From positions 1 to 64,000 of the forward strand of contig CAIOGZ010000071.1 of the NCBI GenBank assembly GCA_903858015.1: a DNA stretch of 64,000 bases, in the 5' to 3' direction. Shown piece after piece: positions 1 through 64,000 of this stretch (position 1 is the stretch's first letter; each line of letters begins with the position of its first letter). The position numbers and the translations under genes were made by a program. The notes below the pieces were generated by a model. It searched no databases. It had not been told where the DNA came from and saw only the letters and a program-made list of their open reading frames with translations. Origin of the DNA: an uncultured cyanobacterium (GTDB lineage: Bacteria; Cyanobacteriota; Cyanobacteriia; PCC-6307; Cyanobiaceae).

Positions 1-148
1 AACGCGTGGTGGAAACTGCCTGAACCTCTTTGCAGGGACTGCTGTGAGCGAAATCCGTGGAAAATCTGCTCATTGTCGTCTCACTGAGGAGAATGAGATT
101 AGATTCTTTGGATAAAGCCGTCTTGATCAGAGGTTCCTTAGATCCGGC

Positions 149-682
149 TTGCATGCTGGGCTAGATCGAACTAACGATGACACGCCTCGTTGGAAACTTG
201 TCGTTCCTGACAAGGTTACTGTCTCGATATCACTGGAAAGCATAAAGAAGAATTTTAGGTTTCTGTTGGGTTTGGCAATAAATGGATTTTTATTTGGGTA
301 TTTTGTGGCTTATTCGAGTTTATTTGCAACTAGTTTTTCTAGAGAGCTTAGCCATACAGCTCGTTCGGCTTATCAACTTGTTGCGATCACAGGAATGCCG
401 AACGCACATAGCTTCGAGATAGTTGGTGTTTTGCTCATCGCTTTTGCCAGTGCAACTGTATCTCGAAGACTGTCTTCATTGCTCACTGGTGTATTATTTT
501 GCATTGTCAGCAGTCTTGTCTTTTCTGCAACGCATCTGAGAGTAGCCTTCCCTCAGCCGGTTGGCCTTACCTTTTTAGGGAATCTGCTATCCGCACTAAT
601 TGTGATGGTGATATGCCTGCTACTCTATCCTCTTTGGGTCCTATTGCTAAAGCAGATTGTAGAATTCTGGCGGCAACCATGA
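149..682 (+). CDS. Predicted multi-pass membrane protein, unknown function
   Basis: I do not recognise the family. The 177-residue product has a short polar N-terminus and about four hydrophobic segments (roughly residues 37-60, 85-110, 112-128 and 137-165), so an inner-membrane location is likely. It is distinctly AT-richer than the core genes to its right and lies beside toxin-antitoxin genes, which suggests acquired DNA. The only in-frame start ahead of the hydrophobic part is a TTG, so the true start is uncertain. No catalytic motif is visible. Confidence 0.5.
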   Translation: MHAGLDRTNDDTPRWKLVVPDKVTVSISLESIKKNFRFLLGLAINGFLFGYFVAYSSLFATSFSRELSHTARSAYQLVAITGMPNAHSFEIVGVLLIAFASATVSRRLSSLLTGVLFCIVSSLVFSATHLRVAFPQPVGLTFLGNLLSALIVMVICLLLYPLWVLLLKQIVEFWRQP

Positions 683-994
683 ATCACGATTTTTTCAGCT
701 TTATTCAATTTGAAGACCTACACTACCTTGCCAGAGTGTCACAGTCAAGTTTAGATCATGAGGCTTGATTTATTATGAGTGTAGATGAGTTTACTCAATC
801 TATTGGCGTTTGATGGAGTGTCAAAAGGAATGCCCAACATCATCATGCAACCGACCCGATGCGTGGTGCTCGGTCTCGCGCAGAGGCTGGCGCGGGCGAG
901 TGATGATGGGCGTTTGACGTTCCGGAGGTGCTGATGCGGTCACCCGTGGTGGCCTCCCTGGTTTTTTGGTTACAATGTCCTGAGGAGGTGTGTC
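683..994. other. Intergenic stretch without a supported gene
   Basis: About 310 bases between the membrane protein and the mntA relic. Short open frames exist on both strands but none resembles a known protein. The right part becomes GC-richer and ends in a strong purine-rich ribosome-binding site at 982-990. Confidence 0.5.
982..990 (+). promoter_or_regulatory. Shine-Dalgarno sequence that fixes the original mntA start
   Basis: The purine-rich GAGGAGGTG lies a few bases before the ATG at 995. Its quality shows that the authentic start is this ATG and not the weak TTG downstream of the in-frame stop at 1046. Confidence 0.7.
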
Positions 995-1303
995 ATGTCA
1001 GTCCCCATTGACGAGAAGCTTGAAGAGATCGCCGCAGCTTGCCAGTGATATGGGATTGAGCGGCTGTTTGTCTTTGGCTCAGCTTTGAGAAACGATTTTA
1101 AGCCTGGAGAAAGCGACATCGATCTTCTCGTTGAGTTTGGCCCAGTGGAAATTACCAAGCGCTTCCACGTCTTTCTTGACGCTCGCGAGGCATTTAGAAA
1201 TATCTTTCAAGCCAACGTTGACTTAGTGATGCAGGGAGCGGTGAAAAATAAAATAATTGCTAACGAGATTGATCGAACAAAGAAGTTGGTCTATGGCGCG
1301 TGA
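995..1303 (+). pseudogene. mntA: MntA-type nucleotidyltransferase antitoxin, interrupted by an in-frame TGA
   Basis: Minimal nucleotidyltransferase of the MNT family, which neutralises HepT toxins by transferring AMP. From the ATG at 995 the frame reads 17 codons and then TGA at 1046-1048. The same frame continues with FVFGSALRND and SDIDLLVEF, the GS...DxD nucleotide-binding signature (G28, S29, D41, D43 counting the stop as residue 18). Spacing between GS and the first Asp is eleven residues, one more than the common motif. The frame runs on for 84 codons and overlaps hepT by 11 bases. A TTG at 1085 could start a fragment, but that fragment lacks the GS loop. Most likely a recent nonsense mutation, unless the stop is read through or is a sequencing error. 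Confidence 0.8.
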
Positions 1304-1646
1304 TCTATCTGCCTATTTGCAGGATGTCCTTGAAGCATGTACTGCGATTGAAGACGTAATTAGCGGCGTCTCGGTTGAAGAATACCGAAACAAGCGTGCC
1401 GTGAGATCTGCTGTCGAGCGAGAGTTCATCATTATTGGGCAGGCACTCAGAAGGGTCTGCACTCTAGACGAGAGACTATTTCGTTCCATTCCCAATTCTC
1501 GTGCGATCGTTGACTTTAGAAATATGCTTGCTCATGACTATGGAGCAGTTGACGACGAAGCCGTTTTCGGACTTGTCTATTCAGACCTGATCGTATTGAA
1601 GGCCGAGGTTGGCGAGCTTTTGCATGACTCCCATGACGCAAACTAA
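1293..1646 (+). CDS. hepT: HepT-like ribonuclease toxin (DUF86)
   Basis: HEPN-domain toxin of the HepT/MntA module; family members cleave RNA unless AMPylated by their partner nucleotidyltransferase. The 117-residue product carries the R-x4-H-x-Y active-site motif at R76, H81 and Y83 (RNMLAHDY), intact. The start is the ATG at 1293, inside the last codons of the mntA frame, the usual overlap for this pair. Because the upstream antitoxin is interrupted, this toxin is either poorly expressed, weakly toxic, or controlled by a readthrough product or by another nucleotidyltransferase elsewhere. Confidence 0.88.
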   Translation: MARDLSAYLQDVLEACTAIEDVISGVSVEEYRNKRAVRSAVEREFIIIGQALRRVCTLDERLFRSIPNSRAIVDFRNMLAHDYGAVDDEAVFGLVYSDLIVLKAEVGELLHDSHDAN

Positions 1647-1728
1647 CCATGCCATTCACCAAAGCCGGCTCCAGGGCATTTCTTGTTCCTGCCTGAGATC
1701 ATTGCGGCCAGGTGATGGCCAGCGTTGG
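1643..1728 (+). other. Imperfect inverted repeat resembling an integron attC site
   Basis: The left arm (1643-1660, CTAACCATGCCATTCACC) can fold on the right arm (1711-1728, GGTGATGGCCAGCGTTGG). TCACC pairs with GGTGA, GCCA with TGGC, and CTAAC with GTTGG (one T-G pair). One unpaired T lies in the left arm and there is a mismatched spacer between the outer and inner blocks. Extrahelical bases plus an unpaired spacer are the hallmark of attC folding. The boxes do not fit the RYYYAAC/GTTRRRY consensus perfectly, so this is a candidate only. Confidence 0.35.
1645..1660 (+). repeat. 16-bp direct repeat, left copy
   Basis: AACCATGCCATTCACC occurs here and again, identically, at 2321-2336. Allowing two mismatches the match extends to 23 bases (1645-1667 and 2321-2343). 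The two copies bracket the DUF4160-DUF2442 pair. Confidence 0.85.
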
Positions 1729-1853
1729 AAAGATGCGGACAACCGTTCCGAATCCAGTCAGAATTCTGAGCATCAATGACTTGTCGTGGCAGCTGCTGTT
1801 CTGTCACCGCAGCGGAAACGAGGCTATTCTGAGCGAGAAATAAGGGAGCCTGC

Positions 1854-2093
1854 TTGTCACCAACAGTCTTCCGGGATGGCGAATTTCGCTTTTTCTTCTT
1901 CTCTCGGGAGGAAAGCCGTATTCATGTACATGTCAGCCATCCAGATGGTGAGGCGAAGTTCTGGCTCAGGCCAACCATTGAACTCGCACGCAACATTGGG
2001 CTAAGCTCAGCAAAGCTTAAAGACGCAGAGCGTCTGATCGAGTCACGCCAACAGGAGATCATCAATGCCTGGAACAACCACTTTAGGGGCTGA
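1854..2093 (+). CDS. DUF4160 domain protein (toxin-antitoxin-like partner)
   Basis: Small protein of 79 residues with the DUF4160 pattern: a start reading MSPTVFRDGEFRFFFFSREE, then IHVHVSHPDGEAKFWL and a C-terminal helix ending in NAWNNHF. The start is a TTG, which is normal for this family in other genomes and is the only start giving the conserved N-terminus. It overlaps the next gene by 29 bases in a different frame. DUF4160-DUF2442 pairs are widespread in bacteria and suspected to be toxin-antitoxin modules; the biochemical role is not established. Confidence 0.85.
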   Translation: MSPTVFRDGEFRFFFFSREESRIHVHVSHPDGEAKFWLRPTIELARNIGLSSAKLKDAERLIESRQQEIINAWNNHFRG

Positions 2094-2361
2094 GGTAACC
2101 AATGTATCCGCTCATTGCATCTGGATACTCATTGACGATGAAGAGCTGGCCCTGCCTTATTCAGATTTTCCCTGGTTCAGATCGGCCACTATTCAGCAGA
2201 TCCTTAATGTCCTGCGACCGACGGCCGATCATCTCTATTGGCCTGATTTGGAAGTTGACTTATCTGTTGAGTCGATACGCCATCCTGAGAGGTTTCCGCT
2301 GAGGGCGAAGAGCACTTTCCAACCATGCCATTCACCTGAGCCGCCACCTGTTACGCACTGA
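2065..2361 (+). CDS. DUF2442 domain protein (partner of DUF4160)
   Basis: 98-residue product with DUF2442 hallmarks: HCIWILIDDEELALPYSDFP followed by a region ending DHLYWPDLEVDLSVESI and RHPERFPL. Proteins of this family usually end soon after that last block. Here about 20 further residues (AKSTFQPCHSPEPPPVTH) are read from the right copy of the 16-bp repeat, suggesting the natural stop was lost when this end was joined to other DNA. It is translationally coupled to the upstream DUF4160 gene by overlap. Confidence 0.85.
   Translation: MPGTTTLGAEVTNVSAHCIWILIDDEELALPYSDFPWFRSATIQQILNVLRPTADHLYWPDLEVDLSVESIRHPERFPLRAKSTFQPCHSPEPPPVTH
2321..2343 (+). repeat. 16-bp direct repeat, right copy, with an adjacent hairpin
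   Basis: Identical to 1645-1660 over 16 bases and similar over 23. The sequence TTCACCTGAGCC (2331-2342) can also pair with GGCTCGGTGAA at 2370-2380, with a single bulged base. Confidence 0.75.
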
Positions 2362-2471
2362 TGCCATTGAATAGGCTCGGTGAAACCAGAGTAATCCCTA
2401 CCTGTCCAAATTTTAACTTCTCCGCCTACCCCCATTCACGTCCAACCCAAACCCCAACCCCACCCCAGCCT

Positions 2472-3434
2472 CTACGCAAGCTCCCACAACCCCTCCAAGC
2501 TATAAGTCCCCCCCTCCAGGCACCAAAACCGCCCTTCAATCATCCGCAGGTTTTGATCCAGCTTCGCCAGCCGCGCCATCTGCTCGCCATCGAGGCGTTG
2601 GCTGGCGGCGGCTAGGTTTTCGGCCAGCCGTTCGGGATGCACCGATTTGGGAATTACGGCGGTGCCGCAGCCGATGCCCCAGGCCAATAACACCTGGGCC
2701 GGGCTGAGCTGCCGTTCGGCGGCGATCGCCACCACCTCCGGGTGTTGCAGCACCAGTGGCGGCCGGCTGTCGCCGCTGGCCCCGAGCGGGGCGTAGGCGG
2801 TGAAGTGGATGCCGGCGGCTTGGCAGTAGGCGAGCAGGTCGTTTTGCTGCAGCAGCGGATGGCGCTCCACTTGCAATACCGCCGGTTGGAGGCGGGCGTT
2901 GTCGCCAAGGGCCTTGAGTTTGGGCAGGTTGAAGTTGGATACGCCGATCTGGCGCGTTAGCCCCGCGCTCACCAGCTCTTCCATCGCGGCCCAGGTGGCG
3001 GCCAGGGGTACTTGCTCGAGGCTCAATTGATCGGCGGCGCTGCTGGGCATCGCCACGCCGCGGCGGTGGGCCACGGGCCAGTGCATCAGGTAGAGATCCA
3101 GCTGCTCCAGGCCCAGGTCCCGCAGCGTTCGCTCCAGGGCGGGCCGCACCTCCTGGGGTTCGTGGCAGTCGTTCCAGAGCTTGGAGGTGATCCATAGCTG
3201 CTCGCGGCGCACCAGGCCCGCCGCCATGGCATCGCCCAGGGCGGCGCCGATCTGGGCTTCGTTGCCGTAGATGGCGGCGGCATCGATATGCCGGTAGCCC
3301 AGCTCCAGGGCGGTGCGCACCGTGGCGGCGGTTTGCTCCGCTGGCAGGCGCCAGGTGCCCAAACCCAGGGCTGGCATGGCGTCGCCGTTGCCGAAGGCGA
3401 GGCTGGGCATCGGGCGGTGGGGAGGGGCGGTCAC
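2472..3434 (-). CDS. Aldo/keto reductase
   Basis: NADPH-dependent carbonyl reductase of the aldo-keto reductase superfamily, 320 residues, cytosolic. All four catalytic residues are in place: D51 and Y56 (HIDAAAIYGNE), K85 (TSKLW) and H118 (LMHWP). The cofactor-binding C-terminal signature IPKSVHPERLAEN is also present. The start is taken at the GTG at 3434, which leaves a nine-residue lead before the usual PSLAFGNG opening; the internal ATG before PSLAFGNG is an alternative. The substrate cannot be told from sequence. A G-rich tandem repeat lies immediately upstream. Confidence 0.9.
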   Translation of the reverse strand: MTAPPHRPMPSLAFGNGDAMPALGLGTWRLPAEQTAATVRTALELGYRHIDAAAIYGNEAQIGAALGDAMAAGLVRREQLWITSKLWNDCHEPQEVRPALERTLRDLGLEQLDLYLMHWPVAHRRGVAMPSSAADQLSLEQVPLAATWAAMEELVSAGLTRQIGVSNFNLPKLKALGDNARLQPAVLQVERHPLLQQNDLLAYCQAAGIHFTAYAPLGASGDSRPPLVLQHPEVVAIAAERQLSPAQVLLAWGIGCGTAVIPKSVHPERLAENLAAASQRLDGEQMARLAKLDQNLRMIEGRFWCLEGGTYSLEGLWELA

Positions 3435-3451
3435 GCGGCTTCGGGAGGGTC

Positions 3452-3512
3452 GGGGGGCTGGATTGGGGGGGGCTGGACTGGGGGGGGCTGGACTGGGGGG
3501 CTGGGTTGGGGG
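3452..3512 (+). repeat. G-rich tandem repeat with G-quadruplex potential
   Basis: Three to four imperfect 16-bp units of the type (G)7-8 CTGGACT, with at least five runs of four or more G on the plus strand. It sits between the start of the leftward aldo/keto reductase gene and mtnA. Confidence 0.85.
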
Positions 3513-3684
3513 TCCTGTGTTCAGGATGGCCTGCTGGCGGGGGGATGGCAGCCAGTAGCAGTCTTGCCGCGTTGCTCAGCTGCTGCTGAGCCGTTGGGCC
3601 CTAGCACCGATCCGGCGCTCTCCTAACCAAGCCGGTGCCACCAGGTTCCAGGATGGGCCGGCGCCTTAGCCCTTGCCCTTCGCC

Positions 3685-4782
3685 ATGAACATCAACGGCC
3701 GCCACTGGCGCACCATCGGCCTGGACGAGGGCGGCCGCTCGGTGTGGGTGATCGACCAAACCCTGCTGCCCCACCGCTTCGAAACCCGCCCGCTCACCAG
3801 CCTTGATCAAGCCGCAGCGGCGATCAGCACGATGGTGGTGCGGGGCGCCCCCCTGATCGGCGTGACCGGCGCCTACGGCCTCATGCTGGCCCTCCAACAC
3901 GACCCCTCCGATCAAGCCCTGGCGGCCGCCTTTGAGCAGCTCAATGCCACCCGCCCCACGGCGGTGAACCTGCGCTGGGCCCTGGAGCGGGTGCGCGATC
4001 GGGTGGCGCCGTTGCCACCAGCTGAGCGGGCGGAGGCGGCCAAGGCCGAGGCGGGCGCCATCGCCGAGGAAGACGTGGCGATGGGCTCGGCGATCGGTGA
4101 CCACGGCCTGGCGATCTTCCAGCAGCTGGCGGCGGCCCGGCCGCCCGAGCGCCAGGGCGAACCGCTCAATGTGCTCACCCACTGCAATGCCGGCTGGCTA
4201 GCCACGGTGGATTGGGGCACCGCCCTGGCGCCGATCTACAAGGCCCACCGCGCCGGCATGGCGATTCACGTGTGGGTCGATGAAACCCGCCCCCGCAACC
4301 AGGGCGCCAGCCTCACCGCCTTCGAGCTCGGCCGCGAGGGGGTGCCCCACACCGTCATCGTCGACAACGCCGGCGGCCACCTGATGCAACACGGCCAGGT
4401 GGATGCGGTGATCGTCGGCACCGACCGCACCACCCGCCGCGGCGATGTCTGCAACAAGATCGGCACCTACCTCAAGGCCCTCGCCGCCTTCGACAACAAC
4501 GTGCCCTTTTACGTGGCCCTGCCCGCCTCCACGATCGATTGGACGATCGACGACGGCGTCGCCGAGATCCCGATCGAGGCGCGCTCGGCCCGCGAAGTGA
4601 CCCACATCCAGGGCCTGCTCGGCGAAGGCGAGATCGGCAGCCTCCAACTCACCCCCAGCGGCTCGGCTGGTTTCAACCCCGCCTTTGATGTCACCCCCGC
4701 CCGGCTGGTCACCGCCTTGATCACCGAGCGGGGCGTGGCGGCGGCGAGTGAGGCGGGGCTGCGGGGGCTGTATGGGGGGTGA
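3685..4782 (+). CDS. mtnA: S-methyl-5-thioribose-1-phosphate isomerase
   Basis: Methionine salvage enzyme that isomerises methylthioribose-1-phosphate to methylthioribulose-1-phosphate; it belongs to the eIF-2B-alpha-like fold. From the ATG at 3685 it is 365 residues, the usual length. Signatures are RGAPLIG (residues 53-59), the catalytic cysteine C167 in [10 protein letters not shown] and the catalytic aspartate D247 in VGTDRTT. A TTG at 3673 would add four residues, but the ATG gives the natural N-terminus. Its last 62 bases overlap, tail to tail, the leftover DUF4143 frame. No other methionine salvage gene is visible in the window. Confidence 0.95.
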
Positions 4783-5512
4783 GGCGGGGTTGGCGGGGTA
4801 GGGACCCATCGCCGCGGGCGGCGGCAGACTCCACCTGGCCAGGGCCGAGCTTGATCTCGATCGCGCCCCAGCGGCCATCGCGCAGCTGCACGATCAAGTC
4901 CACCGCGACGCCGTAGTCGTCGCGGTAGTGGTAAACCTCGCCATCGAGCGCCTGGGCCAGCACCCGCAGGTCGCGGATCAGCAGCGACTCGAACAGCAAC
5001 CCCAGCCACTCCAGATCCTTCAAGAGCCGATCGGGGCTGCCGCCGAGGGCCGCCACCGCCAGGGAGGGATCGCAGAAGTGGCGCCGGGGCGCCTGGCGCA
5101 GGGCTGCCTTCGAGCGCAGATGGGGCCGCCAGGCGGGCTGGTTTTCCAGCACCATCAGCCGTTCCAGGGCCTGCAGATGGTCGGCCACGGTGCGCGGGTC
5201 GAGCGGCCCATCGGCGCCGCCGGCATCGGCCGCCAGGGTGGTCAGGTTTACCTCGGTGGCTACGTTGCGGCCGAGGGAGCGCAGCAGCGCCCCCAAGCGC
5301 TGGCGATCCCGCCGCCGCCCATCCAGCCGTTGCACGTCCACCTGGCGCACCTGCTCGAGGTAGTCACGGGCGGCGCGGCAGGCGGCGCCCACGGGCCGCT
5401 CCAGCTGGGCCGGCCAGCCGCCGCGGCAGCTGAGCTCGGCAAGATCCGCCACCGCCAGCCCTGGATCGGCGCAGCTCGGTGGCTCCCCCGCCAGCAGTGC
5501 CGCCAGCGACAC
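4721..5512 (-). pseudogene. DUF4143 ATPase fragment, truncated at both ends
   Basis: Corresponds to the C-terminal half of the AAA_14/DUF4143 family of ATPases. The conserved blocks are RDYLEQVRQVDVQRL, SLGRNVATEVNLTTLA, HLQALERLMVLENQPAW, RRHFCDPSLAVAALG, FESLLIRDLRVLAQ and GRWGAIEIKLGP. The N-terminal AAA domain with its Walker motifs (about 170 residues in full proteins) is missing. The in-frame start is only a GTG preceded by 23-bp repeats and then a stop. After VESAAA the frame runs into a proline-rich tail that overlaps mtnA, so the normal C-terminus is also lost. It cannot be an active ATPase. Confidence 0.8.
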
Positions 5513-5529
5513 GCCGCCCTGGCCGGCAG

Positions 5530-5621
5530 CTAATGCAGCAGATGCCGGGATTCTAATGCAGGAAAAACTGGCTGGCTAATGCAGAAAAAACTAGCTGGCC
5601 AATGCAGAAAAAACTGAGAGC
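5530..5621. repeat. Four tandem copies of a 23-bp repeat
   Basis: Units at 5530-5552 (degenerate after its first nine bases), 5553-5575, 5576-5598 and 5599-5621. Each starts CTAATGCAG (CCAATGCAG in the last), and the three better copies continue GAAAAACTGGCTGG with small changes. They lie exactly at the broken N-terminal edge of the DUF4143 fragment. Confidence 0.85.
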
Positions 5622-6194
5622 TCTCCTGGGGGGGGCGTCGAGATCGCGATCGCCTCACGGCCACGGATCCACCTTCCTAGACAAGGGTCAGCACGGCTGG
5701 GGGGCATGGCTAAGCGGGGTCGCATTGCACTCGTGCTTGCTGGCCGCTGTTCGCGCTGGCTGCTGTTCGGGATTGTCCTTCGATCGCGCTTGCTTGCCTG
5801 GGATTTGGCTTCTAGGATCCACTACATTCTCGCAACACTTCTTCCGTGCTCTACCTATGCTTCTGCAGCATTGTGCCTGCACTCAGCTAGCGCTTTCTTG
5901 TGCTTCTCTGGGGCTCACCCGATCCTTCCTCGGCAGATCTTTCATCCCCCTAGGGCTAGGGTTAGAATCACTTGTGAGCCTTCCGCTTCCTAATGCTGCG
6001 GCTATGCCTTTGCCGGTCCCCGATCTGGCCCGCCCAAGTAAAAGCAGTGCGGAAACCCAGCCCCAGCGAAAGCAGTGCTGAGCCACGCCTGGCACCGCCC
6101 TGTTTTGACCATCCCCTGGGCATTGTCTTGATGGCTGCTTCGCTAGGGCTGAGCTTGAACCCGCCGGGGGCCGATGGTGTGCCCGGGGGGCTAG
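5622..6194. other. Intergenic stretch without a supported gene
   Basis: About 570 bases. A frame of 159 codons (5602-6081, plus) exists, but its composition (many Cys, Leu and Ser, no recognisable domain) and its start inside the repeat argue against a gene. The region probably holds the promoter of the SUMF1-fold gene starting at 6195; I cannot place it with confidence. Confidence 0.4.
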
Positions 6195-7580
6195 ATGGCT
6201 AGCCAACACGCCCTGGTTGCCTATCGCCAGAAGGTAGAAGAGCTCGCCAAGCGGCGGCGGGGCATGATTAGCTTGGTTGGGCGTAAGATTCTCGAGGAAC
6301 TGCGGGCCCATTTGCCCGAAGGCCAGGAGATCAGCGATGCCGAAGCGCAGCGGATCGAGGCCGAGGTGATGAGTTTCTGGCAGCAGTATGCCAAGCACTT
6401 GAAAGAGTTTGAGGATTTGCTGGTTGATTTGGCTACTGCCTCTGAAGGCTTATCGCTGGCCGACCTTCAGGAGCTGCAGGAGCTCCAGCTGCACTGGCGG
6501 CTGGCTGAAAGCGATGTGAAAGAGATGATAGATAGGCTGGGAATTGTTTTGCCTTCGTTGGCTTCAGTTTCCGGACCTGAATCTGAGTCTTGCTTTGTTT
6601 CGCAACGGCAGGCGGCTGTTGTTTCCACTGTTGGCGATTGCGTTATCAGGCAGGATCTACAGCCACTTGCGGTGGAAAGCGCCATGTTGTCTCAATCGAT
6701 TGCTGATTCGGGTGAATCAAGCTGGCTGGTTCAACGCCTGCCGTTGCAGGTGATGGCCTATCGCCTGCGACTTGCCGAGCAGGTGGAGCTCCCCATGGTG
6801 CGGGTCCCTGGCGGCAGCTTTTTGATCGGCTCCCCCCAGGCGGAAGAGGGGCGAGATGACGACGAAGGCCCGCAGCGCCAGGTGCACCTGGCCAGTTTTT
6901 TGATCAGCCAGACACCGATCACCCAGGCCCAGTGGCGTGTTGTAGCGAGTTGGGACAAACTTGAACGCCAGCTCAAATCGGATCCATCCCGCTTTAAGGG
7001 GCCGAATCGGCCCGTCGAGCAAGTGAGCTGGCTCGATGCGGAGGAATTTGCCCGCCGCTTGAGTCAGCGCACGGGCCAGCTCTATGGGCTGCCAAGCGAA
7101 GCCCAGTGGGAATACGCCTGCCGTGCAGGCACGACGACACCCTATAACTTAGGAGCCACAGTGGTACCTCAGCTTGTTAACTACAATGCCAATCTGATCG
7201 ATGAAAGCGGCTCAGATGATCTATCTTCGCGGCAGACAAGCGGGCAGATCCAAGGGCACACCAGTGATGTTGCTAGTTTCCCTGCTAATCTCTGGGGCCT
7301 GCATGATATGCACGGTAATGTCTGGGAATGGTGCCAAGATCACTGGCATTCTAGCTATGATGGATTGCCGCAAGATGGTGCTGCTTGGTTGGATGACGAT
7401 GCCAAGAGAGGCGCTACGCGAATCCTCCGCGGTGGCTCCTGGACCGATCACCCCCTTCAGTGCCGCTCGGCCGATCGTGCCGTCGCCCTTCCCAGTTACT
7501 CTGGTTGCTATCTAGGTTTCCGCTTGGTCTGCGTGCTCCAGGGTTCCGCTTTTGCCGCTGATCCCAGGCCTAGTCATTAG
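6195..7580 (+). CDS. SUMF1/formylglycine-generating-enzyme-fold protein with helical N-terminal module; possible DGR target
   Basis: 461 residues. Residues about 1-120 are charged and helical, with two similar helix-rich blocks (RRGMISLVGRKILEELR and SLADLQELQELQLHWRL), the kind of module cyanobacteria place ahead of effector domains. Residues about 198-447 are an FGE-sulfatase (C-type-lectin-like) domain: MVRVPGGSFLIGSP, then PVEQVSWLDAEEF, GLPSEAQWEYACRAG, GLHDMHGNVWEWCQD, ILRGGSW and LGFRLVC. The first of the two catalytic cysteines of true formylglycine-generating enzymes is not seen, so sulfatase activation is unlikely. The tract after RGGSW (residues 417-440) has the position and codon style of a diversity-generating retroelement variable region. 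Start: the ATG at 6195. Confidence 0.85.
   Translation: MASQHALVAYRQKVEELAKRRRGMISLVGRKILEELRAHLPEGQEISDAEAQRIEAEVMSFWQQYAKHLKEFEDLLVDLATASEGLSLADLQELQELQLHWRLAESDVKEMIDRLGIVLPSLASVSGPESESCFVSQRQAAVVSTVGDCVIRQDLQPLAVESAMLSQSIADSGESSWLVQRLPLQVMAYRLRLAEQVELPMVRVPGGSFLIGSPQAEEGRDDDEGPQRQVHLASFLISQTPITQAQWRVVASWDKLERQLKSDPSRFKGPNRPVEQVSWLDAEEFARRLSQRTGQLYGLPSEAQWEYACRAGTTTPYNLGATVVPQLVNYNANLIDESGSDDLSSRQTSGQIQGHTSDVASFPANLWGLHDMHGNVWEWCQDHWHSSYDGLPQDGAAWLDDDAKRGATRILRGGSWTDHPLQCRSADRAVALPSYSGCYLGFRLVCVLQGSAFAADPRPSH
7443..7514 (+). other. Candidate variable region in the C-type-lectin-like domain
   Basis: Codons 417-440 of the SUMF1-fold gene. Of 24 codons, 21 end in C or T. In relatives this stretch, between RGGSW and GFR, is asparagine-rich (AAC/AAT), as in template-like copies. 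Substituting the two adenines of such codons would give the NNY codons observed (ACC, GAT, CAC, CTT, GTC, AGT, TAC, TGC, TAT). No template repeat or reverse transcriptase was found in the window. Confidence 0.4.
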
Positions 7581-7856
7581 TCGCCTTGATGGCTGAAACC
7601 TGATGCTTTTTCAACCCTGACTCTTGGGTTTTGGCTGGAAGATTTTGATTGTCTGGTTTTGGTTTAGGTATTTTTTCTTGGCTTGAAATGGCTTCGCTTT
7701 GCTTGGCTTTGTTGTTGCTGCTGTTGTCGCTGCCGCGCCGGGACGTCGGCCCGCCGTCGGGCGCAAGTCCTGCCGGCAGGGACGGCTGGCCCAGGGCCGG
7801 TTGGCTGCTGTGGCTTACGGCCAGTAGCTTGCCTGCTTGTCGCAGCGCCCCACCCG

Positions 7857-8873
7857 ATGACCCCGGCCCTGCCCGCCAGCTCCCCGCCGCCCAACTGGGT
7901 GGAATCGGGCCATCCGCTCGGCTGGCTGATCAACCGGCTGCTGGCGGTGGAGCCGTTGCGGCAGCTGCTGTTCTGGCAGGCCCGGCGGTTGATCATTCGC
8001 ACCGCCGAGGGCCGCGGCATCGCCTGGCGCCAGCGGCGCGAACAACTGCGTTTAGCGGCTGAGCCGCTGTTGGCTGCCAGCACCAATCCGGCCGCCACCA
8101 CCCCCGCCTACTACCGCGCCCGGTTCCACGCCTACGAGCAGGGCAACCTCTGCTGGGCCGCCGCCTGCGAAGCCGAACAGGCCACCGATTCGATGGCGCT
8201 GCGGGTGTGGCCCCAGGAGAGCGACCTGGCCCCCGAGCTGGCCCAGCAGCGCCTGCGGGGCGCCATCTTCGCGGCGATCGAACCCAGCCTCAGCGGCCCG
8301 CTGCAGCGCGTGCTCGACATCGGTTGCTCCGTGGGTGTCGGCACCTTTGCCCTGCGCGATTGGCTAGTGCAACGGCAGCGCCAGCAACCGCTTGATCAGC
8401 CCGCCCCCTTGCAGCTCGAAGGCCTCGACCTCTCCCCCGAAATGCTGGCCGTTGCCCGGGTGCGGGAGGCGGAATGGCTTGCCTCAACCGCAGCGGCCAC
8501 CAGCCCTGCCCCCATCCACGCCTGGCACCATGCCGCCGCCGAGGCCACGGGCCTGGAAGCCGGCAGCTACGACCTGGTCACGCTCCAATTCGTTTGCCAC
8601 GAGCTGCCCCAGGCCGCCACCCGGGCGGTGCTGGCCGAGGCGGCCCGGCTGCTGCGGCCCGGTGGCGTGGTGGCCCTGGTGGATCAAGACCCCGATTCGG
8701 AGCTGATCCGCCGCCTGCCGGCGCCGATCGCCACCCTGCTCAAAAGCACCGAGCCCTACCTGGAGGAGTACTTCCGCCTCGATCTCCCCGCCGCCCTGGT
8801 GGCGGCCGGCTTCCACGGCGTCCGCCGCGAAGCGGTGGATCCTCGCCACCGGGTGCTGGTGGCCAGCCGCTAG
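7857..8873 (+). CDS. Class I SAM-dependent methyltransferase
   Basis: 338-residue cytosolic methyltransferase. The SAM-binding motif I is VLDIGCSVGVG, with motif II-like GLDLSPEML downstream, then YDLVTLQFVCHELP and LLRPGGVVALVDQD. An N-terminal helical region of about 140 residues precedes the Rossmann domain, as in other cyanobacterial relatives. The frame is open upstream to 7683, but that part encodes a cysteine run with no protein character, so the ATG at 7857 is chosen. The substrate is unknown; a natural-product or lipid methyltransferase is possible. Confidence 0.85.
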   Translation: MTPALPASSPPPNWVESGHPLGWLINRLLAVEPLRQLLFWQARRLIIRTAEGRGIAWRQRREQLRLAAEPLLAASTNPAATTPAYYRARFHAYEQGNLCWAAACEAEQATDSMALRVWPQESDLAPELAQQRLRGAIFAAIEPSLSGPLQRVLDIGCSVGVGTFALRDWLVQRQRQQPLDQPAPLQLEGLDLSPEMLAVARVREAEWLASTAAATSPAPIHAWHHAAAEATGLEAGSYDLVTLQFVCHELPQAATRAVLAEAARLLRPGGVVALVDQDPDSELIRRLPAPIATLLKSTEPYLEEYFRLDLPAALVAAGFHGVRREAVDPRHRVLVASR

Positions 8874-8951
8874 GGGGTTCGCGGCCCGCAAGGCCGGGGC
8901 CCTGGGCCCAGGGGTTGGCGGGTTCGGGATCGCCCGGGGGCTACCGCTGCC

Positions 8952-9989
8952 TCAACCCCATCCCGTCAGCACAATTTTGCCGATCGTGCGGCCGCTCTCC
9001 AGCAGCCCATGGGCCCGGGCCAGGTTGGTGGGGTTGATCGGCGTCAGCTCGGTGGTCAGGGTGCTGAACAGCTCGCCGGCCTCCACCAGCTGCGCCAGCC
9101 GCGCCAAGATCGCCCCCTGTTCGCCCCGGTCGGCGGTTTGGAACTGGGGGCGGGTGAACATGAACTCCCAGTGGAAGCTGGCGCTCTTGGCCTTGAGCAG
9201 GTTGAGATCGAGCGGTGATCGGTTGCCCACGATCGCCACAATCGCGCCCTGGGGCCGGATCAGCTCCGCCATCACGGGCCAATAGGCATCGGTGTCGCTG
9301 AAGTTGGCGATTGCATCGAGCTGCTCATACCCCAACGGTGCCAACTGCGGCGCCAGGGGGTGCTGGTGGTTCAGCACGTGGTCGGCGCCCAACTGCTCGC
9401 ACCAGGCCTTGCTTTCGTTGCGGGAGGCGGTGGCGATCACCACCAGGCCGGCGCGGCGGGCCAGCTGGATCGCGATCGAGCCCACCCCGCCGGCGCCGCC
9501 CAGGATCAGCAGGCTGCGGCCGGCATCGGCGCCTTCAGGGTCGAGGCCGAGCCGCTCGAACAGCGCCTCCCAGGCGGTGATGCCCGTGAGCGGCAGGGCC
9601 GCCGCTTCAGCGGCGCTGAGCTTGGGGGGGCGGTGGCCGCAGATCGCCGCCTCCACCAGCACCCGCTCGCCATAGCAGCCCTGGCGGTTGATGTCGCCGG
9701 CAAACCACACGGCATCGCCCGGCCCAAAGCCGCGCACCGCCGCGCCGCAGGCTTCCACCTCCCCGGCGGCATCCCAGCCCAATAGCCGAGGCACGGCGCC
9801 CGGCTGCGTAGGGGCCTCCGGGCCGGGTAGGCCGGCCCGCACCTTGGTGTCCACCGGATTCACCGCCAGCGCCTCCACCCGCACCAGCAGGTCGTGGGGG
9901 CCGGGGATCGCATCGGGCAGCTGCACCAGCCGGAAGGCCCTGGGGTCTTGGCTGCTGACGCCGCCATGGGCGGCAATGGCGTTGAACAT
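8952..9989 (-). CDS. Zinc-type alcohol dehydrogenase-like / quinone oxidoreductase family protein (MDR)
   Basis: 345-residue medium-chain dehydrogenase/reductase. It has a GroES-like N-terminal half (VNPVDTKVRAG, LLGWDAAGEVEACG) and a Rossmann half with ILGGAGGVGSIAIQLA for NAD(P)H. The cysteine cluster of the structural zinc is absent, matching the zinc-independent quinone-oxidoreductase-like branch. The first residue is the ATG at 9989. It is likely a general NADPH-dependent reductase of quinones or reactive carbonyls; the substrate is inferred only from the family. It sits just downstream of htpX in the same orientation, with a GC-rich spacer. Confidence 0.88.
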   Translation of the reverse strand: MFNAIAAHGGVSSQDPRAFRLVQLPDAIPGPHDLLVRVEALAVNPVDTKVRAGLPGPEAPTQPGAVPRLLGWDAAGEVEACGAAVRGFGPGDAVWFAGDINRQGCYGERVLVEAAICGHRPPKLSAAEAAALPLTGITAWEALFERLGLDPEGADAGRSLLILGGAGGVGSIAIQLARRAGLVVIATASRNESKAWCEQLGADHVLNHQHPLAPQLAPLGYEQLDAIANFSDTDAYWPVMAELIRPQGAIVAIVGNRSPLDLNLLKAKSASFHWEFMFTRPQFQTADRGEQGAILARLAQLVEAGELFSTLTTELTPINPTNLARAHGLLESGRTIGKIVLTGWG

Positions 9990-10030
9990 CGGATCAGCAG
10001 CGGGGCTGGCTTGGCATCGGGGTTCTCCAG

Positions 10031-10056
10031 GGCTCAGCCGCGGGGCTCAGCCGCGG
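10031..10056. repeat. Tandem 13-bp repeat duplicating the htpX gene end
   Basis: GGCTCAGCCGCGG occurs twice back to back here and a third time at about 10084-10096, where it forms the last codons and stop of htpX. Confidence 0.7.
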
Positions 10057-10086
10057 GGCAGGTGGGGCATCGGGCTTTCCCCGGGC

Positions 10087-10980
10087 TCAGCCGCGGGCCG
10101 GGCCGGCGTTGCGCAGGGCCCGGATGCGGGCCTCGATCGGCGGGTGGCTGGCGAACAGCCGCAGGAAGCCCGGTGGTTCGGAAATCTTGAAGGTGGCCAG
10201 GGTGGGTTCATCGCGCGGATCCTGGAGATTCACCACCTGGTTGAGGCTTTGCAGCGCGCCCACCATGGCGCTGGAGCTGGTCAGCCGGGCGGCGCCGGCA
10301 TCGGCGCGGAACTCCCGGTGGCGCGAAAACCAGGCGGTGATCAGCGAGCCCAGCACCCCAAGCAGCACCTCCAGCGGCCAGATCAGCAGCATCGTTGGCG
10401 GTGGCGCCATGCCGCGGCCATCTTCGCGCTCGCCGCGGGGCAGCAGGAAGGCCACCGCCCGAGACAGGAACATCACGAAGGCGTTGATCACGCCCTGCAG
10501 CAGGGTCATCGTCACCATGTCGCCATTGCCCACATGGCTCAGTTCATGGGCCAGCACCGCCTCCAGCTCATCGGGCGGCATGCCCTGCAGGATGCCGGTC
10601 GATACCGCCACCAGGGCGCGCTGGGGGGAGGGGCCGGTGGCGAAGGCATTCCATTCGGGCGAGCCGTAGATGCCCACCTCGGGCATCGGCAGCCCGGCTT
10701 TCTGGGCCAGGGTGGCCACGGTGCCCTGCAGCCAGCGTTCGGCCGAGCCGCCGCCCTGGTTCACCAGCTCGATGCCCATCATCCGCTTGGCCGATTCGGC
10801 CGAGAACTGCAGCGAAATCCAGGCCCCCAGCAGACCCCACACAAAGCTGCCGATCAGGAGGGGCAGCAGCGGCAGGTCGGGCGGCAGCAGGCCGATGGCG
10901 GTGAGCAGGTTGAGGATCAGCGAGATCGTGAGCACCACCGCCAGGTTGGTGATCAGGAACAGCAGGGTGCGCAGGGCCAT
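10087..10980 (-). CDS. htpX: HtpX membrane zinc metalloprotease
   Basis: Inner-membrane M48 protease that degrades misfolded membrane proteins. With the ATG at 10980 the product is 297 residues. Two hydrophobic N-terminal segments (about residues 5-28 and 36-55) are followed by the zinc site H145-E146-H149 (LAHELSHVGN). Two more hydrophobic segments come next, then EFRADAGAARL, which supplies the third zinc ligand. A TTG three codons upstream is also in frame, but the ATG matches the family's start before the first membrane segment. It is a single gene with its own upstream region, divergent from the aldolase-dehydrogenase fusion. Confidence 0.93.
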   Translation of the reverse strand: MALRTLLFLITNLAVVLTISLILNLLTAIGLLPPDLPLLPLLIGSFVWGLLGAWISLQFSAESAKRMMGIELVNQGGGSAERWLQGTVATLAQKAGLPMPEVGIYGSPEWNAFATGPSPQRALVAVSTGILQGMPPDELEAVLAHELSHVGNGDMVTMTLLQGVINAFVMFLSRAVAFLLPRGEREDGRGMAPPPTMLLIWPLEVLLGVLGSLITAWFSRHREFRADAGAARLTSSSAMVGALQSLNQVVNLQDPRDEPTLATFKISEPPGFLRLFASHPPIEARIRALRNAGPARG

Positions 10981-11131
10981 CGATCGCAAGGGGGCGTTGG
11001 GCCGGTAAGGGGCCGGCAGCGGGAAGCTGGTCCAAAAGGTAGCCGCGTTGTTCGCGGCTGTCTTCGCTGCCGGCGGGGGGGGGCTAACCGGCTGCTCCTA
11101 GCCTCCGCAGCGATTCCGCCGGCCGCGCCCC

Positions 11132-13297
11132 ATGCCCGTGCTCAACCGCTGGTCCGACGCCGACGCCGCAGCGGCGGTGGCCCATTACGGCGCCCAGGGC
11201 ATCGCCGAACCCCTGGCCCTGCGCACCTACTCCGCCCGCCTGCTGGGGGCCGATCCGGAGCTGGTGCTGCATGGCGGCGGCAACACCTCGCTGAAGACCA
11301 CCGTGACCGGCCTGCTGGGCGAAACGATCCCGGTGCTCTGCGTCAAGGGCTCCGGCTGGGACCTGGCCACGATCGAACCCCCCGGCCACCCGGCGGTGCG
11401 GCTGGAGCCGCTGCGGGCTCTGCGGGCCCTCGATGCCCTCAGCGATGAGGCGATGGTGGCGGCCCAGCGCAACAACCTGATCGATCCGGCCGCCCCCAAC
11501 CCCTCGGTGGAGGCGCTGCTGCACGCCTTCTTGCCCCACACCTTCGTGGACCACACCCATTCCTCGGCCCTGCTGGCCCTGGCCGACCAGCCCGATGCGG
11601 CCGAGCTCTGCCGCCAGGTGTACGGCGAGCGGGTGGTGCTGGTGCCCTACGTGATGCCCGGTTTCGCCCTGGCCCAAGCCTGCGCCGCCCTCTACGACGA
11701 GGCCGCAGCCCGCGCCGCCGCCACGGGGGTGGAGCTGGAGGGCATGGTGCTGCTGCAACACGGCCTGTTTTCGTTTGGCGCCACCGCCAAGCAGAGCTAC
11801 GAGCGGATGATCGAGCTGGTGCGGCTGGCCGAGCAGCACCTGGCCACGGGGGAGCGCCGCTTCCAGCCAGCCCCCGTGCCGGAGCGCCCGGCGGCGGCGG
11901 CGGCGTTACTGCCGCGCCTGCGCGGTGCCCTGGGCCGGGCCGCCAAGGCCGCAGGCGCCCGCTCCCATTGGCTGCTGGATCTGCGCTGCACCGCCCTGGC
12001 CCGCGCCATCAGCGACGACAGCCGCCTGGCCGACTGGGCCCGCCGCGGCGTCGCCACCCCGGACCACGTGATCCGCACCAAGGCCCAGCCGCTGCTGCTC
12101 CCCGCCGCCCCCGCCGCCGGTGACAGCGCCGCCCTGGCCGCCTGGAGCGCCGCCCTGGAGCCGGCCCTGGCGGCCTACGCGGCCGCCTACCAGGCCTACT
12201 TCGAGCGCCAAAACGCCGGGGTGGGGGGGCTCAAGCAGCCCCTCGATGCCCTGCCGCGGGTAGCGGTGATCCCCGGTCTTGGCCTCGTCGGCCTCGGTAA
12301 GTCGGCCGCCGAGGCGGCGGTCACCGCCGACATCGCCGAAACCTGGGCTTCCACCCTGCTGGCCGCCGAGAGCATCGGCCGCTTCCAGCCCGTCGATGAG
12401 GCCGACACCTTTGCCATGGAGTACTGGAGCCTGGAGCAGGCCAAGCTCGGCAAGCAGGCCGAAAAACCCTTTGCCCGCAGCGTGGTGCTGGTCACCGGCG
12501 GCGCTGGGGCGATCGGTGCCGCCACCGCCCGCGCCTTCGCCGCCCGGGGCGCCGACCTGGCGGTGTTGGATCTCGATGGCGCGGCGGCGGCCGAGGTGGC
12601 CCGCAGCTGCGGCGGCCGGGCCCTCGGCCTGGCCTGCGACCTCACCGATCCGGCCCAAGTCCGCACCGCTTTTGAGGCGGTGGCGGCCCACTTCGGCGGC
12701 CTCGACATCGTGGTCAGCAACGCCGGTGCCGCCTGGGCTGGCGCCATGGCGGAGCTGCCCGATGCCAACCTGCGGGCCAGCTTCGAGCTCAACTTCTTCT
12801 CCCACCAGCACGTGGCCCAGGCGGCGCTGGCCCTGTTCCGCCTCCAGGACCCCCTCCCCAGCTCCTCAGCTGCCGCTGCTGGCGCGGCTGCGGCCACTGG
12901 CGCAGGTGCCACCGCCCGCCTTGGCGGCCAGCTGCTGTTCAACGTGAGCAAGCAGGCGCTTAACCCCGGCCCCGGCTTCGGCGCCTACGGCACCAGCAAG
13001 GCGGCCCTGCTGGCCCTGGTGCGCCAATACGCCCTCGAGGAGGGCGCCGCCGGCATCCGGGTGAACGCCATCAATGCCGATCGGATCCGCTCCGGCCTGC
13101 TCACCGACGCCATGATCCGCGAGCGCTCTGCCGCCCGGGGCCTCAGCGAAGCCCAGTACATGGGCGGCAACCTGCTGGGCGCCGAGGTGCGGGCTGAGGA
13201 TGTGGCCGAGGCCTTCGTGGCCCTGGCTGGCCTGGAGCGCACCACCGGCGCCCTGCTCACCGTGGATGGCGGCAATGTGGCGGCCATGGTGCGTTAA
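11132..13297 (+). CDS. Bifunctional class II aldolase / short-chain dehydrogenase (rhamnulose-1-phosphate aldolase/alcohol dehydrogenase type)
   Basis: 721-residue two-domain enzyme. Residues about 1-420 are a class II aldolase/adducin domain with LHGGGNTSLK and the metal-binding FVDHTHSSALL. Residues about 448-721 are a short-chain dehydrogenase with the cofactor loop VTGGAGAIGAATA, SNAGAAWAGA, the YxxxK pair in AYGTSKAAL and the final TVDGGN. Fusions of this layout split a sugar 1-phosphate and reduce the lactaldehyde formed, for rhamnose or related methyl-pentoses. No other rhamnose pathway gene is visible here, so the substrate is uncertain. It ends tail to tail with the GltS-type gene, overlapping by four bases (TTAA at 13294-13297). 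Confidence 0.9.
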   Translation: MPVLNRWSDADAAAAVAHYGAQGIAEPLALRTYSARLLGADPELVLHGGGNTSLKTTVTGLLGETIPVLCVKGSGWDLATIEPPGHPAVRLEPLRALRALDALSDEAMVAAQRNNLIDPAAPNPSVEALLHAFLPHTFVDHTHSSALLALADQPDAAELCRQVYGERVVLVPYVMPGFALAQACAALYDEAAARAAATGVELEGMVLLQHGLFSFGATAKQSYERMIELVRLAEQHLATGERRFQPAPVPERPAAAAALLPRLRGALGRAAKAAGARSHWLLDLRCTALARAISDDSRLADWARRGVATPDHVIRTKAQPLLLPAAPAAGDSAALAAWSAALEPALAAYAAAYQAYFERQNAGVGGLKQPLDALPRVAVIPGLGLVGLGKSAAEAAVTADIAETWASTLLAAESIGRFQPVDEADTFAMEYWSLEQAKLGKQAEKPFARSVVLVTGGAGAIGAATARAFAARGADLAVLDLDGAAAAEVARSCGGRALGLACDLTDPAQVRTAFEAVAAHFGGLDIVVSNAGAAWAGAMAELPDANLRASFELNFFSHQHVAQAALALFRLQDPLPSSSAAAAGAAAATGAGATARLGGQLLFNVSKQALNPGPGFGAYGTSKAALLALVRQYALEEGAAGIRVNAINADRIRSGLLTDAMIRERSAARGLSEAQYMGGNLLGAEVRAEDVAEAFVALAGLERTTGALLTVDGGNVAAMVR

Positions 13298-14715
13298 TGC
13301 CGGGCCAAGAGCAGCCCCAGGCCGATCCAGACCAGCACCAGAATCAGGCAAAGGCCGCTCCAGAGCGGTAACCCCAATCGCATCACCAGCAGCGGAGCGA
13401 TGGCGGTGAGCACGCCGCCGGCCAGCAGCGGCTGCAACAGCAGCTGCTTGATCGAGAAGGCCGGCAGCACATCGGCCTGGTCGTGGGGATCGGCCATGCG
13501 CAGCAGCAGCAGGCCGCTGGCCGCCACCCCGGTGGCCTGGCCGAATTCCACAATCGCCCGCTCAAACCAGGGCGCCGGCAGGATCAGCCGCCCGAATAGC
13601 AGCACCACCGCCAGGTTCCAGACCAGCCCGCTCACGGCCAGGGCGGTCAACGGCAGCCAGTCTTGAACCAGAAGCGAGATGTCGAGGCAGGCCGTGGCGG
13701 CGGTGATCAGCAGATCGGCGGCGAGGCTGGCCACCAGGCCCTGGATGGCGGCCGAGGCCACGCCGCTGCGCCCGCTGCGCTCCAGGGCCAGCCGCACCAG
13801 CAGCGAGCCCACGATCGCCAGTGGGAAGACCGGCAGCGCCTCGATCACGGCCTGGAAGCCGCCCCCCTGCCGATCCGCCAGCCAGCGCAATCCCTCCAAG
13901 ATCAGCCAGCCCAAGCCCACCGCCAGCCCCGCCAGGCCCAGGTTCAGCGCCCAGGCCCGGGCCGCTTCGAGGCGGCCAGCAGCTGAAGTTGCAGCACCTG
14001 CAGCTGCAGCACCTGCAGCCGCAACACCTCGAGCTCCATCGCCTCTAGCCCCAGCGGCGGGCGGCCCGGGCTGAGGGGCGTTGGTGGCTTCGAGGCGGGG
14101 CACTGCCGGCGCTGGGTTCACCTGCAGCCAGTCCAACCGCCGCGCCAGCACCACCACCACACCTCCCAGCAACGTGGAGCTGAGCAGTCCAACCGTGGCC
14201 AAGGCCAGCCCGAGCGCCTCACCGCCGGCAAAGCCCAACTTGGCGTAGGTGGGACCGATCGCGGCGGCGGCGGCGTGACCGCCCTCGTAGGCCACCTCGA
14301 TCAGGCAGGCCATCAGCGGATGGATCCCCGGCAACGGCATCAGCAGCTGCACCACCACCGCCGCCACGAGGTATTGGCCGAAGGCGAGGGTGAGGCTGAG
14401 CAGCACCTGGGCCGTCAGCGGTCGCCACAGCCCCCCCAACGACGGCAGGGCTTTGCCCAGCAGCAAGCTGCCGAACACCAAGGTGAGCAGCAGCGGCGGC
14501 AGCTGCGCCCATACCGCCAGCACGGAGGCCGGCAGCAGGGGCTGGGGCAGGGGACCAGCCGGCCCCAGCAGCAGCCCAAGCCCACCGGCCAGCAGCGCCT
14601 CAGGCACACCCCACTGGCGGCTGCCTGCGATCCGGCCCAGGGCCGTACCCAGGGCGAGCACCAGCGCCAGGGCCAGGGCCGCCAGGGCCCATGCCACCAC
14701 CTGCGGGGGCATCAT
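13294..14715 (-). CDS. Sodium/glutamate symporter family protein (GltS-like)
   Basis: Inner-membrane carrier with about eleven hydrophobic segments in two halves, as in GltS. Recognisable blocks are EVAYEGGHAAAAAIGPTYA in the first half and VEFGQATGVAASGLLLLRM in the second, the re-entrant loops that bind sodium and substrate. The halves are joined by a long Ala/Gly-rich linker (about residues 200-245) built on short repeats. The frame extends upstream to 14949, but the product becomes membrane-like only from the Met pair at 14715/14712, so the start is placed there. Substrate glutamate is a family inference. Confidence 0.85.
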   Translation of the reverse strand: MMPPQVVAWALAALALALVLALGTALGRIAGSRQWGVPEALLAGGLGLLLGPAGPLPQPLLPASVLAVWAQLPPLLLTLVFGSLLLGKALPSLGGLWRPLTAQVLLSLTLAFGQYLVAAVVVQLLMPLPGIHPLMACLIEVAYEGGHAAAAAIGPTYAKLGFAGGEALGLALATVGLLSSTLLGGVVVVLARRLDWLQVNPAPAVPRLEATNAPQPGPPAAGARGDGARGVAAAGAAAAGAATSAAGRLEAARAWALNLGLAGLAVGLGWLILEGLRWLADRQGGGFQAVIEALPVFPLAIVGSLLVRLALERSGRSGVASAAIQGLVASLAADLLITAATACLDISLLVQDWLPLTALAVSGLVWNLAVVLLFGRLILPAPWFERAIVEFGQATGVAASGLLLLRMADPHDQADVLPAFSIKQLLLQPLLAGGVLTAIAPLLVMRLGLPLWSGLCLILVLVWIGLGLLLARH

Positions 14716-14945
14716 GCGGACGGCAGCCGCTGGCCGGCATCCTGCTGGGGGCAGGGAGGAATCAAGGGGGCAGCGCTGCCAGGGGGCTTCAGTTAAGGCG
14801 AGCGGGAAAGAACTTGGGGAAGGCCTGGCGCAGCAGGCTTGGGCGGTGCCAGCCATGGGCGCTGCCAGTAATGGGCGCTGCCAGCCTTGGGGATGCGGTA
14901 CGTCGCGCCGGCAGCCCAACCCAGCCAGAACGCAATCAAGCCATT

Positions 14946-17111
14946 TCAATCCAACTTGAAATGCCGGCGGAAAAAGGCCTCGGTGGCCTCCAGCACCCGT
15001 TCCTGGACGCCGCTATCGCGGAAGCCATGGCCTTCGCCGGGGAAGAGATGCACCTCCACGGGGATGCCCCGCTCCCCGAGGGCTAGGGCCATGCGTTCGG
15101 TTTGCTGCGGCGGCACCACTTGGTCATCGAGGCCCTGGAAAAAGATCACCGGCGCCTGGATGCGATCGGCATGCAGCAGCGGCGAGCGCTCCCGGTATTG
15201 GGCCGCTGCCGCCGGCCAGGGGCCCAGCAGGCTGTCGAGGTAGCCGGCCTCGAAGCGGTGGGTGTGCTGGGCCATCCCTTCCAGGTCGGCCACGGCATAG
15301 CGGCAGGCCCCGGCCCGGAAGCGATCGCTGCCGCACAGCGCCGCCAGCACCGTGAAGCCGGCGGCGCTCCCCCCTTCGATAGCGATCCGTTGCGGGTCCG
15401 CCAGCCCGGCCGCCACCACCGCTTCAGCCGCGGCGGCGCAGTCGGCCACATCCACGATCCCCCAGTGGCGATCAAGCCGTTGCCGGTAAGCCTTGCCGAA
15501 GCCCGTTGAGCCGCCGTAATTCACATCCACCACGCCCCAGCCGCGGCTGGTCCAGTACTGAATCGTCAGGTTCAGCCCTGTGCGGGCCATGCCGGTGGGG
15601 CCGCTGTGGCCCTTCACCAGCAGCGGCGCGCTGGCCTGGCCGCCGCCGCCGCTGGGCGGGTAGTACCAGGCCTGGGTGGGCAGGCCGCCGTAGCCGCTGA
15701 ACCAGAGCGGTTCGGGGCGGCTGATCGCCGCCGCATCCAGGGGGCAGGGGGCCGCCGGCGTGTGGCGCCAGCGGCCGCTGGCGCGATCCACCTCCAGCAG
15801 GCCGGCCGGCTCGCTGGGGGAGGCGGCCAGCAGCACCAGCCGGCCGTGATCGGCCGCCAAGGCGGCCAGGTCATCGAAGGGAAGATCCAGCTCGCTCCAT
15901 TGCAGGCCGGCGGCGGGGAGCGGGGGATCGGCCGCCCTGGGCACCCCGGCCGCCGCCGGCGGCGGCGTCAGCCGGCCCAGCCGCCAGCGGCCGCTAAAAC
16001 AGGCTGCGGCCACCAGCCCCTCGCCATCCCAGGCCGTGGTCGCCATCCCGTACACCCACTGGGGCATGCCGAACTCGGCCTCCAGCGGCAACAACGGTTG
16101 CCAGGCGCCTGGCTCTGGCATGGCCAGGGCTTCGGCGGCGGCGAGCCGTTCGAGATTCCACCAGCCGCTGCGGTCGCAGGCCACCACAAGGTCGGCCGGG
16201 CGGCCCGGCTGCGGCACCCACAGCGGTTGGAACACCGATAGGCCCGTTGCCTCGCCGACTGCTTCGCCGGTTGCTTCGCCGACTGGCTCGCCCGCTGCTT
16301 CGCCCGCCGCTTCCCCGGCTGTTGCGCCCGCTGCTTCCCCGGCTGTTGCGCCCGCTGCCGAGCCGCCGATCGGCCGGCAGTCGGCCAGCTCTCCGGCGGC
16401 GTTGAGGCGGCCCAGCCAGAGTTGGCTGCGCTCCCAGGGCATCGCCGGCCGTTGCCACTCCACCCAGGCCAGATGGCTGCCGGCCGGGCTGAGCACGGCG
16501 TACCCGCAAAAATCAGCTGGTTGCCGCAGCAGCTGGGGGGCGCCGCCGGCCAGGGGCACACTCACCAGGGCCTCCTGCTCCCCCTGCTCCAGCACCCCGA
16601 TCCAGCGGCCGCCGGCCCGATCGATCAAGCCATCGGCGAAGCGCCAGGCCGGATTGGGCTCGGTCAGCCGCAGCGGCGAGCCCAACGGGGCCCCGCCACG
16701 ATCAACGCGGTCAGCGCGGTCGTCAGCGCCCCGGTCAGAGGCGGGGCCATCGGCGCGCTCAGCAGCTAGGCCCGCCAGCGGCGGCAGGTCAAGACGCCAC
16801 AGGCAACGGTCGCTGTCGTCGACCCAGACCACCGTGCTGCCCGCCGCGTCGCTGCCCACCGCATAGCTGCCGCCTCCATAGCTGTGGATGCGGCTGCGCA
16901 GGTCGGCGCCGGCCGGGCTGAGGTCGCGGGCGGCGGGAGCGGTGGCGCTGAGGTCGTCGCAGGGGCGCATCCGCAGGCGGCTGCGGCCCCCCTGCAACGG
17001 GCTGCGCTCCAGCCAGAACAGCCGGCCGCCGCTCAGGCGCGGCTCCGACCAGGCCGGGGTGGCCCCCACCACTTGGGCTGCCTTGATTGGGCTCCGCCGT
17101 TGCAACCCCAT
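14946..17111 (-). CDS. S9 family (prolyl oligopeptidase-type) serine peptidase
   Basis: 721 residues: an N-terminal beta-propeller (about 1-460) and a C-terminal alpha/beta-hydrolase. The catalytic triad is visible as Ser in IEGGSAAGF, Asp in GLDDQVVPP and His in GEGHGF. No signal peptide is seen, so it is probably cytosolic. The propeller carries an unusual insertion of Gly-Glu-Ala / Gly-Ala-Thr-Ala units (DNA 16243-16365) made of 12-bp repeats. The start is the ATG at 17111; a GTG at 17123 is possible. It is divergent from def, with about 55 bases between. Confidence 0.9.
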   Translation of the reverse strand: MGLQRRSPIKAAQVVGATPAWSEPRLSGGRLFWLERSPLQGGRSRLRMRPCDDLSATAPAARDLSPAGADLRSRIHSYGGGSYAVGSDAAGSTVVWVDDSDRCLWRLDLPPLAGLAAERADGPASDRGADDRADRVDRGGAPLGSPLRLTEPNPAWRFADGLIDRAGGRWIGVLEQGEQEALVSVPLAGGAPQLLRQPADFCGYAVLSPAGSHLAWVEWQRPAMPWERSQLWLGRLNAAGELADCRPIGGSAAGATAGEAAGATAGEAAGEAAGEPVGEATGEAVGEATGLSVFQPLWVPQPGRPADLVVACDRSGWWNLERLAAAEALAMPEPGAWQPLLPLEAEFGMPQWVYGMATTAWDGEGLVAAACFSGRWRLGRLTPPPAAAGVPRAADPPLPAAGLQWSELDLPFDDLAALAADHGRLVLLAASPSEPAGLLEVDRASGRWRHTPAAPCPLDAAAISRPEPLWFSGYGGLPTQAWYYPPSGGGGQASAPLLVKGHSGPTGMARTGLNLTIQYWTSRGWGVVDVNYGGSTGFGKAYRQRLDRHWGIVDVADCAAAAEAVVAAGLADPQRIAIEGGSAAGFTVLAALCGSDRFRAGACRYAVADLEGMAQHTHRFEAGYLDSLLGPWPAAAAQYRERSPLLHADRIQAPVIFFQGLDDQVVPPQQTERMALALGERGIPVEVHLFPGEGHGFRDSGVQERVLEATEAFFRRHFKLD
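16243..16365 (-). repeat. Repeats of 12 bp inside the S9 peptidase gene
   Basis: About ten imperfect units of GCTTCGCC(C/G)GCT-type sequence encoding Gly-Glu-Ala-Ala, Gly-Ala-Thr-Ala and Gly-Glu-Ala-Thr. The frame is kept throughout. Confidence 0.8.
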
Positions 17112-17166
17112 CGCTTGCCTCACCAGTGGCTCCTACAATCTGTCCCAACGTTTCAGGGTCTGCCAC

Positions 17167-17772
17167 TTGGCGCGCAACTTCGCCCAGATGGCCCGTTCCG
17201 CGGAGCAGGTCAACCGCACGGTGCATGTCTCGAAGGAGCCCCTGGCCGAGCCGCCGCTGGCGATCCGCACCCTCGGCGCCCAGGAGTTGCGCACTGCGGC
17301 GCGGCGGATCAGCAAGGTGGATGAGTCGGTGCGGGATCTGGCCCGCGACATGTTGCACAGCATGTATGCGGCCAGGGGCATTGGCCTGGCGGCCCCCCAG
17401 GTGGGGGTGAACAAGCAGCTGCTGGTGATCGATCTGGATCTGGACGAGGCGGCCACCCCGCCGCTTGTGCTGATCAATCCGGAGATCACCGCCGCCAGCG
17501 CCTCGTTCAATTCCTACGAGGAGGGTTGCTTGAGCATCCCCAAGGTGTATTTGGAGGTGGTCCGCCCCTCCACGGTGGAGGTGAGCTTCCGCGATGACCA
17601 GGGTCGCCCCCGGCGGCTCAAGGCCGATGGCTTGCTGGCCCGCTGCATCCAACACGAGCTCGACCACCTCGAGGGCGTGCTGTTCGTGGACCGGGTGACC
17701 GATCAGCACAGTCTCGATGAAGAGCTGCTGCAGCATGGTTTTGATCGCAACCACGTCCAGTCGCTCCGCTGA
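17167..17772 (+). CDS. def: Peptide deformylase
   Basis: Metalloenzyme removing the formyl group from nascent proteins. With the TTG at 17167 as start the product is 201 residues. The metal and active-site motifs are GIGLAAPQVG (71-80), EEGCLSIP with ligand C121, and QHELDHLEG with ligands H163 and H167. I prefer the TTG because the sequence from it (xARNFAQMARSAE) matches the N-terminus of picocyanobacterial deformylases. The ATG seven codons later would remove that conserved start. The frame is open upstream into the S9 peptidase region, where it is not protein-like. Confidence 0.93.
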   Translation: MARNFAQMARSAEQVNRTVHVSKEPLAEPPLAIRTLGAQELRTAARRISKVDESVRDLARDMLHSMYAARGIGLAAPQVGVNKQLLVIDLDLDEAATPPLVLINPEITAASASFNSYEEGCLSIPKVYLEVVRPSTVEVSFRDDQGRPRRLKADGLLARCIQHELDHLEGVLFVDRVTDQHSLDEELLQHGFDRNHVQSLR

Positions 17773-17801
17773 TCCCCCTTCGCCCCCTGAGCTTCGATGC
17801 C

Positions 17802-17999
17802 ATGCCGATGAAACCCCTGGCGGGTGTGTTGCTTGCCCTGGCCTGCCTGCTGGGGATCGCCGCCACGGGATCGGTGTTCGAGCTGGCCTATGGCGACCCC
17901 GACCTTGGCGTCACCACCACCCGCGTGATCCTGGGGTTATGCCTGCCGGGCACCTTAGGGGCCCTGCTGCTGGCAATCCGCATCAACGGCACGGCCTGA
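17802..17999 (+). CDS. Small conserved membrane protein, unknown function
   Basis: 65 residues with two hydrophobic segments (about 6-26 and 40-60) separated by FELAYGDPDLGVTTTR. It reads like a conserved picocyanobacterial short membrane protein, and its codon use fits its neighbours. It follows def by 29 bases in the same direction and may be cotranscribed. The start may be the ATG at 17802 or the second Met two codons on. No function can be assigned. Confidence 0.65.
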   Translation: MPMKPLAGVLLALACLLGIAATGSVFELAYGDPDLGVTTTRVILGLCLPGTLGALLLAIRINGTA

Positions 18000-18194
18000 T
18001 CGCCGGCAGCCCGGCCATATCGCGGCTGTTCGGCCCGATCGCCGGCTACCTGGCCTCCTAGCCGGCAGGCCGGCCTAACGAGGGACCACCAGCTTCCGTT
18101 TGCCGCGATACCCCTGCATACGATTTGCCGAGCCGCTTGCCCAGCAGCTCTCCCCCCGTAGCTCGTCTAGCCGCCGCCCGCCGTGACACCCCTG

Positions 18195-18992
18195 ATGCAG
18201 ATCTTGCTAGCCCCCCGGACTTGGATCGCCACCGCAACCGGCACCGCTTGCGCCTCCGCCACTGCCACCGGCCTTGCCCTGGGCGCCGGCTTGCTGTCCA
18301 GCTTGGCTGGGTTGGCTGCTGCCCCAGCCCGCGCCCAGGTGCCGGGGCCTTCCCTGTTTGGGATGGCGGAGGTCAATCCCGAGCGCTTCCTGGTGGTGGC
18401 GGCTCCGATCGGCAGCAGCAGCCGCTCCCAGCTCAATATCTATGAACAGATCAATGGGCGCCGGCCCTGTTACTCGGTGGCCCCGGGGCGACCGGCGGTG
18501 GTCAACCCCCTGCTGACGGGTTTTGATTTCTCCGGCATCTGCAGCCGTTACATCGATGCCAATGGCTACTCGGTGCGGGTGGGCAGCACCGACCTGGCCA
18601 CGGTGTATCGACTCAGCGTGCTGAGTGGGGCCGCCGACACCGTGCTGATGGCCCTGCCCACCAGGCCCGGTGCTGGCCCCGAGATGGTGGTGGGCCGCAC
18701 CTTCGGCAGCGGCACGGGCTTCTTCAAGTTCGAGCTTGAGCCCGGTTGGCGTCTGGCGCGGCGGCAGTTCCGCGGGCGGTCGCTGGGCCATCTCTATCTC
18801 TACCGCGACAGTTGGCCGCAGCTGGCGGAAACGCCCGCAGCCCTGCCCGGCAGCGGCTCCAGTTCCCCTGCTGCAGGGGCAACGCCGGCACTGCCTGGGG
18901 CCAACCCCGCCCTGCCGGCGGCCAAGCCCGGCGCCCCCGCCAGCCGCCCGCTGGCGGGGCCACCGCCCAGCCTGCCGGCCCAACCCCGCTGA
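18195..18992 (+). CDS. DUF3747 domain protein, secreted
   Basis: Exported protein of about 265 residues from the ATG at 18195 (a GTG at 18183 is also in frame). A signal peptide with hydrophobic core and an Ala-x-Ala-type cleavage region ends near PARAQ. The DUF3747 core follows: FGMAEVNPERFLVVAAPIG, NIYEQINGRRPCYSV, GFDFSGICSRYIDANGYSVRV and a final LGHLYLYRDSWPQ. About 50 Pro/Ala-rich residues form the C-terminus. The family is restricted to cyanobacteria, occurs in the cell envelope or periplasm, and has no assigned function. Two cysteines in the core could form a disulfide. Confidence 0.88.
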   Translation: MQILLAPRTWIATATGTACASATATGLALGAGLLSSLAGLAAAPARAQVPGPSLFGMAEVNPERFLVVAAPIGSSSRSQLNIYEQINGRRPCYSVAPGRPAVVNPLLTGFDFSGICSRYIDANGYSVRVGSTDLATVYRLSVLSGAADTVLMALPTRPGAGPEMVVGRTFGSGTGFFKFELEPGWRLARRQFRGRSLGHLYLYRDSWPQLAETPAALPGSGSSSPAAGATPALPGANPALPAAKPGAPASRPLAGPPPSLPAQPR

Positions 18993-19039
18993 GGGTCAGT
19001 TGCTAGGCTCGAGTGCTGTTTGTCTCAGCGCAGCCTTTC

Positions 19040-19210
19040 ATGACCCAGGTCACCGTCGGCGAAAACGAAGGGATCGAATCCGCCCTGCGTCGCTTCAAGC
19101 GCCAGGTGTCCAAGGCTGGCATCTTTGCCGATTTGAAGCGCCTGCGCCACCACGAGACCCCAACCGAGAAGTACAAGCGCAAAGCCCAACAGCGCCGCCG
19201 TCGCCGCTGA
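19040..19210 (+). CDS. rpsU: 30S ribosomal protein S21
   Basis: 56-residue basic ribosomal protein: it begins [20 protein letters not shown] and ends in an Arg-rich tail ([10 protein letters not shown]). It binds the platform of the small subunit near the anti-Shine-Dalgarno end of 16S rRNA. The start is the ATG at 19040; the frame extends nine codons upstream, but S21 proteins begin at this methionine. It is convergent with the yifB/comM gene on the other strand. Confidence 0.95.
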
Positions 19211-19264
19211 TCAGGATTGGCCGCCAGGCCCCAGGGGAACAAACCCGGCCCTAACCCTTGGGGC

Positions 19265-20833
19265 CTACACCCCGGCAGCCACGCCGTCGAAGCTGCGGTA
19301 GGTGAGCGCCTCGGCCACGGCCCGAGCCCCAACCCGCTCCAGCTGGTCTAGATCGCTGATCGTGCGCGCCACCCGCAGCAGCCGTGCCCCGGCGCGGGCC
19401 GAGAGATGGCGCTGCTCGATGGCCCGCTCCCACAGCGCCAGGGCCTGGGGTTCGAGCTGCAGCACCTGGGCCAGGGATCCCGCCGGCAGTCGGCCGTTGC
19501 CGCAGCCCTCCGGGTTGCGGCGTGCCATGCGCGTCCGCGCCGCCCGGACCCGGCTCGCCACGCTGCGGCTCGCCTCCGGTGCGGTATCGCGGCCCGCCGC
19601 AGCGCTGTCGAGGCGGTAGGCGCCAGCGAGCGCCTGGGAGTCGCAGCGTTGCATCACCACCTGGAGATCAATCCGATCCAGCAGCGGGCCGGAGAGCCGC
19701 CCCCAGTAGCGCCGCCGTTGGGTTTCGCCGCAGCGGCAGGCGCGATCCGGGTCGCCCCACCAGCCGCAGGGGCAGGGGTTGGCGGCGCCCACCAGGGTGA
19801 TCTGGCAGGGGAAACGGCAGCGCTGGCGGCTGCGGCTGATCCATACCGAGCCCTCCTCCAGCGGCTGGCGCAGCTGGTCGAGCACCGGTCGCTGGAATTC
19901 GGCCAGTTCATCGAGGAAGAGCACGCCGCGGTGGGCCAGGCTCAGTTCGCCGGGCCGGGGCATGGAACCACCGCCGATCAGGGCTGCGGCGGAGCAGCTG
20001 TGGTGGGGGCTGCGGAAGGGGCGCTGGCGCAGCAGACCTGCCCCTTCTGGCAGCAGACCCGCTACCGAATGCAGTTGGGTGAGTTCGAGCGCCTCGCTCC
20101 GCTCCAGGGGCGGCAGCAGCGCTGCCAGCCGGCGGGCCAGCATCGTTTTGCCGGAGCCTGGTGGCCCCACCAGCAACAGGTGGTGGTCGCCGGCGGCGGC
20201 GATCTCAAGCGCCCGGCGGCCGTGCTCCTGGCCGCGGACATCGGCGAGGTCGTCGCTATCGGCGGTCGCGGCCTTGGCGGTGGCGGCAGGGGCGGCAGCG
20301 GCTTTGGCAGGGGCGGCCAGGTTCGGATCGGCCAGCACCGCCAGGGCCTGGTTCAGGCTGGCGGCTCCCCAAACGGTCAGGCCGTCGACCAGCCGCGCTT
20401 CCGCCGCATTGGCGGCTGCCACCAGCAGGGCCCGCACCCCCTGGCGCCGGGCGGCCATCGCCACCGCCAGCACCCCCCGCACCGGCCGCAGGCTGCCATC
20501 CAGTCCGAGCTCGGCGGCGCTCCAGACCCCCTCCAGCTGGTCGAGGGGCAGCTGGCCGCTGGCCCCGAGCAGGGCCAGGGCAATGGGGAGGTCGAAGGCC
20601 GGACCCTCCTTGCGCAGGTCCGCCGGCGCCAGGCTCACGATCACCCGGGTGAGGGGAACCCGCAGGCCGCTGTTGCGCAGCGCCCCGCGCACCCTTTCGC
20701 GCGCTTCCTGCACGGCGGCATCGGCCAGGCCCACCAGCAGCAGGCCGGGCAGGCCGGGGCCGAGATCCACCTCCACCGTCACCGGCAGGGCCTCAAGGCC
20801 CCGCAGACCCGCACTGCCACAGCGTGCCAACAT
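19265..20833 (-). CDS. YifB/ComM family Mg-chelatase-like AAA ATPase
   Basis: 522-residue hexameric helicase-type ATPase. The N-terminal ChlI-like domain begins MLARCGSAGL and includes ESARERVR-type and IVSLAPADLRKEG blocks. The AAA module has Walker A GPPGSGKTM (after HLLLVGPP) and Walker B VLFLDELAEF. The C-terminal domain includes the four-cysteine segment NPCPCGWWGDPDRACRC and ends with RVARTISDL. ComM proteins drive branch migration during natural transformation, an ability known in some cyanobacteria; that role here is a family inference. The start is the ATG at 20833, and the gene is divergent from the HIT gene. Confidence 0.93.
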   Translation of the reverse strand: MLARCGSAGLRGLEALPVTVEVDLGPGLPGLLLVGLADAAVQEARERVRGALRNSGLRVPLTRVIVSLAPADLRKEGPAFDLPIALALLGASGQLPLDQLEGVWSAAELGLDGSLRPVRGVLAVAMAARRQGVRALLVAAANAAEARLVDGLTVWGAASLNQALAVLADPNLAAPAKAAAAPAATAKAATADSDDLADVRGQEHGRRALEIAAAGDHHLLLVGPPGSGKTMLARRLAALLPPLERSEALELTQLHSVAGLLPEGAGLLRQRPFRSPHHSCSAAALIGGGSMPRPGELSLAHRGVLFLDELAEFQRPVLDQLRQPLEEGSVWISRSRQRCRFPCQITLVGAANPCPCGWWGDPDRACRCGETQRRRYWGRLSGPLLDRIDLQVVMQRCDSQALAGAYRLDSAAAGRDTAPEASRSVASRVRAARTRMARRNPEGCGNGRLPAGSLAQVLQLEPQALALWERAIEQRHLSARAGARLLRVARTISDLDQLERVGARAVAEALTYRSFDGVAAGV

Positions 20834-20946
20834 TTCGAGAGCTGAGCGAGCGGAGTGATCCGAGCGGCGCGATCCGGTGGGATCGATCCGAGCGAGTTAC
20901 TGGCTCAGTGCCACCCCCTGTCCCATCCCCTGTCCCTTCGGGCGCC

Positions 20947-21393
20947 ATGAGCAGCAGCGAGGCCGATTCCGGCGCCAGTCCCTCCTTCAGCTCCGCGAGC
21001 CCCTCCAGCCCCGGGGGCGCCAGCAGCCCCAGCGCGCCAGGGGCGACCCCGGCCGCCAACGACACCATCTTCGGGCGGATCCTGCGCGGCGAGATCCCCT
21101 GCGATGCCGTCTACGCCGACGACCACTGCCTGGCCTTCCGCGATCTGAATCCGCAGGCACCGGTGCATGTGCTGGTGATTCCGCGCCAGCCGATTGCCCA
21201 GCTCGCCGCCGCCGCCCCCGAGGATGCCCAGCTGCTGGGCCATCTGTTGCTGGTGGCGGCCCAGGTGGCGCAGCAGCAGGGTTTGGCCAGCTGGCGCACC
21301 GTGATCAACACCGGCGCCGAGGCGGGCCAGACCGTGTTCCATCTGCATCTGCATGTGATCGGCGGGCGAGCCCTGGGCTGGCCGCCGGGCTGA
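20947..21393 (+). CDS. HIT family nucleotide-binding protein
   Basis: 148 residues. After a Ser/Gly/Pro/Ala-rich leader of about 37 residues comes the HIT fold: DTIFGRILRGEIPCDAVYAD, FRDLNPQAPVHVLVIP and the triad FHLHLHVIGG with the nucleotide-binding histidines. It ends ALGWPPG, as in cyanobacterial Hint proteins. These hydrolyse purine nucleoside phosphoramidates. The start is the ATG at 20947; the open frame upstream (to 20824) is probably untranslated. The disordered leader is longer than in most homologues. Confidence 0.93.
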   Translation: MSSSEADSGASPSFSSASPSSPGGASSPSAPGATPAANDTIFGRILRGEIPCDAVYADDHCLAFRDLNPQAPVHVLVIPRQPIAQLAAAAPEDAQLLGHLLLVAAQVAQQQGLASWRTVINTGAEAGQTVFHLHLHVIGGRALGWPPG

Positions 21394-21456
21394 GGGCTGG
21401 CCGATCACCGCATCCGGGTGGATCAGCGGCGACAATGCCAGCATCCGCCCGGCTCC

Positions 21457-23610
21457 ATGAATCCCCTCAAGGCCCTCCGCGAGCAGCTGGCCAAGCTGCA
21501 GCGCCTGGCCCAGCCCTATTTTTTGCCGCTCGATGCCCAGGGCCAAGGCGGCAGTGGCGGCCAATTTCTGCTGTTGATCCTCGCCCTGGTGGCGGTGGTG
21601 GTGGGTCTGACCCTGCTGCTGCTCACCCTGGCGGTGGGCCTCAGCGGCGCCCTGATCCCCGAGCTGCAGGCCCGCTTCCTGCCGGGGGTGCCCAAGCAGG
21701 TGGCCGCCCTCTGGCAGGGGCCGGCGGGGGTGGTGGTGATGGCGCTGGCGGCCGCCGGTGCCGCGGTGTTTTGGTGGTTTCGGGGGCGGTTGCGGCAGGG
21801 ACGCTGGCTGCCTTGGCTGCTGTTGGGGGTGATCATCCTGCTGATCCTGGTGATCAACGGCATCAATGTGGGCATCAGTTTTATTGCCCGCAATGTGGAT
21901 AACACCCTGGTTGCTTACGACCAGGAGGGCTTCTGGAAAACGGTAGGGATCTATGCGTTTTGTTTGGTGTTGGCCCTGCCGATCCGGGCGATTCAGAGCT
22001 ATCTGATTCCCAAGCTTGGCCTGCTGTGGCGCCAATGGCTCAGCAGCCGCCTGTTGAATCGCTACATGAGCAACCGGGCCTACTACGAGCTCAATCCAAA
22101 CGACGAAAGCCTGGAGGAAATCGATAACCCAGACCAGCGCATCTCCCAGGACACGGCCAGTTTCACGGCGACAAGTTTAAGTGTTACGGTCGAGATCATA
22201 TCGGCTTTGCTCACCTTTTTCAGCTTTATAATCGTGCTGTGGAGTATCAACAGCACCCTGGCGCTCTGGTTGCTCGTCTACTCGGTTGCCGGCACTGCTT
22301 TGGTGGTGTTTGCCAGCCGTAAGCTGGTGAATCTTAATTATCATCAGCTCAAGCTTGAGGCCGATTTCCGCTACGGCCTGGTCCACATCCGCGACAACGC
22401 CGAATCGATCGCCTTCTATCGCGGCGAACAGCAGGAGGCCCGTGAGGGCGAGCGGCGGCTGGATGGGGCGATCCGCAACTATAACCGGTTGATCGTCTGG
22501 GAGGCCTTGATCAATGTGATCCAGCGCTCCTACGACTACTTCTCCCGCTTTTTGCCTTGGCTTGTCATTGCGCCGATCTATTTCGCCAAGCAGGTGGATT
22601 TTGGTGTCTTTGGCCAGGCCAGCATCGCCTTCTCCCAGGTGCTCTATTCGGTGAGCTATATCGTTAATAACATCGATCGACTCGCCGCCTTCTCCGCCTC
22701 GATCAGCCGCCTCGAGGGCTTCCAGAGCAAGGTGGACAGCATTGCCGAGCGCCAACTGGGCCAGGGGGCCGAGGCGCCGAGCCTGGGCCTGGTGGAGGGC
22801 GTGCCTACCGAGGCTGGTATCGGGGCTGGTAGTGGCGCTGCAGCTGCAGAGCAGCGCTTGGCCCAGCCGGCCGGTTTGGCCGCGGCGGGGCCAGCGGGCG
22901 GTGCCCAATCGGGCTCCCCAGCGGGCTCCCTAGCGGGCTATGACGCAAGCTCCGAAGCGATTGTGGTCGACCACGTCGATCTGATCCCCCCCCGCACCGA
23001 TCGCACGCTGATTAAGGATCTCAGCCTCAGCGTCGGGGCCAACCAGCGCCTGCTGGTGGTGGGCCCCTCCGGCTGCGGCAAAACCTCCTTTCTGCGGTTG
23101 GTGAGCGGCCTCTGGCCCGCCGCCGCCGGCCGGGTGTCGCGCCCGCCGCTGGGCGAGCTGATGTTCATCCCCCAGAAGCCCTACATGCTGCTGGGCAGCC
23201 TGCGGGAGCAGCTCTGCTATCCCCAGCCGCCCGATCGCTTCGGCGACGACCAGCTCCGCCACGTGCTGGAGCAGGTGCGGCTGCCGGAACTGGTGCACCG
23301 CTACCCCGACCTCGACATCAAGCAGGATTGGCCCCGCCTGCTCTCGCTCGGCGAGCAGCAGCGCCTGGCCTTTGCGCGGCTGCTGCTCAATGCCCCCCGC
23401 TTCGTGGTGCTCGATGAGGCCACCAGCGCCCTCGATGTCACCACCGAGAAGCTGCTCTACGGCCTGCTGGTGCAGCGCGAGATGGCCTTCGTGAGCGTCG
23501 GCCATCGCCCCACCTTGATCGATTACCACGACACCGTGCTGGAGCTCGATGGCACGGGCGCCTGGCGCCTGCTGCCGGCCGCCGGCTATAGCTTTGTCCG
23601 TCCCACCTGA
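21457..23610 (+). CDS. ABC transporter, fused permease-ATPase of the SbmA/BacA-like (ABC_membrane_2) family
   Basis: 717-residue exporter-type half-transporter. About seven hydrophobic segments lie in residues 30-420, with the ABC_membrane_2 block RWLSSRLLNRYMSNRAYYELN-like followed by NPDQRISQD. A low-complexity Gly/Ala linker (about 445-500) leads to the ATPase: Walker A GPSGCGKTS, signature LSLGEQQR, Walker B FVVLDEATSALD and an H-loop GHRP. Family members move peptides, vitamin B12 or fatty acyl groups; the substrate here is not predictable. The start is the ATG at 21457, following the HIT gene closely in the same direction. Confidence 0.92.
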   Translation: MNPLKALREQLAKLQRLAQPYFLPLDAQGQGGSGGQFLLLILALVAVVVGLTLLLLTLAVGLSGALIPELQARFLPGVPKQVAALWQGPAGVVVMALAAAGAAVFWWFRGRLRQGRWLPWLLLGVIILLILVINGINVGISFIARNVDNTLVAYDQEGFWKTVGIYAFCLVLALPIRAIQSYLIPKLGLLWRQWLSSRLLNRYMSNRAYYELNPNDESLEEIDNPDQRISQDTASFTATSLSVTVEIISALLTFFSFIIVLWSINSTLALWLLVYSVAGTALVVFASRKLVNLNYHQLKLEADFRYGLVHIRDNAESIAFYRGEQQEAREGERRLDGAIRNYNRLIVWEALINVIQRSYDYFSRFLPWLVIAPIYFAKQVDFGVFGQASIAFSQVLYSVSYIVNNIDRLAAFSASISRLEGFQSKVDSIAERQLGQGAEAPSLGLVEGVPTEAGIGAGSGAAAAEQRLAQPAGLAAAGPAGGAQSGSPAGSLAGYDASSEAIVVDHVDLIPPRTDRTLIKDLSLSVGANQRLLVVGPSGCGKTSFLRLVSGLWPAAAGRVSRPPLGELMFIPQKPYMLLGSLREQLCYPQPPDRFGDDQLRHVLEQVRLPELVHRYPDLDIKQDWPRLLSLGEQQRLAFARLLLNAPRFVVLDEATSALDVTTEKLLYGLLVQREMAFVSVGHRPTLIDYHDTVLELDGTGAWRLLPAAGYSFVRPT

Positions 23611-23629
23611 GTTACGGCCCCCTGATCCG

Positions 23630-23881
23630 ATGCGCGACCCCGCCCCGCCGGTTGACCCCGCCGCCAACGCCGATGCCCCTGCCGGCTCCGCCAGCGCCGC
23701 CGCTGCGGCTGCCACCCCAGAGCTGAATAGCCCCACCACCGGGGTTGTGCCGGCCTTCGGCTGGAGCGGCTACGCCGAGCGGGTCAACGGCCGCTTCGCG
23801 ATGCTTGGCTTTGCGGCGGTGCTGCTGATCGAGGCCCTCAGCCGCGACACCTTCCTGCACTGGGCGGGGCTGGTGCCCTGA
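23630..23881 (+). CDS. High light inducible protein (HLIP), chlorophyll-binding-like
   Basis: 83-residue thylakoid protein with one membrane helix carrying the chlorophyll-binding signature ERVNGRFAMLGF (Glu and Asn/Arg ligands) and continuing AAVLLIEAL. The N-terminal half is an Ala/Pro-rich tail. HLIPs bind chlorophyll and carotenoid and protect photosystem assembly under strong light. The gene starts 19 bases after the ABC transporter stop, so cotranscription is likely. The start is the ATG at 23630. Confidence 0.88.
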   Translation: MRDPAPPVDPAANADAPAGSASAAAAAATPELNSPTTGVVPAFGWSGYAERVNGRFAMLGFAAVLLIEALSRDTFLHWAGLVP

Positions 23882-24045
23882 GGGGTGCCTGTGCCGCCCT
23901 GTGAATACAGCAAACGATGGCAACCCAAGGCTGGAAGCGTAGGTTTTTCAATGGGGAAAACGTCGGCCTCCTGATGCAAGGGACGTCGGCTTTCGGATCC
24001 GGGGCGCCGCATTGGTGATGCACGCCTTGGATGAGTCGATGTCGG

Positions 24046-24059
24046 TAGCAATGTTGCTA
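24046..24059. promoter_or_regulatory. Palindrome upstream of the phd-vapC locus, candidate operator
   Basis: TAGCAA-TG-TTGCTA, perfect six-base arms, 27 bases before the antitoxin start. Phd/VapB antitoxins bind short palindromes near their own promoters; the operator role is inferred from position. Confidence 0.4.
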
Positions 24060-24086
24060 GCTTGAATCCAGCCGGCTCTGGTTCGC

Positions 24087-24338
24087 GTGGTTGTCACCAT
24101 CACCAGCCGCGCCTTCAACCAGGACGCTGCCGGCGCCAAGCGCGCCGCCAGCCAGGGACCGGTGTTCATCACCGACCGGGGCCGCCCCGCCCATGTGTTG
24201 CTCTCGATCGAGGACTACCGCCGCTTGCTGGGTCAGGAGCGCTCGATCGCTGATCTGCTGGCCCTGAGCGGCGTGGAGGATCTGGAGCTCCCCCTGATCC
24301 AGCCAGCCGAGCTGGCCCGGGCGGCCGATCTGCCTTGA
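24087..24338 (+). CDS. Phd/YefM-type antitoxin
   Basis: 83 residues. The N-terminal DNA-binding part is TITSRAFNQDAAGAKRAASQGPVFITDRGRPAHVLLSIEDYRRL (residues 4-47, typical Phd/YefM); the C-terminal half would wrap the toxin. The start is the GTG at 24087, matching the family's N-terminus. Its stop overlaps the toxin start (TGATG at 24336-24340). Because the toxin is interrupted, the antitoxin may persist only as a repressor of its own promoter. Confidence 0.88.
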   Translation: MVVTITSRAFNQDAAGAKRAASQGPVFITDRGRPAHVLLSIEDYRRLLGQERSIADLLALSGVEDLELPLIQPAELARAADLP

Positions 24339-24760
24339 TGTTTCTGCTCGACACCAACCTGGTTTCGGAGCTGCGCAAGGTGCGCTTCGGCAAGGCGGAT
24401 GCCGGGGTGGCGGCCTGGGCCGACCAGGTGGAGGCCACGGAGCTGTTCATCGCCGCGGTCACCCTCCACGAACTGGAGCTGGGGGTGCTGCTGATCGAAC
24501 GACGGGATCCAGGCCAGGGTGCACGGCTACGCCAGTGGCTCGATTAGGCGGTGCTGCCCGCTTTCGCGGGGCGGATTCTGGCGGTGGATAGCGCTGTGGC
24601 CCAGCGGAGTGCCGCCCTGCACGTTCCCGACCCCCGACCCTTTCGCGCTGGCCTGATCGCCGCCACGGCCCTGGTGCCCAGCCTGGTGGTGGTGACCCGC
24701 AACCTGGCCGACTTCGAGGCCACCGGGGTGGCGTTGCTCAATCCCTGGCAGCAGGAGTGA
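24338..24760 (+). pseudogene. VapC-type PIN-domain toxin, interrupted by an in-frame TAG
   Basis: PIN-domain ribonuclease. The first part (from the ATG at 24338) has FLLDTNLVSELRK with the first catalytic Asp and TLHELELGVLL with the conserved Glu. After RQWLD the frame meets TAG at 24545-24547, where relatives have Gln or another residue. It then continues in the same frame (AVLPAFAGRILAVDS ... VVVTRNLADFE) to a stop at 24760. A conserved Asp usually found before the GLIAATA block is Ala here (PFRAGLIAATA). The single nonsense change plus the lost acid point to an inactive toxin. Confidence 0.82.
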
Positions 24761-24842
24761 ACCTAAATCGTGAGGGCCGCAGGCCTCAACGCCTGGCTCG
24801 CCTTCTGGCGAGCGCCTCGAAATAGGCCTCCGCATCGAGGGC

Positions 24843-25574
24843 CTATCGGGCGGAGGTTCTGCCACTGCGGCTGCCATAGCCGAGCACAAGGAAGCCACCG
24901 GCAAGGGCGAGGGCGGTGGGGATCACGCGCAGGGCCGTTTCGATCAGGGCTGGCCAGGGGATGGGTGCTGGTGTGGTGGCCTCACTGGTGAGCTGGGCTT
25001 CGGAGCGGGCCAGGCCTTCAAGCAGGTTGCGCTGCCGCTGGGGGAAGGGCAGGACGAGATCGACCGCCGAACTGCTGCCGCTTTGCGGAATCGGCAGGGC
25101 CGCCAGGCGGCTGGCCAGATCCTGGTGGCTGGTGGCGGCGCTGATCGCCTGGCGCAGCTGGCCGATCACCGCCAGACCCTGGAGGCGTTGCTGGTTTTGG
25201 CCGCTGGTCTGTTGGTTGAGGCTGCCCCAGGTGGAGATGAGCTGCAAAGGGATCAGCAGCGCAAAGCCCAGGGCCGCCACCAGGGCCAGCCGGGAGAAGC
25301 GATCGCGGCGGCGGCGCAGGCGGCTGCTTTCGGGATTAAACACCACCGCCAGCTGCAGCAGCACCAGGGCGATCAACGGCAGAAATCCCTGGGAGAGCAG
25401 GGCCTGGATCAGCCCCTGCAGCCAGCGGGGATCCAGCAGCCGCAACGGCAGGGCGGCATTGAGCACCGTGGCAGCAAACACCACCAGCAGGGCCAGGGCC
25501 ACATACCAGAGACGCAGGGCTAGATCAGGCCGATCACCCTGGCGGGATTTCAGCTCCGCCAGCAGGTTGAGCAT
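24843..25574 (-). CDS. HpsJ-like membrane protein
   Basis: 243 residues with four hydrophobic segments (about 24-45, 55-78, 95-114 and 215-235). Between the third and fourth is a soluble loop containing QQTSGQNQQRLQGL and a helix with repeated Gln/Arg. The pattern (RRRRDRFSRLALVAALGFALL followed by a coiled segment) resembles the HpsJ family, linked to exopolysaccharide export and to exosortase/PEP-CTERM systems in cyanobacteria. It lies only three bases downstream of the PEP-CTERM-like repeat protein gene on the same strand, which supports a joint role. The assignment is from memory of the family. Confidence 0.55.
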   Translation of the reverse strand: MLNLLAELKSRQGDRPDLALRLWYVALALLVVFAATVLNAALPLRLLDPRWLQGLIQALLSQGFLPLIALVLLQLAVVFNPESSRLRRRRDRFSRLALVAALGFALLIPLQLISTWGSLNQQTSGQNQQRLQGLAVIGQLRQAISAATSHQDLASRLAALPIPQSGSSSAVDLVLPFPQRQRNLLEGLARSEAQLTSEATTPAPIPWPALIETALRVIPTALALAGGFLVLGYGSRSGRTSAR

Positions 25575-25577
25575 GGC

Positions 25578-26918
25578 TCAGCGCCCGATCGGGAACATAG
25601 GCCGCACCGCCTGAATCCGCCGCCGCAATTTGCGGCTCCAGCCGAAGGCGGCAGTGGCACCTAGCAGGGGGAGGGGGCTAGGTGTGCCCACGCTATCGGC
25701 CCCAGGATCAAATTCAAAGATGGCGCCCGACCTAGCATAGGCACCATCATATACGGTGCCATAAAAAGTTCTGCCGTTACCAGCCGGGATAAGGGCTGCG
25801 TAGGGGTCAGCACCGTTTGAAGGATCAAAAGTGCCTTTGATGGCTATAGCGCCGCTGCCTGAAGGATCAAACTCAAATATTACGCCATCGCCATAGGTGT
25901 TGTTAAAGCCACCATTTACAGTGGTGCCATAAAATGTTGCGCCATTGCCAGCCGGGGTAAGCGCTGCGTAGGGATTAGCGCCATTTGCACCATTAAAACT
26001 GCCTTTGAGGGTTATGGAGCCGCTGTCTGAAGGGTCAAATTCAAAGATGGCGCCAGAGTCATTGACACCGCCTAAAGCTGTGGTGCCATAAAATGTTGCG
26101 CCATTGCCAGCCGGGGTAAGGGCTGCGTAGGGATTAGCGCCGTTTGCACGATTAAAACTGCCTTTGAGGGTTATGGAGCCGCTGCCTGAAGGATCAAATT
26201 CAAAGATGGCGCCAGAGCCATAGACGCCGCATCCAGAAGTGGTGCCATAAAATTTTGTGCCGTTGCCAGCCGGGGTCAGGGCTGCGTAAGGGGAAGAACA
26301 GTCTGTATCAAAACTGCCTTTGAGGGTTATGGAGCCGCTGCCTGAAGGATCAAACTCAAAGATTGCGCCATAGCCATTGGCACCACCATATCGAGTGGTG
26401 CCATAAAATGTTGCGCCATTGCCAGCCGGGGTAAGCGCTGCGTAGGGATTAGCGCCATTTGCACCATTAAAACTGCCTTTGAGGGTTATGGAGCCGCTGC
26501 CTGAAGGGTCAAATTCAAAGATGGCGCCAGAGTCATTGACACCGCCTAAAGCTGTGGTGCCATAAAATGTTGTGCCATTGCCAGCCGGGGTAAGGGCTGC
26601 GTGGGGGTAAGCGCCGGTTCCACGATTAAAACTGCCTTTGAGCGTTATGGAGCCACCGCCCGAAGGATCAAACTCAAAGATAGCACCAGAGCCATAGACA
26701 CCACCTTCAGTAGTGGTGCCATAAAATGTTCTGCCGTTGCCAGCCGGGGTCAGGGCTGCCCAGGGGTTAGCGCCGTTTGCACGATTAAAACTGCCTTTGA
26801 AGGTGATGGCCGGAGCCGCAAGCGCGGCCTGCGGCGTGAGGGCAGCGAAGGCCAGGCTGCCGATGCCTGCCAGCAGGAGAGGTTTCTTGAGGCCTAGTGC
26901 AAACTTCGATGCGGGCAT
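25578..26918 (-). CDS. Secreted tandem-repeat (GloVer-type) protein with PEP-CTERM-like C-terminus
   Basis: 446 residues. A signal peptide (hydrophobic about 12-33, cleavage after ALAAP) is followed by seven repeats of about 53 residues with consensus KGSFN-ANGANPYAALTP, then AGNG-TFYGTT-GG and GAIFEFDPSGSG. This matches the Gloeo/Verruco (GloVer) extracellular repeat. The C-terminus is PSPLPLLGATAAFGW followed by SRKLRRRI: a Pro-rich start, one hydrophobic helix and a basic end, a PEP-CTERM-type sorting signal for a cyanobacterial exosortase. It is likely cleaved and attached to the surface or released with polysaccharide. Some adjacent repeats are nearly identical in DNA, so copy number may vary. 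Confidence 0.82.
   Translation of the reverse strand: MPASKFALGLKKPLLLAGIGSLAFAALTPQAALAAPAITFKGSFNRANGANPWAALTPAGNGRTFYGTTTEGGVYGSGAIFEFDPSGGGSITLKGSFNRGTGAYPHAALTPAGNGTTFYGTTALGGVNDSGAIFEFDPSGSGSITLKGSFNGANGANPYAALTPAGNGATFYGTTRYGGANGYGAIFEFDPSGSGSITLKGSFDTDCSSPYAALTPAGNGTKFYGTTSGCGVYGSGAIFEFDPSGSGSITLKGSFNRANGANPYAALTPAGNGATFYGTTALGGVNDSGAIFEFDPSDSGSITLKGSFNGANGANPYAALTPAGNGATFYGTTVNGGFNNTYGDGVIFEFDPSGSGAIAIKGTFDPSNGADPYAALIPAGNGRTFYGTVYDGAYARSGAIFEFDPGADSVGTPSPLPLLGATAAFGWSRKLRRRIQAVRPMFPIGR
25700..26850. repeat. Seven tandem coding repeats of about 159 bp
   Basis: Copies run back to back within the GloVer gene; repeats two and five, and three and six, are the most alike, suggesting block duplication. 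Confidence 0.85.
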
Positions 26919-26977
26919 TGGTTTAATTGACCTCTAGGCCAATACTCACGGCATGAGGTGGCGAATAGGAAGGGGGG

Positions 26978-27247
26978 ATGACAGCTGCGCATTTGGCTCG
27001 TATCCGCTGCGTCCGTTTCGCCGGCCATGGGGGCACCGCTCACCCCAGCTCAAGCCAGGTGCTGGCGGAATTGAGGCAGGCCGGGGACGTTACGCCTACC
27101 GCCGTCGCGGCGTGCCAACAAGAACCAACCATCGACGCCCTCCTCATCCAGCTCTGCCTCCGCAACGACTTGACCCTGTTGACGACGGACCAGGACTTTC
27201 ACGCAGCCCCCAAACACGTTGCGTTCAGCTTGTCGGGCGCCAGCTGA
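26978..27247 (+). pseudogene. Remnant of a PIN-domain toxin C-terminus
   Basis: The last part of this frame reads EPTIDALLIQLCLRNDLTLLTTDQDFH, the typical end of PIN-domain nucleases (acidic residue in IDALL, then LLTTDxDF). The first 50 codons have no PIN features, so the N-terminal catalytic half is gone. It is followed 61 bases later by an unpaired antitoxin gene. Confidence 0.55.
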
Positions 27248-27308
27248 GGCCAGGCCGGGCAAATCGGCTTGCACTGCCAAAGATGTACATGTCCATCAAC
27301 TGTGTGCC

Positions 27309-27581
27309 ATGGCGACGACCCGCCTGTTTCGCAACGGCCACTCCCAGGCGGTGAGGATTCCGGCCGATCTGGCCTCCGAGCGCGCTGATCTGGAACAGGA
27401 GATCGAACGCATTGGCGATGAACTGCGAATCCGCCCCGCCGCCAGGCCGATCCGAGCTGCCCTGGCGGCCTTGGCCAGCTTCTCCCCGGCTTTCCTGGCG
27501 GAAGGTCGCGGCGACCAAGAGCAGGCCGATCGGCCGCTGCTGTCACCACCGCCGTGCCGACCACGGTGCCCAAGCCGGTGA
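27309..27581 (+). CDS. VapB/MazE-type AbrB-fold antitoxin, orphan
   Basis: 90 residues. The AbrB/SpoVT swapped-hairpin domain is at the start: MATTRLFRNGHSQAVRIPADLA, then EQEIERIGDELRIRP. The toxin-binding part ends FLAEGRGDQEQADR, after which homologues normally stop. Here about 17 extra Pro/Arg-rich residues follow, suggesting a small frameshift at the end. No toxin gene follows; the PIN remnant lies upstream. It could still regulate in trans. The start is the ATG at 27309. Confidence 0.75.
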   Translation: MATTRLFRNGHSQAVRIPADLASERADLEQEIERIGDELRIRPAARPIRAALAALASFSPAFLAEGRGDQEQADRPLLSPPPCRPRCPSR

Positions 27582-27650
27582 CGATCGCCCCCCGCTATCG
27601 GCTCGATCCGGGTTTGGTGATCGAGAACTGGTTGGCGTCAAGGGCCCCGC

Positions 27651-27701
27651 TCACGGCTCCCCATCCCTCAGCTCACGCAGTCGCGCAAGGGCGGCTCCCT
27701 T
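27651..27701 (-). pseudogene. Duplicated tail of an antitoxin gene
   Basis: Reading leftwards, the frame ends LARLRELRDGEP-stop and then GTGAGCGGGGCC, nearly the same as the end of the intact antitoxin gene (LLRELRDQEP, TGA, GTGAGCGGGGCC at about 28145-28175). It directly follows the intact toxin gene, so it is the leftover of a tandem copy. Confidence 0.65.
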
Positions 27702-28156
27702 CAGCCCACCGCCAACACCAGCTCCACCCGGGTCTGGAGCTGCTGCGCCGCCGACACCAGGGTCGAGTCGGCGCTCACCAAGGTGAGCCCGTGGCGATGG
27801 GCCACCGCTAGATGCAGGGCATCGGCGGCCTGTAGGCCGGAGCTGGCAAACTCCTGCAGCCAGGAGCGCGCCAGCAGGAAGTCGTCGCCCCGGGGCTCCA
27901 GCATGCCCAGCCGCTCGTTGCGGAACTGCTCCAGGGCCAGCTGCAACGCATCGATCCGGCTGGTTTCCAACTCGCCGCGGCGCTGGCGCAGAGCCGTGGC
28001 GGAGGCGAACTCCAGCAGCACCCAATGGCTGATCCAGAGCTCGTGGTCTTCGACTTGCGCGAGCCAGGCCTCCGCCGCCGCGTAGCCACCGTCGTTGTGA
28101 AACAGCGACACCAGCAGGCAGCTGTCCACATAGCACCCAGCGCGGGCCCCGCTCAC
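27701..28156 (-). CDS. VapC-family PIN-domain toxin
   Basis: 151 residues. The PIN fold starts CYVDSCLLVSLFHNDG (first Asp), followed by WVLLEFASA (Glu) and a C-terminal LQAADALHLAVAHRHGLTLVSADSTL with two more acids. All four metal-binding acids appear present, so it should be an active ribonuclease. The start is the GTG at 28156, which overlaps the TGA of the antitoxin gene (GTGA), a typical coupled arrangement; the longer open frame upstream is the antitoxin gene read in another frame. Confidence 0.85.
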   Translation of the reverse strand: MSGARAGCYVDSCLLVSLFHNDGGYAAAEAWLAQVEDHELWISHWVLLEFASATALRQRRGELETSRIDALQLALEQFRNERLGMLEPRGDDFLLARSWLQEFASSGLQAADALHLAVAHRHGLTLVSADSTLVSAAQQLQTRVELVLAVG

Positions 28157-28398
28157 GGCTCCTGATCCCGCAGCTCCCGCAGCAGTGCCACCGCTGAGCC
28201 CCCAGGGCCCTGGTGATCGCCGTGCAGGGCGCGCAGCCGGCTCACCCAATCCGGCGATCCGGCGCTCTTGGGGTGTTCCCGCACCAGCCGCGCCACCGGC
28301 TGGCCGCGGCGGGTGATCACCACCTCCTCGCCGGCCTCGATCGCATCGAGCAGGGCCGAGAGCTGGGCCTTGGCCTCGGCTAAAGCGACCTTGCGCAT
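28153..28398 (-). CDS. Phd/YefM-type antitoxin (prevent-host-death family)
   Basis: 81 residues: starts MRKVALAEAKAQLSALLDAI, then EEVVITRRGQPVARLV, the Phd/YefM DNA-binding fold. The C-terminal part ends AVALLRELRDQEP. It is immediately upstream of, and overlapping, the PIN toxin gene. The start is the ATG at 28398. Just upstream the direct repeat GTTACTCA-GTTAGTCA could be a binding site for autorepression. The only complete toxin-antitoxin pair of this island. Confidence 0.88.
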   Translation of the reverse strand: MRKVALAEAKAQLSALLDAIEAGEEVVITRRGQPVARLVREHPKSAGSPDWVSRLRALHGDHQGPGGSAVALLRELRDQEP

Positions 28399-28451
28399 GA
28401 TAAGTTGACTAACTGAGTAACAAACTAGGCCAAGGCCCTGGGCCTGCGGGC

Positions 28452-28560
28452 TCAGGGCACCTGGAGCCAATCCAGCCGCCCCACGCCGCCGCAGCTCACC
28501 TCCACGGCCAGCTCCCGGCCGTTGGCCTTCGGGCTGATGCGGCGGGGAACGCCCGGGCCC
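28452..28560 (-). pseudogene. Duplicated 3' end of the TolB-like lipoprotein gene
   Basis: The frame reads GVPRRISPKANGRELAVEVS and then CGGVGRLDWLQVP before a stop, closely matching the last 33 residues of the lipoprotein at 30318-30815 (GVPRRISLRADGRELAVEVS ...). Upstream of GVPRR the similarity ends abruptly. Confidence 0.75.
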
Positions 28561-28814
28561 TGCTGGGTCGGCTCTCCACTGTGAGAAGGCGGTGGAGCCC
28601 ACCGCAGCGCCAACCTGTTGCCAAGATTTCCCAAGGCTCGGCATCTAGGTCGCCAGCCTGTACAAGCGGCGCCACCAGGTCTCGAAGCATCCATTCAGCG
28701 GAATGGTGAGCCGTTGAGAGGACGGCGAGATTTGGGATGTTATGAGATTCCATTATCAAGCATTTGGCTTGGTTTTAATCGATGTATCTTGGCTGGTTCT
28801 TTTGAGTGTGATCG
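28561..28814. other. Spacer without a recognised gene
   Basis: A leftward frame from about 28759 begins MIMESHNIPNLAVLSTAHHS and runs through 60 plausible residues before drifting into the duplicated gene end. It could be the 5' part of a small unknown gene, but nothing confirms it. Confidence 0.3.
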
Positions 28815-29459
28815 CTAATCGATTGCATTGAGTCTTGCCTTTTCTTGTTCTGCCATGGTGGGATATTTCTGTGCCCATGCTTTCTGGCTGGGATTGGCAT
28901 TAAGATATGCGCTCCAGCTGCATTTGTATTTTTTGGTCGCGACTCCACATTCGAGATTGTCGATACGTTTTTTCTCTGCCGCTTCTGCTTTGAGTGTGTC
29001 AATTTGTGCTTGTAGCGTCTTGTTGACCTCTCCTACTGACAGGCCGGTCATGCCCATTATCTCCATCATGAACTGATTAGCAGGAGTATTATTCTTGAAT
29101 TTTATGGTAGAAAGTTGGACATTTCCTTGCTCGTCTAGGTGGTTAATGAAGAATTGATAATCGTGTTTCTTTGCCCCAAATCCAACAATACCAGGCAGGC
29201 CAAATAAGACGACTGATGCCACTCCTATTCCCACGTCAGTCTTTGAGCCGGCTCCACCCTGGGACCAGCTAAGAATTTTGTCCTTATCAATTGCTAAGCC
29301 TGGCAATACCAGTTTTCCTGCGCCCATCGTTACTGTGCACCGATTGTCGCCATTGCAGATGGCTTCGTAGACTCCAGCGAATGCAGATATCGGTGCACTC
29401 AGCTGTGCACAAACCAATGCACCCGCCAGGGGAGCCATGCTTCTTTTCGCTTTATGCAT
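28815..29459 (-). CDS. Secreted hypothetical protein
   Basis: 214 residues from the ATG at 29459; a 26-codon upstream extension is possible. A signal peptide (hydrophobic core GALVCAQLSAPISAFA) precedes YEAICNGDNRCTVTMGAGKLVLPG. Next come a glycine-rich hydrophobic stretch (GIGVASVVLFGLPGIVGFGAK) and HDYQFFINHLDEQGNV. The order resembles a poorly characterised cyanobacterial secreted family starting with a Cys-containing hairpin. The C-terminus is a Lys/Glu-rich helix and a Cys-Cys segment (LECGVATKKYKCSW). AT-richer than its surroundings, consistent with transfer. No function known. Confidence 0.65.
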   Translation of the reverse strand: MHKAKRSMAPLAGALVCAQLSAPISAFAGVYEAICNGDNRCTVTMGAGKLVLPGLAIDKDKILSWSQGGAGSKTDVGIGVASVVLFGLPGIVGFGAKKHDYQFFINHLDEQGNVQLSTIKFKNNTPANQFMMEIMGMTGLSVGEVNKTLQAQIDTLKAEAAEKKRIDNLECGVATKKYKCSWSAYLNANPSQKAWAQKYPTMAEQEKARLNAID

Positions 29460-29537
29460 TGCATTTGTTTGATCAATGCTACCCAATGATTGCCCAAATT
29501 GAATCGAGGCTTTCCGCATAGCGCTTGGATCGTTCAA

Positions 29538-30010
29538 CTTCTTAATGTCTTGTATCCCGATCGGAGTTTAATAATTAGCCTTGGGCGATCAAATGCTCTC
29601 TGGCCGTGGTCTTGGTGTGGCTGCAAGTTGATTGGTCGCTGGGATGGAGTGGCGGACGGGTTGCGTTGGGAGATGGAGTTTTATCTGGATTGCCCGCCAT
29701 CAGTTCTTGGCGGGCCAAGAACCCTTGTCCTGATAGTGAATAGGGTTTTAATTTGCCGCCATATCATCAGGGTCTCGCTGAATCCAAGCTGGCACTGGTC
29801 AGCGCAACTACTCTTCCCGTAGCCTGTCCTACTCCCTAGCAATTCCCTGGTATCTCCTGCCCGCCCGGCCGCGCATCCAGTGGCCCAGGATTTGCTTGTC
29901 TATCCCTCGCCAGCCGAGGCTGCTCTAGATTTTCTAACGAAAGGCCTCCGGGGCATTGCCAACGGCTAGTTGAATGATCAATGGTCCGCATCGGATTCGT
30001 TCCCTGCTCA
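29538..30010. other. Non-coding stretch between the secreted protein and the integrase relic
   Basis: No supported gene. A 110-codon plus-strand frame (29490-29822) has no protein-like pattern. The stretch contains the pair of overlapping hairpins at 29692-29722. Confidence 0.5.
29692..29722. repeat. Two overlapping, mutually exclusive perfect hairpins
   Basis: GCCCGCCA (29692-29699) pairs with TGGCGGGC (29708-29715). GTTCTTGG (29703-29710) pairs with CCAAGAAC (29715-29722). Both stems have eight perfect pairs and share bases, so only one can form at a time. No U-run follows. Confidence 0.75.
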
Positions 30011-30175
30011 GGATAGGTAGCCAGGGCTTCGTACCCCAAATGGCCCTCGGTTCAGCCCATGGGTGCAGGCCATTCTGGCATTCAAATCGCTGGGGCCGAC
30101 CACCTCCTGAGTTGTCAGCATGTCGGCGCCCTGCTCTAGAAGCTGCGGAGTAACACAATGGCCCAAGCTATGGGC
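30011..30175 (-). pseudogene. Degenerate C-terminus of an integron-type tyrosine recombinase
   Basis: The leftward frame reads HSLGHCVTPQLLEQGADMLTT and QEVVGPSDLNARM, then YTH-like CTHGLNRGPFGVRSP. This follows the well-known end of integron integrases (HSFATHLLEQGADIRTVQ, ELLGHSDLNTTMIYTH, VLNRGPFGVRSP). Several signature residues are changed: the catalytic histidine of LGHSD is Pro, and the catalytic tyrosine of IYTH is Cys (ACTH). The rest of the gene is not recognisable, so this is a relic. Confidence 0.7.
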
Positions 30176-30317
30176 GCAAGGTATCGGCGCAAGGTTTGGC
30201 GGGTTGCCGCTTTGCTCGCCCCCGCTGCTTGCCCGCTTGCAAGGCTGCCGGCCTGCAGCCTGCACGGCTACGCCCACAGCGCCCCATTCCGCAATGCGAT
30301 TGTGCTGGTGAAGCACT

Positions 30318-30815
30318 TCACGGCAGCTGGATTAGATCCACCTGCCACACGCCACCGCGGCTCACTTCCACCGCCAGCTCGCGGCCATCGGCCCGCAGGC
30401 TGATCCGCCTCGGCACCCCGGCCGGTTGCATGGCAATCGGTTCGAGGGCCATCAGGTTGCGGCGATAGAGCACCAGCTCGGTGCTGCCTTCGCGTTGTCG
30501 CACCACCGCCAGCCGCTCGCCGCTGGCATCCACGGCCACCGCCAGCGGCTGGGCATCGGGGCGGTTCAGACCAGGCAGGGGGAGCGGCAGTTGGCGCTCG
30601 AGATCCACCAGCACCACCTGATCGCGGCCGCCTTGGCCGCCGATCAGGGCCAGCCAGCGGCCCGCCAGCGACGGCGCCCGGCTGCTGCCGATCGCCTCCA
30701 GCTTGCGGTTGAGGCTGCCCATCGGTAGGGGCATCTGGCCCAGGCAGCCCTGCAGCGCCATCGCCAGCAGCAACGGCGCCGCCAGGATCGCCATGGCCCG
30801 GGGCGAGCGTTTCAT
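30318..30815 (-). CDS. TolB-like lipoprotein (second of a pair)
   Basis: 165 residues. A lipoprotein signal peptide has its lipobox at LQGC (about residue 24). The rest is beta-propeller-like with TolB/WD40 rhythm: SLAGRWLALIGG, VLVDLERQLPLPLPGL, VAVDASGERLAVVRQ and ISLRADGRELAVEVSRGGVWQVDL. Too short for a full propeller (three to four blades), so it may pair with the upstream paralogue. Its start overlaps the stop of that gene by four bases (ATGA), indicating cotranslation. Probably located in the outer-membrane periplasmic leaflet. Confidence 0.75.
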   Translation of the reverse strand: MKRSPRAMAILAAPLLLAMALQGCLGQMPLPMGSLNRKLEAIGSSRAPSLAGRWLALIGGQGGRDQVVLVDLERQLPLPLPGLNRPDAQPLAVAVDASGERLAVVRQREGSTELVLYRRNLMALEPIAMQPAGVPRRISLRADGRELAVEVSRGGVWQVDLIQLP

Positions 30816-31408
30816 CGCCGATCCGCCGGGTTGGGGCCGCCGCCGCTGCGCAGCAGACCTGGCGGTAGATCGGGCTCCAGCAGGGGGCTCAGATCCAATA
30901 GCTCCAGCCGCGATTGCCCCTGCCGCACCACCTCCAGGGCTAGGCGCCGGCCATCGGGAGCCAGGGAGAGCCGCTCCACCGCCTGGTCGCCGGGTAGGGG
31001 CAGGCGCTGCAGCTTGCCGCTGGCCCGGTCTTCAATCAGCACAATCGGGCGGTTGCCCTGCTGCCCGAGCACCGCCACATAGCGGCCATTCCAGCTGAGC
31101 GAGGGGGAGCGGTGCGGTTGGAAGCGGCGCAGCTGGCGCAGCGGCAGCTCCCGGCCGGAGGGCTGCTCCTGCAATAGCAAGCTGTCGCGGCCGCCGCGCA
31201 ACACCACGGTGGCCAAAACTTTGCCATCGCCACTGAGGGCGGGGTCCTGGCGGTTGGACGGGCCGAGGCCAAATCCAGCCGGACCGGCGCTGCGGCGACC
31301 CCAGCTCCAGCTGCCGCAGCCGCCGCAGGCCAGGCAAACCAGCAGGGCCGGCCCAAGCCAGGCGCTGCGCTGGCTGACCAGCGGGATCGAAGGGGGCCTG
31401 GGCGGCAC
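30812..31408 (-). CDS. TolB-like lipoprotein (first of a pair)
   Basis: 198 residues with a hydrophobic leader and lipobox-like ACGGC (about residue 31). TolB-type blades follow: DPALSGDGKVLATVVLRGG, SPSLSWNGRYVAVLGQQGN and LSLAPDGRRLALEVVRQG. It is a tandem paralogue of the next gene, with which it shares the Asp-Gly-Arg/Lys turn in each blade. Both are short, suggesting a split or duplicated ancestral propeller. Start: the ATG at 31408. Function unknown; binding to cell-envelope partners is a family-level guess. Confidence 0.72.
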   Translation of the reverse strand: MPPRPPSIPLVSQRSAWLGPALLVCLACGGCGSWSWGRRSAGPAGFGLGPSNRQDPALSGDGKVLATVVLRGGRDSLLLQEQPSGRELPLRQLRRFQPHRSPSLSWNGRYVAVLGQQGNRPIVLIEDRASGKLQRLPLPGDQAVERLSLAPDGRRLALEVVRQGQSRLELLDLSPLLEPDLPPGLLRSGGGPNPADRR

Positions 31409-31534
31409 GGTCTGGGAGTTGGCGGCTAGCGGGATCCCAAGTGCGTGTAAGGCCTGATTGGGGATCGCTGGATTCGGGCTCCCAACTGCAGGGATCGCCG
31501 GATTGGGGACTGCTGCAATCGGGATCGCTCCAAT

Positions 31535-32536
31535 TCAGTTGTCGAAGCGGGAGCTGTTGTCCCTGGGCGGGCCCGACGGGCCTGGCCGATCAGAACGGGC
31601 GGCTGGCCGCTCCGCATTGGCTCGAGCCGAATCCGCTCGGGCCGAGTCGGGGCCAGCCGGTGATCTGCCTGAGCTTGGCGCCGGGTTGCCCCGGCCCGAG
31701 AGCGGTGCATACTCGGCATCACTCACCGCTGCTGCCCGGTTGGTCGCCGTAGCTGAGCTCGCCCGGATCGGTGAACCCTGGGGAATGCCGTTGTTGCTAG
31801 GGATGCTGGGCGCACCGCCAGCCGCTGGCTCGGCGCCGCCGGGCCTGCGGCTGGAGCGGGGCATCGTCTCGCTACTGGCTACCGGACGGCTGCCCCGGCG
31901 CACGTCACCTCCGTCGCGGCGCCGGGCACCAAAATCGGTGGCCGCCGGGCGAGAACCGGAAGCGCTATAGCGGCCGGAGGGGGGCTCACGATCCGGCTCG
32001 GGGCGGTAGCTGGGGTCCGGCCGGGGCGAGTCCCACTGGTCGTCTTCACCGCGGCGGCTGACGGCCCGCTCCGGGATGGCGGCGCGGCTGGGGCGGCGCG
32101 GCCGGTAAAAATCTTCCTCCGCTCCCTCGCGGTTGGGGATGCGGCGGCGGAAGCCCTCGGGTTCATCGAAGCTTTCACCCTCCCAATTGCGGCCAGACAT
32201 GCCGCCGCGGGGCGGGAAGGGGGCGGGCTCCTCTTCGTCGTCGAAGTAGGAGGAGCGGCGGGCCTGTTCGGTGGTCACGCCCCGCAGGCGCACACTCTCG
32301 TAGGCGAAAAACACCGTGGTGGCGGCCAGCAGAAACTGGCCGAACTGCAGGATTGGATCGAGGCGCCAGCCCTGAAAGAAGAGGATGCCGCCGCAGAGCA
32401 GGCCGATCGCGGCGAAAAACACGTCGTAATCGCGGGCTAGGGCTGGCTTGAAGTTCCTCATGAAATAGAGGAAGGCCCCGCCGACGGCCAGCACAATGCC
32501 GACAATGCTGGCCCAATTGAGGCTGGCGTTAACCAA
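31535..32536 (-). CDS. Ycf66 family protein
   Basis: 333 residues when started at the TTG at 32536, which gives the family's N-terminus (xVNASLNWASIVGIVLAVGG). Three hydrophobic segments occupy about residues 8-25, 35-55 and 58-80, with RNFKPALARDYDVFF and LRPILQF-like GWRLDPILQFGQFLL between. The remaining 230 residues are charged and disordered (Arg, Ser, Pro, Glu), longer than in plastid homologues. Ycf66 is found only in cyanobacteria and some plastids; a thylakoid role is suspected but unproven. It is downstream of psbX on the same strand. Confidence 0.88.
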   Translation of the reverse strand: MVNASLNWASIVGIVLAVGGAFLYFMRNFKPALARDYDVFFAAIGLLCGGILFFQGWRLDPILQFGQFLLAATTVFFAYESVRLRGVTTEQARRSSYFDDEEEPAPFPPRGGMSGRNWEGESFDEPEGFRRRIPNREGAEEDFYRPRRPSRAAIPERAVSRRGEDDQWDSPRPDPSYRPEPDREPPSGRYSASGSRPAATDFGARRRDGGDVRRGSRPVASSETMPRSSRRPGGAEPAAGGAPSIPSNNGIPQGSPIRASSATATNRAAAVSDAEYAPLSGRGNPAPSSGRSPAGPDSARADSARANAERPAARSDRPGPSGPPRDNSSRFDN

Positions 32537-32741
32537 GGGGGGTTGCGGGAGTCGTCCCGGGCGGGTGCGAGCGTGATTCCAGTCTAGGGACAGGGCCCCA
32601 TCCAGCACCGACGGCGGCGAGGCCGGCGTTAGCCGCCCGTCGCTGCCCCGTCAGACGTGGTCGGGCCAGCAGCCAACCTGATCGAGGCGATGCAGCCGCG
32701 AGTCAGCTGGCTTGGGGGGGGCTGCTGGTGGCGAGCTGGCT

Positions 32742-32864
32742 TCAGAGCCGGCGGTCGAGGCGGTCGTTCTGGCTGATGAAGAACAGGGCAATCGCAATCG
32801 GGATCACCACGATCGCCCCTCCGTAGACGAGGCTGCTGAGAAAATTGGAGAGGGAGGGGGTCAT
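32742..32864 (-). CDS. psbX: Photosystem II protein PsbX
   Basis: 40-residue single-helix photosystem II subunit, too short for most gene finders. Translation from the ATG at 32864 begins [16 protein letters not shown], continues [16 protein letters not shown] and ends NDRLDRRL. This matches PsbX in length, the MTPSLSNF start and the ISQxD end of the helix. PsbX sits beside cytochrome b559 and influences plastoquinone exchange. It is divergent from yggT (about 85 bases apart), and ycf66 follows downstream on the same strand, a common cyanobacterial neighbourhood. Confidence 0.93.
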
Positions 32865-32949
32865 GGTGGCGGACTTGGCGTCAAGCTCGAGCGATCCTAG
32901 GCAGCGGCGGGTGGCTTCCTACGATCCGAATCCTTCCGCTTAGAGCTTT

Positions 32950-33261
32950 GTGACGGCTGCCCTCCCCTGGATCCACCTCAGCCTTGGTCTGCTGCTCGGC
33001 GCCTGGACCTTACTGTTTCTGTTTCGGATTGTGCTCACCTGGTATCCCCAGATCGATCTCAGCCAAGGGGCGGCCCGCATCGTGGGCCTGCCCACCGAGC
33101 CGCTGCTGGCCCCCACCCGCCGCCTGATCCAGCCGATCGGTGGCGTGGATGTGGCACCGGTGGTGTGGCTGGGGCTGATCAGCCTGCTGCGCGAATTGCT
33201 GGTGGGCCAGCAGGGTCTGCTGACCCAGGTGATGCTGCGGGCGGCAGCTGCGACCGCCTGA
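32950..33261 (+). CDS. YggT family (Ycf19) membrane protein
   Basis: 103 residues, two hydrophobic segments (about 8-30 and 65-90) with the YggT signature between them: RIVLTWYPQIDL, PTEPLLAPTRRLIQPIGGVDVAPVVWL. The cyanobacterial/plastid homologue Ycf19 is implicated in thylakoid organisation and nucleoid distribution. The start is the GTG at 32950. It is convergent with accC and divergent from psbX. Confidence 0.9.
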   Translation: MTAALPWIHLSLGLLLGAWTLLFLFRIVLTWYPQIDLSQGAARIVGLPTEPLLAPTRRLIQPIGGVDVAPVVWLGLISLLRELLVGQQGLLTQVMLRAAAATA

Positions 33262-33294
33262 GCGGGCGGCTTTGAACGGTTGGGCAGAGCTTCC

Positions 33295-34647
<1,353 letters not shown>

Positions 34648-34870
34648 CCGCAGCGGAGCGGGCCGGGGGAGGACAGCCGGACCGGAGCGGACTGTATCAG
34701 TGCTCACCAGCAGGGCTGACCCCCACGGCTGGCGATGGGAGCTCCCTGGCTAGGGCTCACCGGGCGCAGGGCTCGATCCGGGCCCAGCGCTGCTCGATCC
34801 GGGCGTCGCCGCTCGGGCGCCAGCGATGGGTATAGTCCTTGGCGGATCCGGCCCGGCCGGAGCCAACCAC

Positions 34871-34952
34871 GCGGATGTGGTGGAATTGGTAGACACGCAC
34901 GTTTGAGGGGCGTGTGGCTTCGGCCTTGCGAGTTCAAGTCTCGCCATCCGCA
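34871..34952 (+). tRNA. tRNA-Leu (anticodon GAG)
   Basis: The acceptor GCGGATG pairs with CATCCGC, and the D-arm is followed by an anticodon stem CACGT/GCGTG with loop TTGAGGG, giving anticodon GAG. A long variable arm, as in class II tRNAs, and T-arm GCGAG-TTCAAGT-CTCGC follow. A is the discriminator base; CCA is not encoded. A TTTTTCTTTC run right after it may help end transcription. Confidence 0.95.
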
Positions 34953-35051
34953 TTTTTCTTTCGCCCCAACTTGTCCCAGGCGCTGCCGGATCCTGCTGCC
35001 GAGCTTGGGTCCCGCTCCAGTCGGGATCAACCCCTTAGCCGCGATCCAGCG

Positions 35052-36335
35052 GTGGTTGAGCATCCCGGTGCTGCTGCAGCCCTCGTCCAGCCCGCTGCCA
35101 CGATCGTGTTGGTCAGCAATGGGCCAGGTGAGCTGAGCACCTGGGTGCGCCCCCTGGCCCAGGAGCTGCATCGCCTGCTGCCCCTGCGCCCCCGCGATCC
35201 CCAAGCTCCCTGCAGCCTGCAGCTGCTGCTGGTGCCCTGTCCCAATGCCACCGGCGAGGAGGCCAGGGTGGCCAAGGGGTGGGGGCTGTTCAACCGAGTA
35301 CTGCCGGCGGGCCGCTTCTGGTGGCTGCTGCTGCGCCCCGGCCGCCACGGTCCCTGGCCGCGCCAGGGGGTGGTGGTGTTCCTGGGGGGTGATCAGTTCT
35401 GGACCGTGTTGCTCTCGGCGCGGCTGGGCTACCGGCACCTCACCTACGCCGAATGGGTGGTGCGCTGGCCGCAGTGGAATGACCGGATCGCCACCATGGG
35501 CCCCAAGGCCGCCCGACGCCTGGCCCCCCGTTGGCGGGGCCGCAACGTGGTGGTGGGGGATCTGATGGCGGATCTTTCCGCTTCGCTCCAGCAGGATTCC
35601 GGCCTGCCGCAGGGGGAGTGGGTGGCGCTGCTGCCCGGCTCGAAACGGGCCAAGCTGCAGGTGGGGGTGCCCTTCCTGTTGGAGGCCGCCGATCGGCTGG
35701 CGGCGCGGCGACCGGGTTGCCGCTTCGTGTTGCCGGTGGCACCCACCACGTCTGTGGCCGAATTGCTGGCCTATGCCTCCCCCGCCAATCCGATTGCCCG
35801 CTTTTTCAGCTCCCGCCAGCCCCAGCGCCAGGGGGATGGGCTGGTCACCGCCGCCGGCACCGTGATCCGGTTGCTGGAGGTGCATCCGGCCCATGGGCCG
35901 CTCAGCCAGTGCCGGCTTGCTTTAACCACGGTGGGGGCCAACACCGCTGAGCTCGGCGCCCTCGGCCTGCCGATGATCGTGCTGGTGCCCACCCAGCACC
36001 TGCATGTGATGCAGGCCTGGGATGGCTGGATGGGCCTGCTGGCCCGGCTGCCCCTGGCGCGGCGCCTGCTCGGGGTGGCCCTGACGGCCTGGCGGATGCG
36101 CCACCGGGGTTTCTTGGCCTGGCCCAACATCTCGGCGGGCCGTGCCGTTGTGCCCGAACGGGTCGGGGCGATCACCCCCGACCAGATCGCGGCCGAAGCG
36201 GCGGATTGGCTCGACCATCCCGAGCGTCTGGCGGCGATGAGGGCTGACCTCCGCAGCCTGCGGGGCCGTCCCGGCGCCGTGGCCAGCTTGGCCGCCCTGG
36301 TGCGGGAGCTGCTACCACCGGGCCCGGTTGCCTAG
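35052..36335 (+). CDS. LpxB-like glycosyltransferase family protein
   Basis: About 427 residues. Resembles a cyanobacterial family related to lipid-A-disaccharide synthase (GT-B fold): IVLVSNGPGELSTWVRPLAQEL at the start, VVFLGGDQFWTVLLSARL, RNVVVGDLMADL, VALLPGSKRAKLQVGVPFLLEAA, ALTTVGANTAELGALGLPMIVLVP and AGRAVVPERVG. The LpxB catalytic pattern is only partly kept, so the acceptor is unknown. The frame is open back into the tRNA; the GTG at 35052 is a plausible start, but one at 35106, next to the conserved VLVSNGPG, is equally possible. Confidence 0.78.
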   Translation: MVEHPGAAAALVQPAATIVLVSNGPGELSTWVRPLAQELHRLLPLRPRDPQAPCSLQLLLVPCPNATGEEARVAKGWGLFNRVLPAGRFWWLLLRPGRHGPWPRQGVVVFLGGDQFWTVLLSARLGYRHLTYAEWVVRWPQWNDRIATMGPKAARRLAPRWRGRNVVVGDLMADLSASLQQDSGLPQGEWVALLPGSKRAKLQVGVPFLLEAADRLAARRPGCRFVLPVAPTTSVAELLAYASPANPIARFFSSRQPQRQGDGLVTAAGTVIRLLEVHPAHGPLSQCRLALTTVGANTAELGALGLPMIVLVPTQHLHVMQAWDGWMGLLARLPLARRLLGVALTAWRMRHRGFLAWPNISAGRAVVPERVGAITPDQIAAEAADWLDHPERLAAMRADLRSLRGRPGAVASLAALVRELLPPGPVA

Positions 36336-36370
36336 GGTTGGGGTCCGTGTCCTAAGCCTGCGGCCCTCCG

Positions 36371-36868
36371 ATGAGCGATCCGTCTAGCGCCCAGCCCCTC
36401 TCCCCAGCTGGCGGCGATGCAGTGCCCAAGGCCGGCACGTCAGGGGCGGCCGTTTCCGCCTGCGGCGTGCCCAGCGGCCTGGCCCGGAGCCTGGATCAGG
36501 AGGCCTGGCGCCAGCGCCTCAGCCCCGAGCAGTTCCAGGTCACCCGGGCGGGCGGCACCGAGCGGGCCTTCAGTGGCGCCTATTGGAATCACAAGGGCCA
36601 GGGGATTTACCGCTGCGTCTGCTGTGGCAGTGAGCTGTTTAGTTCTGCCACGAAATTTGATTCCGGCACCGGTTGGCCGAGCTTCTGGGCTGGGCTGAAT
36701 CCGGCCGCCATCACCACCATCACCGACCGCTCCCATGGCATGGTGCGCACTGAGATTCGCTGCGCCAATTGCGAGGCCCACCTCGGCCATGTCTTTAACG
36801 ATGGCCCGCAGCCCACGGGAGAGCGGTATTGCGTGAATTCAGCTTCGCTGGATTTTCAGGCGGGCTGA
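36371..36868 (+). CDS. msrB: Peptide-methionine (R)-S-oxide reductase
   Basis: Repairs methionine-R-sulfoxide in oxidised proteins. 165 residues, with a 40-residue Ser/Gly/Ala leader before [20 protein letters not shown]. Zinc ligands C82 and C85 ([10 protein letters not shown]) and C131 and C134 ([11 protein letters not shown]) form two CxxC pairs. The catalytic cysteine is C154 in [11 protein letters not shown], and the substrate pocket has GTGWPSFW. It follows the LpxB-like gene by 35 bases on the same strand. The start is the ATG at 36371, the first methionine after the gap. Confidence 0.94.
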
Positions 36869-36916
36869 CACCCCGGTCGCTGCTTCAAGCGAGGACGGGG
36901 CCAGGGCGCCAGTTGA

Positions 36917-38098
36917 TCACGCCTTGGACTGGATGATTGAGGCAATCGCGGCCCCCTGAATTTCGACGGTATTGGTGTTAAAAATTCGCTCCTGAAAACA
37001 GTTGCCCAGTTGATGTGATTCGTCTGGGTTGCGTTGAAGCTTGTGGATTGCTGCGGCAAAAGCGTCAAGGTTGAGGTAGTCCACGGCCACCCCGTACCCC
37101 TGCTCGGCCAGATCAGCGATGCCACCACTTTGGCGGAAGCAGACGGTAGGAATCCCCATCGCTCCAGCTTCGAGGGCGACGACAGGGTAGGGATCTTCCC
37201 GTGCTAGCAGCGCCATCACATCGAGTTGGCGTAGGGCGGCCGCTCCGCAGGAGACGCCCGGAAGTAGCAGGGCATGCTCGCTCACCCCAAGCAGCCGCAG
37301 ATCCCGGTTGGCCTTCACGTAGGGGAGGGAGCCTGGTCCACAGCCCACCCATACGGCTCGGAATGGAGTGCCGCCGAACTGGCTGGCGCAGATTTTGACA
37401 AGCTGGGGGAATAGATCAAAGCCTTTACGATCAATGGGCGAACCGGCAAATCCGAATAGAAATACACCTTCATCCCTGAGTTTTTGCAACGTGTCCACAA
37501 CCGGCTGGGAGGCCTCATTGCAATGGAGGCGCATTAATTCATCTGGTTTGCTGTAGGGTATGTATTCGGGTATCACAATGCATTGACTTGGACTGGCGTG
37601 GTGGATTTCGAGCAGATTTTGTTTCACGCTTTCAGCGCAGCAAATTACTTTGTCGGAGCTGTCGAGTTGGGTCTTGATGTCTGCCGGTGTGCTGGATAAC
37701 AGTAGGCCAATTTCCATTTCATGGGCATGGCTGATCACCCGGGTCTGGCTTCTATCGAGTTCCAGGCGCGCTAGGCTCGCCCCCAGAACCAAGGTGTTGA
37801 GGTAAAGGCAGTCTGGTTTGACCTCGGCTACGATGCTGGCCAGCCAACCGTCGGGGTCATTGGTGGCGGTTGGGCTAAATTTACGCCGCAGACGTCTATG
37901 CCATCGCTCCTGAACTGGCCTGGCAAAAGTATAGGTAGGACAGACCGCACTGAATTCTTCCTGCAGGGGACCTTCCCGCATCAAGGCAACGACCGGTCGG
38001 ATCGAGGTGTTGGCAACTAACCAACGAATCAGCCACAGCAGCAGGAGGGGAGCTCCGGTTCTTTGACCCTCATGGCACACGAAAAGCGTTGTTGACAT
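36917..38098 (-). CDS. GT-B glycosyltransferase, probably acquired
   Basis: 393 residues. Its N-terminal half begins STTLFVCHEGQRTGAPLLLLW, typical of family 4/1 glycosyltransferases. The donor-binding half contains FLFGFAGSPIDRKGFDLFPQLV, RAVWVGCGPGS, VSEHALLLPG and the E-x7-E-type region DPYPVVALEAGAMGIPTVCF. It likely adds sugars to surface polysaccharide; donor and acceptor are unknown. It is visibly AT-richer than the genes on both sides, stands alone, and is flanked by a 470-base gene-free spacer, all suggesting horizontal transfer. Start: ATG at 38098. Confidence 0.83.
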   Translation of the reverse strand: MSTTLFVCHEGQRTGAPLLLLWLIRWLVANTSIRPVVALMREGPLQEEFSAVCPTYTFARPVQERWHRRLRRKFSPTATNDPDGWLASIVAEVKPDCLYLNTLVLGASLARLELDRSQTRVISHAHEMEIGLLLSSTPADIKTQLDSSDKVICCAESVKQNLLEIHHASPSQCIVIPEYIPYSKPDELMRLHCNEASQPVVDTLQKLRDEGVFLFGFAGSPIDRKGFDLFPQLVKICASQFGGTPFRAVWVGCGPGSLPYVKANRDLRLLGVSEHALLLPGVSCGAAALRQLDVMALLAREDPYPVVALEAGAMGIPTVCFRQSGGIADLAEQGYGVAVDYLNLDAFAAAIHKLQRNPDESHQLGNCFQERIFNTNTVEIQGAAIASIIQSKA

Positions 38099-38566
38099 GC
38101 CTGAGGGCTGGCGGCGTAGATCCTGGCCAGCCTGGCACAGGTTCCAGGGGCCCCTTGCCCATTAGAGTCAGTCGTTCGGCTCCGGTGTCGTTAGCAACGG
38201 GGGCTGTGCCGGAGGGGGGTGTGGCTCATGGTCGTCGGCAGAGATGGGCGCCGGAGCTTGGCAGCGTCACCGCAACCTTGCCGCGTCGCAAACCTTGCCG
38301 CGTCACTAGCCTTATTGCATCGCTAGTGAGGCGGCCTAGGCAGGCAGGGTGAGCGGGGCGATACAGCTGTGGGTCGACTCCAGGGCGGAAGCTGGTTGTC
38401 TGGTTGATCACCAATATGGTAGAGCAGCCAATTCTGGCAGCGCTTTGAATCCCAATGGCCGACCCCTCCTTGCTTGGCGCTCTACCGATTCGATCGCAGC
38501 AAGCTGTTGCAGGGCAGCGAATCGTTTCGCTCAACAAGCCTCAGCTGCACTCGGTCTTTTCAGGCC
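38099..38566. other. Gene-free spacer with a direct repeat and a hairpin
   Basis: No supported gene. AACCTTGCCGCGTC occurs twice (about 38275 and 38291). CACTAGC (38304-38310) and GCTAGTG (38322-38328) can form a seven-base stem with an 11-base loop. Confidence 0.5.
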
Positions 38567-39823
38567 TCACCATGGATCCTCCAGAACTTCTGCTTCCACA
38601 TCCACAGGACCCTGGCTGGGCCGATCACTAGGCCGATCCGATCGCTCCCAGTCCGATGCGGTCTTGAAATTGGGGACCCCGGGGTTGCGGCGCTGGTACG
38701 GGTTGGTCTCGTCGCGATCACCTCGGCGATCAGCGGGGCGATCACCAAGGCGATCAGTTTGTTCCTCGAACCCAGCCAGGGGTAGGCGGTCCTGGGGCTC
38801 GATCGAGCCGTAGCGGTCGCGGCTGTCCTGCGGCTCCCTGAGGCGTTCGGCAGGCCTGGTCTGGAGGCGTTGTTCTGGGCCATCGGGCTCGCCAGCATCG
38901 GCTTCGCGGCGATAGGCCTGCCGTTCGAGCGGGCCGGGGCGAACGTCTTCGGCGCTGCGGTAGCGCTCGAAGCGGTTGTCCTCCTCGTCATCGAGGTAGC
39001 GGCGCTGGCGCAGGGGTGCCCGTTCGCGGCGTTCTTCGAGCTCCACGTAGTCGAATTCCTGCTCGGGCTGGAAGGAGCGGCTGCTGGCCGGTTGGATGCG
39101 GCGTTGCTCGGCCAGGCTTGGTTGGCCTGCGGGCAACTGGTTTTCGGCTGGCACGGAGCTGCTGCGGTAGCGCTCCCGTTCTTCTTGTTCCCAGCCGCCC
39201 CCACCGATGCCCAGCTTCTCGAGCAGGCCGGTGCCGAGCTGCTTGAGCTTGTCCTCAGCGCCCTCGTAGACGATGATTCGGTCGGTGCCACTGCTCACGA
39301 TTTCGCCCACCGGCAGCTCCCAGGTGCTGAGCACCCCCTCGCCGAGCAGGGGCACGCCTAGGGCCCCGATCACCAGGGTGGTGAGTTCACCGGTTTCAAC
39401 ATCGAAGCTGAAGCCGAGCACCCGGCCCAGCATGGCGCCGGCTTCGCTGATCACTTGGCAGTTGATCACCTTGCTGTAGCGATCCGGATCGAAGCCTTCC
39501 TGTAGCGAATCGGCTGAATCCACCAGGATCACGTCCCCCACCTGGCGGATCCGCTCCAGGGGCATCCAGCGCGGCAGGCCCGGCAGGAAGCGGGTCAACG
39601 GGTTATCGCGCAGGCCCAGGGCTACCACCTCACGCCGGTCGATGTCGACCACCACCTCCCCCACCACCCCAAGCCGGCGGCCGGTATCCCGGGTGATCAC
39701 CTGGGTGCCCATCAGTTCCGAGCGCAGCCAGAGCCGATCGCTGGGCGCCGGGGCGTTGGGATCGGGGACGGCAGGGGTGGAAGAGGTCAAATCCGGGGGC
39801 CCAGTCGGCCCATTGTGGCCCAC
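38567..39823 (-). CDS. PRC-barrel domain protein with disordered tail
   Basis: 418 residues. Two PRC-barrel domains occupy about residues 30-105 (LRSELMGTQVITRDTGRRLG, VVDIDRREVVALGL) and 115-190 (CQVISEAGAMLGRVLGFSFD, ELTTLVIG). The rest is a charged, Arg/Asp-rich disordered tail ending VEAEVLEDPW. PRC-barrels bind other proteins or RNA, for example in photosystem assembly, ribosome maturation or cell division. It is nine bases downstream of smc on the same strand, so a single operon is likely; in cyanobacteria this pairing recurs, which hints at a chromosome-related role, not proven. Confidence 0.85.
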   Translation of the reverse strand: MGHNGPTGPPDLTSSTPAVPDPNAPAPSDRLWLRSELMGTQVITRDTGRRLGVVGEVVVDIDRREVVALGLRDNPLTRFLPGLPRWMPLERIRQVGDVILVDSADSLQEGFDPDRYSKVINCQVISEAGAMLGRVLGFSFDVETGELTTLVIGALGVPLLGEGVLSTWELPVGEIVSSGTDRIIVYEGAEDKLKQLGTGLLEKLGIGGGGWEQEERERYRSSSVPAENQLPAGQPSLAEQRRIQPASSRSFQPEQEFDYVELEERRERAPLRQRRYLDDEEDNRFERYRSAEDVRPGPLERQAYRREADAGEPDGPEQRLQTRPAERLREPQDSRDRYGSIEPQDRLPLAGFEEQTDRLGDRPADRRGDRDETNPYQRRNPGVPNFKTASDWERSDRPSDRPSQGPVDVEAEVLEDPW

Positions 39824-39832
39824 CCCGCCAGC

Positions 39833-42800
39833 TCAGGCCGCAGGCGGCAAACCGACCACCTGGGTGTGGGAGCCACGGGCCTGGGTGACGCCGATCGTGC
39901 GGCCGGAGGCGGCGATCATCGGCCGCCGGTGACTCACCACCAGGAACTGGGCCGCATCGGCCTGGGCGGCGATCAGGCCGGCCAGGCGCTCCACATTGAT
40001 GCCGTCGAGGAAGCTGTCCACCTCGTCGAGGGCATAGAAGGGGGAGGGCCGGAAGCGCTGCAGGGCAAACAGGAAGCTCAAGGCCGTGAGCGATTTCTCG
40101 CCACCCGACATCGCCGCCAGCCGGCGCACCGCCTTGCCCTTGGGGTGGGCCACCAGGGTGAGGCCCCCCTCCAGGGGTTGGTCGGGGTTTTCCAGCTGCA
40201 GGTGGCCTTCGCCATCGGAGAGGCCGGCGAAGATGGTGCGGAAATGGCCGTCGACCGCCCGGAAGGCCTCCATGAAGGCCTCCTGGCGCAGGGTGGCCAC
40301 CGTTTCGATCCGCAACAGCAGTTCTTCCCTTTCCTTGCTGAGCACCTCCAGCCGTTCTTCCAGCTCGGCCAGCCGTGCCTCCAGTTGCTCCAGCTCCTCG
40401 AGGGCCAGCATATTGACCGGTTCGAGGGCTTCCATGCGGCGCTGGAGGCGCTCGAGTTCGCTGCGCAGGCTGTCGAGTCCGGCTTCGCGCAGGACCCCAG
40501 GGATCTCGGGGCGCGGCTCGGGCAGGCCGCGTTCCAGTTGCTCCAGCCGCAGGCCTTCACTGCGTTGTTCCTCCAGCACCGCCTCGATTTCTTCCCCCAG
40601 CCGCTGCAGCTCCCACTGGCGTTGCTGCAGGGCTTGGCGGGCAGCCGCCAATTGGGCTTCGGCCAGATCGCGCTGGCGACGCCGTTCGCCGAAGCGGGCC
40701 GTCAGGTCGCTCTGGCGTGCTTCGAGATCATGGCGTTGGGTTTGATCGGCCTGTTGCTGCTCTTTCCAGGCCTGCCGTTCCGCCACTAGCGCCTGCACGG
40801 CTTCCACCAGTTGCCGTTCCTCCCCCGCCATGGCCTCCAGCTGGCTGGAGAGCCGTTCGCTGGCCAGGGCGCGGTCGCGGCGTTCGGCCTCGAGCTGATC
40901 GCGCTGCTGGCGGGCCTGCCGCAGGGTTTGGTCGGCGGCCTCCAGGTCGGCCTGGAGCCCTTGCCAACGGGCGCTGTCGTCGCCGGCGGCGGCGGCGGCC
41001 TCGGCGGCTTCCAGGGCTGCGATCGCCCGCTGGAGGGGGGCGATGCTGGTGGCGAGCTCCTGCTGCCGGGCCGTGTCAGCGGCGTTGGCCTGGCCCAGCT
41101 GCTCCAGCCGCAGCGTCAGCTGGGTGCGGCGCTGCTGCAGGGGGGTGAGTTGGCGTTCGGCGGCCAATCGTTCCGCTTCCACGGCGGCCTGGCGTTGCTG
41201 GCTGCGCAGGAGCAGCGGCCGGGATTCCTCCAAGCTTCGGCCCAGTTCTGCTTCGCGGCGGCGGCAGGCCAGCAGGCCTTCGCCCAGTTGCAGCAAGCGG
41301 CGGCGCAGGGGTTCGGCCTCGTCTCCTTCCTGGCTGCTGCCGAAACCGAGCTGACCGCTGCGCTGCTGCAGGCTGCCGCCGGTCATGGCGCCGCTCTTCT
41401 CGAGTAGTTCGCCATCGAGGGTCACGGCGCGGCAGCGGCCGAGCTGGCGGCGGGCCTGGTCGAGGTGGTCGAAGACCAGGGTGTCGCCGAAGACATAGCG
41501 GAACACTTCGCCATAGACGGGTTCATGGCGGATCAGATCCACGGCCCGACCGACCAGGCCTGCGGGGCCCGCCCCATGGGGGTTCGCCCCGCTGGGATTC
41601 GCCGCCCGTTGGAAGGCGGCAGCAGCGCTGCTGGAGCCAGGGCCGCCCCGGATGCGGTTGAGCGGCAGCAGGGTGAGGCGGCCAGCCCGGCGACTCTTGA
41701 GCAGCTCGATCGCCCGGGCGGCGATCTGGTCGTCTTCGACCACCACCTGGCCGAGTCGGGCGCCGGCGGCTACCTCCAGGGCCACCCGGTGGCGCTCGTC
41801 CACCTCCCCCAGTTGGGCCACGGGGCCATGGATTCCCTCCAGGCCCGCTTCGAGCAGGAGCCGCAGAGCGCCGGTGCCCCGGCTTTCCTGCAGGGTTTCG
41901 CGGCGGCTGTCGTGGCGAGCGATCTCCCGTTCGAGGTTGGTTTGCTCCTGCTCCAGGCGGGCGCGGGTGCGTTGTTGCAGGGCCAGGGCCTCGGCCTGCT
42001 CCTGCAGCTGCCGTTGCTGGGCGGCCAGGCTTTGCAGCAGGTCGGCCTCCTCGCCCCGCAGGGCCGCCAGTCGGGTTTGGGCTTCGCCACTGCCGCCGGC
42101 CTGCTGGCGTTCCTCAAGCTCCAGCTCCTGGCGCCTGGCTTGGGCCTGGTTCAGCCGTTCTTCCAGCTGGCCCCGTTCCTGCAGCAGCGGGCTGAGCTGC
42201 TGCTGCAGCTCCTGGCGCTGCCGGTCCCGCTGTTTGCGTTGCTCCATCCAGCTGCCGGAACGGTCGGCCACCTCGCCGAGCCGGCGGCGGGAGAGGTCGA
42301 CGGCCGCCTCGGCCTCGTTGCAACGGCGTTCTGCCACCGCCAGGTCGTCGGCGGGGCTGGTGTCCAGGCCCAGGCGCTGGTGGCGCAGCTCGCTCTGGCG
42401 GCGGCCGAGGTCGTCGCGGCGTTGTTGCAGCTTGGTGGCTTCCTCGCGATGGCGTTCGCCCTGGCGGGCCCGTTCCCGTTCGGCTGCCTCGAGGCCCGCC
42501 AGCTGCGCCTGGACCGCCAGTAGCTGGTCTTCGCCCAGGGCTTTTACCTCGGCCTGGAGTTGGTCGAGCCCCTGGGCCGCTTCGGCTACGGCGCGGTCGG
42601 CGATCAAGATGGCCGCCCGTTCCTCGTCTTGGCGTTGCTGCAGGCCAAGCCGACGGTGGCCTAGGGCCTCCAGGCCGCTGCGGGCGGCCTCGAAGGCCAG
42701 CATCTGTTCCTGCTGGCGGCCTAGCAGCAGCCGCTGGCGGAGTTCCTGGTAGGTGCGGGCCTTGCTGCAGTCGCGTTCGAGTTTCTGGCGGTTGGCCAGC

Positions 42801-43456
42801 AGTTCCTGTTCCACGATGCGGCAGCGTTCCTGCCGCTCCTGCACCTCTTCGAGTTTGGAGCGGGTTTGGTCGATGCGGGTATCGAAGAGGGCGACCCCAG
42901 CCAATTCATCGATGATGCCGCGCCGGTCGCGGGCGCCCATCGACACGATGCGGGTGACGTCGCCCTGCATCACCACATTGCTGCCATCGGGGTCGATGCG
43001 CAGGCGGCGCAGCTGGGTCTGGAGCTGTTGGGCGTTGCAGGCCACGCCATCGGCGCTGAAGCTGGTGCTGTAGGTGCCGCCTGGGGCGACCCGGAGCCGT
43101 CGGGTGACGCTCCAATAGCGCTGGCCGGGCTGGATCCAGGGCCCTTCCGGGGCGGCGACAAGGCCATCCTCGGCGTCATCGGGCTGCCAGTCGCCGAGGT
43201 CGAACTGAACGGTCACCGTGGTTTCGGCGGCGCGACCCTCGCGCTGCATGGAGCTGTTGATCAGATCGGGCAGCCGTTCGGCGCGCATGCCGCGGCTGGT
43301 GGCCAGCCCCAGGCAGAAGAGCACGCCATCAAGAATATTGCTCTTGCCGGATCCATTCGGACCCGTTACCACGGTGAAACCGGGCTCGAGCGGGATCGTG
43401 ATCGATCCGCCGAACGACTTGAAATGCTTGAGTTCGACCTGGTTGATGTGAACCAA
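39833..43456 (-). CDS. smc: Chromosome segregation protein SMC
   Basis: 1207-residue condensin ATPase. The N-terminal head starts VHINQVELKHFKSFGG and has Walker A GPNGSGKSN. Two long coiled-coil arms follow, with a flexible hinge around residues 520-680 (GIHGPVAQLGEV, VDLIRHEPVYGEV). The C-terminal head has the signature MSGGEKSLTAL and Walker B FYALDEVDSFLD. It compacts and separates sister chromosomes with ScpA/ScpB, which are not here. The start is the TTG at 43456; it gives the family's M-VHINQ beginning, and no other start is near. The PRC-barrel gene follows in the same operon. Confidence 0.97.
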   Translation of the reverse strand: MVHINQVELKHFKSFGGSITIPLEPGFTVVTGPNGSGKSNILDGVLFCLGLATSRGMRAERLPDLINSSMQREGRAAETTVTVQFDLGDWQPDDAEDGLVAAPEGPWIQPGQRYWSVTRRLRVAPGGTYSTSFSADGVACNAQQLQTQLRRLRIDPDGSNVVMQGDVTRIVSMGARDRRGIIDELAGVALFDTRIDQTRSKLEEVQERQERCRIVEQELLANRQKLERDCSKARTYQELRQRLLLGRQQEQMLAFEAARSGLEALGHRRLGLQQRQDEERAAILIADRAVAEAAQGLDQLQAEVKALGEDQLLAVQAQLAGLEAAERERARQGERHREEATKLQQRRDDLGRRQSELRHQRLGLDTSPADDLAVAERRCNEAEAAVDLSRRRLGEVADRSGSWMEQRKQRDRQRQELQQQLSPLLQERGQLEERLNQAQARRQELELEERQQAGGSGEAQTRLAALRGEEADLLQSLAAQQRQLQEQAEALALQQRTRARLEQEQTNLEREIARHDSRRETLQESRGTGALRLLLEAGLEGIHGPVAQLGEVDERHRVALEVAAGARLGQVVVEDDQIAARAIELLKSRRAGRLTLLPLNRIRGGPGSSSAAAAFQRAANPSGANPHGAGPAGLVGRAVDLIRHEPVYGEVFRYVFGDTLVFDHLDQARRQLGRCRAVTLDGELLEKSGAMTGGSLQQRSGQLGFGSSQEGDEAEPLRRRLLQLGEGLLACRRREAELGRSLEESRPLLLRSQQRQAAVEAERLAAERQLTPLQQRRTQLTLRLEQLGQANAADTARQQELATSIAPLQRAIAALEAAEAAAAAGDDSARWQGLQADLEAADQTLRQARQQRDQLEAERRDRALASERLSSQLEAMAGEERQLVEAVQALVAERQAWKEQQQADQTQRHDLEARQSDLTARFGERRRQRDLAEAQLAAARQALQQRQWELQRLGEEIEAVLEEQRSEGLRLEQLERGLPEPRPEIPGVLREAGLDSLRSELERLQRRMEALEPVNMLALEELEQLEARLAELEERLEVLSKEREELLLRIETVATLRQEAFMEAFRAVDGHFRTIFAGLSDGEGHLQLENPDQPLEGGLTLVAHPKGKAVRRLAAMSGGEKSLTALSFLFALQRFRPSPFYALDEVDSFLDGINVERLAGLIAAQADAAQFLVVSHRRPMIAASGRTIGVTQARGSHTQVVGLPPAA

Positions 43457-43662
43457 ACGGCCCGTGCGCCGGGCTATCGGAATTTAGCGAAACGGCTGAC
43501 GCTGCCAAGGGGGCTGCCTACGCTGGAGCCAGGTGGGCGCCCAGCGCCGGTCACCCCCACCGCAGGCGACGGCTCTCCCCCCTCGCTGCTTCCTTCCGGC
43601 GGATCGCCAGGGCCTTCAAACTGGGCCTGTTCTGCCAGCTTTCCCTAACCCAACTGCCCGTG

Positions 43663-44223
43663 ATGGACCCCCTCAGCGATTCCCCCACCACCAGCGGTGA
43701 CGCCGCCCGGCCGCTGGGCTCGGCAAGCAGCTATGGACATCCTTTCAACCCCAGCGGCAGCAGTGGCGAAGGCCCGAGTGGCAATGGCACCGGTGCCGGC
43801 GGCCTGGAGCTGGAGGCGCCCCCCCTTAGCCAGCTCCAGCTGGCCTTTCGGGAGCGCTTCGAAGCCCTGTTGCCCACCATCCAGCGGGAATGGCCCGAGG
43901 TGGCGCGGCACACCCTGGAGGCCACCCGCGGCAGCTTCGACAACGCTGTGGAGGTGATCAGCCGCCAGACGGGTCTTACCAGCCACGGGGTGAAGCAGCA
44001 GCTCCAGGAGCTGCTGCACAGCACCGGTGAGCAGGCCCACCAGGTGGCGGACACCCTGCGCCCCCTGGAGGACCAACTGGAGCAGCTGCTCGACGACCTC
44101 AACACCACCCTGAGGCCGAAGATCGAGAAGCCTGTGCGGGAGAAGCCGTTGCTGGCGATCGGCATTGCCGCTGGTGTGGGGCTGTTGTTCGGCCTGCTGC
44201 TCTCCGGTCGCCGTTCGGCCTGA
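43663..44223 (+). CDS. DUF883/ElaB-like membrane-anchored helical protein
   Basis: 186 residues: a disordered Gly/Ser-rich start (1-45), then amphipathic helices of the type RERFEALLPTIQREWPEVARHTLEATRG and a Gln/Glu-rich region LQELLHSTGEQAHQV. It ends in a glycine-zipper membrane anchor (REKPLLAIGIAAGVGLLFGLLL followed by RRSA). The last block is typical of ElaB/YqjD/DUF883 proteins, which anchor ribosomes or respond to stress in other bacteria. It precedes a holin-like gene by seven bases. Start: ATG at 43663 (a GTG one codon earlier is possible). Confidence 0.72.
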   Translation: MDPLSDSPTTSGDAARPLGSASSYGHPFNPSGSSGEGPSGNGTGAGGLELEAPPLSQLQLAFRERFEALLPTIQREWPEVARHTLEATRGSFDNAVEVISRQTGLTSHGVKQQLQELLHSTGEQAHQVADTLRPLEDQLEQLLDDLNTTLRPKIEKPVREKPLLAIGIAAGVGLLFGLLLSGRRSA

Positions 44224-44230
44224 GGCGGGC

Positions 44231-44596
44231 ATGGGTCGCTCCACCTTTGGCAAGGTCACCGAGCTGATGTCTTCGGTGATGGATCTGCACGTGAAGATCG
44301 CCCTGCAGGAGGCCAGCCGGGAAAAGCGCCGCCTGATCGGCGGTGCCGTGTTTCTCGGCATGGGACTCACCTTGGCCAGCTTCGCTGGGGTGGCGGCCCA
44401 GTTGGCCCTGGTGCTCTGGGTGCGGCAAGCCTTTGGCTGGGGTTGGTTGGGTTGTGCCCTTGCGGTGGCCGGCATCGATCTGGCCTTTGCAGGCCTGTTC
44501 CTGCGGATCGGGGGCGGCATGCTCAAGGGGCCCTTTCTGCCCGAGACCCGCCTGGGCCTGAGTCGCACCAGCCGGGCCCTGACCGGCCGGTTTTAG
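44231..44596 (+). CDS. Phage holin superfamily 6-like membrane protein
   Basis: 121 residues. After an amphipathic start (KVTELMSSVMDLHVKIALQEAS) two hydrophobic segments (about 35-58 and 65-90) flank a short loop, typical of the Actinobacterial Holin-X/holin_3_6 family, which is chromosomal and not necessarily phage-derived. Together with the upstream DUF883-like gene it resembles the DUF883-YqjE-type pairs of other bacteria, thought to be membrane stress proteins. Start: ATG at 44231; the upstream open part overlaps the preceding gene and is not used. Confidence 0.75.
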   Translation: MGRSTFGKVTELMSSVMDLHVKIALQEASREKRRLIGGAVFLGMGLTLASFAGVAAQLALVLWVRQAFGWGWLGCALAVAGIDLAFAGLFLRIGGGMLKGPFLPETRLGLSRTSRALTGRF

Positions 44597-44625
44597 GCCC
44601 TACGGGGAGGCCCCTCAGGTGGGGG

Positions 44626-46275
44626 CTAGGGGTTGACCCCCAGCGCCGCCAGGGCATCCTGCTCCACCCATACCGACACCGAGCGCCCAGGGCAGCGCCA
44701 TTCCGCCCAGCCATCGGCGTTGGTTCGGATCGGTTCGCGGATGTGGCCACTGAGGTCGCGGAACAGGGTGTGGGGCTTGCCAACCTCCATCCATTTGTGG
44801 CCTGCATCGCCAGCGCTCATCAGTACCGCCAGGCTGTGCGGGTGATCGGGGCTGCCCAGCCGGGTCCAGCCGATCGTGTGGCCGTGATCCAGGTAGTCAA
44901 TCTGGGCGCCGAAGGCGCAGTGGCTGCGGACCCGTAGGAAGCGATCGATCAGGAAGCGGTGGCTGGGCATGTGGATGGCAATCTCCCGGCCGAAGCGTTT
45001 TTCGCGGTAATCGGCGCCGTAGTAATCGGCATGGAAGATGCAGGGATAGCCCTGGTCGCGAAGCAGGATGACCGCGTAGGCCAGCGGCTTGAACCAGGGC
45101 TCCACCGGCGAATCGAACACCTGCAGCGGCTGGGTGGTGTGGGTGTCGACCAGGGTCACCGCCAGCCCCGGCATGGCTTGCATCAGGGTGCCGTCGAGCA
45201 GAAGGCTCATGTCGTAGTGGCCATTGCTGCAGCTGGCTAGATGGAAATTGAGGTGTAGCGGTGCATCAAAGAGGGCCATCTTGCCGCCGCTGTTGGCGGC
45301 ATACCAGCTGAGGCTGCCGAGGTCGTAGCTCCAGTATTCGCCTACCACGAACAGATTGCGTTGGGCGTAGGCCTCGATATCACTGATCCAGTCGATCAAA
45401 AAGTCGCTGTTGATGTGGTTGATCGCATCGAGGCAAAAGCCATCAACCCCCACCTGGTCCAGCGTCCAGCGACCCCAATGCTTGAGTTCGTCGCGCACCT
45501 CGGGGTGGCTTAGGTTGGGATTGGCGCCCTCCAGATAGTTGGTGTTGCCTTGGTCAAGCGCTACATGGCCATCGAAGTCGCTGCCATGGCTGCGCCATAT
45601 CGCATGGTAATGACTATCGAGATTATTATGATCAACGGCGTCAAAGTGGTACCAGTGCCATTGCATCGTCGAGTAGCGCCCGCCGCGACCATCGAAGCGG
45701 TAGTGGGTCCAGGCCCGAATCTTGCGTTCGTCGCCTAGGGCCTGGCTCGGGTTTTCTGGGGCGTAGGGGGTGGCCAAATAGGTTTCTTCGCCGTCGGCGT
45801 AGAGCTTGTGGTTGAACACCGCATCGGCATACACCTGCAGGCCGGCCTCGTGGCAGGCCTCTACCGCCGCCAGATACTCATCCTTGGTGCCGTACTTGGT
45901 GCGAACCGTGCCCTTTTGGTTGAACTCGCCCAGATCGAACAGGTCGTAGGCAGCGTAGCCGTCATCATTGGGTCCACCGGCCTTATGGGCCGGGGGCAGC
46001 CAGACGGCGGTGATGCCGGCTGCTGCCAGGGCCCTGGCCTCCTGCTTGAGGCGTCGCCAGTGGCCGCCATCCGCCTTCAGATGGGAATGGAACCATTGCA
46101 TCAGCGTGCCGTTCAATTCGGCGGGTTGCAGCGTTTTGCCCTCCCCGATCCTGGCCCCGTGGCTGCCTAGCCAATCCCGCATGATCGCGATAGCTGCGCT
46201 GGCTGTGTCCAGCGCAGGGTCTTGTTCGGCTTTCAGGATGCTTGCTTTGAGCTCGGAGTAGATGCTGCTGCTCAT
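44626..46275 (-). CDS. GH13 alpha-amylase homologue with altered active site
   Basis: 549 residues from the ATG at 46275, no signal peptide, so cytosolic. Strong similarity to subfamily 5 alpha-amylases throughout: WLPPAHKA, YDLFDLGEFNQKGTVRTKYGTK, VYADAVFNHK (region I), VDGFCLDAINHI (region II), LFVVGEYWSYDLGSL (region III), LVDTHTTQP (region IV) and WFKPLAYAVILLRDQGYP. The nucleophile D283 and acid/base E313 are present. The near-invariant Arg two residues before the nucleophile is C281, and the transition-state Asp of region IV (FVDNHD) is T380. Family members cut glycogen or maltodextrins; this one may be inactive or altered. Confidence 0.85.
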   Translation of the reverse strand: MSSSIYSELKASILKAEQDPALDTASAAIAIMRDWLGSHGARIGEGKTLQPAELNGTLMQWFHSHLKADGGHWRRLKQEARALAAAGITAVWLPPAHKAGGPNDDGYAAYDLFDLGEFNQKGTVRTKYGTKDEYLAAVEACHEAGLQVYADAVFNHKLYADGEETYLATPYAPENPSQALGDERKIRAWTHYRFDGRGGRYSTMQWHWYHFDAVDHNNLDSHYHAIWRSHGSDFDGHVALDQGNTNYLEGANPNLSHPEVRDELKHWGRWTLDQVGVDGFCLDAINHINSDFLIDWISDIEAYAQRNLFVVGEYWSYDLGSLSWYAANSGGKMALFDAPLHLNFHLASCSNGHYDMSLLLDGTLMQAMPGLAVTLVDTHTTQPLQVFDSPVEPWFKPLAYAVILLRDQGYPCIFHADYYGADYREKRFGREIAIHMPSHRFLIDRFLRVRSHCAFGAQIDYLDHGHTIGWTRLGSPDHPHSLAVLMSAGDAGHKWMEVGKPHTLFRDLSGHIREPIRTNADGWAEWRCPGRSVSVWVEQDALAALGVNP

Positions 46276-46468
46276 CGGCGCGGCGGAGGTGATTGCTTTG
46301 ATTCTGCCTGCTTGACAATGCAAAAGCTGGCTTCGTTCTGGCCCGTGGTTTGGGCGCGTTGCAGTGGGGGCAAGCCAATCGAGGCTGGAACAGGTGGTTC
46401 CGAGGCTTTGAGTGTGGATTTTCGGATTGATGGGCTGGTTTGAGTTCTTCTGGTTTGAGTTCTAGTTG

Positions 46469-46485
46469 AGCACTGTTTGAGTGCT
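46469..46485. terminator. Short hairpin at the 3' end of the aldo/keto reductase gene
   Basis: AGCACT-GTTTG-AGTGCT, six perfect pairs, overlapping the stop codon of the leftward gene. On the plus strand a T-rich run (ATTTGTTTT) follows, so it is weak as a terminator in either direction. Confidence 0.3.
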
Positions 46486-47725
46486 ATTTGTTTTGGAGTC
46501 GCTGCAGGGTCTGCCCGCCGATGCGCCCCCGCAGGCGCCGCAGCAGGTCCGGGATCTCCTCTGCCCAGGGGCTGTCCCCCAGCACGGAGCGCAACTCGGC
46601 CCCGTCCACACCGTGATCAAGGGCATCGGCATTGGCGCCGGCGAACCAGTGGCCACCTTGGCCCAGCAGCCCATAGCGGGCCCGGCAGAAGCCCTCGAGC
46701 CCATAGGCCTCGAGCAGGTCGTGCAGCCAGAGCAGCACCGGCAGGTTGATCTGGCCTGGGGTGTCCTGCCAAGCGGGCAGTCCCTGCTGCCAGCTGTTGA
46801 TCCAGGCCTCGCCCAGCGCAGCCCGCCGGGCGGCGGCCAGCCTCGCCAGAATTGGGGGCAGCAGATCCCCAGCCTGATTTAGGAGGGCAACGGCCTCGAG
46901 GTGGAGGGCCAGATCCTCAGGCCGAGCGGCGCCGACGCTGATCGTGTGGATGCCTGGTGCGCTGAGGCAGAAAAGATCGTTCACCACGATCGGATGCAGC
47001 GGTGCGCAGAGCTCCAGCAGGCGGGCCGAGGGGGTGTGCAGGTGCCCCCCCTTGTCGGTGGGACTAATCACAAACACCCCCATGTCGTGGGCGGTGGCAG
47101 CCTCGATGGCAGGCCCGTTTTGCTGCTGGATGTAGTACCAGTGGAGGTTCACGTAGTCGAACCGATCGCTGCTGATCGCCGCCAGGATGATCGGTAGGGG
47201 AGCATGGGTGGAGAAGCCGATCGCGCCGATGCGGCCCTGATCGCGCCAGCGCTCGGCCACCTCCAGGCAGCCCCCGGCTTGAAGGGTCTGCTCGAGCAGC
47301 TCGGCATTGTTCACCCCATGGATGGCCAGCAGGTCGAGGCGGCCCCTGGGGTGGTCCAGGCCCAGCCTGGAGAAACTGGTGGCAAGCTCCGCCTCGAAGG
47401 CGAGCGGATCCGCCTGGGGTGGCACCTTGCTTTGCAGGATCCGCTTGGGATCGGCGCTGCGCCCCAGCAGGGGAGCCAGCTGGCGCTCGGAGCTGCCGTA
47501 GTGGCGGGCGGTTTCGATGTGATGCAGGCCGGCGGCCTCGGCGGCCTCCAACAGGGCGCCGAGGTTGGCCTGGCTGGAAGCCTCGATGGCGCTGCTCTCC
47601 AGGTCACTCCAGCTCTGCTGAAACCGCATCCCCCCCAGGGATAGCACCGGCATGGCGAGCTCGGTTCGGCCGAAACGCCGGGTTGGCACGGCGACGGCGG
47701 CCAGCGGGGTAGGGATGGGAGTCAA
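46484..47725 (-). CDS. Aldo/keto reductase, coupled to a ferredoxin gene
   Basis: About 413 residues. AKR fold: PTRRFGRTELAMPVLSLGGMRFQQSW, LHHIETARHYGSSERQL (tyrosine kept, the usual Asp replaced by Glu), ILQSKVPPQ (lysine), DLLAIHGVN (histidine), DQGRIGAIGFSTHAP, FVISPTDKGGHLHTP and a long C-terminal helical domain. The start is set at the TTG at 47725, because TTGA overlaps the ferredoxin stop, a sign of coupling; a GTG at 47689 is the alternative. The tie to a ferredoxin gene suggests that reducing power may come from photosynthetic electron transport rather than NADPH alone. Confidence 0.85.
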   Translation of the reverse strand: MTPIPTPLAAVAVPTRRFGRTELAMPVLSLGGMRFQQSWSDLESSAIEASSQANLGALLEAAEAAGLHHIETARHYGSSERQLAPLLGRSADPKRILQSKVPPQADPLAFEAELATSFSRLGLDHPRGRLDLLAIHGVNNAELLEQTLQAGGCLEVAERWRDQGRIGAIGFSTHAPLPIILAAISSDRFDYVNLHWYYIQQQNGPAIEAATAHDMGVFVISPTDKGGHLHTPSARLLELCAPLHPIVVNDLFCLSAPGIHTISVGAARPEDLALHLEAVALLNQAGDLLPPILARLAAARRAALGEAWINSWQQGLPAWQDTPGQINLPVLLWLHDLLEAYGLEGFCRARYGLLGQGGHWFAGANADALDHGVDGAELRSVLGDSPWAEEIPDLLRRLRGRIGGQTLQRLQNK

Positions 47726-48198
47726 GGTTCGCGGCTTGGAGCGGGGCTGGCCCGGGGCAGGGTGCGCTTCAACCGCACCGGGTTGGGAAGCCCGAGGGGC
47801 AGGATCTCCTGCTGCTGCATCTGCGCTTCGAGCCCCGCCAATTCCCCATAGGGCACCCAGTGGATGCAATCGACTGGACAGGTATCGATCGCCTCCTGGA
47901 TGCGTTCGGTGCTGTCGCCGTCCTGGCGCAGGGCGCGGGAGCGGCCCCAATCTGGCTCCACCACGAAGGTGTTGGTCGCCACATGGGCGCAGTAGCGGCA
48001 GCCGATGCAAGCGGCCTCATCGACCCACACCGCCTGTTGGCGTAACAAACCGCCCAGCAGCGGTTCCTGGCCACTGGGGGGCGGAGCGGGGTCCGGGGCG
48101 ATGCGGAAGGCGAGGGATGGATCGGGGCCCTCTGGAGCCGAAACAAGCCCAGACGCTGCCGTCGCTCCAAGCCTGGACGGGGGGGGCTGTTGAGCCAC
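47722..48198 (-). CDS. [4Fe-4S] ferredoxin-like protein
   Basis: 158 residues. The central domain has one cysteine set for a 4Fe-4S cluster: CIGCRYC (C-x2-C-x2-C) followed much later by CPVDC. Around it are AHVATNTFVVEPDWGRSRALRQDGD and CIHWVPYGEL. The family occurs across cyanobacteria and in plants (4Fe-4S proteins related to DnaJ-associated ferredoxins). The N-terminal 55 residues are Pro/Ala-rich and disordered. It is placed between ycf35 and the aldo/keto reductase gene with tight spacing, so it is probably one operon. Start: ATG at 48198. Confidence 0.88.
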   Translation of the reverse strand: MAQQPPPSRLGATAASGLVSAPEGPDPSLAFRIAPDPAPPPSGQEPLLGGLLRQQAVWVDEAACIGCRYCAHVATNTFVVEPDWGRSRALRQDGDSTERIQEAIDTCPVDCIHWVPYGELAGLEAQMQQQEILPLGLPNPVRLKRTLPRASPAPSREP

Positions 48199-48203
48199 GC
48201 CGC

Positions 48204-48596
48204 TCAGTTGTCCCAGCGGGTGATCACCAGGTCAATGCTGCCATCGCGCTGGGTAGTCTGCTCGCTCACCAGGAAGCCTTCGTCGGCACTGGCCGCCAGG
48301 ATCGTCCGCAGGGCATAACGTTGGTTGAGCTTGGCCAGAAACCGCTCCACCGGGATCGGCTGCTTCCACAGCTCCAGGTCGGCCACCAGCTCGTAACTGC
48401 CATTGGCAGGATTCCAACGGAAACCGATATCGGCGCCATCGGCCTGGGGGATGGCCAGATCGGCTGTGATCGTCTGGCCGCGATAGCCCCGCACCGGATG
48501 GCTGCCTTCGAGCGGGGGATGGCCCAGGTCAATGAGGGCGTCCACCAGGGCTTGGCGATCGCGAAGTTCGGTCCGGACGGTGCTGAAGTGCGACAT
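48204..48596 (-). CDS. ycf35: Ycf35 family protein (DUF1257)
   Basis: 130 residues: starts MSHFSTVRTELRDRQALVDAL, then LIDLG, VRGYRGQTITADLAI, GADIGFRWNPANGSYELVADLE and RTILAASADEGFLVSEQ. Ycf35 is conserved in cyanobacteria and plastids; its function is not established. The start is the ATG at 48596; the longer frame overlaps the upstream DUF2997 gene. It sits five bases before the ferredoxin gene. Confidence 0.93.
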   Translation of the reverse strand: MSHFSTVRTELRDRQALVDALIDLGHPPLEGSHPVRGYRGQTITADLAIPQADGADIGFRWNPANGSYELVADLELWKQPIPVERFLAKLNQRYALRTILAASADEGFLVSEQTTQRDGSIDLVITRWDN

Positions 48597-48649
48597 CGGA
48601 GCGGCTGGGACGCGGCGGGTGAGGTGGGTAAAGCAGAACGGGCCCTGAA

Positions 48650-48868
48650 TCAACCAGCCCCTTGGCTGGCCGCCAGGGATTGGGGGAGGCCGGCGGAAAG
48701 CTCCTCAGCCCGGTAGGCCTCGGCGCTTTCCAGCCGCCGCTGCACCGTGCCCAGGCGGGCTTCGATGCGTTCAGTCAGCTGTTGACAGCTGGGACCAGCC
48801 ACGCCTTCGACCGTCTCCTCAACCCGGCCATCGGGCCGGATGTGAAAGCGGATCGTGCGCTGGGCCAT
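48650..48868 (-). CDS. DUF2997 domain protein
   Basis: 72 residues: MAQRTIRFHIRPDGRVEETVEGVAGPSC, then CQQLTERIEARLGTVQRR and a polar tail. DUF2997 proteins accompany ycf35 and a ferredoxin gene in many cyanobacteria, exactly as here. It is first in a four-gene leftward operon (DUF2997, ycf35, ferredoxin, aldo/keto reductase). The single conserved Cys in GPSCQ could be functional. Start: ATG at 48868. Confidence 0.9.
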   Translation of the reverse strand: MAQRTIRFHIRPDGRVEETVEGVAGPSCQQLTERIEARLGTVQRRLESAEAYRAEELSAGLPQSLAASQGAG

Positions 48869-49004
48869 CCCGACTTGGAAAGGGTTTCACCGATCTTAAC
48901 CGGGTTTGGACCGGACGGTGTCGCATGAAGCCTTGGCTTGAAGCCGCCGCCCGATCGTCGTCAACCCCAGAAACCTCGATCACAGACAACCTCAATCACA
49001 GAAA

Positions 49005-49061
49005 CCTGCAGCGCAGGCACCTGCAGCGCAGGCACCAGCAGCGCAGGCACCAGCAGCGGCG
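49005..49061. repeat. 15-bp tandem repeats
   Basis: CCTGCAGCGCAGGCA at 49005-49019 and 49020-49034, CCAGCAGCGCAGGCA at 49035-49049, and a partial fourth unit. Just before lie two 16-bp imperfect repeats of AACCTC(G/A)ATCACAGA (48972-49003). All lie between the DUF2997 operon promoter and the HEAT-repeat gene end. Confidence 0.85.
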
Positions 49062-49068
49062 CAGCCGC

Positions 49069-49881
49069 TCAGCTGATCAGCCCTTCATCCACCAGGGTTT
49101 GGAGTCGGTCGAGTACATCCGGTTGCTCCAACTGCTCCAGGGCTAGCCTCGCCTCATCCCGCACCGTCGGGTCGCCATCGTGCAGCAGGGTGTGCAACAG
49201 GGCCTCCACCACCGTCTGCTGGCGGGGCTCCACCAGGTCGGGGTAGAGGCGACCCAGCGACCAGGCGCTGTTGCTGCGTACGGCGGGCTCGCTGTCGATC
49301 TGGAGCGTCTGCAGTAACTGGGCGGCGGCTGGATCGGCCTTGGCCGCTCCGGTGGCGCCGGCATCGGCGAGGGAACTGGCCGCCCAGAGTCTCACCGCAG
49401 CCACATCGAGCTGCAGGGAGCGGATCAGCGGGTTGAGGATTGGCGCATCGGGGTAGTTGCCCAGGCTCCAGGCCACGGCCTTGCGCACGTAGCCGTTGTC
49501 ATCGCAGGCCAGCAGGGCCAACAGCGGCTCCACCGCCATCGGGTTGGGGTTGCGGCCCAGGGCGTAGACGGCGCTCATCCGTACAACAGGACAGGCCGCC
49601 TGCAGCAGGGGCAGCAGCAGCGGGATGGCGCGGGGATCGCGGTGCTCGCAGAAGATGCGCAGTCCCTGCATGCGTTGCGCTTGATCGCCGCGCAGCAGCT
49701 CCAGGCCTTGGTCGCATTCGGCCGCTCCATCCAGCTCGGCGGCTTCCAACGCCGCAATCTCATCAAGGGGATCGCCGAGCAGTTCGGCCGCCAACTCCCG
49801 GGCCAGCACCTCAGGATCGAGGGCCAGCTCCGCCGGACTGTCGGGAAAGGGCTCAGGCAGGGGCAGGGCCGCGTCGTTCAT
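49069..49881 (-). CDS. HEAT-repeat protein (phycobilin lyase-like)
   Basis: 270 residues, all alpha. After an acidic start (residues 1-60) come repeated HEAT units such as DPRAIPLLLPLLQAACPVVRMSAVYALGRN, PMAVEPLLALLACDDNGYVRKAVAWSLGNY and PAVRSNSAWSLGRL. The layout resembles the CpcE/NblB class, which attach or detach bilins from phycobiliproteins, but also generic scaffolds. No nearby phycobiliprotein gene supports a specific role. Start: ATG at 49881. Confidence 0.82.
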   Translation of the reverse strand: MNDAALPLPEPFPDSPAELALDPEVLARELAAELLGDPLDEIAALEAAELDGAAECDQGLELLRGDQAQRMQGLRIFCEHRDPRAIPLLLPLLQAACPVVRMSAVYALGRNPNPMAVEPLLALLACDDNGYVRKAVAWSLGNYPDAPILNPLIRSLQLDVAAVRLWAASSLADAGATGAAKADPAAAQLLQTLQIDSEPAVRSNSAWSLGRLYPDLVEPRQQTVVEALLHTLLHDGDPTVRDEARLALEQLEQPDVLDRLQTLVDEGLIS

Positions 49882-50011
49882 GGGGCGCTCGACCTGGGGA
49901 GATCGTAGAAGTCTGCGGGGCGACGCCTGCGGGGCAGGCCAGGCCCCAGCCGATCGGCCCGGCCCAGGCAAGTCAGCCCACCGATCGGCGGCCGAGCGGG
50001 ACGCCGCCCCG

Positions 50012-50137
50012 TCAGCCGATCGGCGCCGGGGCGGCCATGTCGCCGGGGAGCCAGATGCGGGCGCTCACGGCGAACAGCGCCAGGCCGAACAGCAACACAA
50101 TCGCGGCGGGCAGGAGGGTGGTGCGAAAGAACGCCAT
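50012..50137 (-). CDS. Small single-pass membrane protein
   Basis: 41 residues: MAFFRTTLLPAAIVLLFGL, then ALFAVSARIWLPGDMAAPAP. One hydrophobic helix and a conserved-looking RIWLPGDM end. It has the feel of a conserved picocyanobacterial short protein of unknown function. The frame is open upstream to 50302, but that part is Gly/Arg-rich and not protein-like, so the ATG at 50137 is preferred. It is divergent from the AmpG-like transporter gene. Confidence 0.6.
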   Translation of the reverse strand: MAFFRTTLLPAAIVLLFGLALFAVSARIWLPGDMAAPAPIG

Positions 50138-50236
50138 CGGCTCAAGAGACGGAGCTCCATTCTCCCCCCCTGCCGCCCCGGCGCTGCGGCTGCGGGGCGG
50201 GACCGCCCTTAGGGTGCCCCCACCTCCTGGGCCCCC

Positions 50237-51520
50237 ATGGTTTCCAGCTCCCCTGCATCCGCCGTCTCGCCCTGGCGGCGCCTGCTGGCGGTGGGGGCGC
50301 AAGGGGTGGCCAGCGGCACGCCTTACATGGTGGGCAGCAAACTGCTGCAGGGCTGGCTCACCGCCAGCGGCATTCCCCTCGGCATGATCGGCCTGCTCAG
50401 CCTGGCCGAGTTGCCCTATACCCTCAAGCTATTTTGGGCACCCCTGCTGGATCGGTGGCCGATCCCTTGGCCAGACCGGCGGCGGGGCTGGCTGTTGGTG
50501 ATGCAGCTTGCCCTCGTGGCGGTGATCGCCGCGATGGCCCTGCTCCAGCCCGAGGCCGATCGGGGCAATCTCACCCTGGTGGGGATTGCGGCGGTGTTGC
50601 TGGCGGTGGTCAGTGCCAGCCAGGACGTGATGGTGGATGCCTACCGCACCGACCTGTTGCCGGAGGGTGAACGGGGCGCCGGGGCCGCCGCCGGCGCCCT
50701 GGGCTACCGGGCCGCCATGCTGGCGGTGGGAGCAGCAGGCTTTGGCTTGGCTGGCTGGCTTGGCTGGCCGGCTGCTTTCCTGGCTTCCGCCCTCCTGGTG
50801 GCGGCGGTGCTGCCGTTCACCCTCTGGGCCCCTCGCCTGGACAGCATCGCCCATCCGCCCCGCAGCCTCAAGGAGGCGATCGTGGGTCCGGCCCGCGAAT
50901 TCCTCCGGCGCAGCGGCGGCCGCAGGGCTCTTCTGATGCTGGCCCTGGTGATGCTGTACCGCTGGCCCGACGGCCTGCTCAACCTGATGGCGGTGCCCTT
51001 CATGCTCAAGGCGGGTTTTAGTGCCGCTGAAATCGGCGCCGTCAATGGCGGCTGGGGAATTGCGGCCACCATGGCCGGCACGGCGGCGGGAGGGCTGCTG
51101 TTCAAGCCCCTCGGCCTCAACCGTTCCCTGTGGGTGTTTGGCGCGATCGGCACTCTCACCAACCTCACCTATTGGGCTCTGGCCAAGTTCGGCGGCGGCC
51201 TTAGCGCTTTGATCCTCACCGTAACTTTGGAGAACTTCGCCAACGGCATGGTCACGGCCGCCTTCTTGGCCCTGCTGATGAGCCTCTGCAATCCGCGCTT
51301 CTCGGCCACCCAGTACGCCCTGTTCTCGGGGGTCTATGCCCTGAGCCGCTCGCTGCTGGCGGCGCCTGCTGGCTTCCTGGCCGCTTCCCTGGGCTGGAGC
51401 AGTTTCTTCGCCCTCACCCTGGCGGCGGCGGTGCCGTCCTTCCTGCTGCTGGCGGTGCTTGCCCCATGGCGCGAAAATTTGCCCCGGGGGGCCTTTGAAC
51501 TGGATCGGGATCCGACCTGA
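50237..51520 (+). CDS. AmpG-like MFS transporter
   Basis: 427 residues with about twelve hydrophobic segments. AmpG-type signatures are SGTPYMVGSKLLQGWLTASG, LAELPYTLKLFWAPLLDRWP, the central SASQDVMVDAYRTDLLP, GALGYRAAMLAVGAAGF, and in the second half LENFANGMVTAAFLALLMSLCNPRFSATQYALFSGVYAL. AmpG imports muropeptides for cell-wall recycling; some cyanobacterial relatives may carry other cargo. Start: ATG at 50237. Confidence 0.9.
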   Translation: MVSSSPASAVSPWRRLLAVGAQGVASGTPYMVGSKLLQGWLTASGIPLGMIGLLSLAELPYTLKLFWAPLLDRWPIPWPDRRRGWLLVMQLALVAVIAAMALLQPEADRGNLTLVGIAAVLLAVVSASQDVMVDAYRTDLLPEGERGAGAAAGALGYRAAMLAVGAAGFGLAGWLGWPAAFLASALLVAAVLPFTLWAPRLDSIAHPPRSLKEAIVGPAREFLRRSGGRRALLMLALVMLYRWPDGLLNLMAVPFMLKAGFSAAEIGAVNGGWGIAATMAGTAAGGLLFKPLGLNRSLWVFGAIGTLTNLTYWALAKFGGGLSALILTVTLENFANGMVTAAFLALLMSLCNPRFSATQYALFSGVYALSRSLLAAPAGFLAASLGWSSFFALTLAAAVPSFLLLAVLAPWRENLPRGAFELDRDPT

Positions 51521-52785
51521 GCCGGCAGCGGGCCTGACCCAGCGGCAGCAATCGAGCGGCTAGGCGGCGGGCCCAGTGCTGGCCAGTCGCCGCCGCAACT
51601 GGCCGCAGGCCGCGTCTTGATCCAGGCCGCGGCTGGCCCGCACACTCACCGCCACGTGGCGACGAACCAGGGCCATGCGGAAGGCCTCCACGGCCTGGGG
51701 GGAAGGCCGTTGAAAATCCTCCTCCTCGATCGGGTTGTAGGCGATCAGGTTCACATGGCTCTGGAAGCCCCGCAGCAGGGTCGCCAGGGCTTCGGCATGG
51801 CGTGGTTGGTCGTTGACGCCCCCCAGCAGGATGTACTCGAAGCTCACCCGCCGGCCGGTGATGGCCACGTAGTGGCGGCAATCCTCCAGCAGGGCCTCGA
51901 GCGGATAGGCGTGGGCGGTGGGGATCAACTGCTGACGCAGCTGCTGGTCGGGGGCATGGAGACTCACCGCCAGGGTGAATTGGGCTCGGCCTAGGCGCTC
52001 CAGGGCGCGTTCGGCCAGGGTCGGCAGGGTTTTGGGCACGCCCACGGTGCTGACGGTGATCTGGCGCTGGGCCATGCCCAGATCGCGGCACAGACAATCG
52101 ATCGCCGCCAGCACCGCTTCGCTGTTGAGCAGCGGTTCTCCCATGCCCATGAACACCACATGGCTGGGGCGCCGCTCCATCGCCTCGCGGACGCTGAGCA
52201 CCTGGTCCACGATCTCGTGCACCGCCAGGGAGCGCTGCAGGCCCCCCTTGCCGGTGGCGCAGAAGCGGCAGGCCATCGGACAGCCCACCTGGCTGCTAAC
52301 GCACACCGTGAGCCGATCGCCAGCGGGAATACCCACGGTTTCGATGCTCAGACCATCGGCGGTGGCCAGCAGCAGCTTGCTGGTGCCGTCACGGGCATCG
52401 CTGCGATGCAGCAGCTGGGAGCGGCCCAGCAGGCAGCGGCCCGGCTCCGGATCGCCGGCCGGCTGCAACCCGGCTACTGCCGCTTCGCCTGGGGTTGCTG
52501 CGGCAGCGCCCCAGGGCGCTGGGGCGGCCACCGGCAGCTGCAGCAGCTGCTGGCGCCAGGCCTTCGGCAGCACCGTGATCGCCGCCAGGCTGCGGGCGCC
52601 GCGGTTGTAAAGCCAATCGTGCAACTGGCGGCCGCGGAAGGCTGGCTGCCCCTGGGTCTGGGCCCAAGCCTCCAGCTCAGCGACGCCGTGGCCCAGCAGG
52701 GGCAAAGTGGCAGCAGGGGGCTCGATGGCGGCAGCAAGCTGGTTCGGGCCTGCGGCGGAGTTAGGGCCCCTGCTGTTGGTCGTTT

Positions 52786-52821
52786 TGGTGTTGTTGGTCG
52801 TCAGGTTGGTGTTGTTGGTTG

Positions 52822-52834
<13 letters not shown>
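52786..52834 (-). repeat. 21-bp tandem repeat at the hli-rlmN junction
   Basis: Two units of CTGAC(A/G)ACCAACAACACCAA plus part of a third. In the hli frame the stop codon lies in it; in the rlmN frame it codes the Thr/Asn-rich start. Confidence 0.8.
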
Positions 52835-57118
<4,284 letters not shown>

Positions 57119-57214
57119 TCAGCGCGGGAAGGGAAGGCGGTTGGGAATCACAAGCGGGCGGCAGCGCTCGCCCAGGTTGGCCAGGGGAAGGGCCGCTCCC
57201 TCCCCTGGGGTCGA

Positions 57215-59119
57215 TCAGGCGGCGGCGACGGCGGCGATGATCGTGTGGTTGATGACGACGCGGCCCACCGTGGTGAGCAGGTAGCGGCTAATCAGGGCGC
57301 CGTCCTCATCAAAGCGGTCGCGGCGGTATTTCCACTGCTCGATCCGGGTGCCATCGCTGAGGGTGTCGGTGGATTGGGGCTCGCGGTCCTCGTCGTCGCT
57401 CTGGACCTCGCCGTTGAAGCGCACCCAGATCCAGTCATGGAGGTGGAGGTGCTTCTCCTCAAAGGCATGGATTGCATCCTGGAGGCCCGCGAAGGTGCGG
57501 GAGCGGTCGCCGAAGGCGGGTTTAACGGCGCCGGGCTGTTCGGCGGTGAGGTAATAGGCGCCGAGCACCATGTCCTGGGATGGGGTGATGATCGGCTCGC
57601 CGGTAGCGGGCGAAAGGATGTTGTTGCTGGCGAGCATCAGCATCCTGGCTTCCGTCTGGGCCTCGATCGCCAGGGGCACGTGCACGGCCATCTGGTCGCC
57701 GTCGAAGTCAGCGTTGAAGGCGGGGCAGACGAGGGGATGGAGCTGAATCGCCCGGCCATCCACCAGCTTCGGCTCGAAAGCCTGGATGCCGAGGCGGTGC
57801 AGGGTGGGTGCCCGATTAAGCAGGATCGGATGGCCTTCAATCACTTCCTGGAGCACCTGCATCACCTCGTCATCAGCACGCTGAATTAACTTCTTAGCGG
57901 CCTTGATGTTGTTGACGATGTTCTGACGAATGAGGCGATGAATCACAAAGGGTTGAAACAGCTCGATCGCCATTTCTTTCGGCAGGCCGCACTGGTGCAT
58001 CTTGAGCTTGGGGCCCACCACGATTACCGAGCGGCCGGAGTAATCCACCCGCTTGCCGAGCAGGTTTTGGCGGAAGCGACCCTGCTTGCCCTCGATGATA
58101 TCGCTGAGCGATTTGAGCGCCCTGTTGTTGGCCCCCACCACGGTGCGACCGCGGCGGCCATTGTCGATCAGAGCGTCGACGGCCTCCTGCAGCATGCGCT
58201 TCTCATTGCGAACAATGATTTCGGGCGCCAGGATCTCCTGCAGCCGGGCCAAGCGGTTGTTACGGTTGATCACCCGCCGGTAGAGGTCGTTGAGGTCGCT
58301 GGTGGCGAAACGGCCACCATCGAGTTGCACCATCGGGCGCAGGTCGGGTGGAATCACCGGGATCACATCCAGCACCATCCACTCCGGGCGGGCGCTGGTG
58401 GCGATGAAGTTGTCGATCACGCGCAGGCGCTTGATCAGCTTGGCGCGCTTTTGACCTTTGCTGGCGGCGATCTCCTCCCGCAGTTGTTCGGCAATTTCGG
58501 CCAGGTTGAGGTCTTCAAGCAGCTGCTTGAGGGCTTCGGCGCCGATGCCTACGATCGGCTCATTTTCGATTTCGGAATCCTCGGCGAAGATCTGATCTTC
58601 GATTTCGAGCCATTCGTCTTCGGTGAGCAACTGCTTATAGGTGAGATCTTTATGGTCGCCCGGATCGAGCACCACGTAGCAGTTGAAGTAGACAATCTGC
58701 TCTACATCGCGCAGGGGCATGTCCAGCAGGATGGCGACGTAGCTGGGAATCCCCTTCAGATACCACACATGGGACACCGGCGCCGCCAACTTGATGAAGC
58801 CCATCCGGTGGCGTCGCACCCGGCTTTCGGTGACCTCGACGCCGCAGCGCTCGCAAACGATGCCGCGGTGCCGCACCCGTTTGTACTTGCCGCAGTGGCA
58901 TTCCCAGTCTTTGGAGGGGCCGAAGATCTTCTCGCAGAAGAGCCCGTCCATCTCGGGTTTGAGGGTGCGGTAGTTGATCGTTTCGGGTTTGGTCACCTCA
59001 CCGACCACTTGACCATTGGGCAGGGTGCGCTGTCCCCACTGCATGATCCGCTCGGGCGAAGCGAGCGTGATCTTCACGTAGTCGAAGTGGTTCTCGGTGC
59101 GGAGATTGCTGTTGGACAT
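57215..59119 (-). CDS. rpoC1: DNA-directed RNA polymerase subunit gamma (beta' N-terminal part), RpoC1
   Basis: 634 residues. Zinc finger [24 protein letters not shown] (about residues 72-95), bridge-helix-adjacent [39 protein letters not shown] and the catalytic magnesium loop [12 protein letters not shown] with its three aspartates. The start is the ATG at 59119 ([17 protein letters not shown]), the typical cyanobacterial beginning; an upstream open part of 20 codons is not conserved in style. It is 94 bases after rpoB and 111 before rpoC2. Confidence 0.98.
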
Positions 59120-59213
59120 GGCGGCTGTCGCGCGGTGAGAAGGGAATGCGGGGGGCGATCGGATCTGGCTGGACCCCATCGCGGGGGGACGGGGTCAACC
59201 GGGCGATCGGCGA

Positions 59214-62200
59214 TCAGTCGTCGTCGTAGTCCGCGACGCCGAGGGATTCGTAGGTGGGACGGCTCGGCGTGCTGCGGCGGGGGTTGACGTCTTGCATCAG
59301 ATCCACTTCCTCGCCGGCGTCGGTGTAGACCGCGATATCCAGGCCGAGGGACTGGAGCTCGCGCATCAGCACCTTGAACGATTCGGGGGTGCCAGGCCGC
59401 GGAATCGGCTTGCCCTTCACGATCGCGTTAAGGGCCTCATTGCGGCCCTGCATGTCGTCTGATTTGACGGTAAGCAGCTCCTGCAGGGTGTAGGCGGCTC
59501 CGTAGGCCTCCAGGGCCCAAACCTCCATCTCGCCGAGGCGCTGACCGCCCTGTTGGGCTTTGCCGCCCAGGGGTTGTTGGGTGACGAGGGAGTAGGGGCC
59601 GGTGGAGCGGGCGTGGATCTTGTCGTCTACCAGGTGCACCAGCTTGAGGATGTGGGCATAGCCCACGGTGACCGGTTGGTCGAAGGCTTCACCGCTACGG
59701 CCATCGATCAGCTGGATCTTGCCGGGGTTTCCCGGGTCGTAGACCCAATCCTTGCCCGGCATCTTGGCGGCTTCCTCGAGGTAAGCCTGCACGGTTTGTT
59801 TCGATTTTTCGGCACCGTGCATTTCATCGAAAGGCACCACTTTCACCCGGCAGCCAAGGTGGGAGGAGGCCCAGCCCATCAGGCATTCGAACACCTGACC
59901 GACGTTCATCCGACTTGGGACGCCGAGGGGGTTAAGCACGATGTCGATTGGGGTGCCATCGGGAAGATAGGGCATGTCTTCGCGGGGAAGAATGCGGCTA
60001 ATAATTCCCTTATTGCCATGGCGGCCGGCCATCTTGTCACCCACCTGGATCTTGCGCCGCTGGGCCACGTACACCCGCACGACCATGTTGGCACCGGGGG
60101 GCAGTTCATCGCCCTGCTCGCGGGTGTAAATACGAACATCCACCACCCGGCCCCGTTCGGTGCTGGGAACTCGCAGGGAGTTGTCGCGCACATCGCGGGC
60201 CTTTTCGCCGAAAATGGCCCGCAGTAGCTTCTCTTCCGGGGGCTGGTCAGATTCACCCTTGGGTGTCACCTTGCCAACCAGAATGTCGCCACTTTCGACG
60301 TAAGCGCCGATGCGGATGATCCCCATCTCATCAAGATTGCCGAGGCTCTCTTCGGCGACATTGGGGATTTCGCGGGTGATTTCCTCGGGTCCAAGCTTGG
60401 TCTGGCGGGCCTCAATCTCGTACTTCTCGATGTGCACCGAGGTGTAGAGATCATCCTGAACGAGCCGTTCGCTCACCAGGATCGCGTCTTCGTAGTTGTA
60501 GCCCTCCCACGGCATGTAGGCGATCAATACGTTTTGGCCAAGGGCGATCTCGCCGCCCTCGCACGCCGAGCCATTGGCGAGAACCTGGCCGGCGATCACC
60601 TGATCACCCTGCTTCACGATCGGCCGCTGATTGAGGCAGGTATCCTGATTGGAACGCTGGTATTTCTGCAGCATGTGGTAGTGGTCCTCACCCTGCTCAT
60701 CACGGATGATGATCTGGGTGGCGTCGACGAACACCACTTCACCGTTGACGCGGGTGATGGGCACCATGCCGGAGTCGCGGGCTACCTGGGTTTCCAGGCC
60801 TGTGCCCACCAGGGGCCGCTCCGGTCGCAGCAGAGGCACGGCCTGGCGCTGCATGTTTGAGCCCATCAGGGCCCGGTTGGCGTCATCGTGTTCCAGGAAG
60901 GGGATCAAGGAGGTGGCCACCGAGATCACCTGGACGGGTGAAAGCTGCACATAATCAACCTGCTCGGGCGGCACCTTTTCAAAGTCCTGGCGGTACCGCA
61001 CCGGCACCAGGTCGGCGGTGATGTGGCCGCTGGCATCGGTGGGGACGTCACCGGGGGCGACGCGGCACTCGTCTTCGAGGTCGGCGGAGAGGTAGATCGG
61101 GTTGCCCTGCTTATGGACGATGCCGTTTTCAACCCGCCAGAAAGGGGTTTCGATGAAGCCGTATTCGTTCACCCGGGCGTGGGTGGCCAGCGAGCCAATC
61201 AGGCCGGCATTGGGGCCCTCCGGGGTTTCGATCGGGCAGATGCGGCCATAGTGGGAGGGGTGGATGTCGCGCACGGCGAAGCCGGCCCGCTCGCGGGTAA
61301 GGCCGCCGGGGCCGAGGGCACTGATACGGCGCTTGTGGGTGAGCTCGGCCAGGGGGTTGGTCTGGTCCATGAACTGGCTGAGCTGGCTGGAGCCAAAGAA
61401 CTCCTTGATCGCCGCCACCAGCGGTTTGGGGTTGACCAGCTGGGCCGGGGTGAGCGATTCGGTTTCGCCCACGGTCATCCGTTCCTTGATGATCCGCTCT
61501 AGCCGGTTGAGGCCCACCCGCACCTGATTCTGCAGCAGTTCACCCACCGAACGCACCCGGCGGTTGCCGAGGTGATCGATGTCATCGAGGCTGGCGCCGC
61601 CGACATCAAGTTCCAGGTTGATCAGGTAATCAATCGTGGACAGCACATCCTCGGGGGTGAGGGTGCGGGTGGCGTCAGGAATGGTGAGCCGCAGCTTCTT
61701 GTTGATTTTGTAGCGGCCGACCCGACCCAAGTCGTAGCGCTTGGGATCGAAGAAGCGGCTGTGCAATAGCTGCTGGCCCCCGCTCACTGAGGGGGGTTCA
61801 CCCGGCCGGAGTTTCTTGTAGAGCTCCAGCAGGGCCTGATCTTCGGAGGCGATGCCCTCATCATTGGCAGCCTCGATCGACTTCTGGTAGTACTCCGGAT
61901 GCCGTAGCTTGTCGAGTACGTCGTTATCGGACAGGCCGATGGCCCGCATCAAAACGTGGGCGTTGATCTTGCGAGTTTTGTCGACGCGGACGTGCAGAAG
62001 ATCGTTTTTGTCGGTTTCGAATTTCAGCCAGGCCCCGCGGTTTGGAATCAGGCTGGCATTGAAGGTCTTGCGGCCGTTCTTATCCTGCTCATCCTTAAAG
62101 TAAACGCCGGGGGAGCGCACGATCTGGTTCACGATCACGCGCTCGGCACCGTTGATGATGAAGGTGCCGCGCTCGGTCATCAACGGCAGCTCGCCGATGA

Positions 62201-62504
62201 ATACCTCCTGTTCCTTGATTTCGCCGGTTTCCTTGTTGACTAGCCGGCAGGTGACATACATCTGGGAGGCGAAGGTGGCATCGCGCCGCTTGGCCTCTTC
62301 CACGTCGTGGCGGGGACGCTTGAGCCGGTATTGATCGCCGATAAAATGGAGTTCGAGCTTGCCCGTGTAATCGGTGATCGGTGAGAAGCTGTCAAGCTCC
62401 TCGATCAGGCCCTTCTCCAGGAACCACTTGAAGCTCGCCCGCTGTACCTCCACCAAATCGGGCAGGTAAGTGACGGTCTTGGCGACCTGGATCGCGCTGC
62501 TCAT
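59214..62504 (-). CDS. rpoB: DNA-directed RNA polymerase subunit beta, RpoB
   Basis: 1096 residues, standard for cyanobacteria. It begins [21 protein letters not shown]. Landmarks are the rifampicin region [71 protein letters not shown]-like, [31 protein letters not shown], and the C-terminal [20 protein letters not shown]. The Ser/Asp/His of the rifampicin pocket look wild type, so sensitivity is expected. The acidic tail ends VADYDDD. A strong hairpin lies about 100 bases upstream. Confidence 0.98.
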
Positions 62505-62603
62505 GCGGTGAACCTGCAGGAACTGGTGGAAAAAAAACGGACCTGGACGGAAAGGGCTGTTGCCCGATCGGCAACCCTGGGCGGCGGCAGCTGACGACGC
62601 AAA

Positions 62604-62631
62604 CAGCCGTTCCTGCGAACAGGAACGGCTG
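62604..62631 (-). terminator. 12-bp stem-loop between tatD and rpoB, candidate attenuator
   Basis: CAGCCGTTCCTG-TTCG-CAGGAACGGCTG on the minus strand, perfect for 12 pairs with a UUCG tetraloop, followed by only three T. It could reduce readthrough from rpsT-tatD into rpoB or protect the rpoB mRNA 5' end. It may therefore work as an attenuator or processing site rather than a full terminator. Confidence 0.6.
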
Positions 62632-62771
62632 CTCTTGCCCAGACGCCTACCGCACGCGCCCTAGGGCCGCAGCATTGCTGGTTGCCCGGCTGGATCGACG
62701 GGCGATCCGGGCCAGGGGGGTGAGCCGAAGGGTGGACAAAGGAGCGCTTCCGCTACCAGGCCAATGAACCA

Positions 62772-63662
62772 TCATACAGGGCGAAGCGGCAAGCCAAAGA
62801 GGCGCACCGCATTGGCGGTGCTGGTTGTGGCCACCTGTTCGATCGTCTCGCCTCGCAGCTCCGCAAGCCGCGCCGCCACCGAGGCCACAAAAGCCGGTTC
62901 ATTGCGTTTGCCGCGCCGGGGTACGGGGGCCAGGAAGGGGCAGTCTGTTTCGACCAGATAGCGGTCGGCAGGCACTTGGCGGGCACATTGATGGGTGTCC
63001 TCGGCCTTGGGGAAGGTGACCGTGCCGCTGAAGCTGATCATCAGGCCGTGGGCCAGGAAAGCCTCCATTTCGCCTGGGGTGCCGCCCCAGCAATGCATCA
63101 CCCCACGGGGAACCCGGTCTTGGCTGGCCCGGCCGGCCAGCAGCTCCAGCATCGGCGCCGCCGCATCGCGGCAGTGGATGATCACGGGTAGATCCAACTC
63201 GACGGCTAGGTCGAGCTGGGGATCCAGCACGGCCAGCTGGCGATCGAGATTGGCCTCGCGGTAGAGGTCGAGGCCCAGCTCGCCGATCGCCACCACCCGG
63301 TTGTCGGCGAGGGCGGCAGCGCGCAGGTCGGCAGCGGTTTGTTCTTGCCAGTGCTGGGTGTCGAGGGGGTGGACCCCCACCGCGTAGCGCAGCTCCGGGA
63401 AACGATCGGCTAGGGCCCGGATCGCGGCGATTTCCCCCGGTTCGACGCAGGCGTGGATCAAGGCCCGGACGCCGGCATCACGCCAGCGCTGGGCCACCGC
63501 TTCGAGGTCGTCGTCGAAATTGCGAAAGACCAGGTGGCAGTGGGAATCCACCAGGGTCAAGGCCGCTGACTGGGCCGGGGCCGGGGCGGCCAAAGCCACC
63601 GCACTCAAACCGCTGTCCCCTGGGGCTGGCAGCATGGCGTTGGGAGCTGGCGCTGGGGTCAT
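62772..63662 (-). CDS. TatD family metal-dependent hydrolase
   Basis: TIM-barrel DNase or related hydrolase. The metal-binding signature is VDSHCHLVF (two histidines), with Glu in VAIGELGLDLYRE, His in VIIHCRDAAAP and MHCWGG, and Asp in VETDCPFLAPVPRRG. 296 residues, including a 35-residue Ala/Pro-rich leader before the barrel; the start at 63662 (ATG) or the second Met at 63635 is uncertain. The family has 3'-5' exonuclease activity in repair or RNA quality control. Position between rpsT and rpoB is conserved in picocyanobacteria. Confidence 0.92.
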   Translation of the reverse strand: MTPAPAPNAMLPAPGDSGLSAVALAAPAPAQSAALTLVDSHCHLVFRNFDDDLEAVAQRWRDAGVRALIHACVEPGEIAAIRALADRFPELRYAVGVHPLDTQHWQEQTAADLRAAALADNRVVAIGELGLDLYREANLDRQLAVLDPQLDLAVELDLPVIIHCRDAAAPMLELLAGRASQDRVPRGVMHCWGGTPGEMEAFLAHGLMISFSGTVTFPKAEDTHQCARQVPADRYLVETDCPFLAPVPRRGKRNEPAFVASVAARLAELRGETIEQVATTSTANAVRLFGLPLRPV

Positions 63663-63764
63663 CGCTGGCGACTGGAGCTGCGGGCAAGGCCGCCAAGGGG
63701 AGGTGGAGCGCCTGTTGGGCCGGGCTGGCTAGCCATTGGGCGGCACTTCTGCCGGGCGATCAAC

Positions 63765-63808
63765 GGGTTTAGGCCTTGCACGCGGCGGGTTTAGGCCTGG
63801 CAGGCGGC
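63765..63808. repeat. 22-bp tandem duplication after rpsT
   Basis: GGGTTTAGGCCTTGCACGCGGC (first 20 bases quoted in shape only: GGGTTTAGGCCT...GCGGC) is followed directly by a copy with two changes (63787-63808). It lies between tatD and the rpsT stop. Confidence 0.75.
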
Positions 63809-63835
63809 GGCTTCAGACCCGGGCGGGTGCCGGCT

Positions 63836-64000
<165 letters not shown>

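Follow-up and report, generated by a model that had tools for sequence, protein, structure and literature searches.

Active-site replacements in a cyanobacterial GH13_5 alpha-amylase homologue point to loss of catalysis on the lineage of one species

The amylase gene described here, found in a 64,000-nucleotide stretch of DNA from an uncultured cyanobacterium (the window), has an open reading frame and encodes a full-length member of glycoside hydrolase family 13 subfamily 5 (GH13_5) in which residues central to catalysis have been replaced. Loss of catalysis is well supported by the pattern of these replacements. The account we favour, with moderate confidence, is that of a dispensable amylase that lost catalysis on the lineage of one species and whose gene is on its way out. 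Because the protein, P0001, passes its family cut-off, automatic annotation would name the gene an alpha-amylase, and glycogen models of this species would very probably count an enzyme that does not work.

The gene reads from an ATG at 46275 to a stop codon ending at 44626, with 549 codons and no internal stop. The sequence-only reading of this DNA had taken the product for a full-length homologue of subfamily 5 amylases, and the family models bear this out: NCBIfam NF006969 (GH13_5/PRK09441) matches over the full length with 592 bits against a cut-off of 382, and Pfam PF00128 gives 51.8 bits. The best solved relatives in a sequence search are likewise GH13_5-type amylases (E ~1e-145, residues 52-541), and the 18 top-ranking chains in the structure search are 42-48% identical to P0001. 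By tree and gene order, P0001 is the orthologue of an ordinary GH13_5 alpha-amylase. Residues 1-50 (window 46126 to 46275) are predicted to form a two-helix N-terminal extension preceding the GH13 domain; this extension has no Pfam match, and it is widely shared, many matches also starting at residues 1-8.

In enzymes of this family the region II arginine positions the nucleophile, and the metal site lies beside the cleft. With respect to the catalytic triad of Asp, Glu and Asp, whose chemistry in GH13 is described in PMC11239784 and PMC8537225, P0001 has D283 and E313, and its second aspartate is replaced by T380. Two residues ahead of the nucleophile, in place of the arginine, stands C281. 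Both replacements had been read by eye and both hold: region II reads VDGFCLDAINH, with TGC at codon 281, region IV reads LVDTHTTQP, with ACC at codon 380, and orthologues have Arg and Asp at these positions in every row. In the alignment with 1hvx, C281 and T380 lie opposite its Arg 232 and Asp 331 (chain-sequence positions, our count). The further claim that the rest of the protein is intact proved wrong, since K286N, N378T, W64S, Y65H, D246N and D252N are also present and 14 of 146 invariant positions are changed. The positions of W64 and Y65 (BLA W13 and Y14) we take to be those of cleft residues. P0001 also has P176 for Arg (Arg in 106 of 106 rows with data), F387 for Leu (Leu in 107/107) and E249 where orthologues have Met (105/107; Leu in the other two). 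At looser positions it carries G99A (Ala in 9 of 106 rows) and E241D (Glu in 96 of 107). D283, H287, E313, H379, H156 and N155 are retained (Table 1).

Table 1. Features of the window discussed in the text, with residue numbers of P0001 and corresponding BLA numbers
Feature	Position	Strand	Evidence
GH13_5 alpha-amylase homologue P0001, 549 aa	44626..46275	minus	ORF, family-model and structure-search matches
Codons 64-65, Ser-His replacing Trp-Tyr (BLA W13, Y14)	46081..46086	minus	W and Y in 106/106 rows with data
Codon 246, Asn replacing metal-ligand Asp (BLA D194)	45538..45540	minus	D in 107/107 rows; ligand as listed in PMC12735216
Codons 252-253, Asn-Pro replacing Asp-Leu (BLA D200, I201)	45517..45522	minus	D in 106 and N in 1, L in 106 and I in 1 of 107 rows; ligands as listed in PMC12735216
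Codon 281 (TGC), Cys replacing region II Arg (BLA R229)	45433..45435	minus	R in 107/107 orthologue rows
Codon 283, catalytic nucleophile Asp, kept (BLA D231)	45427..45429	minus	D in 107/107 rows and query
Codon 286, Asn replacing region II Lys (BLA K234)	45418..45420	minus	K in 107/107 rows
Codon 313, acid/base Glu, kept (BLA E261)	45337..45339	minus	E in 107/107 rows and query
Codon 378, Thr replacing region IV Asn (BLA N326)	45142..45144	minus	N in 107/107 rows
Codon 380 (ACC), Thr replacing region IV Asp, transition-state stabiliser (BLA D328)	45136..45138	minus	D in 107/107 orthologue rows
Gap holding rearrangement breakpoint	46276..46483		DNA comparison with two nearest relatives
Aldo/keto reductase gene, new upstream neighbour	46484..47674	minus	homologue apart from amylase in 5/5 relatives checked
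Holin-superfamily-III-like protein, shared downstream neighbour	44165..44596	plus	
DUF883 C-terminal-match protein, shared downstream neighbour	43660..44223	plus	
SMC-like protein (named by eye), shared neighbour, selection control	39833..43456	minus	

The metal site is affected as well. D194, D200 and I201 of the B. licheniformis/paralicheniformis enzymes are listed among the residues that bind a Ca-Na-Ca triad (PMC12735216). At this A/B interface P0001 keeps N155 and H287 and has D246N, D252N and L253P, leaving the ligand set incomplete; the remaining ligand positions are variable across the family too.

These replacements were found in one genome. We aligned 126 orthologue rows besides the query and dropped those with more than 200 gaps over residues 212-539 or repeating another row over that part; the query's own copies, a distant paralogue (L115) and a broken second copy (L152) were excluded at the outset. 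The comparison set has one genome per species. R281, D283, K286, H287, E313, N378, H379, D380 and L387 are all present in each of the 107 distinct rows that resulted. It had been proposed that orthologues be aligned to see whether C281 and T380 are conserved; they are conserved in none (0/107 rows). Over the 146 invariant family columns (45 other rows, 44 with data per column, two rows being the two parts of a single gene), 14 are changed in the query. For each of the other rows the figure, taken over its own columns, is 0-4, except for L151, a 50%-identical row with an intact active site, where it is 15. Of the sequences set aside, L115 (G015:C2) is a GH13_5-like protein, 33% identical, with region IV reading NHDYQ, in a member of the genus that also has a normal orthologue. 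L152 (G088, C14:35500-37600) has stops and a frame change, its pieces being 59-68% identical to the query, and sits ~1.2 kb behind an intact copy in the same genome (L138): a duplicate in decay.

The closest orthologues come from G007 (74% identical) and from two contig pieces of G022 (75% and 70%), which join the query in the tree with support of 100/99. Ranked by the SMC-like protein, the nearest relatives are again these two (84% and 83%, the next one 77%). Regions II and IV are intact in G007 and in the G022 piece that spans them. Having two close, intact-looking relatives makes this a clean case either for loss of an active site preceding loss of the frame, or for a pseudoenzyme at birth.

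A DNA search for the pattern D-G-[FY]-C-x-D-A matched 17 of 400 family genomes, one of them the query; none of the other 16 is among the 48 genomes, query included, that have an amylase match at E up to 1e-60. At the one inspected locus of these 16 (L118), the match to Cys before the nucleophile fell outside both open reading frames of at least 200 aa. Internal stops in the matches of G213 and G122 were taken as natural ends read through. In the paper collection searched, queries on GH13_5 pseudoenzymes and on the invariant arginine returned no match, and one on cyanobacteria and alpha-amylase returned nothing related.

The surroundings of the gene have changed on the same lineage. Of the 18 genomic contexts compared (L006-L023), all but L015 have sufficient sequence upstream of the amylase. 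In 12 of these 17 the gene immediately upstream, in the same orientation, encodes an rlmL-like methyltransferase; in L018 such a gene is 2.3 kb away on the upstream side. The two small downstream genes and the SMC-like gene follow in the available sequence of 9 of the 17 contexts, immediately in L006, L008, L011 and L017 and after some kilobases in the rest; at the ends of the G022 contigs the amylase has these neighbours on either side. In the query genome the rlmL-like gene is on another contig, beside an ABC-transporter ATPase-like gene (named by eye), with no amylase remnant in the 10 kb examined there, and in G007 the aldo/keto reductase gene is followed by an rsmG-like gene (also named by eye). 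A rearrangement on the query lineage therefore parted the amylase from the upstream neighbour of its nearest relatives. DNA similarity between the query and G007 runs from the end of the SMC-like gene to 46263, just inside the amylase start. The 208-nt gap beyond shows no significant match with what lies upstream of the gene in G007 or G022, its last ~15 nt looking alike by eye, and the G007 and G022 upstream regions are 87% identical to each other over 87 columns, some 60 upstream of the start. The rearrangement may have cut the promoter. By itself it does not explain the loss, because four contexts in which the rlmL-like gene was not found (L010, L020, L021, L022) keep intact amylase sites. 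The genes now upstream (window 46484-49884), for an aldo/keto reductase and for ferredoxin-like, DUF1257 and HEAT-repeat proteins, all lie on one strand. This block stays together in 5 of 5 relatives checked and adjoins the amylase only in the query.

Codon models (18 taxa, our own codon code) were fitted to examine selection on the query branch. A separate foreground omega improved lnL from -14841.18 with one omega to -14838.18 (2 delta lnL 6.0), with omega at 0.158 on the query branch against 0.100 in the background. Fixing omega at 1 on the query branch was 33 lnL units worse, so neutrality over the whole branch is rejected. RELAX-type models (three site classes, background branch lengths held in proportion) gave K of 0.53, a gain of 21.6 lnL units (2 delta lnL 43). 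A late, uniformly neutral phase covering 5.9% of the branch gained 22.3, and release of 13.8% of sites over the whole branch gained 31.7, the best result for any one-parameter model that we fitted. On its own, a uniform neutral tail (-14178.9) is inferior to release of ~14% of sites (-14169.5), and a 2.3% tail added to control-level release (q 0.07) reaches -14170.3, about equal to site release alone. Since this combination fits as well as site release, a partial release and a recent total one are about equally compatible with the data. A neutral tail of 5.9% predicts 1.3 nonsense changes, and the whole frame is mildly against it.

Control branches L134, L135, L104 and L136 (values in that order) show how much of this is ordinary. 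Their RELAX gains were 2.9, 3.5, 0.5 and 9.4, with K of 0.80, 0.74, 1.10 and 1.58; neutral-phase gains were 0, 7.3, 0 and 0, with a tail of 3.7% in L135; and site-release gains were 8.0, 12.8, 0 and 0, with q of 0.05, 0.07, 0 and 0. Some heterotachy is normal, and the query branch is the extreme among the five. The SMC-like gene (14 taxa), the sole gene used as a control on the query branch, had omega of 0.088 against 0.090 and K of 1.05 with a gain of 0.2; site release there amounted to q of 0.01 with a gain of 2.6, and there was no neutral phase. The relaxation seen in the amylase is absent from this neighbour. Overall acceleration was considered and rejected: the relative-rate count for the amylase is 63:35 (against L087, outgroup L088), yet the SMC-like gene is skewed likewise (31:13, outgroup L007), and plain rate asymmetry therefore proves nothing.

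Changes at conserved positions set the query apart from its sister. Among 267 sites invariant in 15 outgroup rows, 26 derived changes fall in the query and 2 in the sister; among 281 variable sites the counts are 25 and 19. Under the slightly stricter invariance rule of the loop analysis (26 of 260 sites changed), 19 of the 26 changed sites lie in loops of the predicted model, against 97 of the 234 unchanged (p 0.003). Core-like sites, hydrophobic and in a helix or strand of the model, changed at 2 of 61 against 24 of 199 others (p 0.051). In six control rows the loop-to-structured counts were 5:5 (L134), 6:9 (L135), 0:0 (L104), 0:2 (L136), 3:0 (L090) and 4:1 (L133), so that two of the six lean toward loops too, with few changes. 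The loop bias hints that the predicted fold is still being maintained. It counts against uniform decay, which would not give it.

Release confined to the active site was not sustained. A zone drawn post hoc gave q of 0.43 against 0.067 and a gain of 13.5 lnL units, which on refitting became 10.9 when residues 281 and 380 were omitted and 9.0 when 286 and 378 were omitted too. In conserved regions I-VII, whose boundaries we set ourselves following that scheme, q was 0.21 against 0.115 and the gain only 0.94, with 0.25 after removal of residues 281 and 380 and 0.00 after removal of all four. We do not rely on the strong result, because its zone was chosen after the changes had been seen and regions I-VII are negative. 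Controls L134 and L135 show weaker release in these regions than in the remainder of the protein (q 0.002 and 0.018 against 0.070 and 0.090), which is not so in the query. Clustering of the 14 sites along the sequence gave p values of 0.035, 0.008, 0.017 and 0.129 at four window sizes.

The predicted structure of P0001 has pLDDT of 86.2 and pTM of 0.89 (pLDDT 87.9 for an intact orthologue), and it superposes on the 18 best GH13_5 chains with TM-scores, by target length, of 0.94-0.95; the predicted architecture is a (beta/alpha)8 barrel that includes domains B and C. The metal loop is modelled with low confidence, but this was discarded as a diagnostic because the intact orthologue's model is low there too; the two models differ in confidence in the region IV loop alone, with block means of 48 and 72 (numberings offset by 3).

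Relatives appear able to do without this enzyme. Of 42 genus genomes, 15 yielded no amylase orthologue (28 were tallied as matching at E 1e-3, but the G034 match has E 1.3e-4 and covers only residues 68-157), and completeness is 90% or more in 12 of these 15. In an SMC tree (FastTree, 14 genomes, support values not shown), the genomes grouping closest to the clade that the query forms with G007 and G022 are G034, G025, G028 (64% complete) and G030, all without the amylase. The query genome has a GlgB-type branching enzyme above its cut-off and a GlgX-like debranching homologue at 593 bits, cut-off 641, and a search up to E 1 gave no further GH13_5 match in it. A further GH13 protein of 625 aa in that genome (L001:997-2874, G000:C18) has an intact-looking motif, VDGFRFD, and scores over the Pfam cut-off and over no NCBIfam cut-off.

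As we picture the favoured course of events, the amylase would have become dispensable in this clade, where other glycogen enzymes remain and several relatives lack the gene. The protein would still fold into a (beta/alpha)8 barrel and hydrolyse little or nothing, because it lacks the arginine that holds the nucleophile, the stabilising aspartate and some of the metal site next to the cleft. The gene would now be under loss with its frame still unbroken. The points against pure decay are that there is no stop or frameshift, that omega on the branch is 0.16 and that the lost invariant sites favour loops.

These same points lend weight to a clearly less probable alternative, a retained pseudoenzyme, in which catalysis was dropped and the folded protein kept for binding or regulation, as in non-enzymatic members of GH13. 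The sequence-only reading had suggested such a protein. Its part concerning catalysis is supported by the residues lost; the circumstance it had named as telling against it was also found, orthologues carrying Arg and Asp in 107 of 107 rows and selection being relaxed on this branch (K 0.53 against 1.05 for the SMC-like gene). A retained, folded, non-catalytic protein nevertheless keeps some probability, given the open frame, an omega of 0.16 rather than 1 and the loop-ward losses. The site-switch model (14% released, the rest constrained) fits best of the one-parameter models, core-like sites are largely spared, and the predicted model (pLDDT 86, TM-score 0.94-0.95) suggests catalytic residues lost with the fold kept, the nucleophile and acid/base being retained. 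Against retention, the dead state is not conserved between species (0/107 orthologue rows), K286 is missing along with W64 and Y65, no orthologue turned up in 15 of the 42 genomes of the genus, and released sites are not enriched in regions I-VII. 4F2hc and rBAT are conserved transporter subunits of animals. Both are described as having the GH13 fold without catalysis, 4F2hc lacking all three catalytic residues (PMC8537225); unlike them, the query state was found in one bacterial genome and has no known partner. A very young, single-copy GH13 pseudoenzyme, with active-site and metal loops released, the barrel kept and a new context behind the aldo/keto reductase gene, is a description we would offer only tentatively.

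Altered or reduced activity, in which the nucleophile and acid/base are kept and another residue stands in for the stabilising aspartate, is unlikely. P0001 resembles GH13_5 alpha-amylases (Bacillus licheniformis/Geobacillus type and cyanobacterial PRK09441 homologues) in full-length homology, predicted fold, nucleophile and acid/base, and it keeps D283, E313, H156 and H379. It differs from them in replacing the region II Arg and Lys, the region IV Asn and Asp, D194/D200/I201 and W13/Y14 (BLA numbers). The joint loss of the Arg, the Asp, the adjacent Asn, the Lys, W64 and Y65 and of two metal ligands argues against residual function, and Thr is no obvious stand-in for a charged residue. The precedent is BmaN1, a natural bacterial amylase in which, as in the query, the region IV Asp is replaced, and which is reported active with His in its place and with a Lys-Asp change, in which Lys takes the nucleophile position and the nucleophile is displaced (PMC5347038). 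Because BmaN1 lacks the canonical triad and is reported active, it cautions against calling every such protein dead. As described there, its pattern is common to a sequence group, whereas the query, with D283, C281, T380 and further losses in the cleft and metal site, falls outside the BmaN1 type (D283, T380), and its pattern was found in no group and in one genome.

A sequencing, assembly or binning error, which a 100-contig draft might invite, is highly improbable given 14 separate altered invariant positions with the frame kept, an Asp-to-Thr change that takes at least two base changes in the genetic code, a downstream context as in the two nearest relatives and a contamination estimate of 0.74%.

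Elsewhere in the family, the amylases at L146, L147, L148 and L149 carry an RRRFL twin-arginine-like leader, in frame as extracted, and may be exported, unlike those of the query's group.
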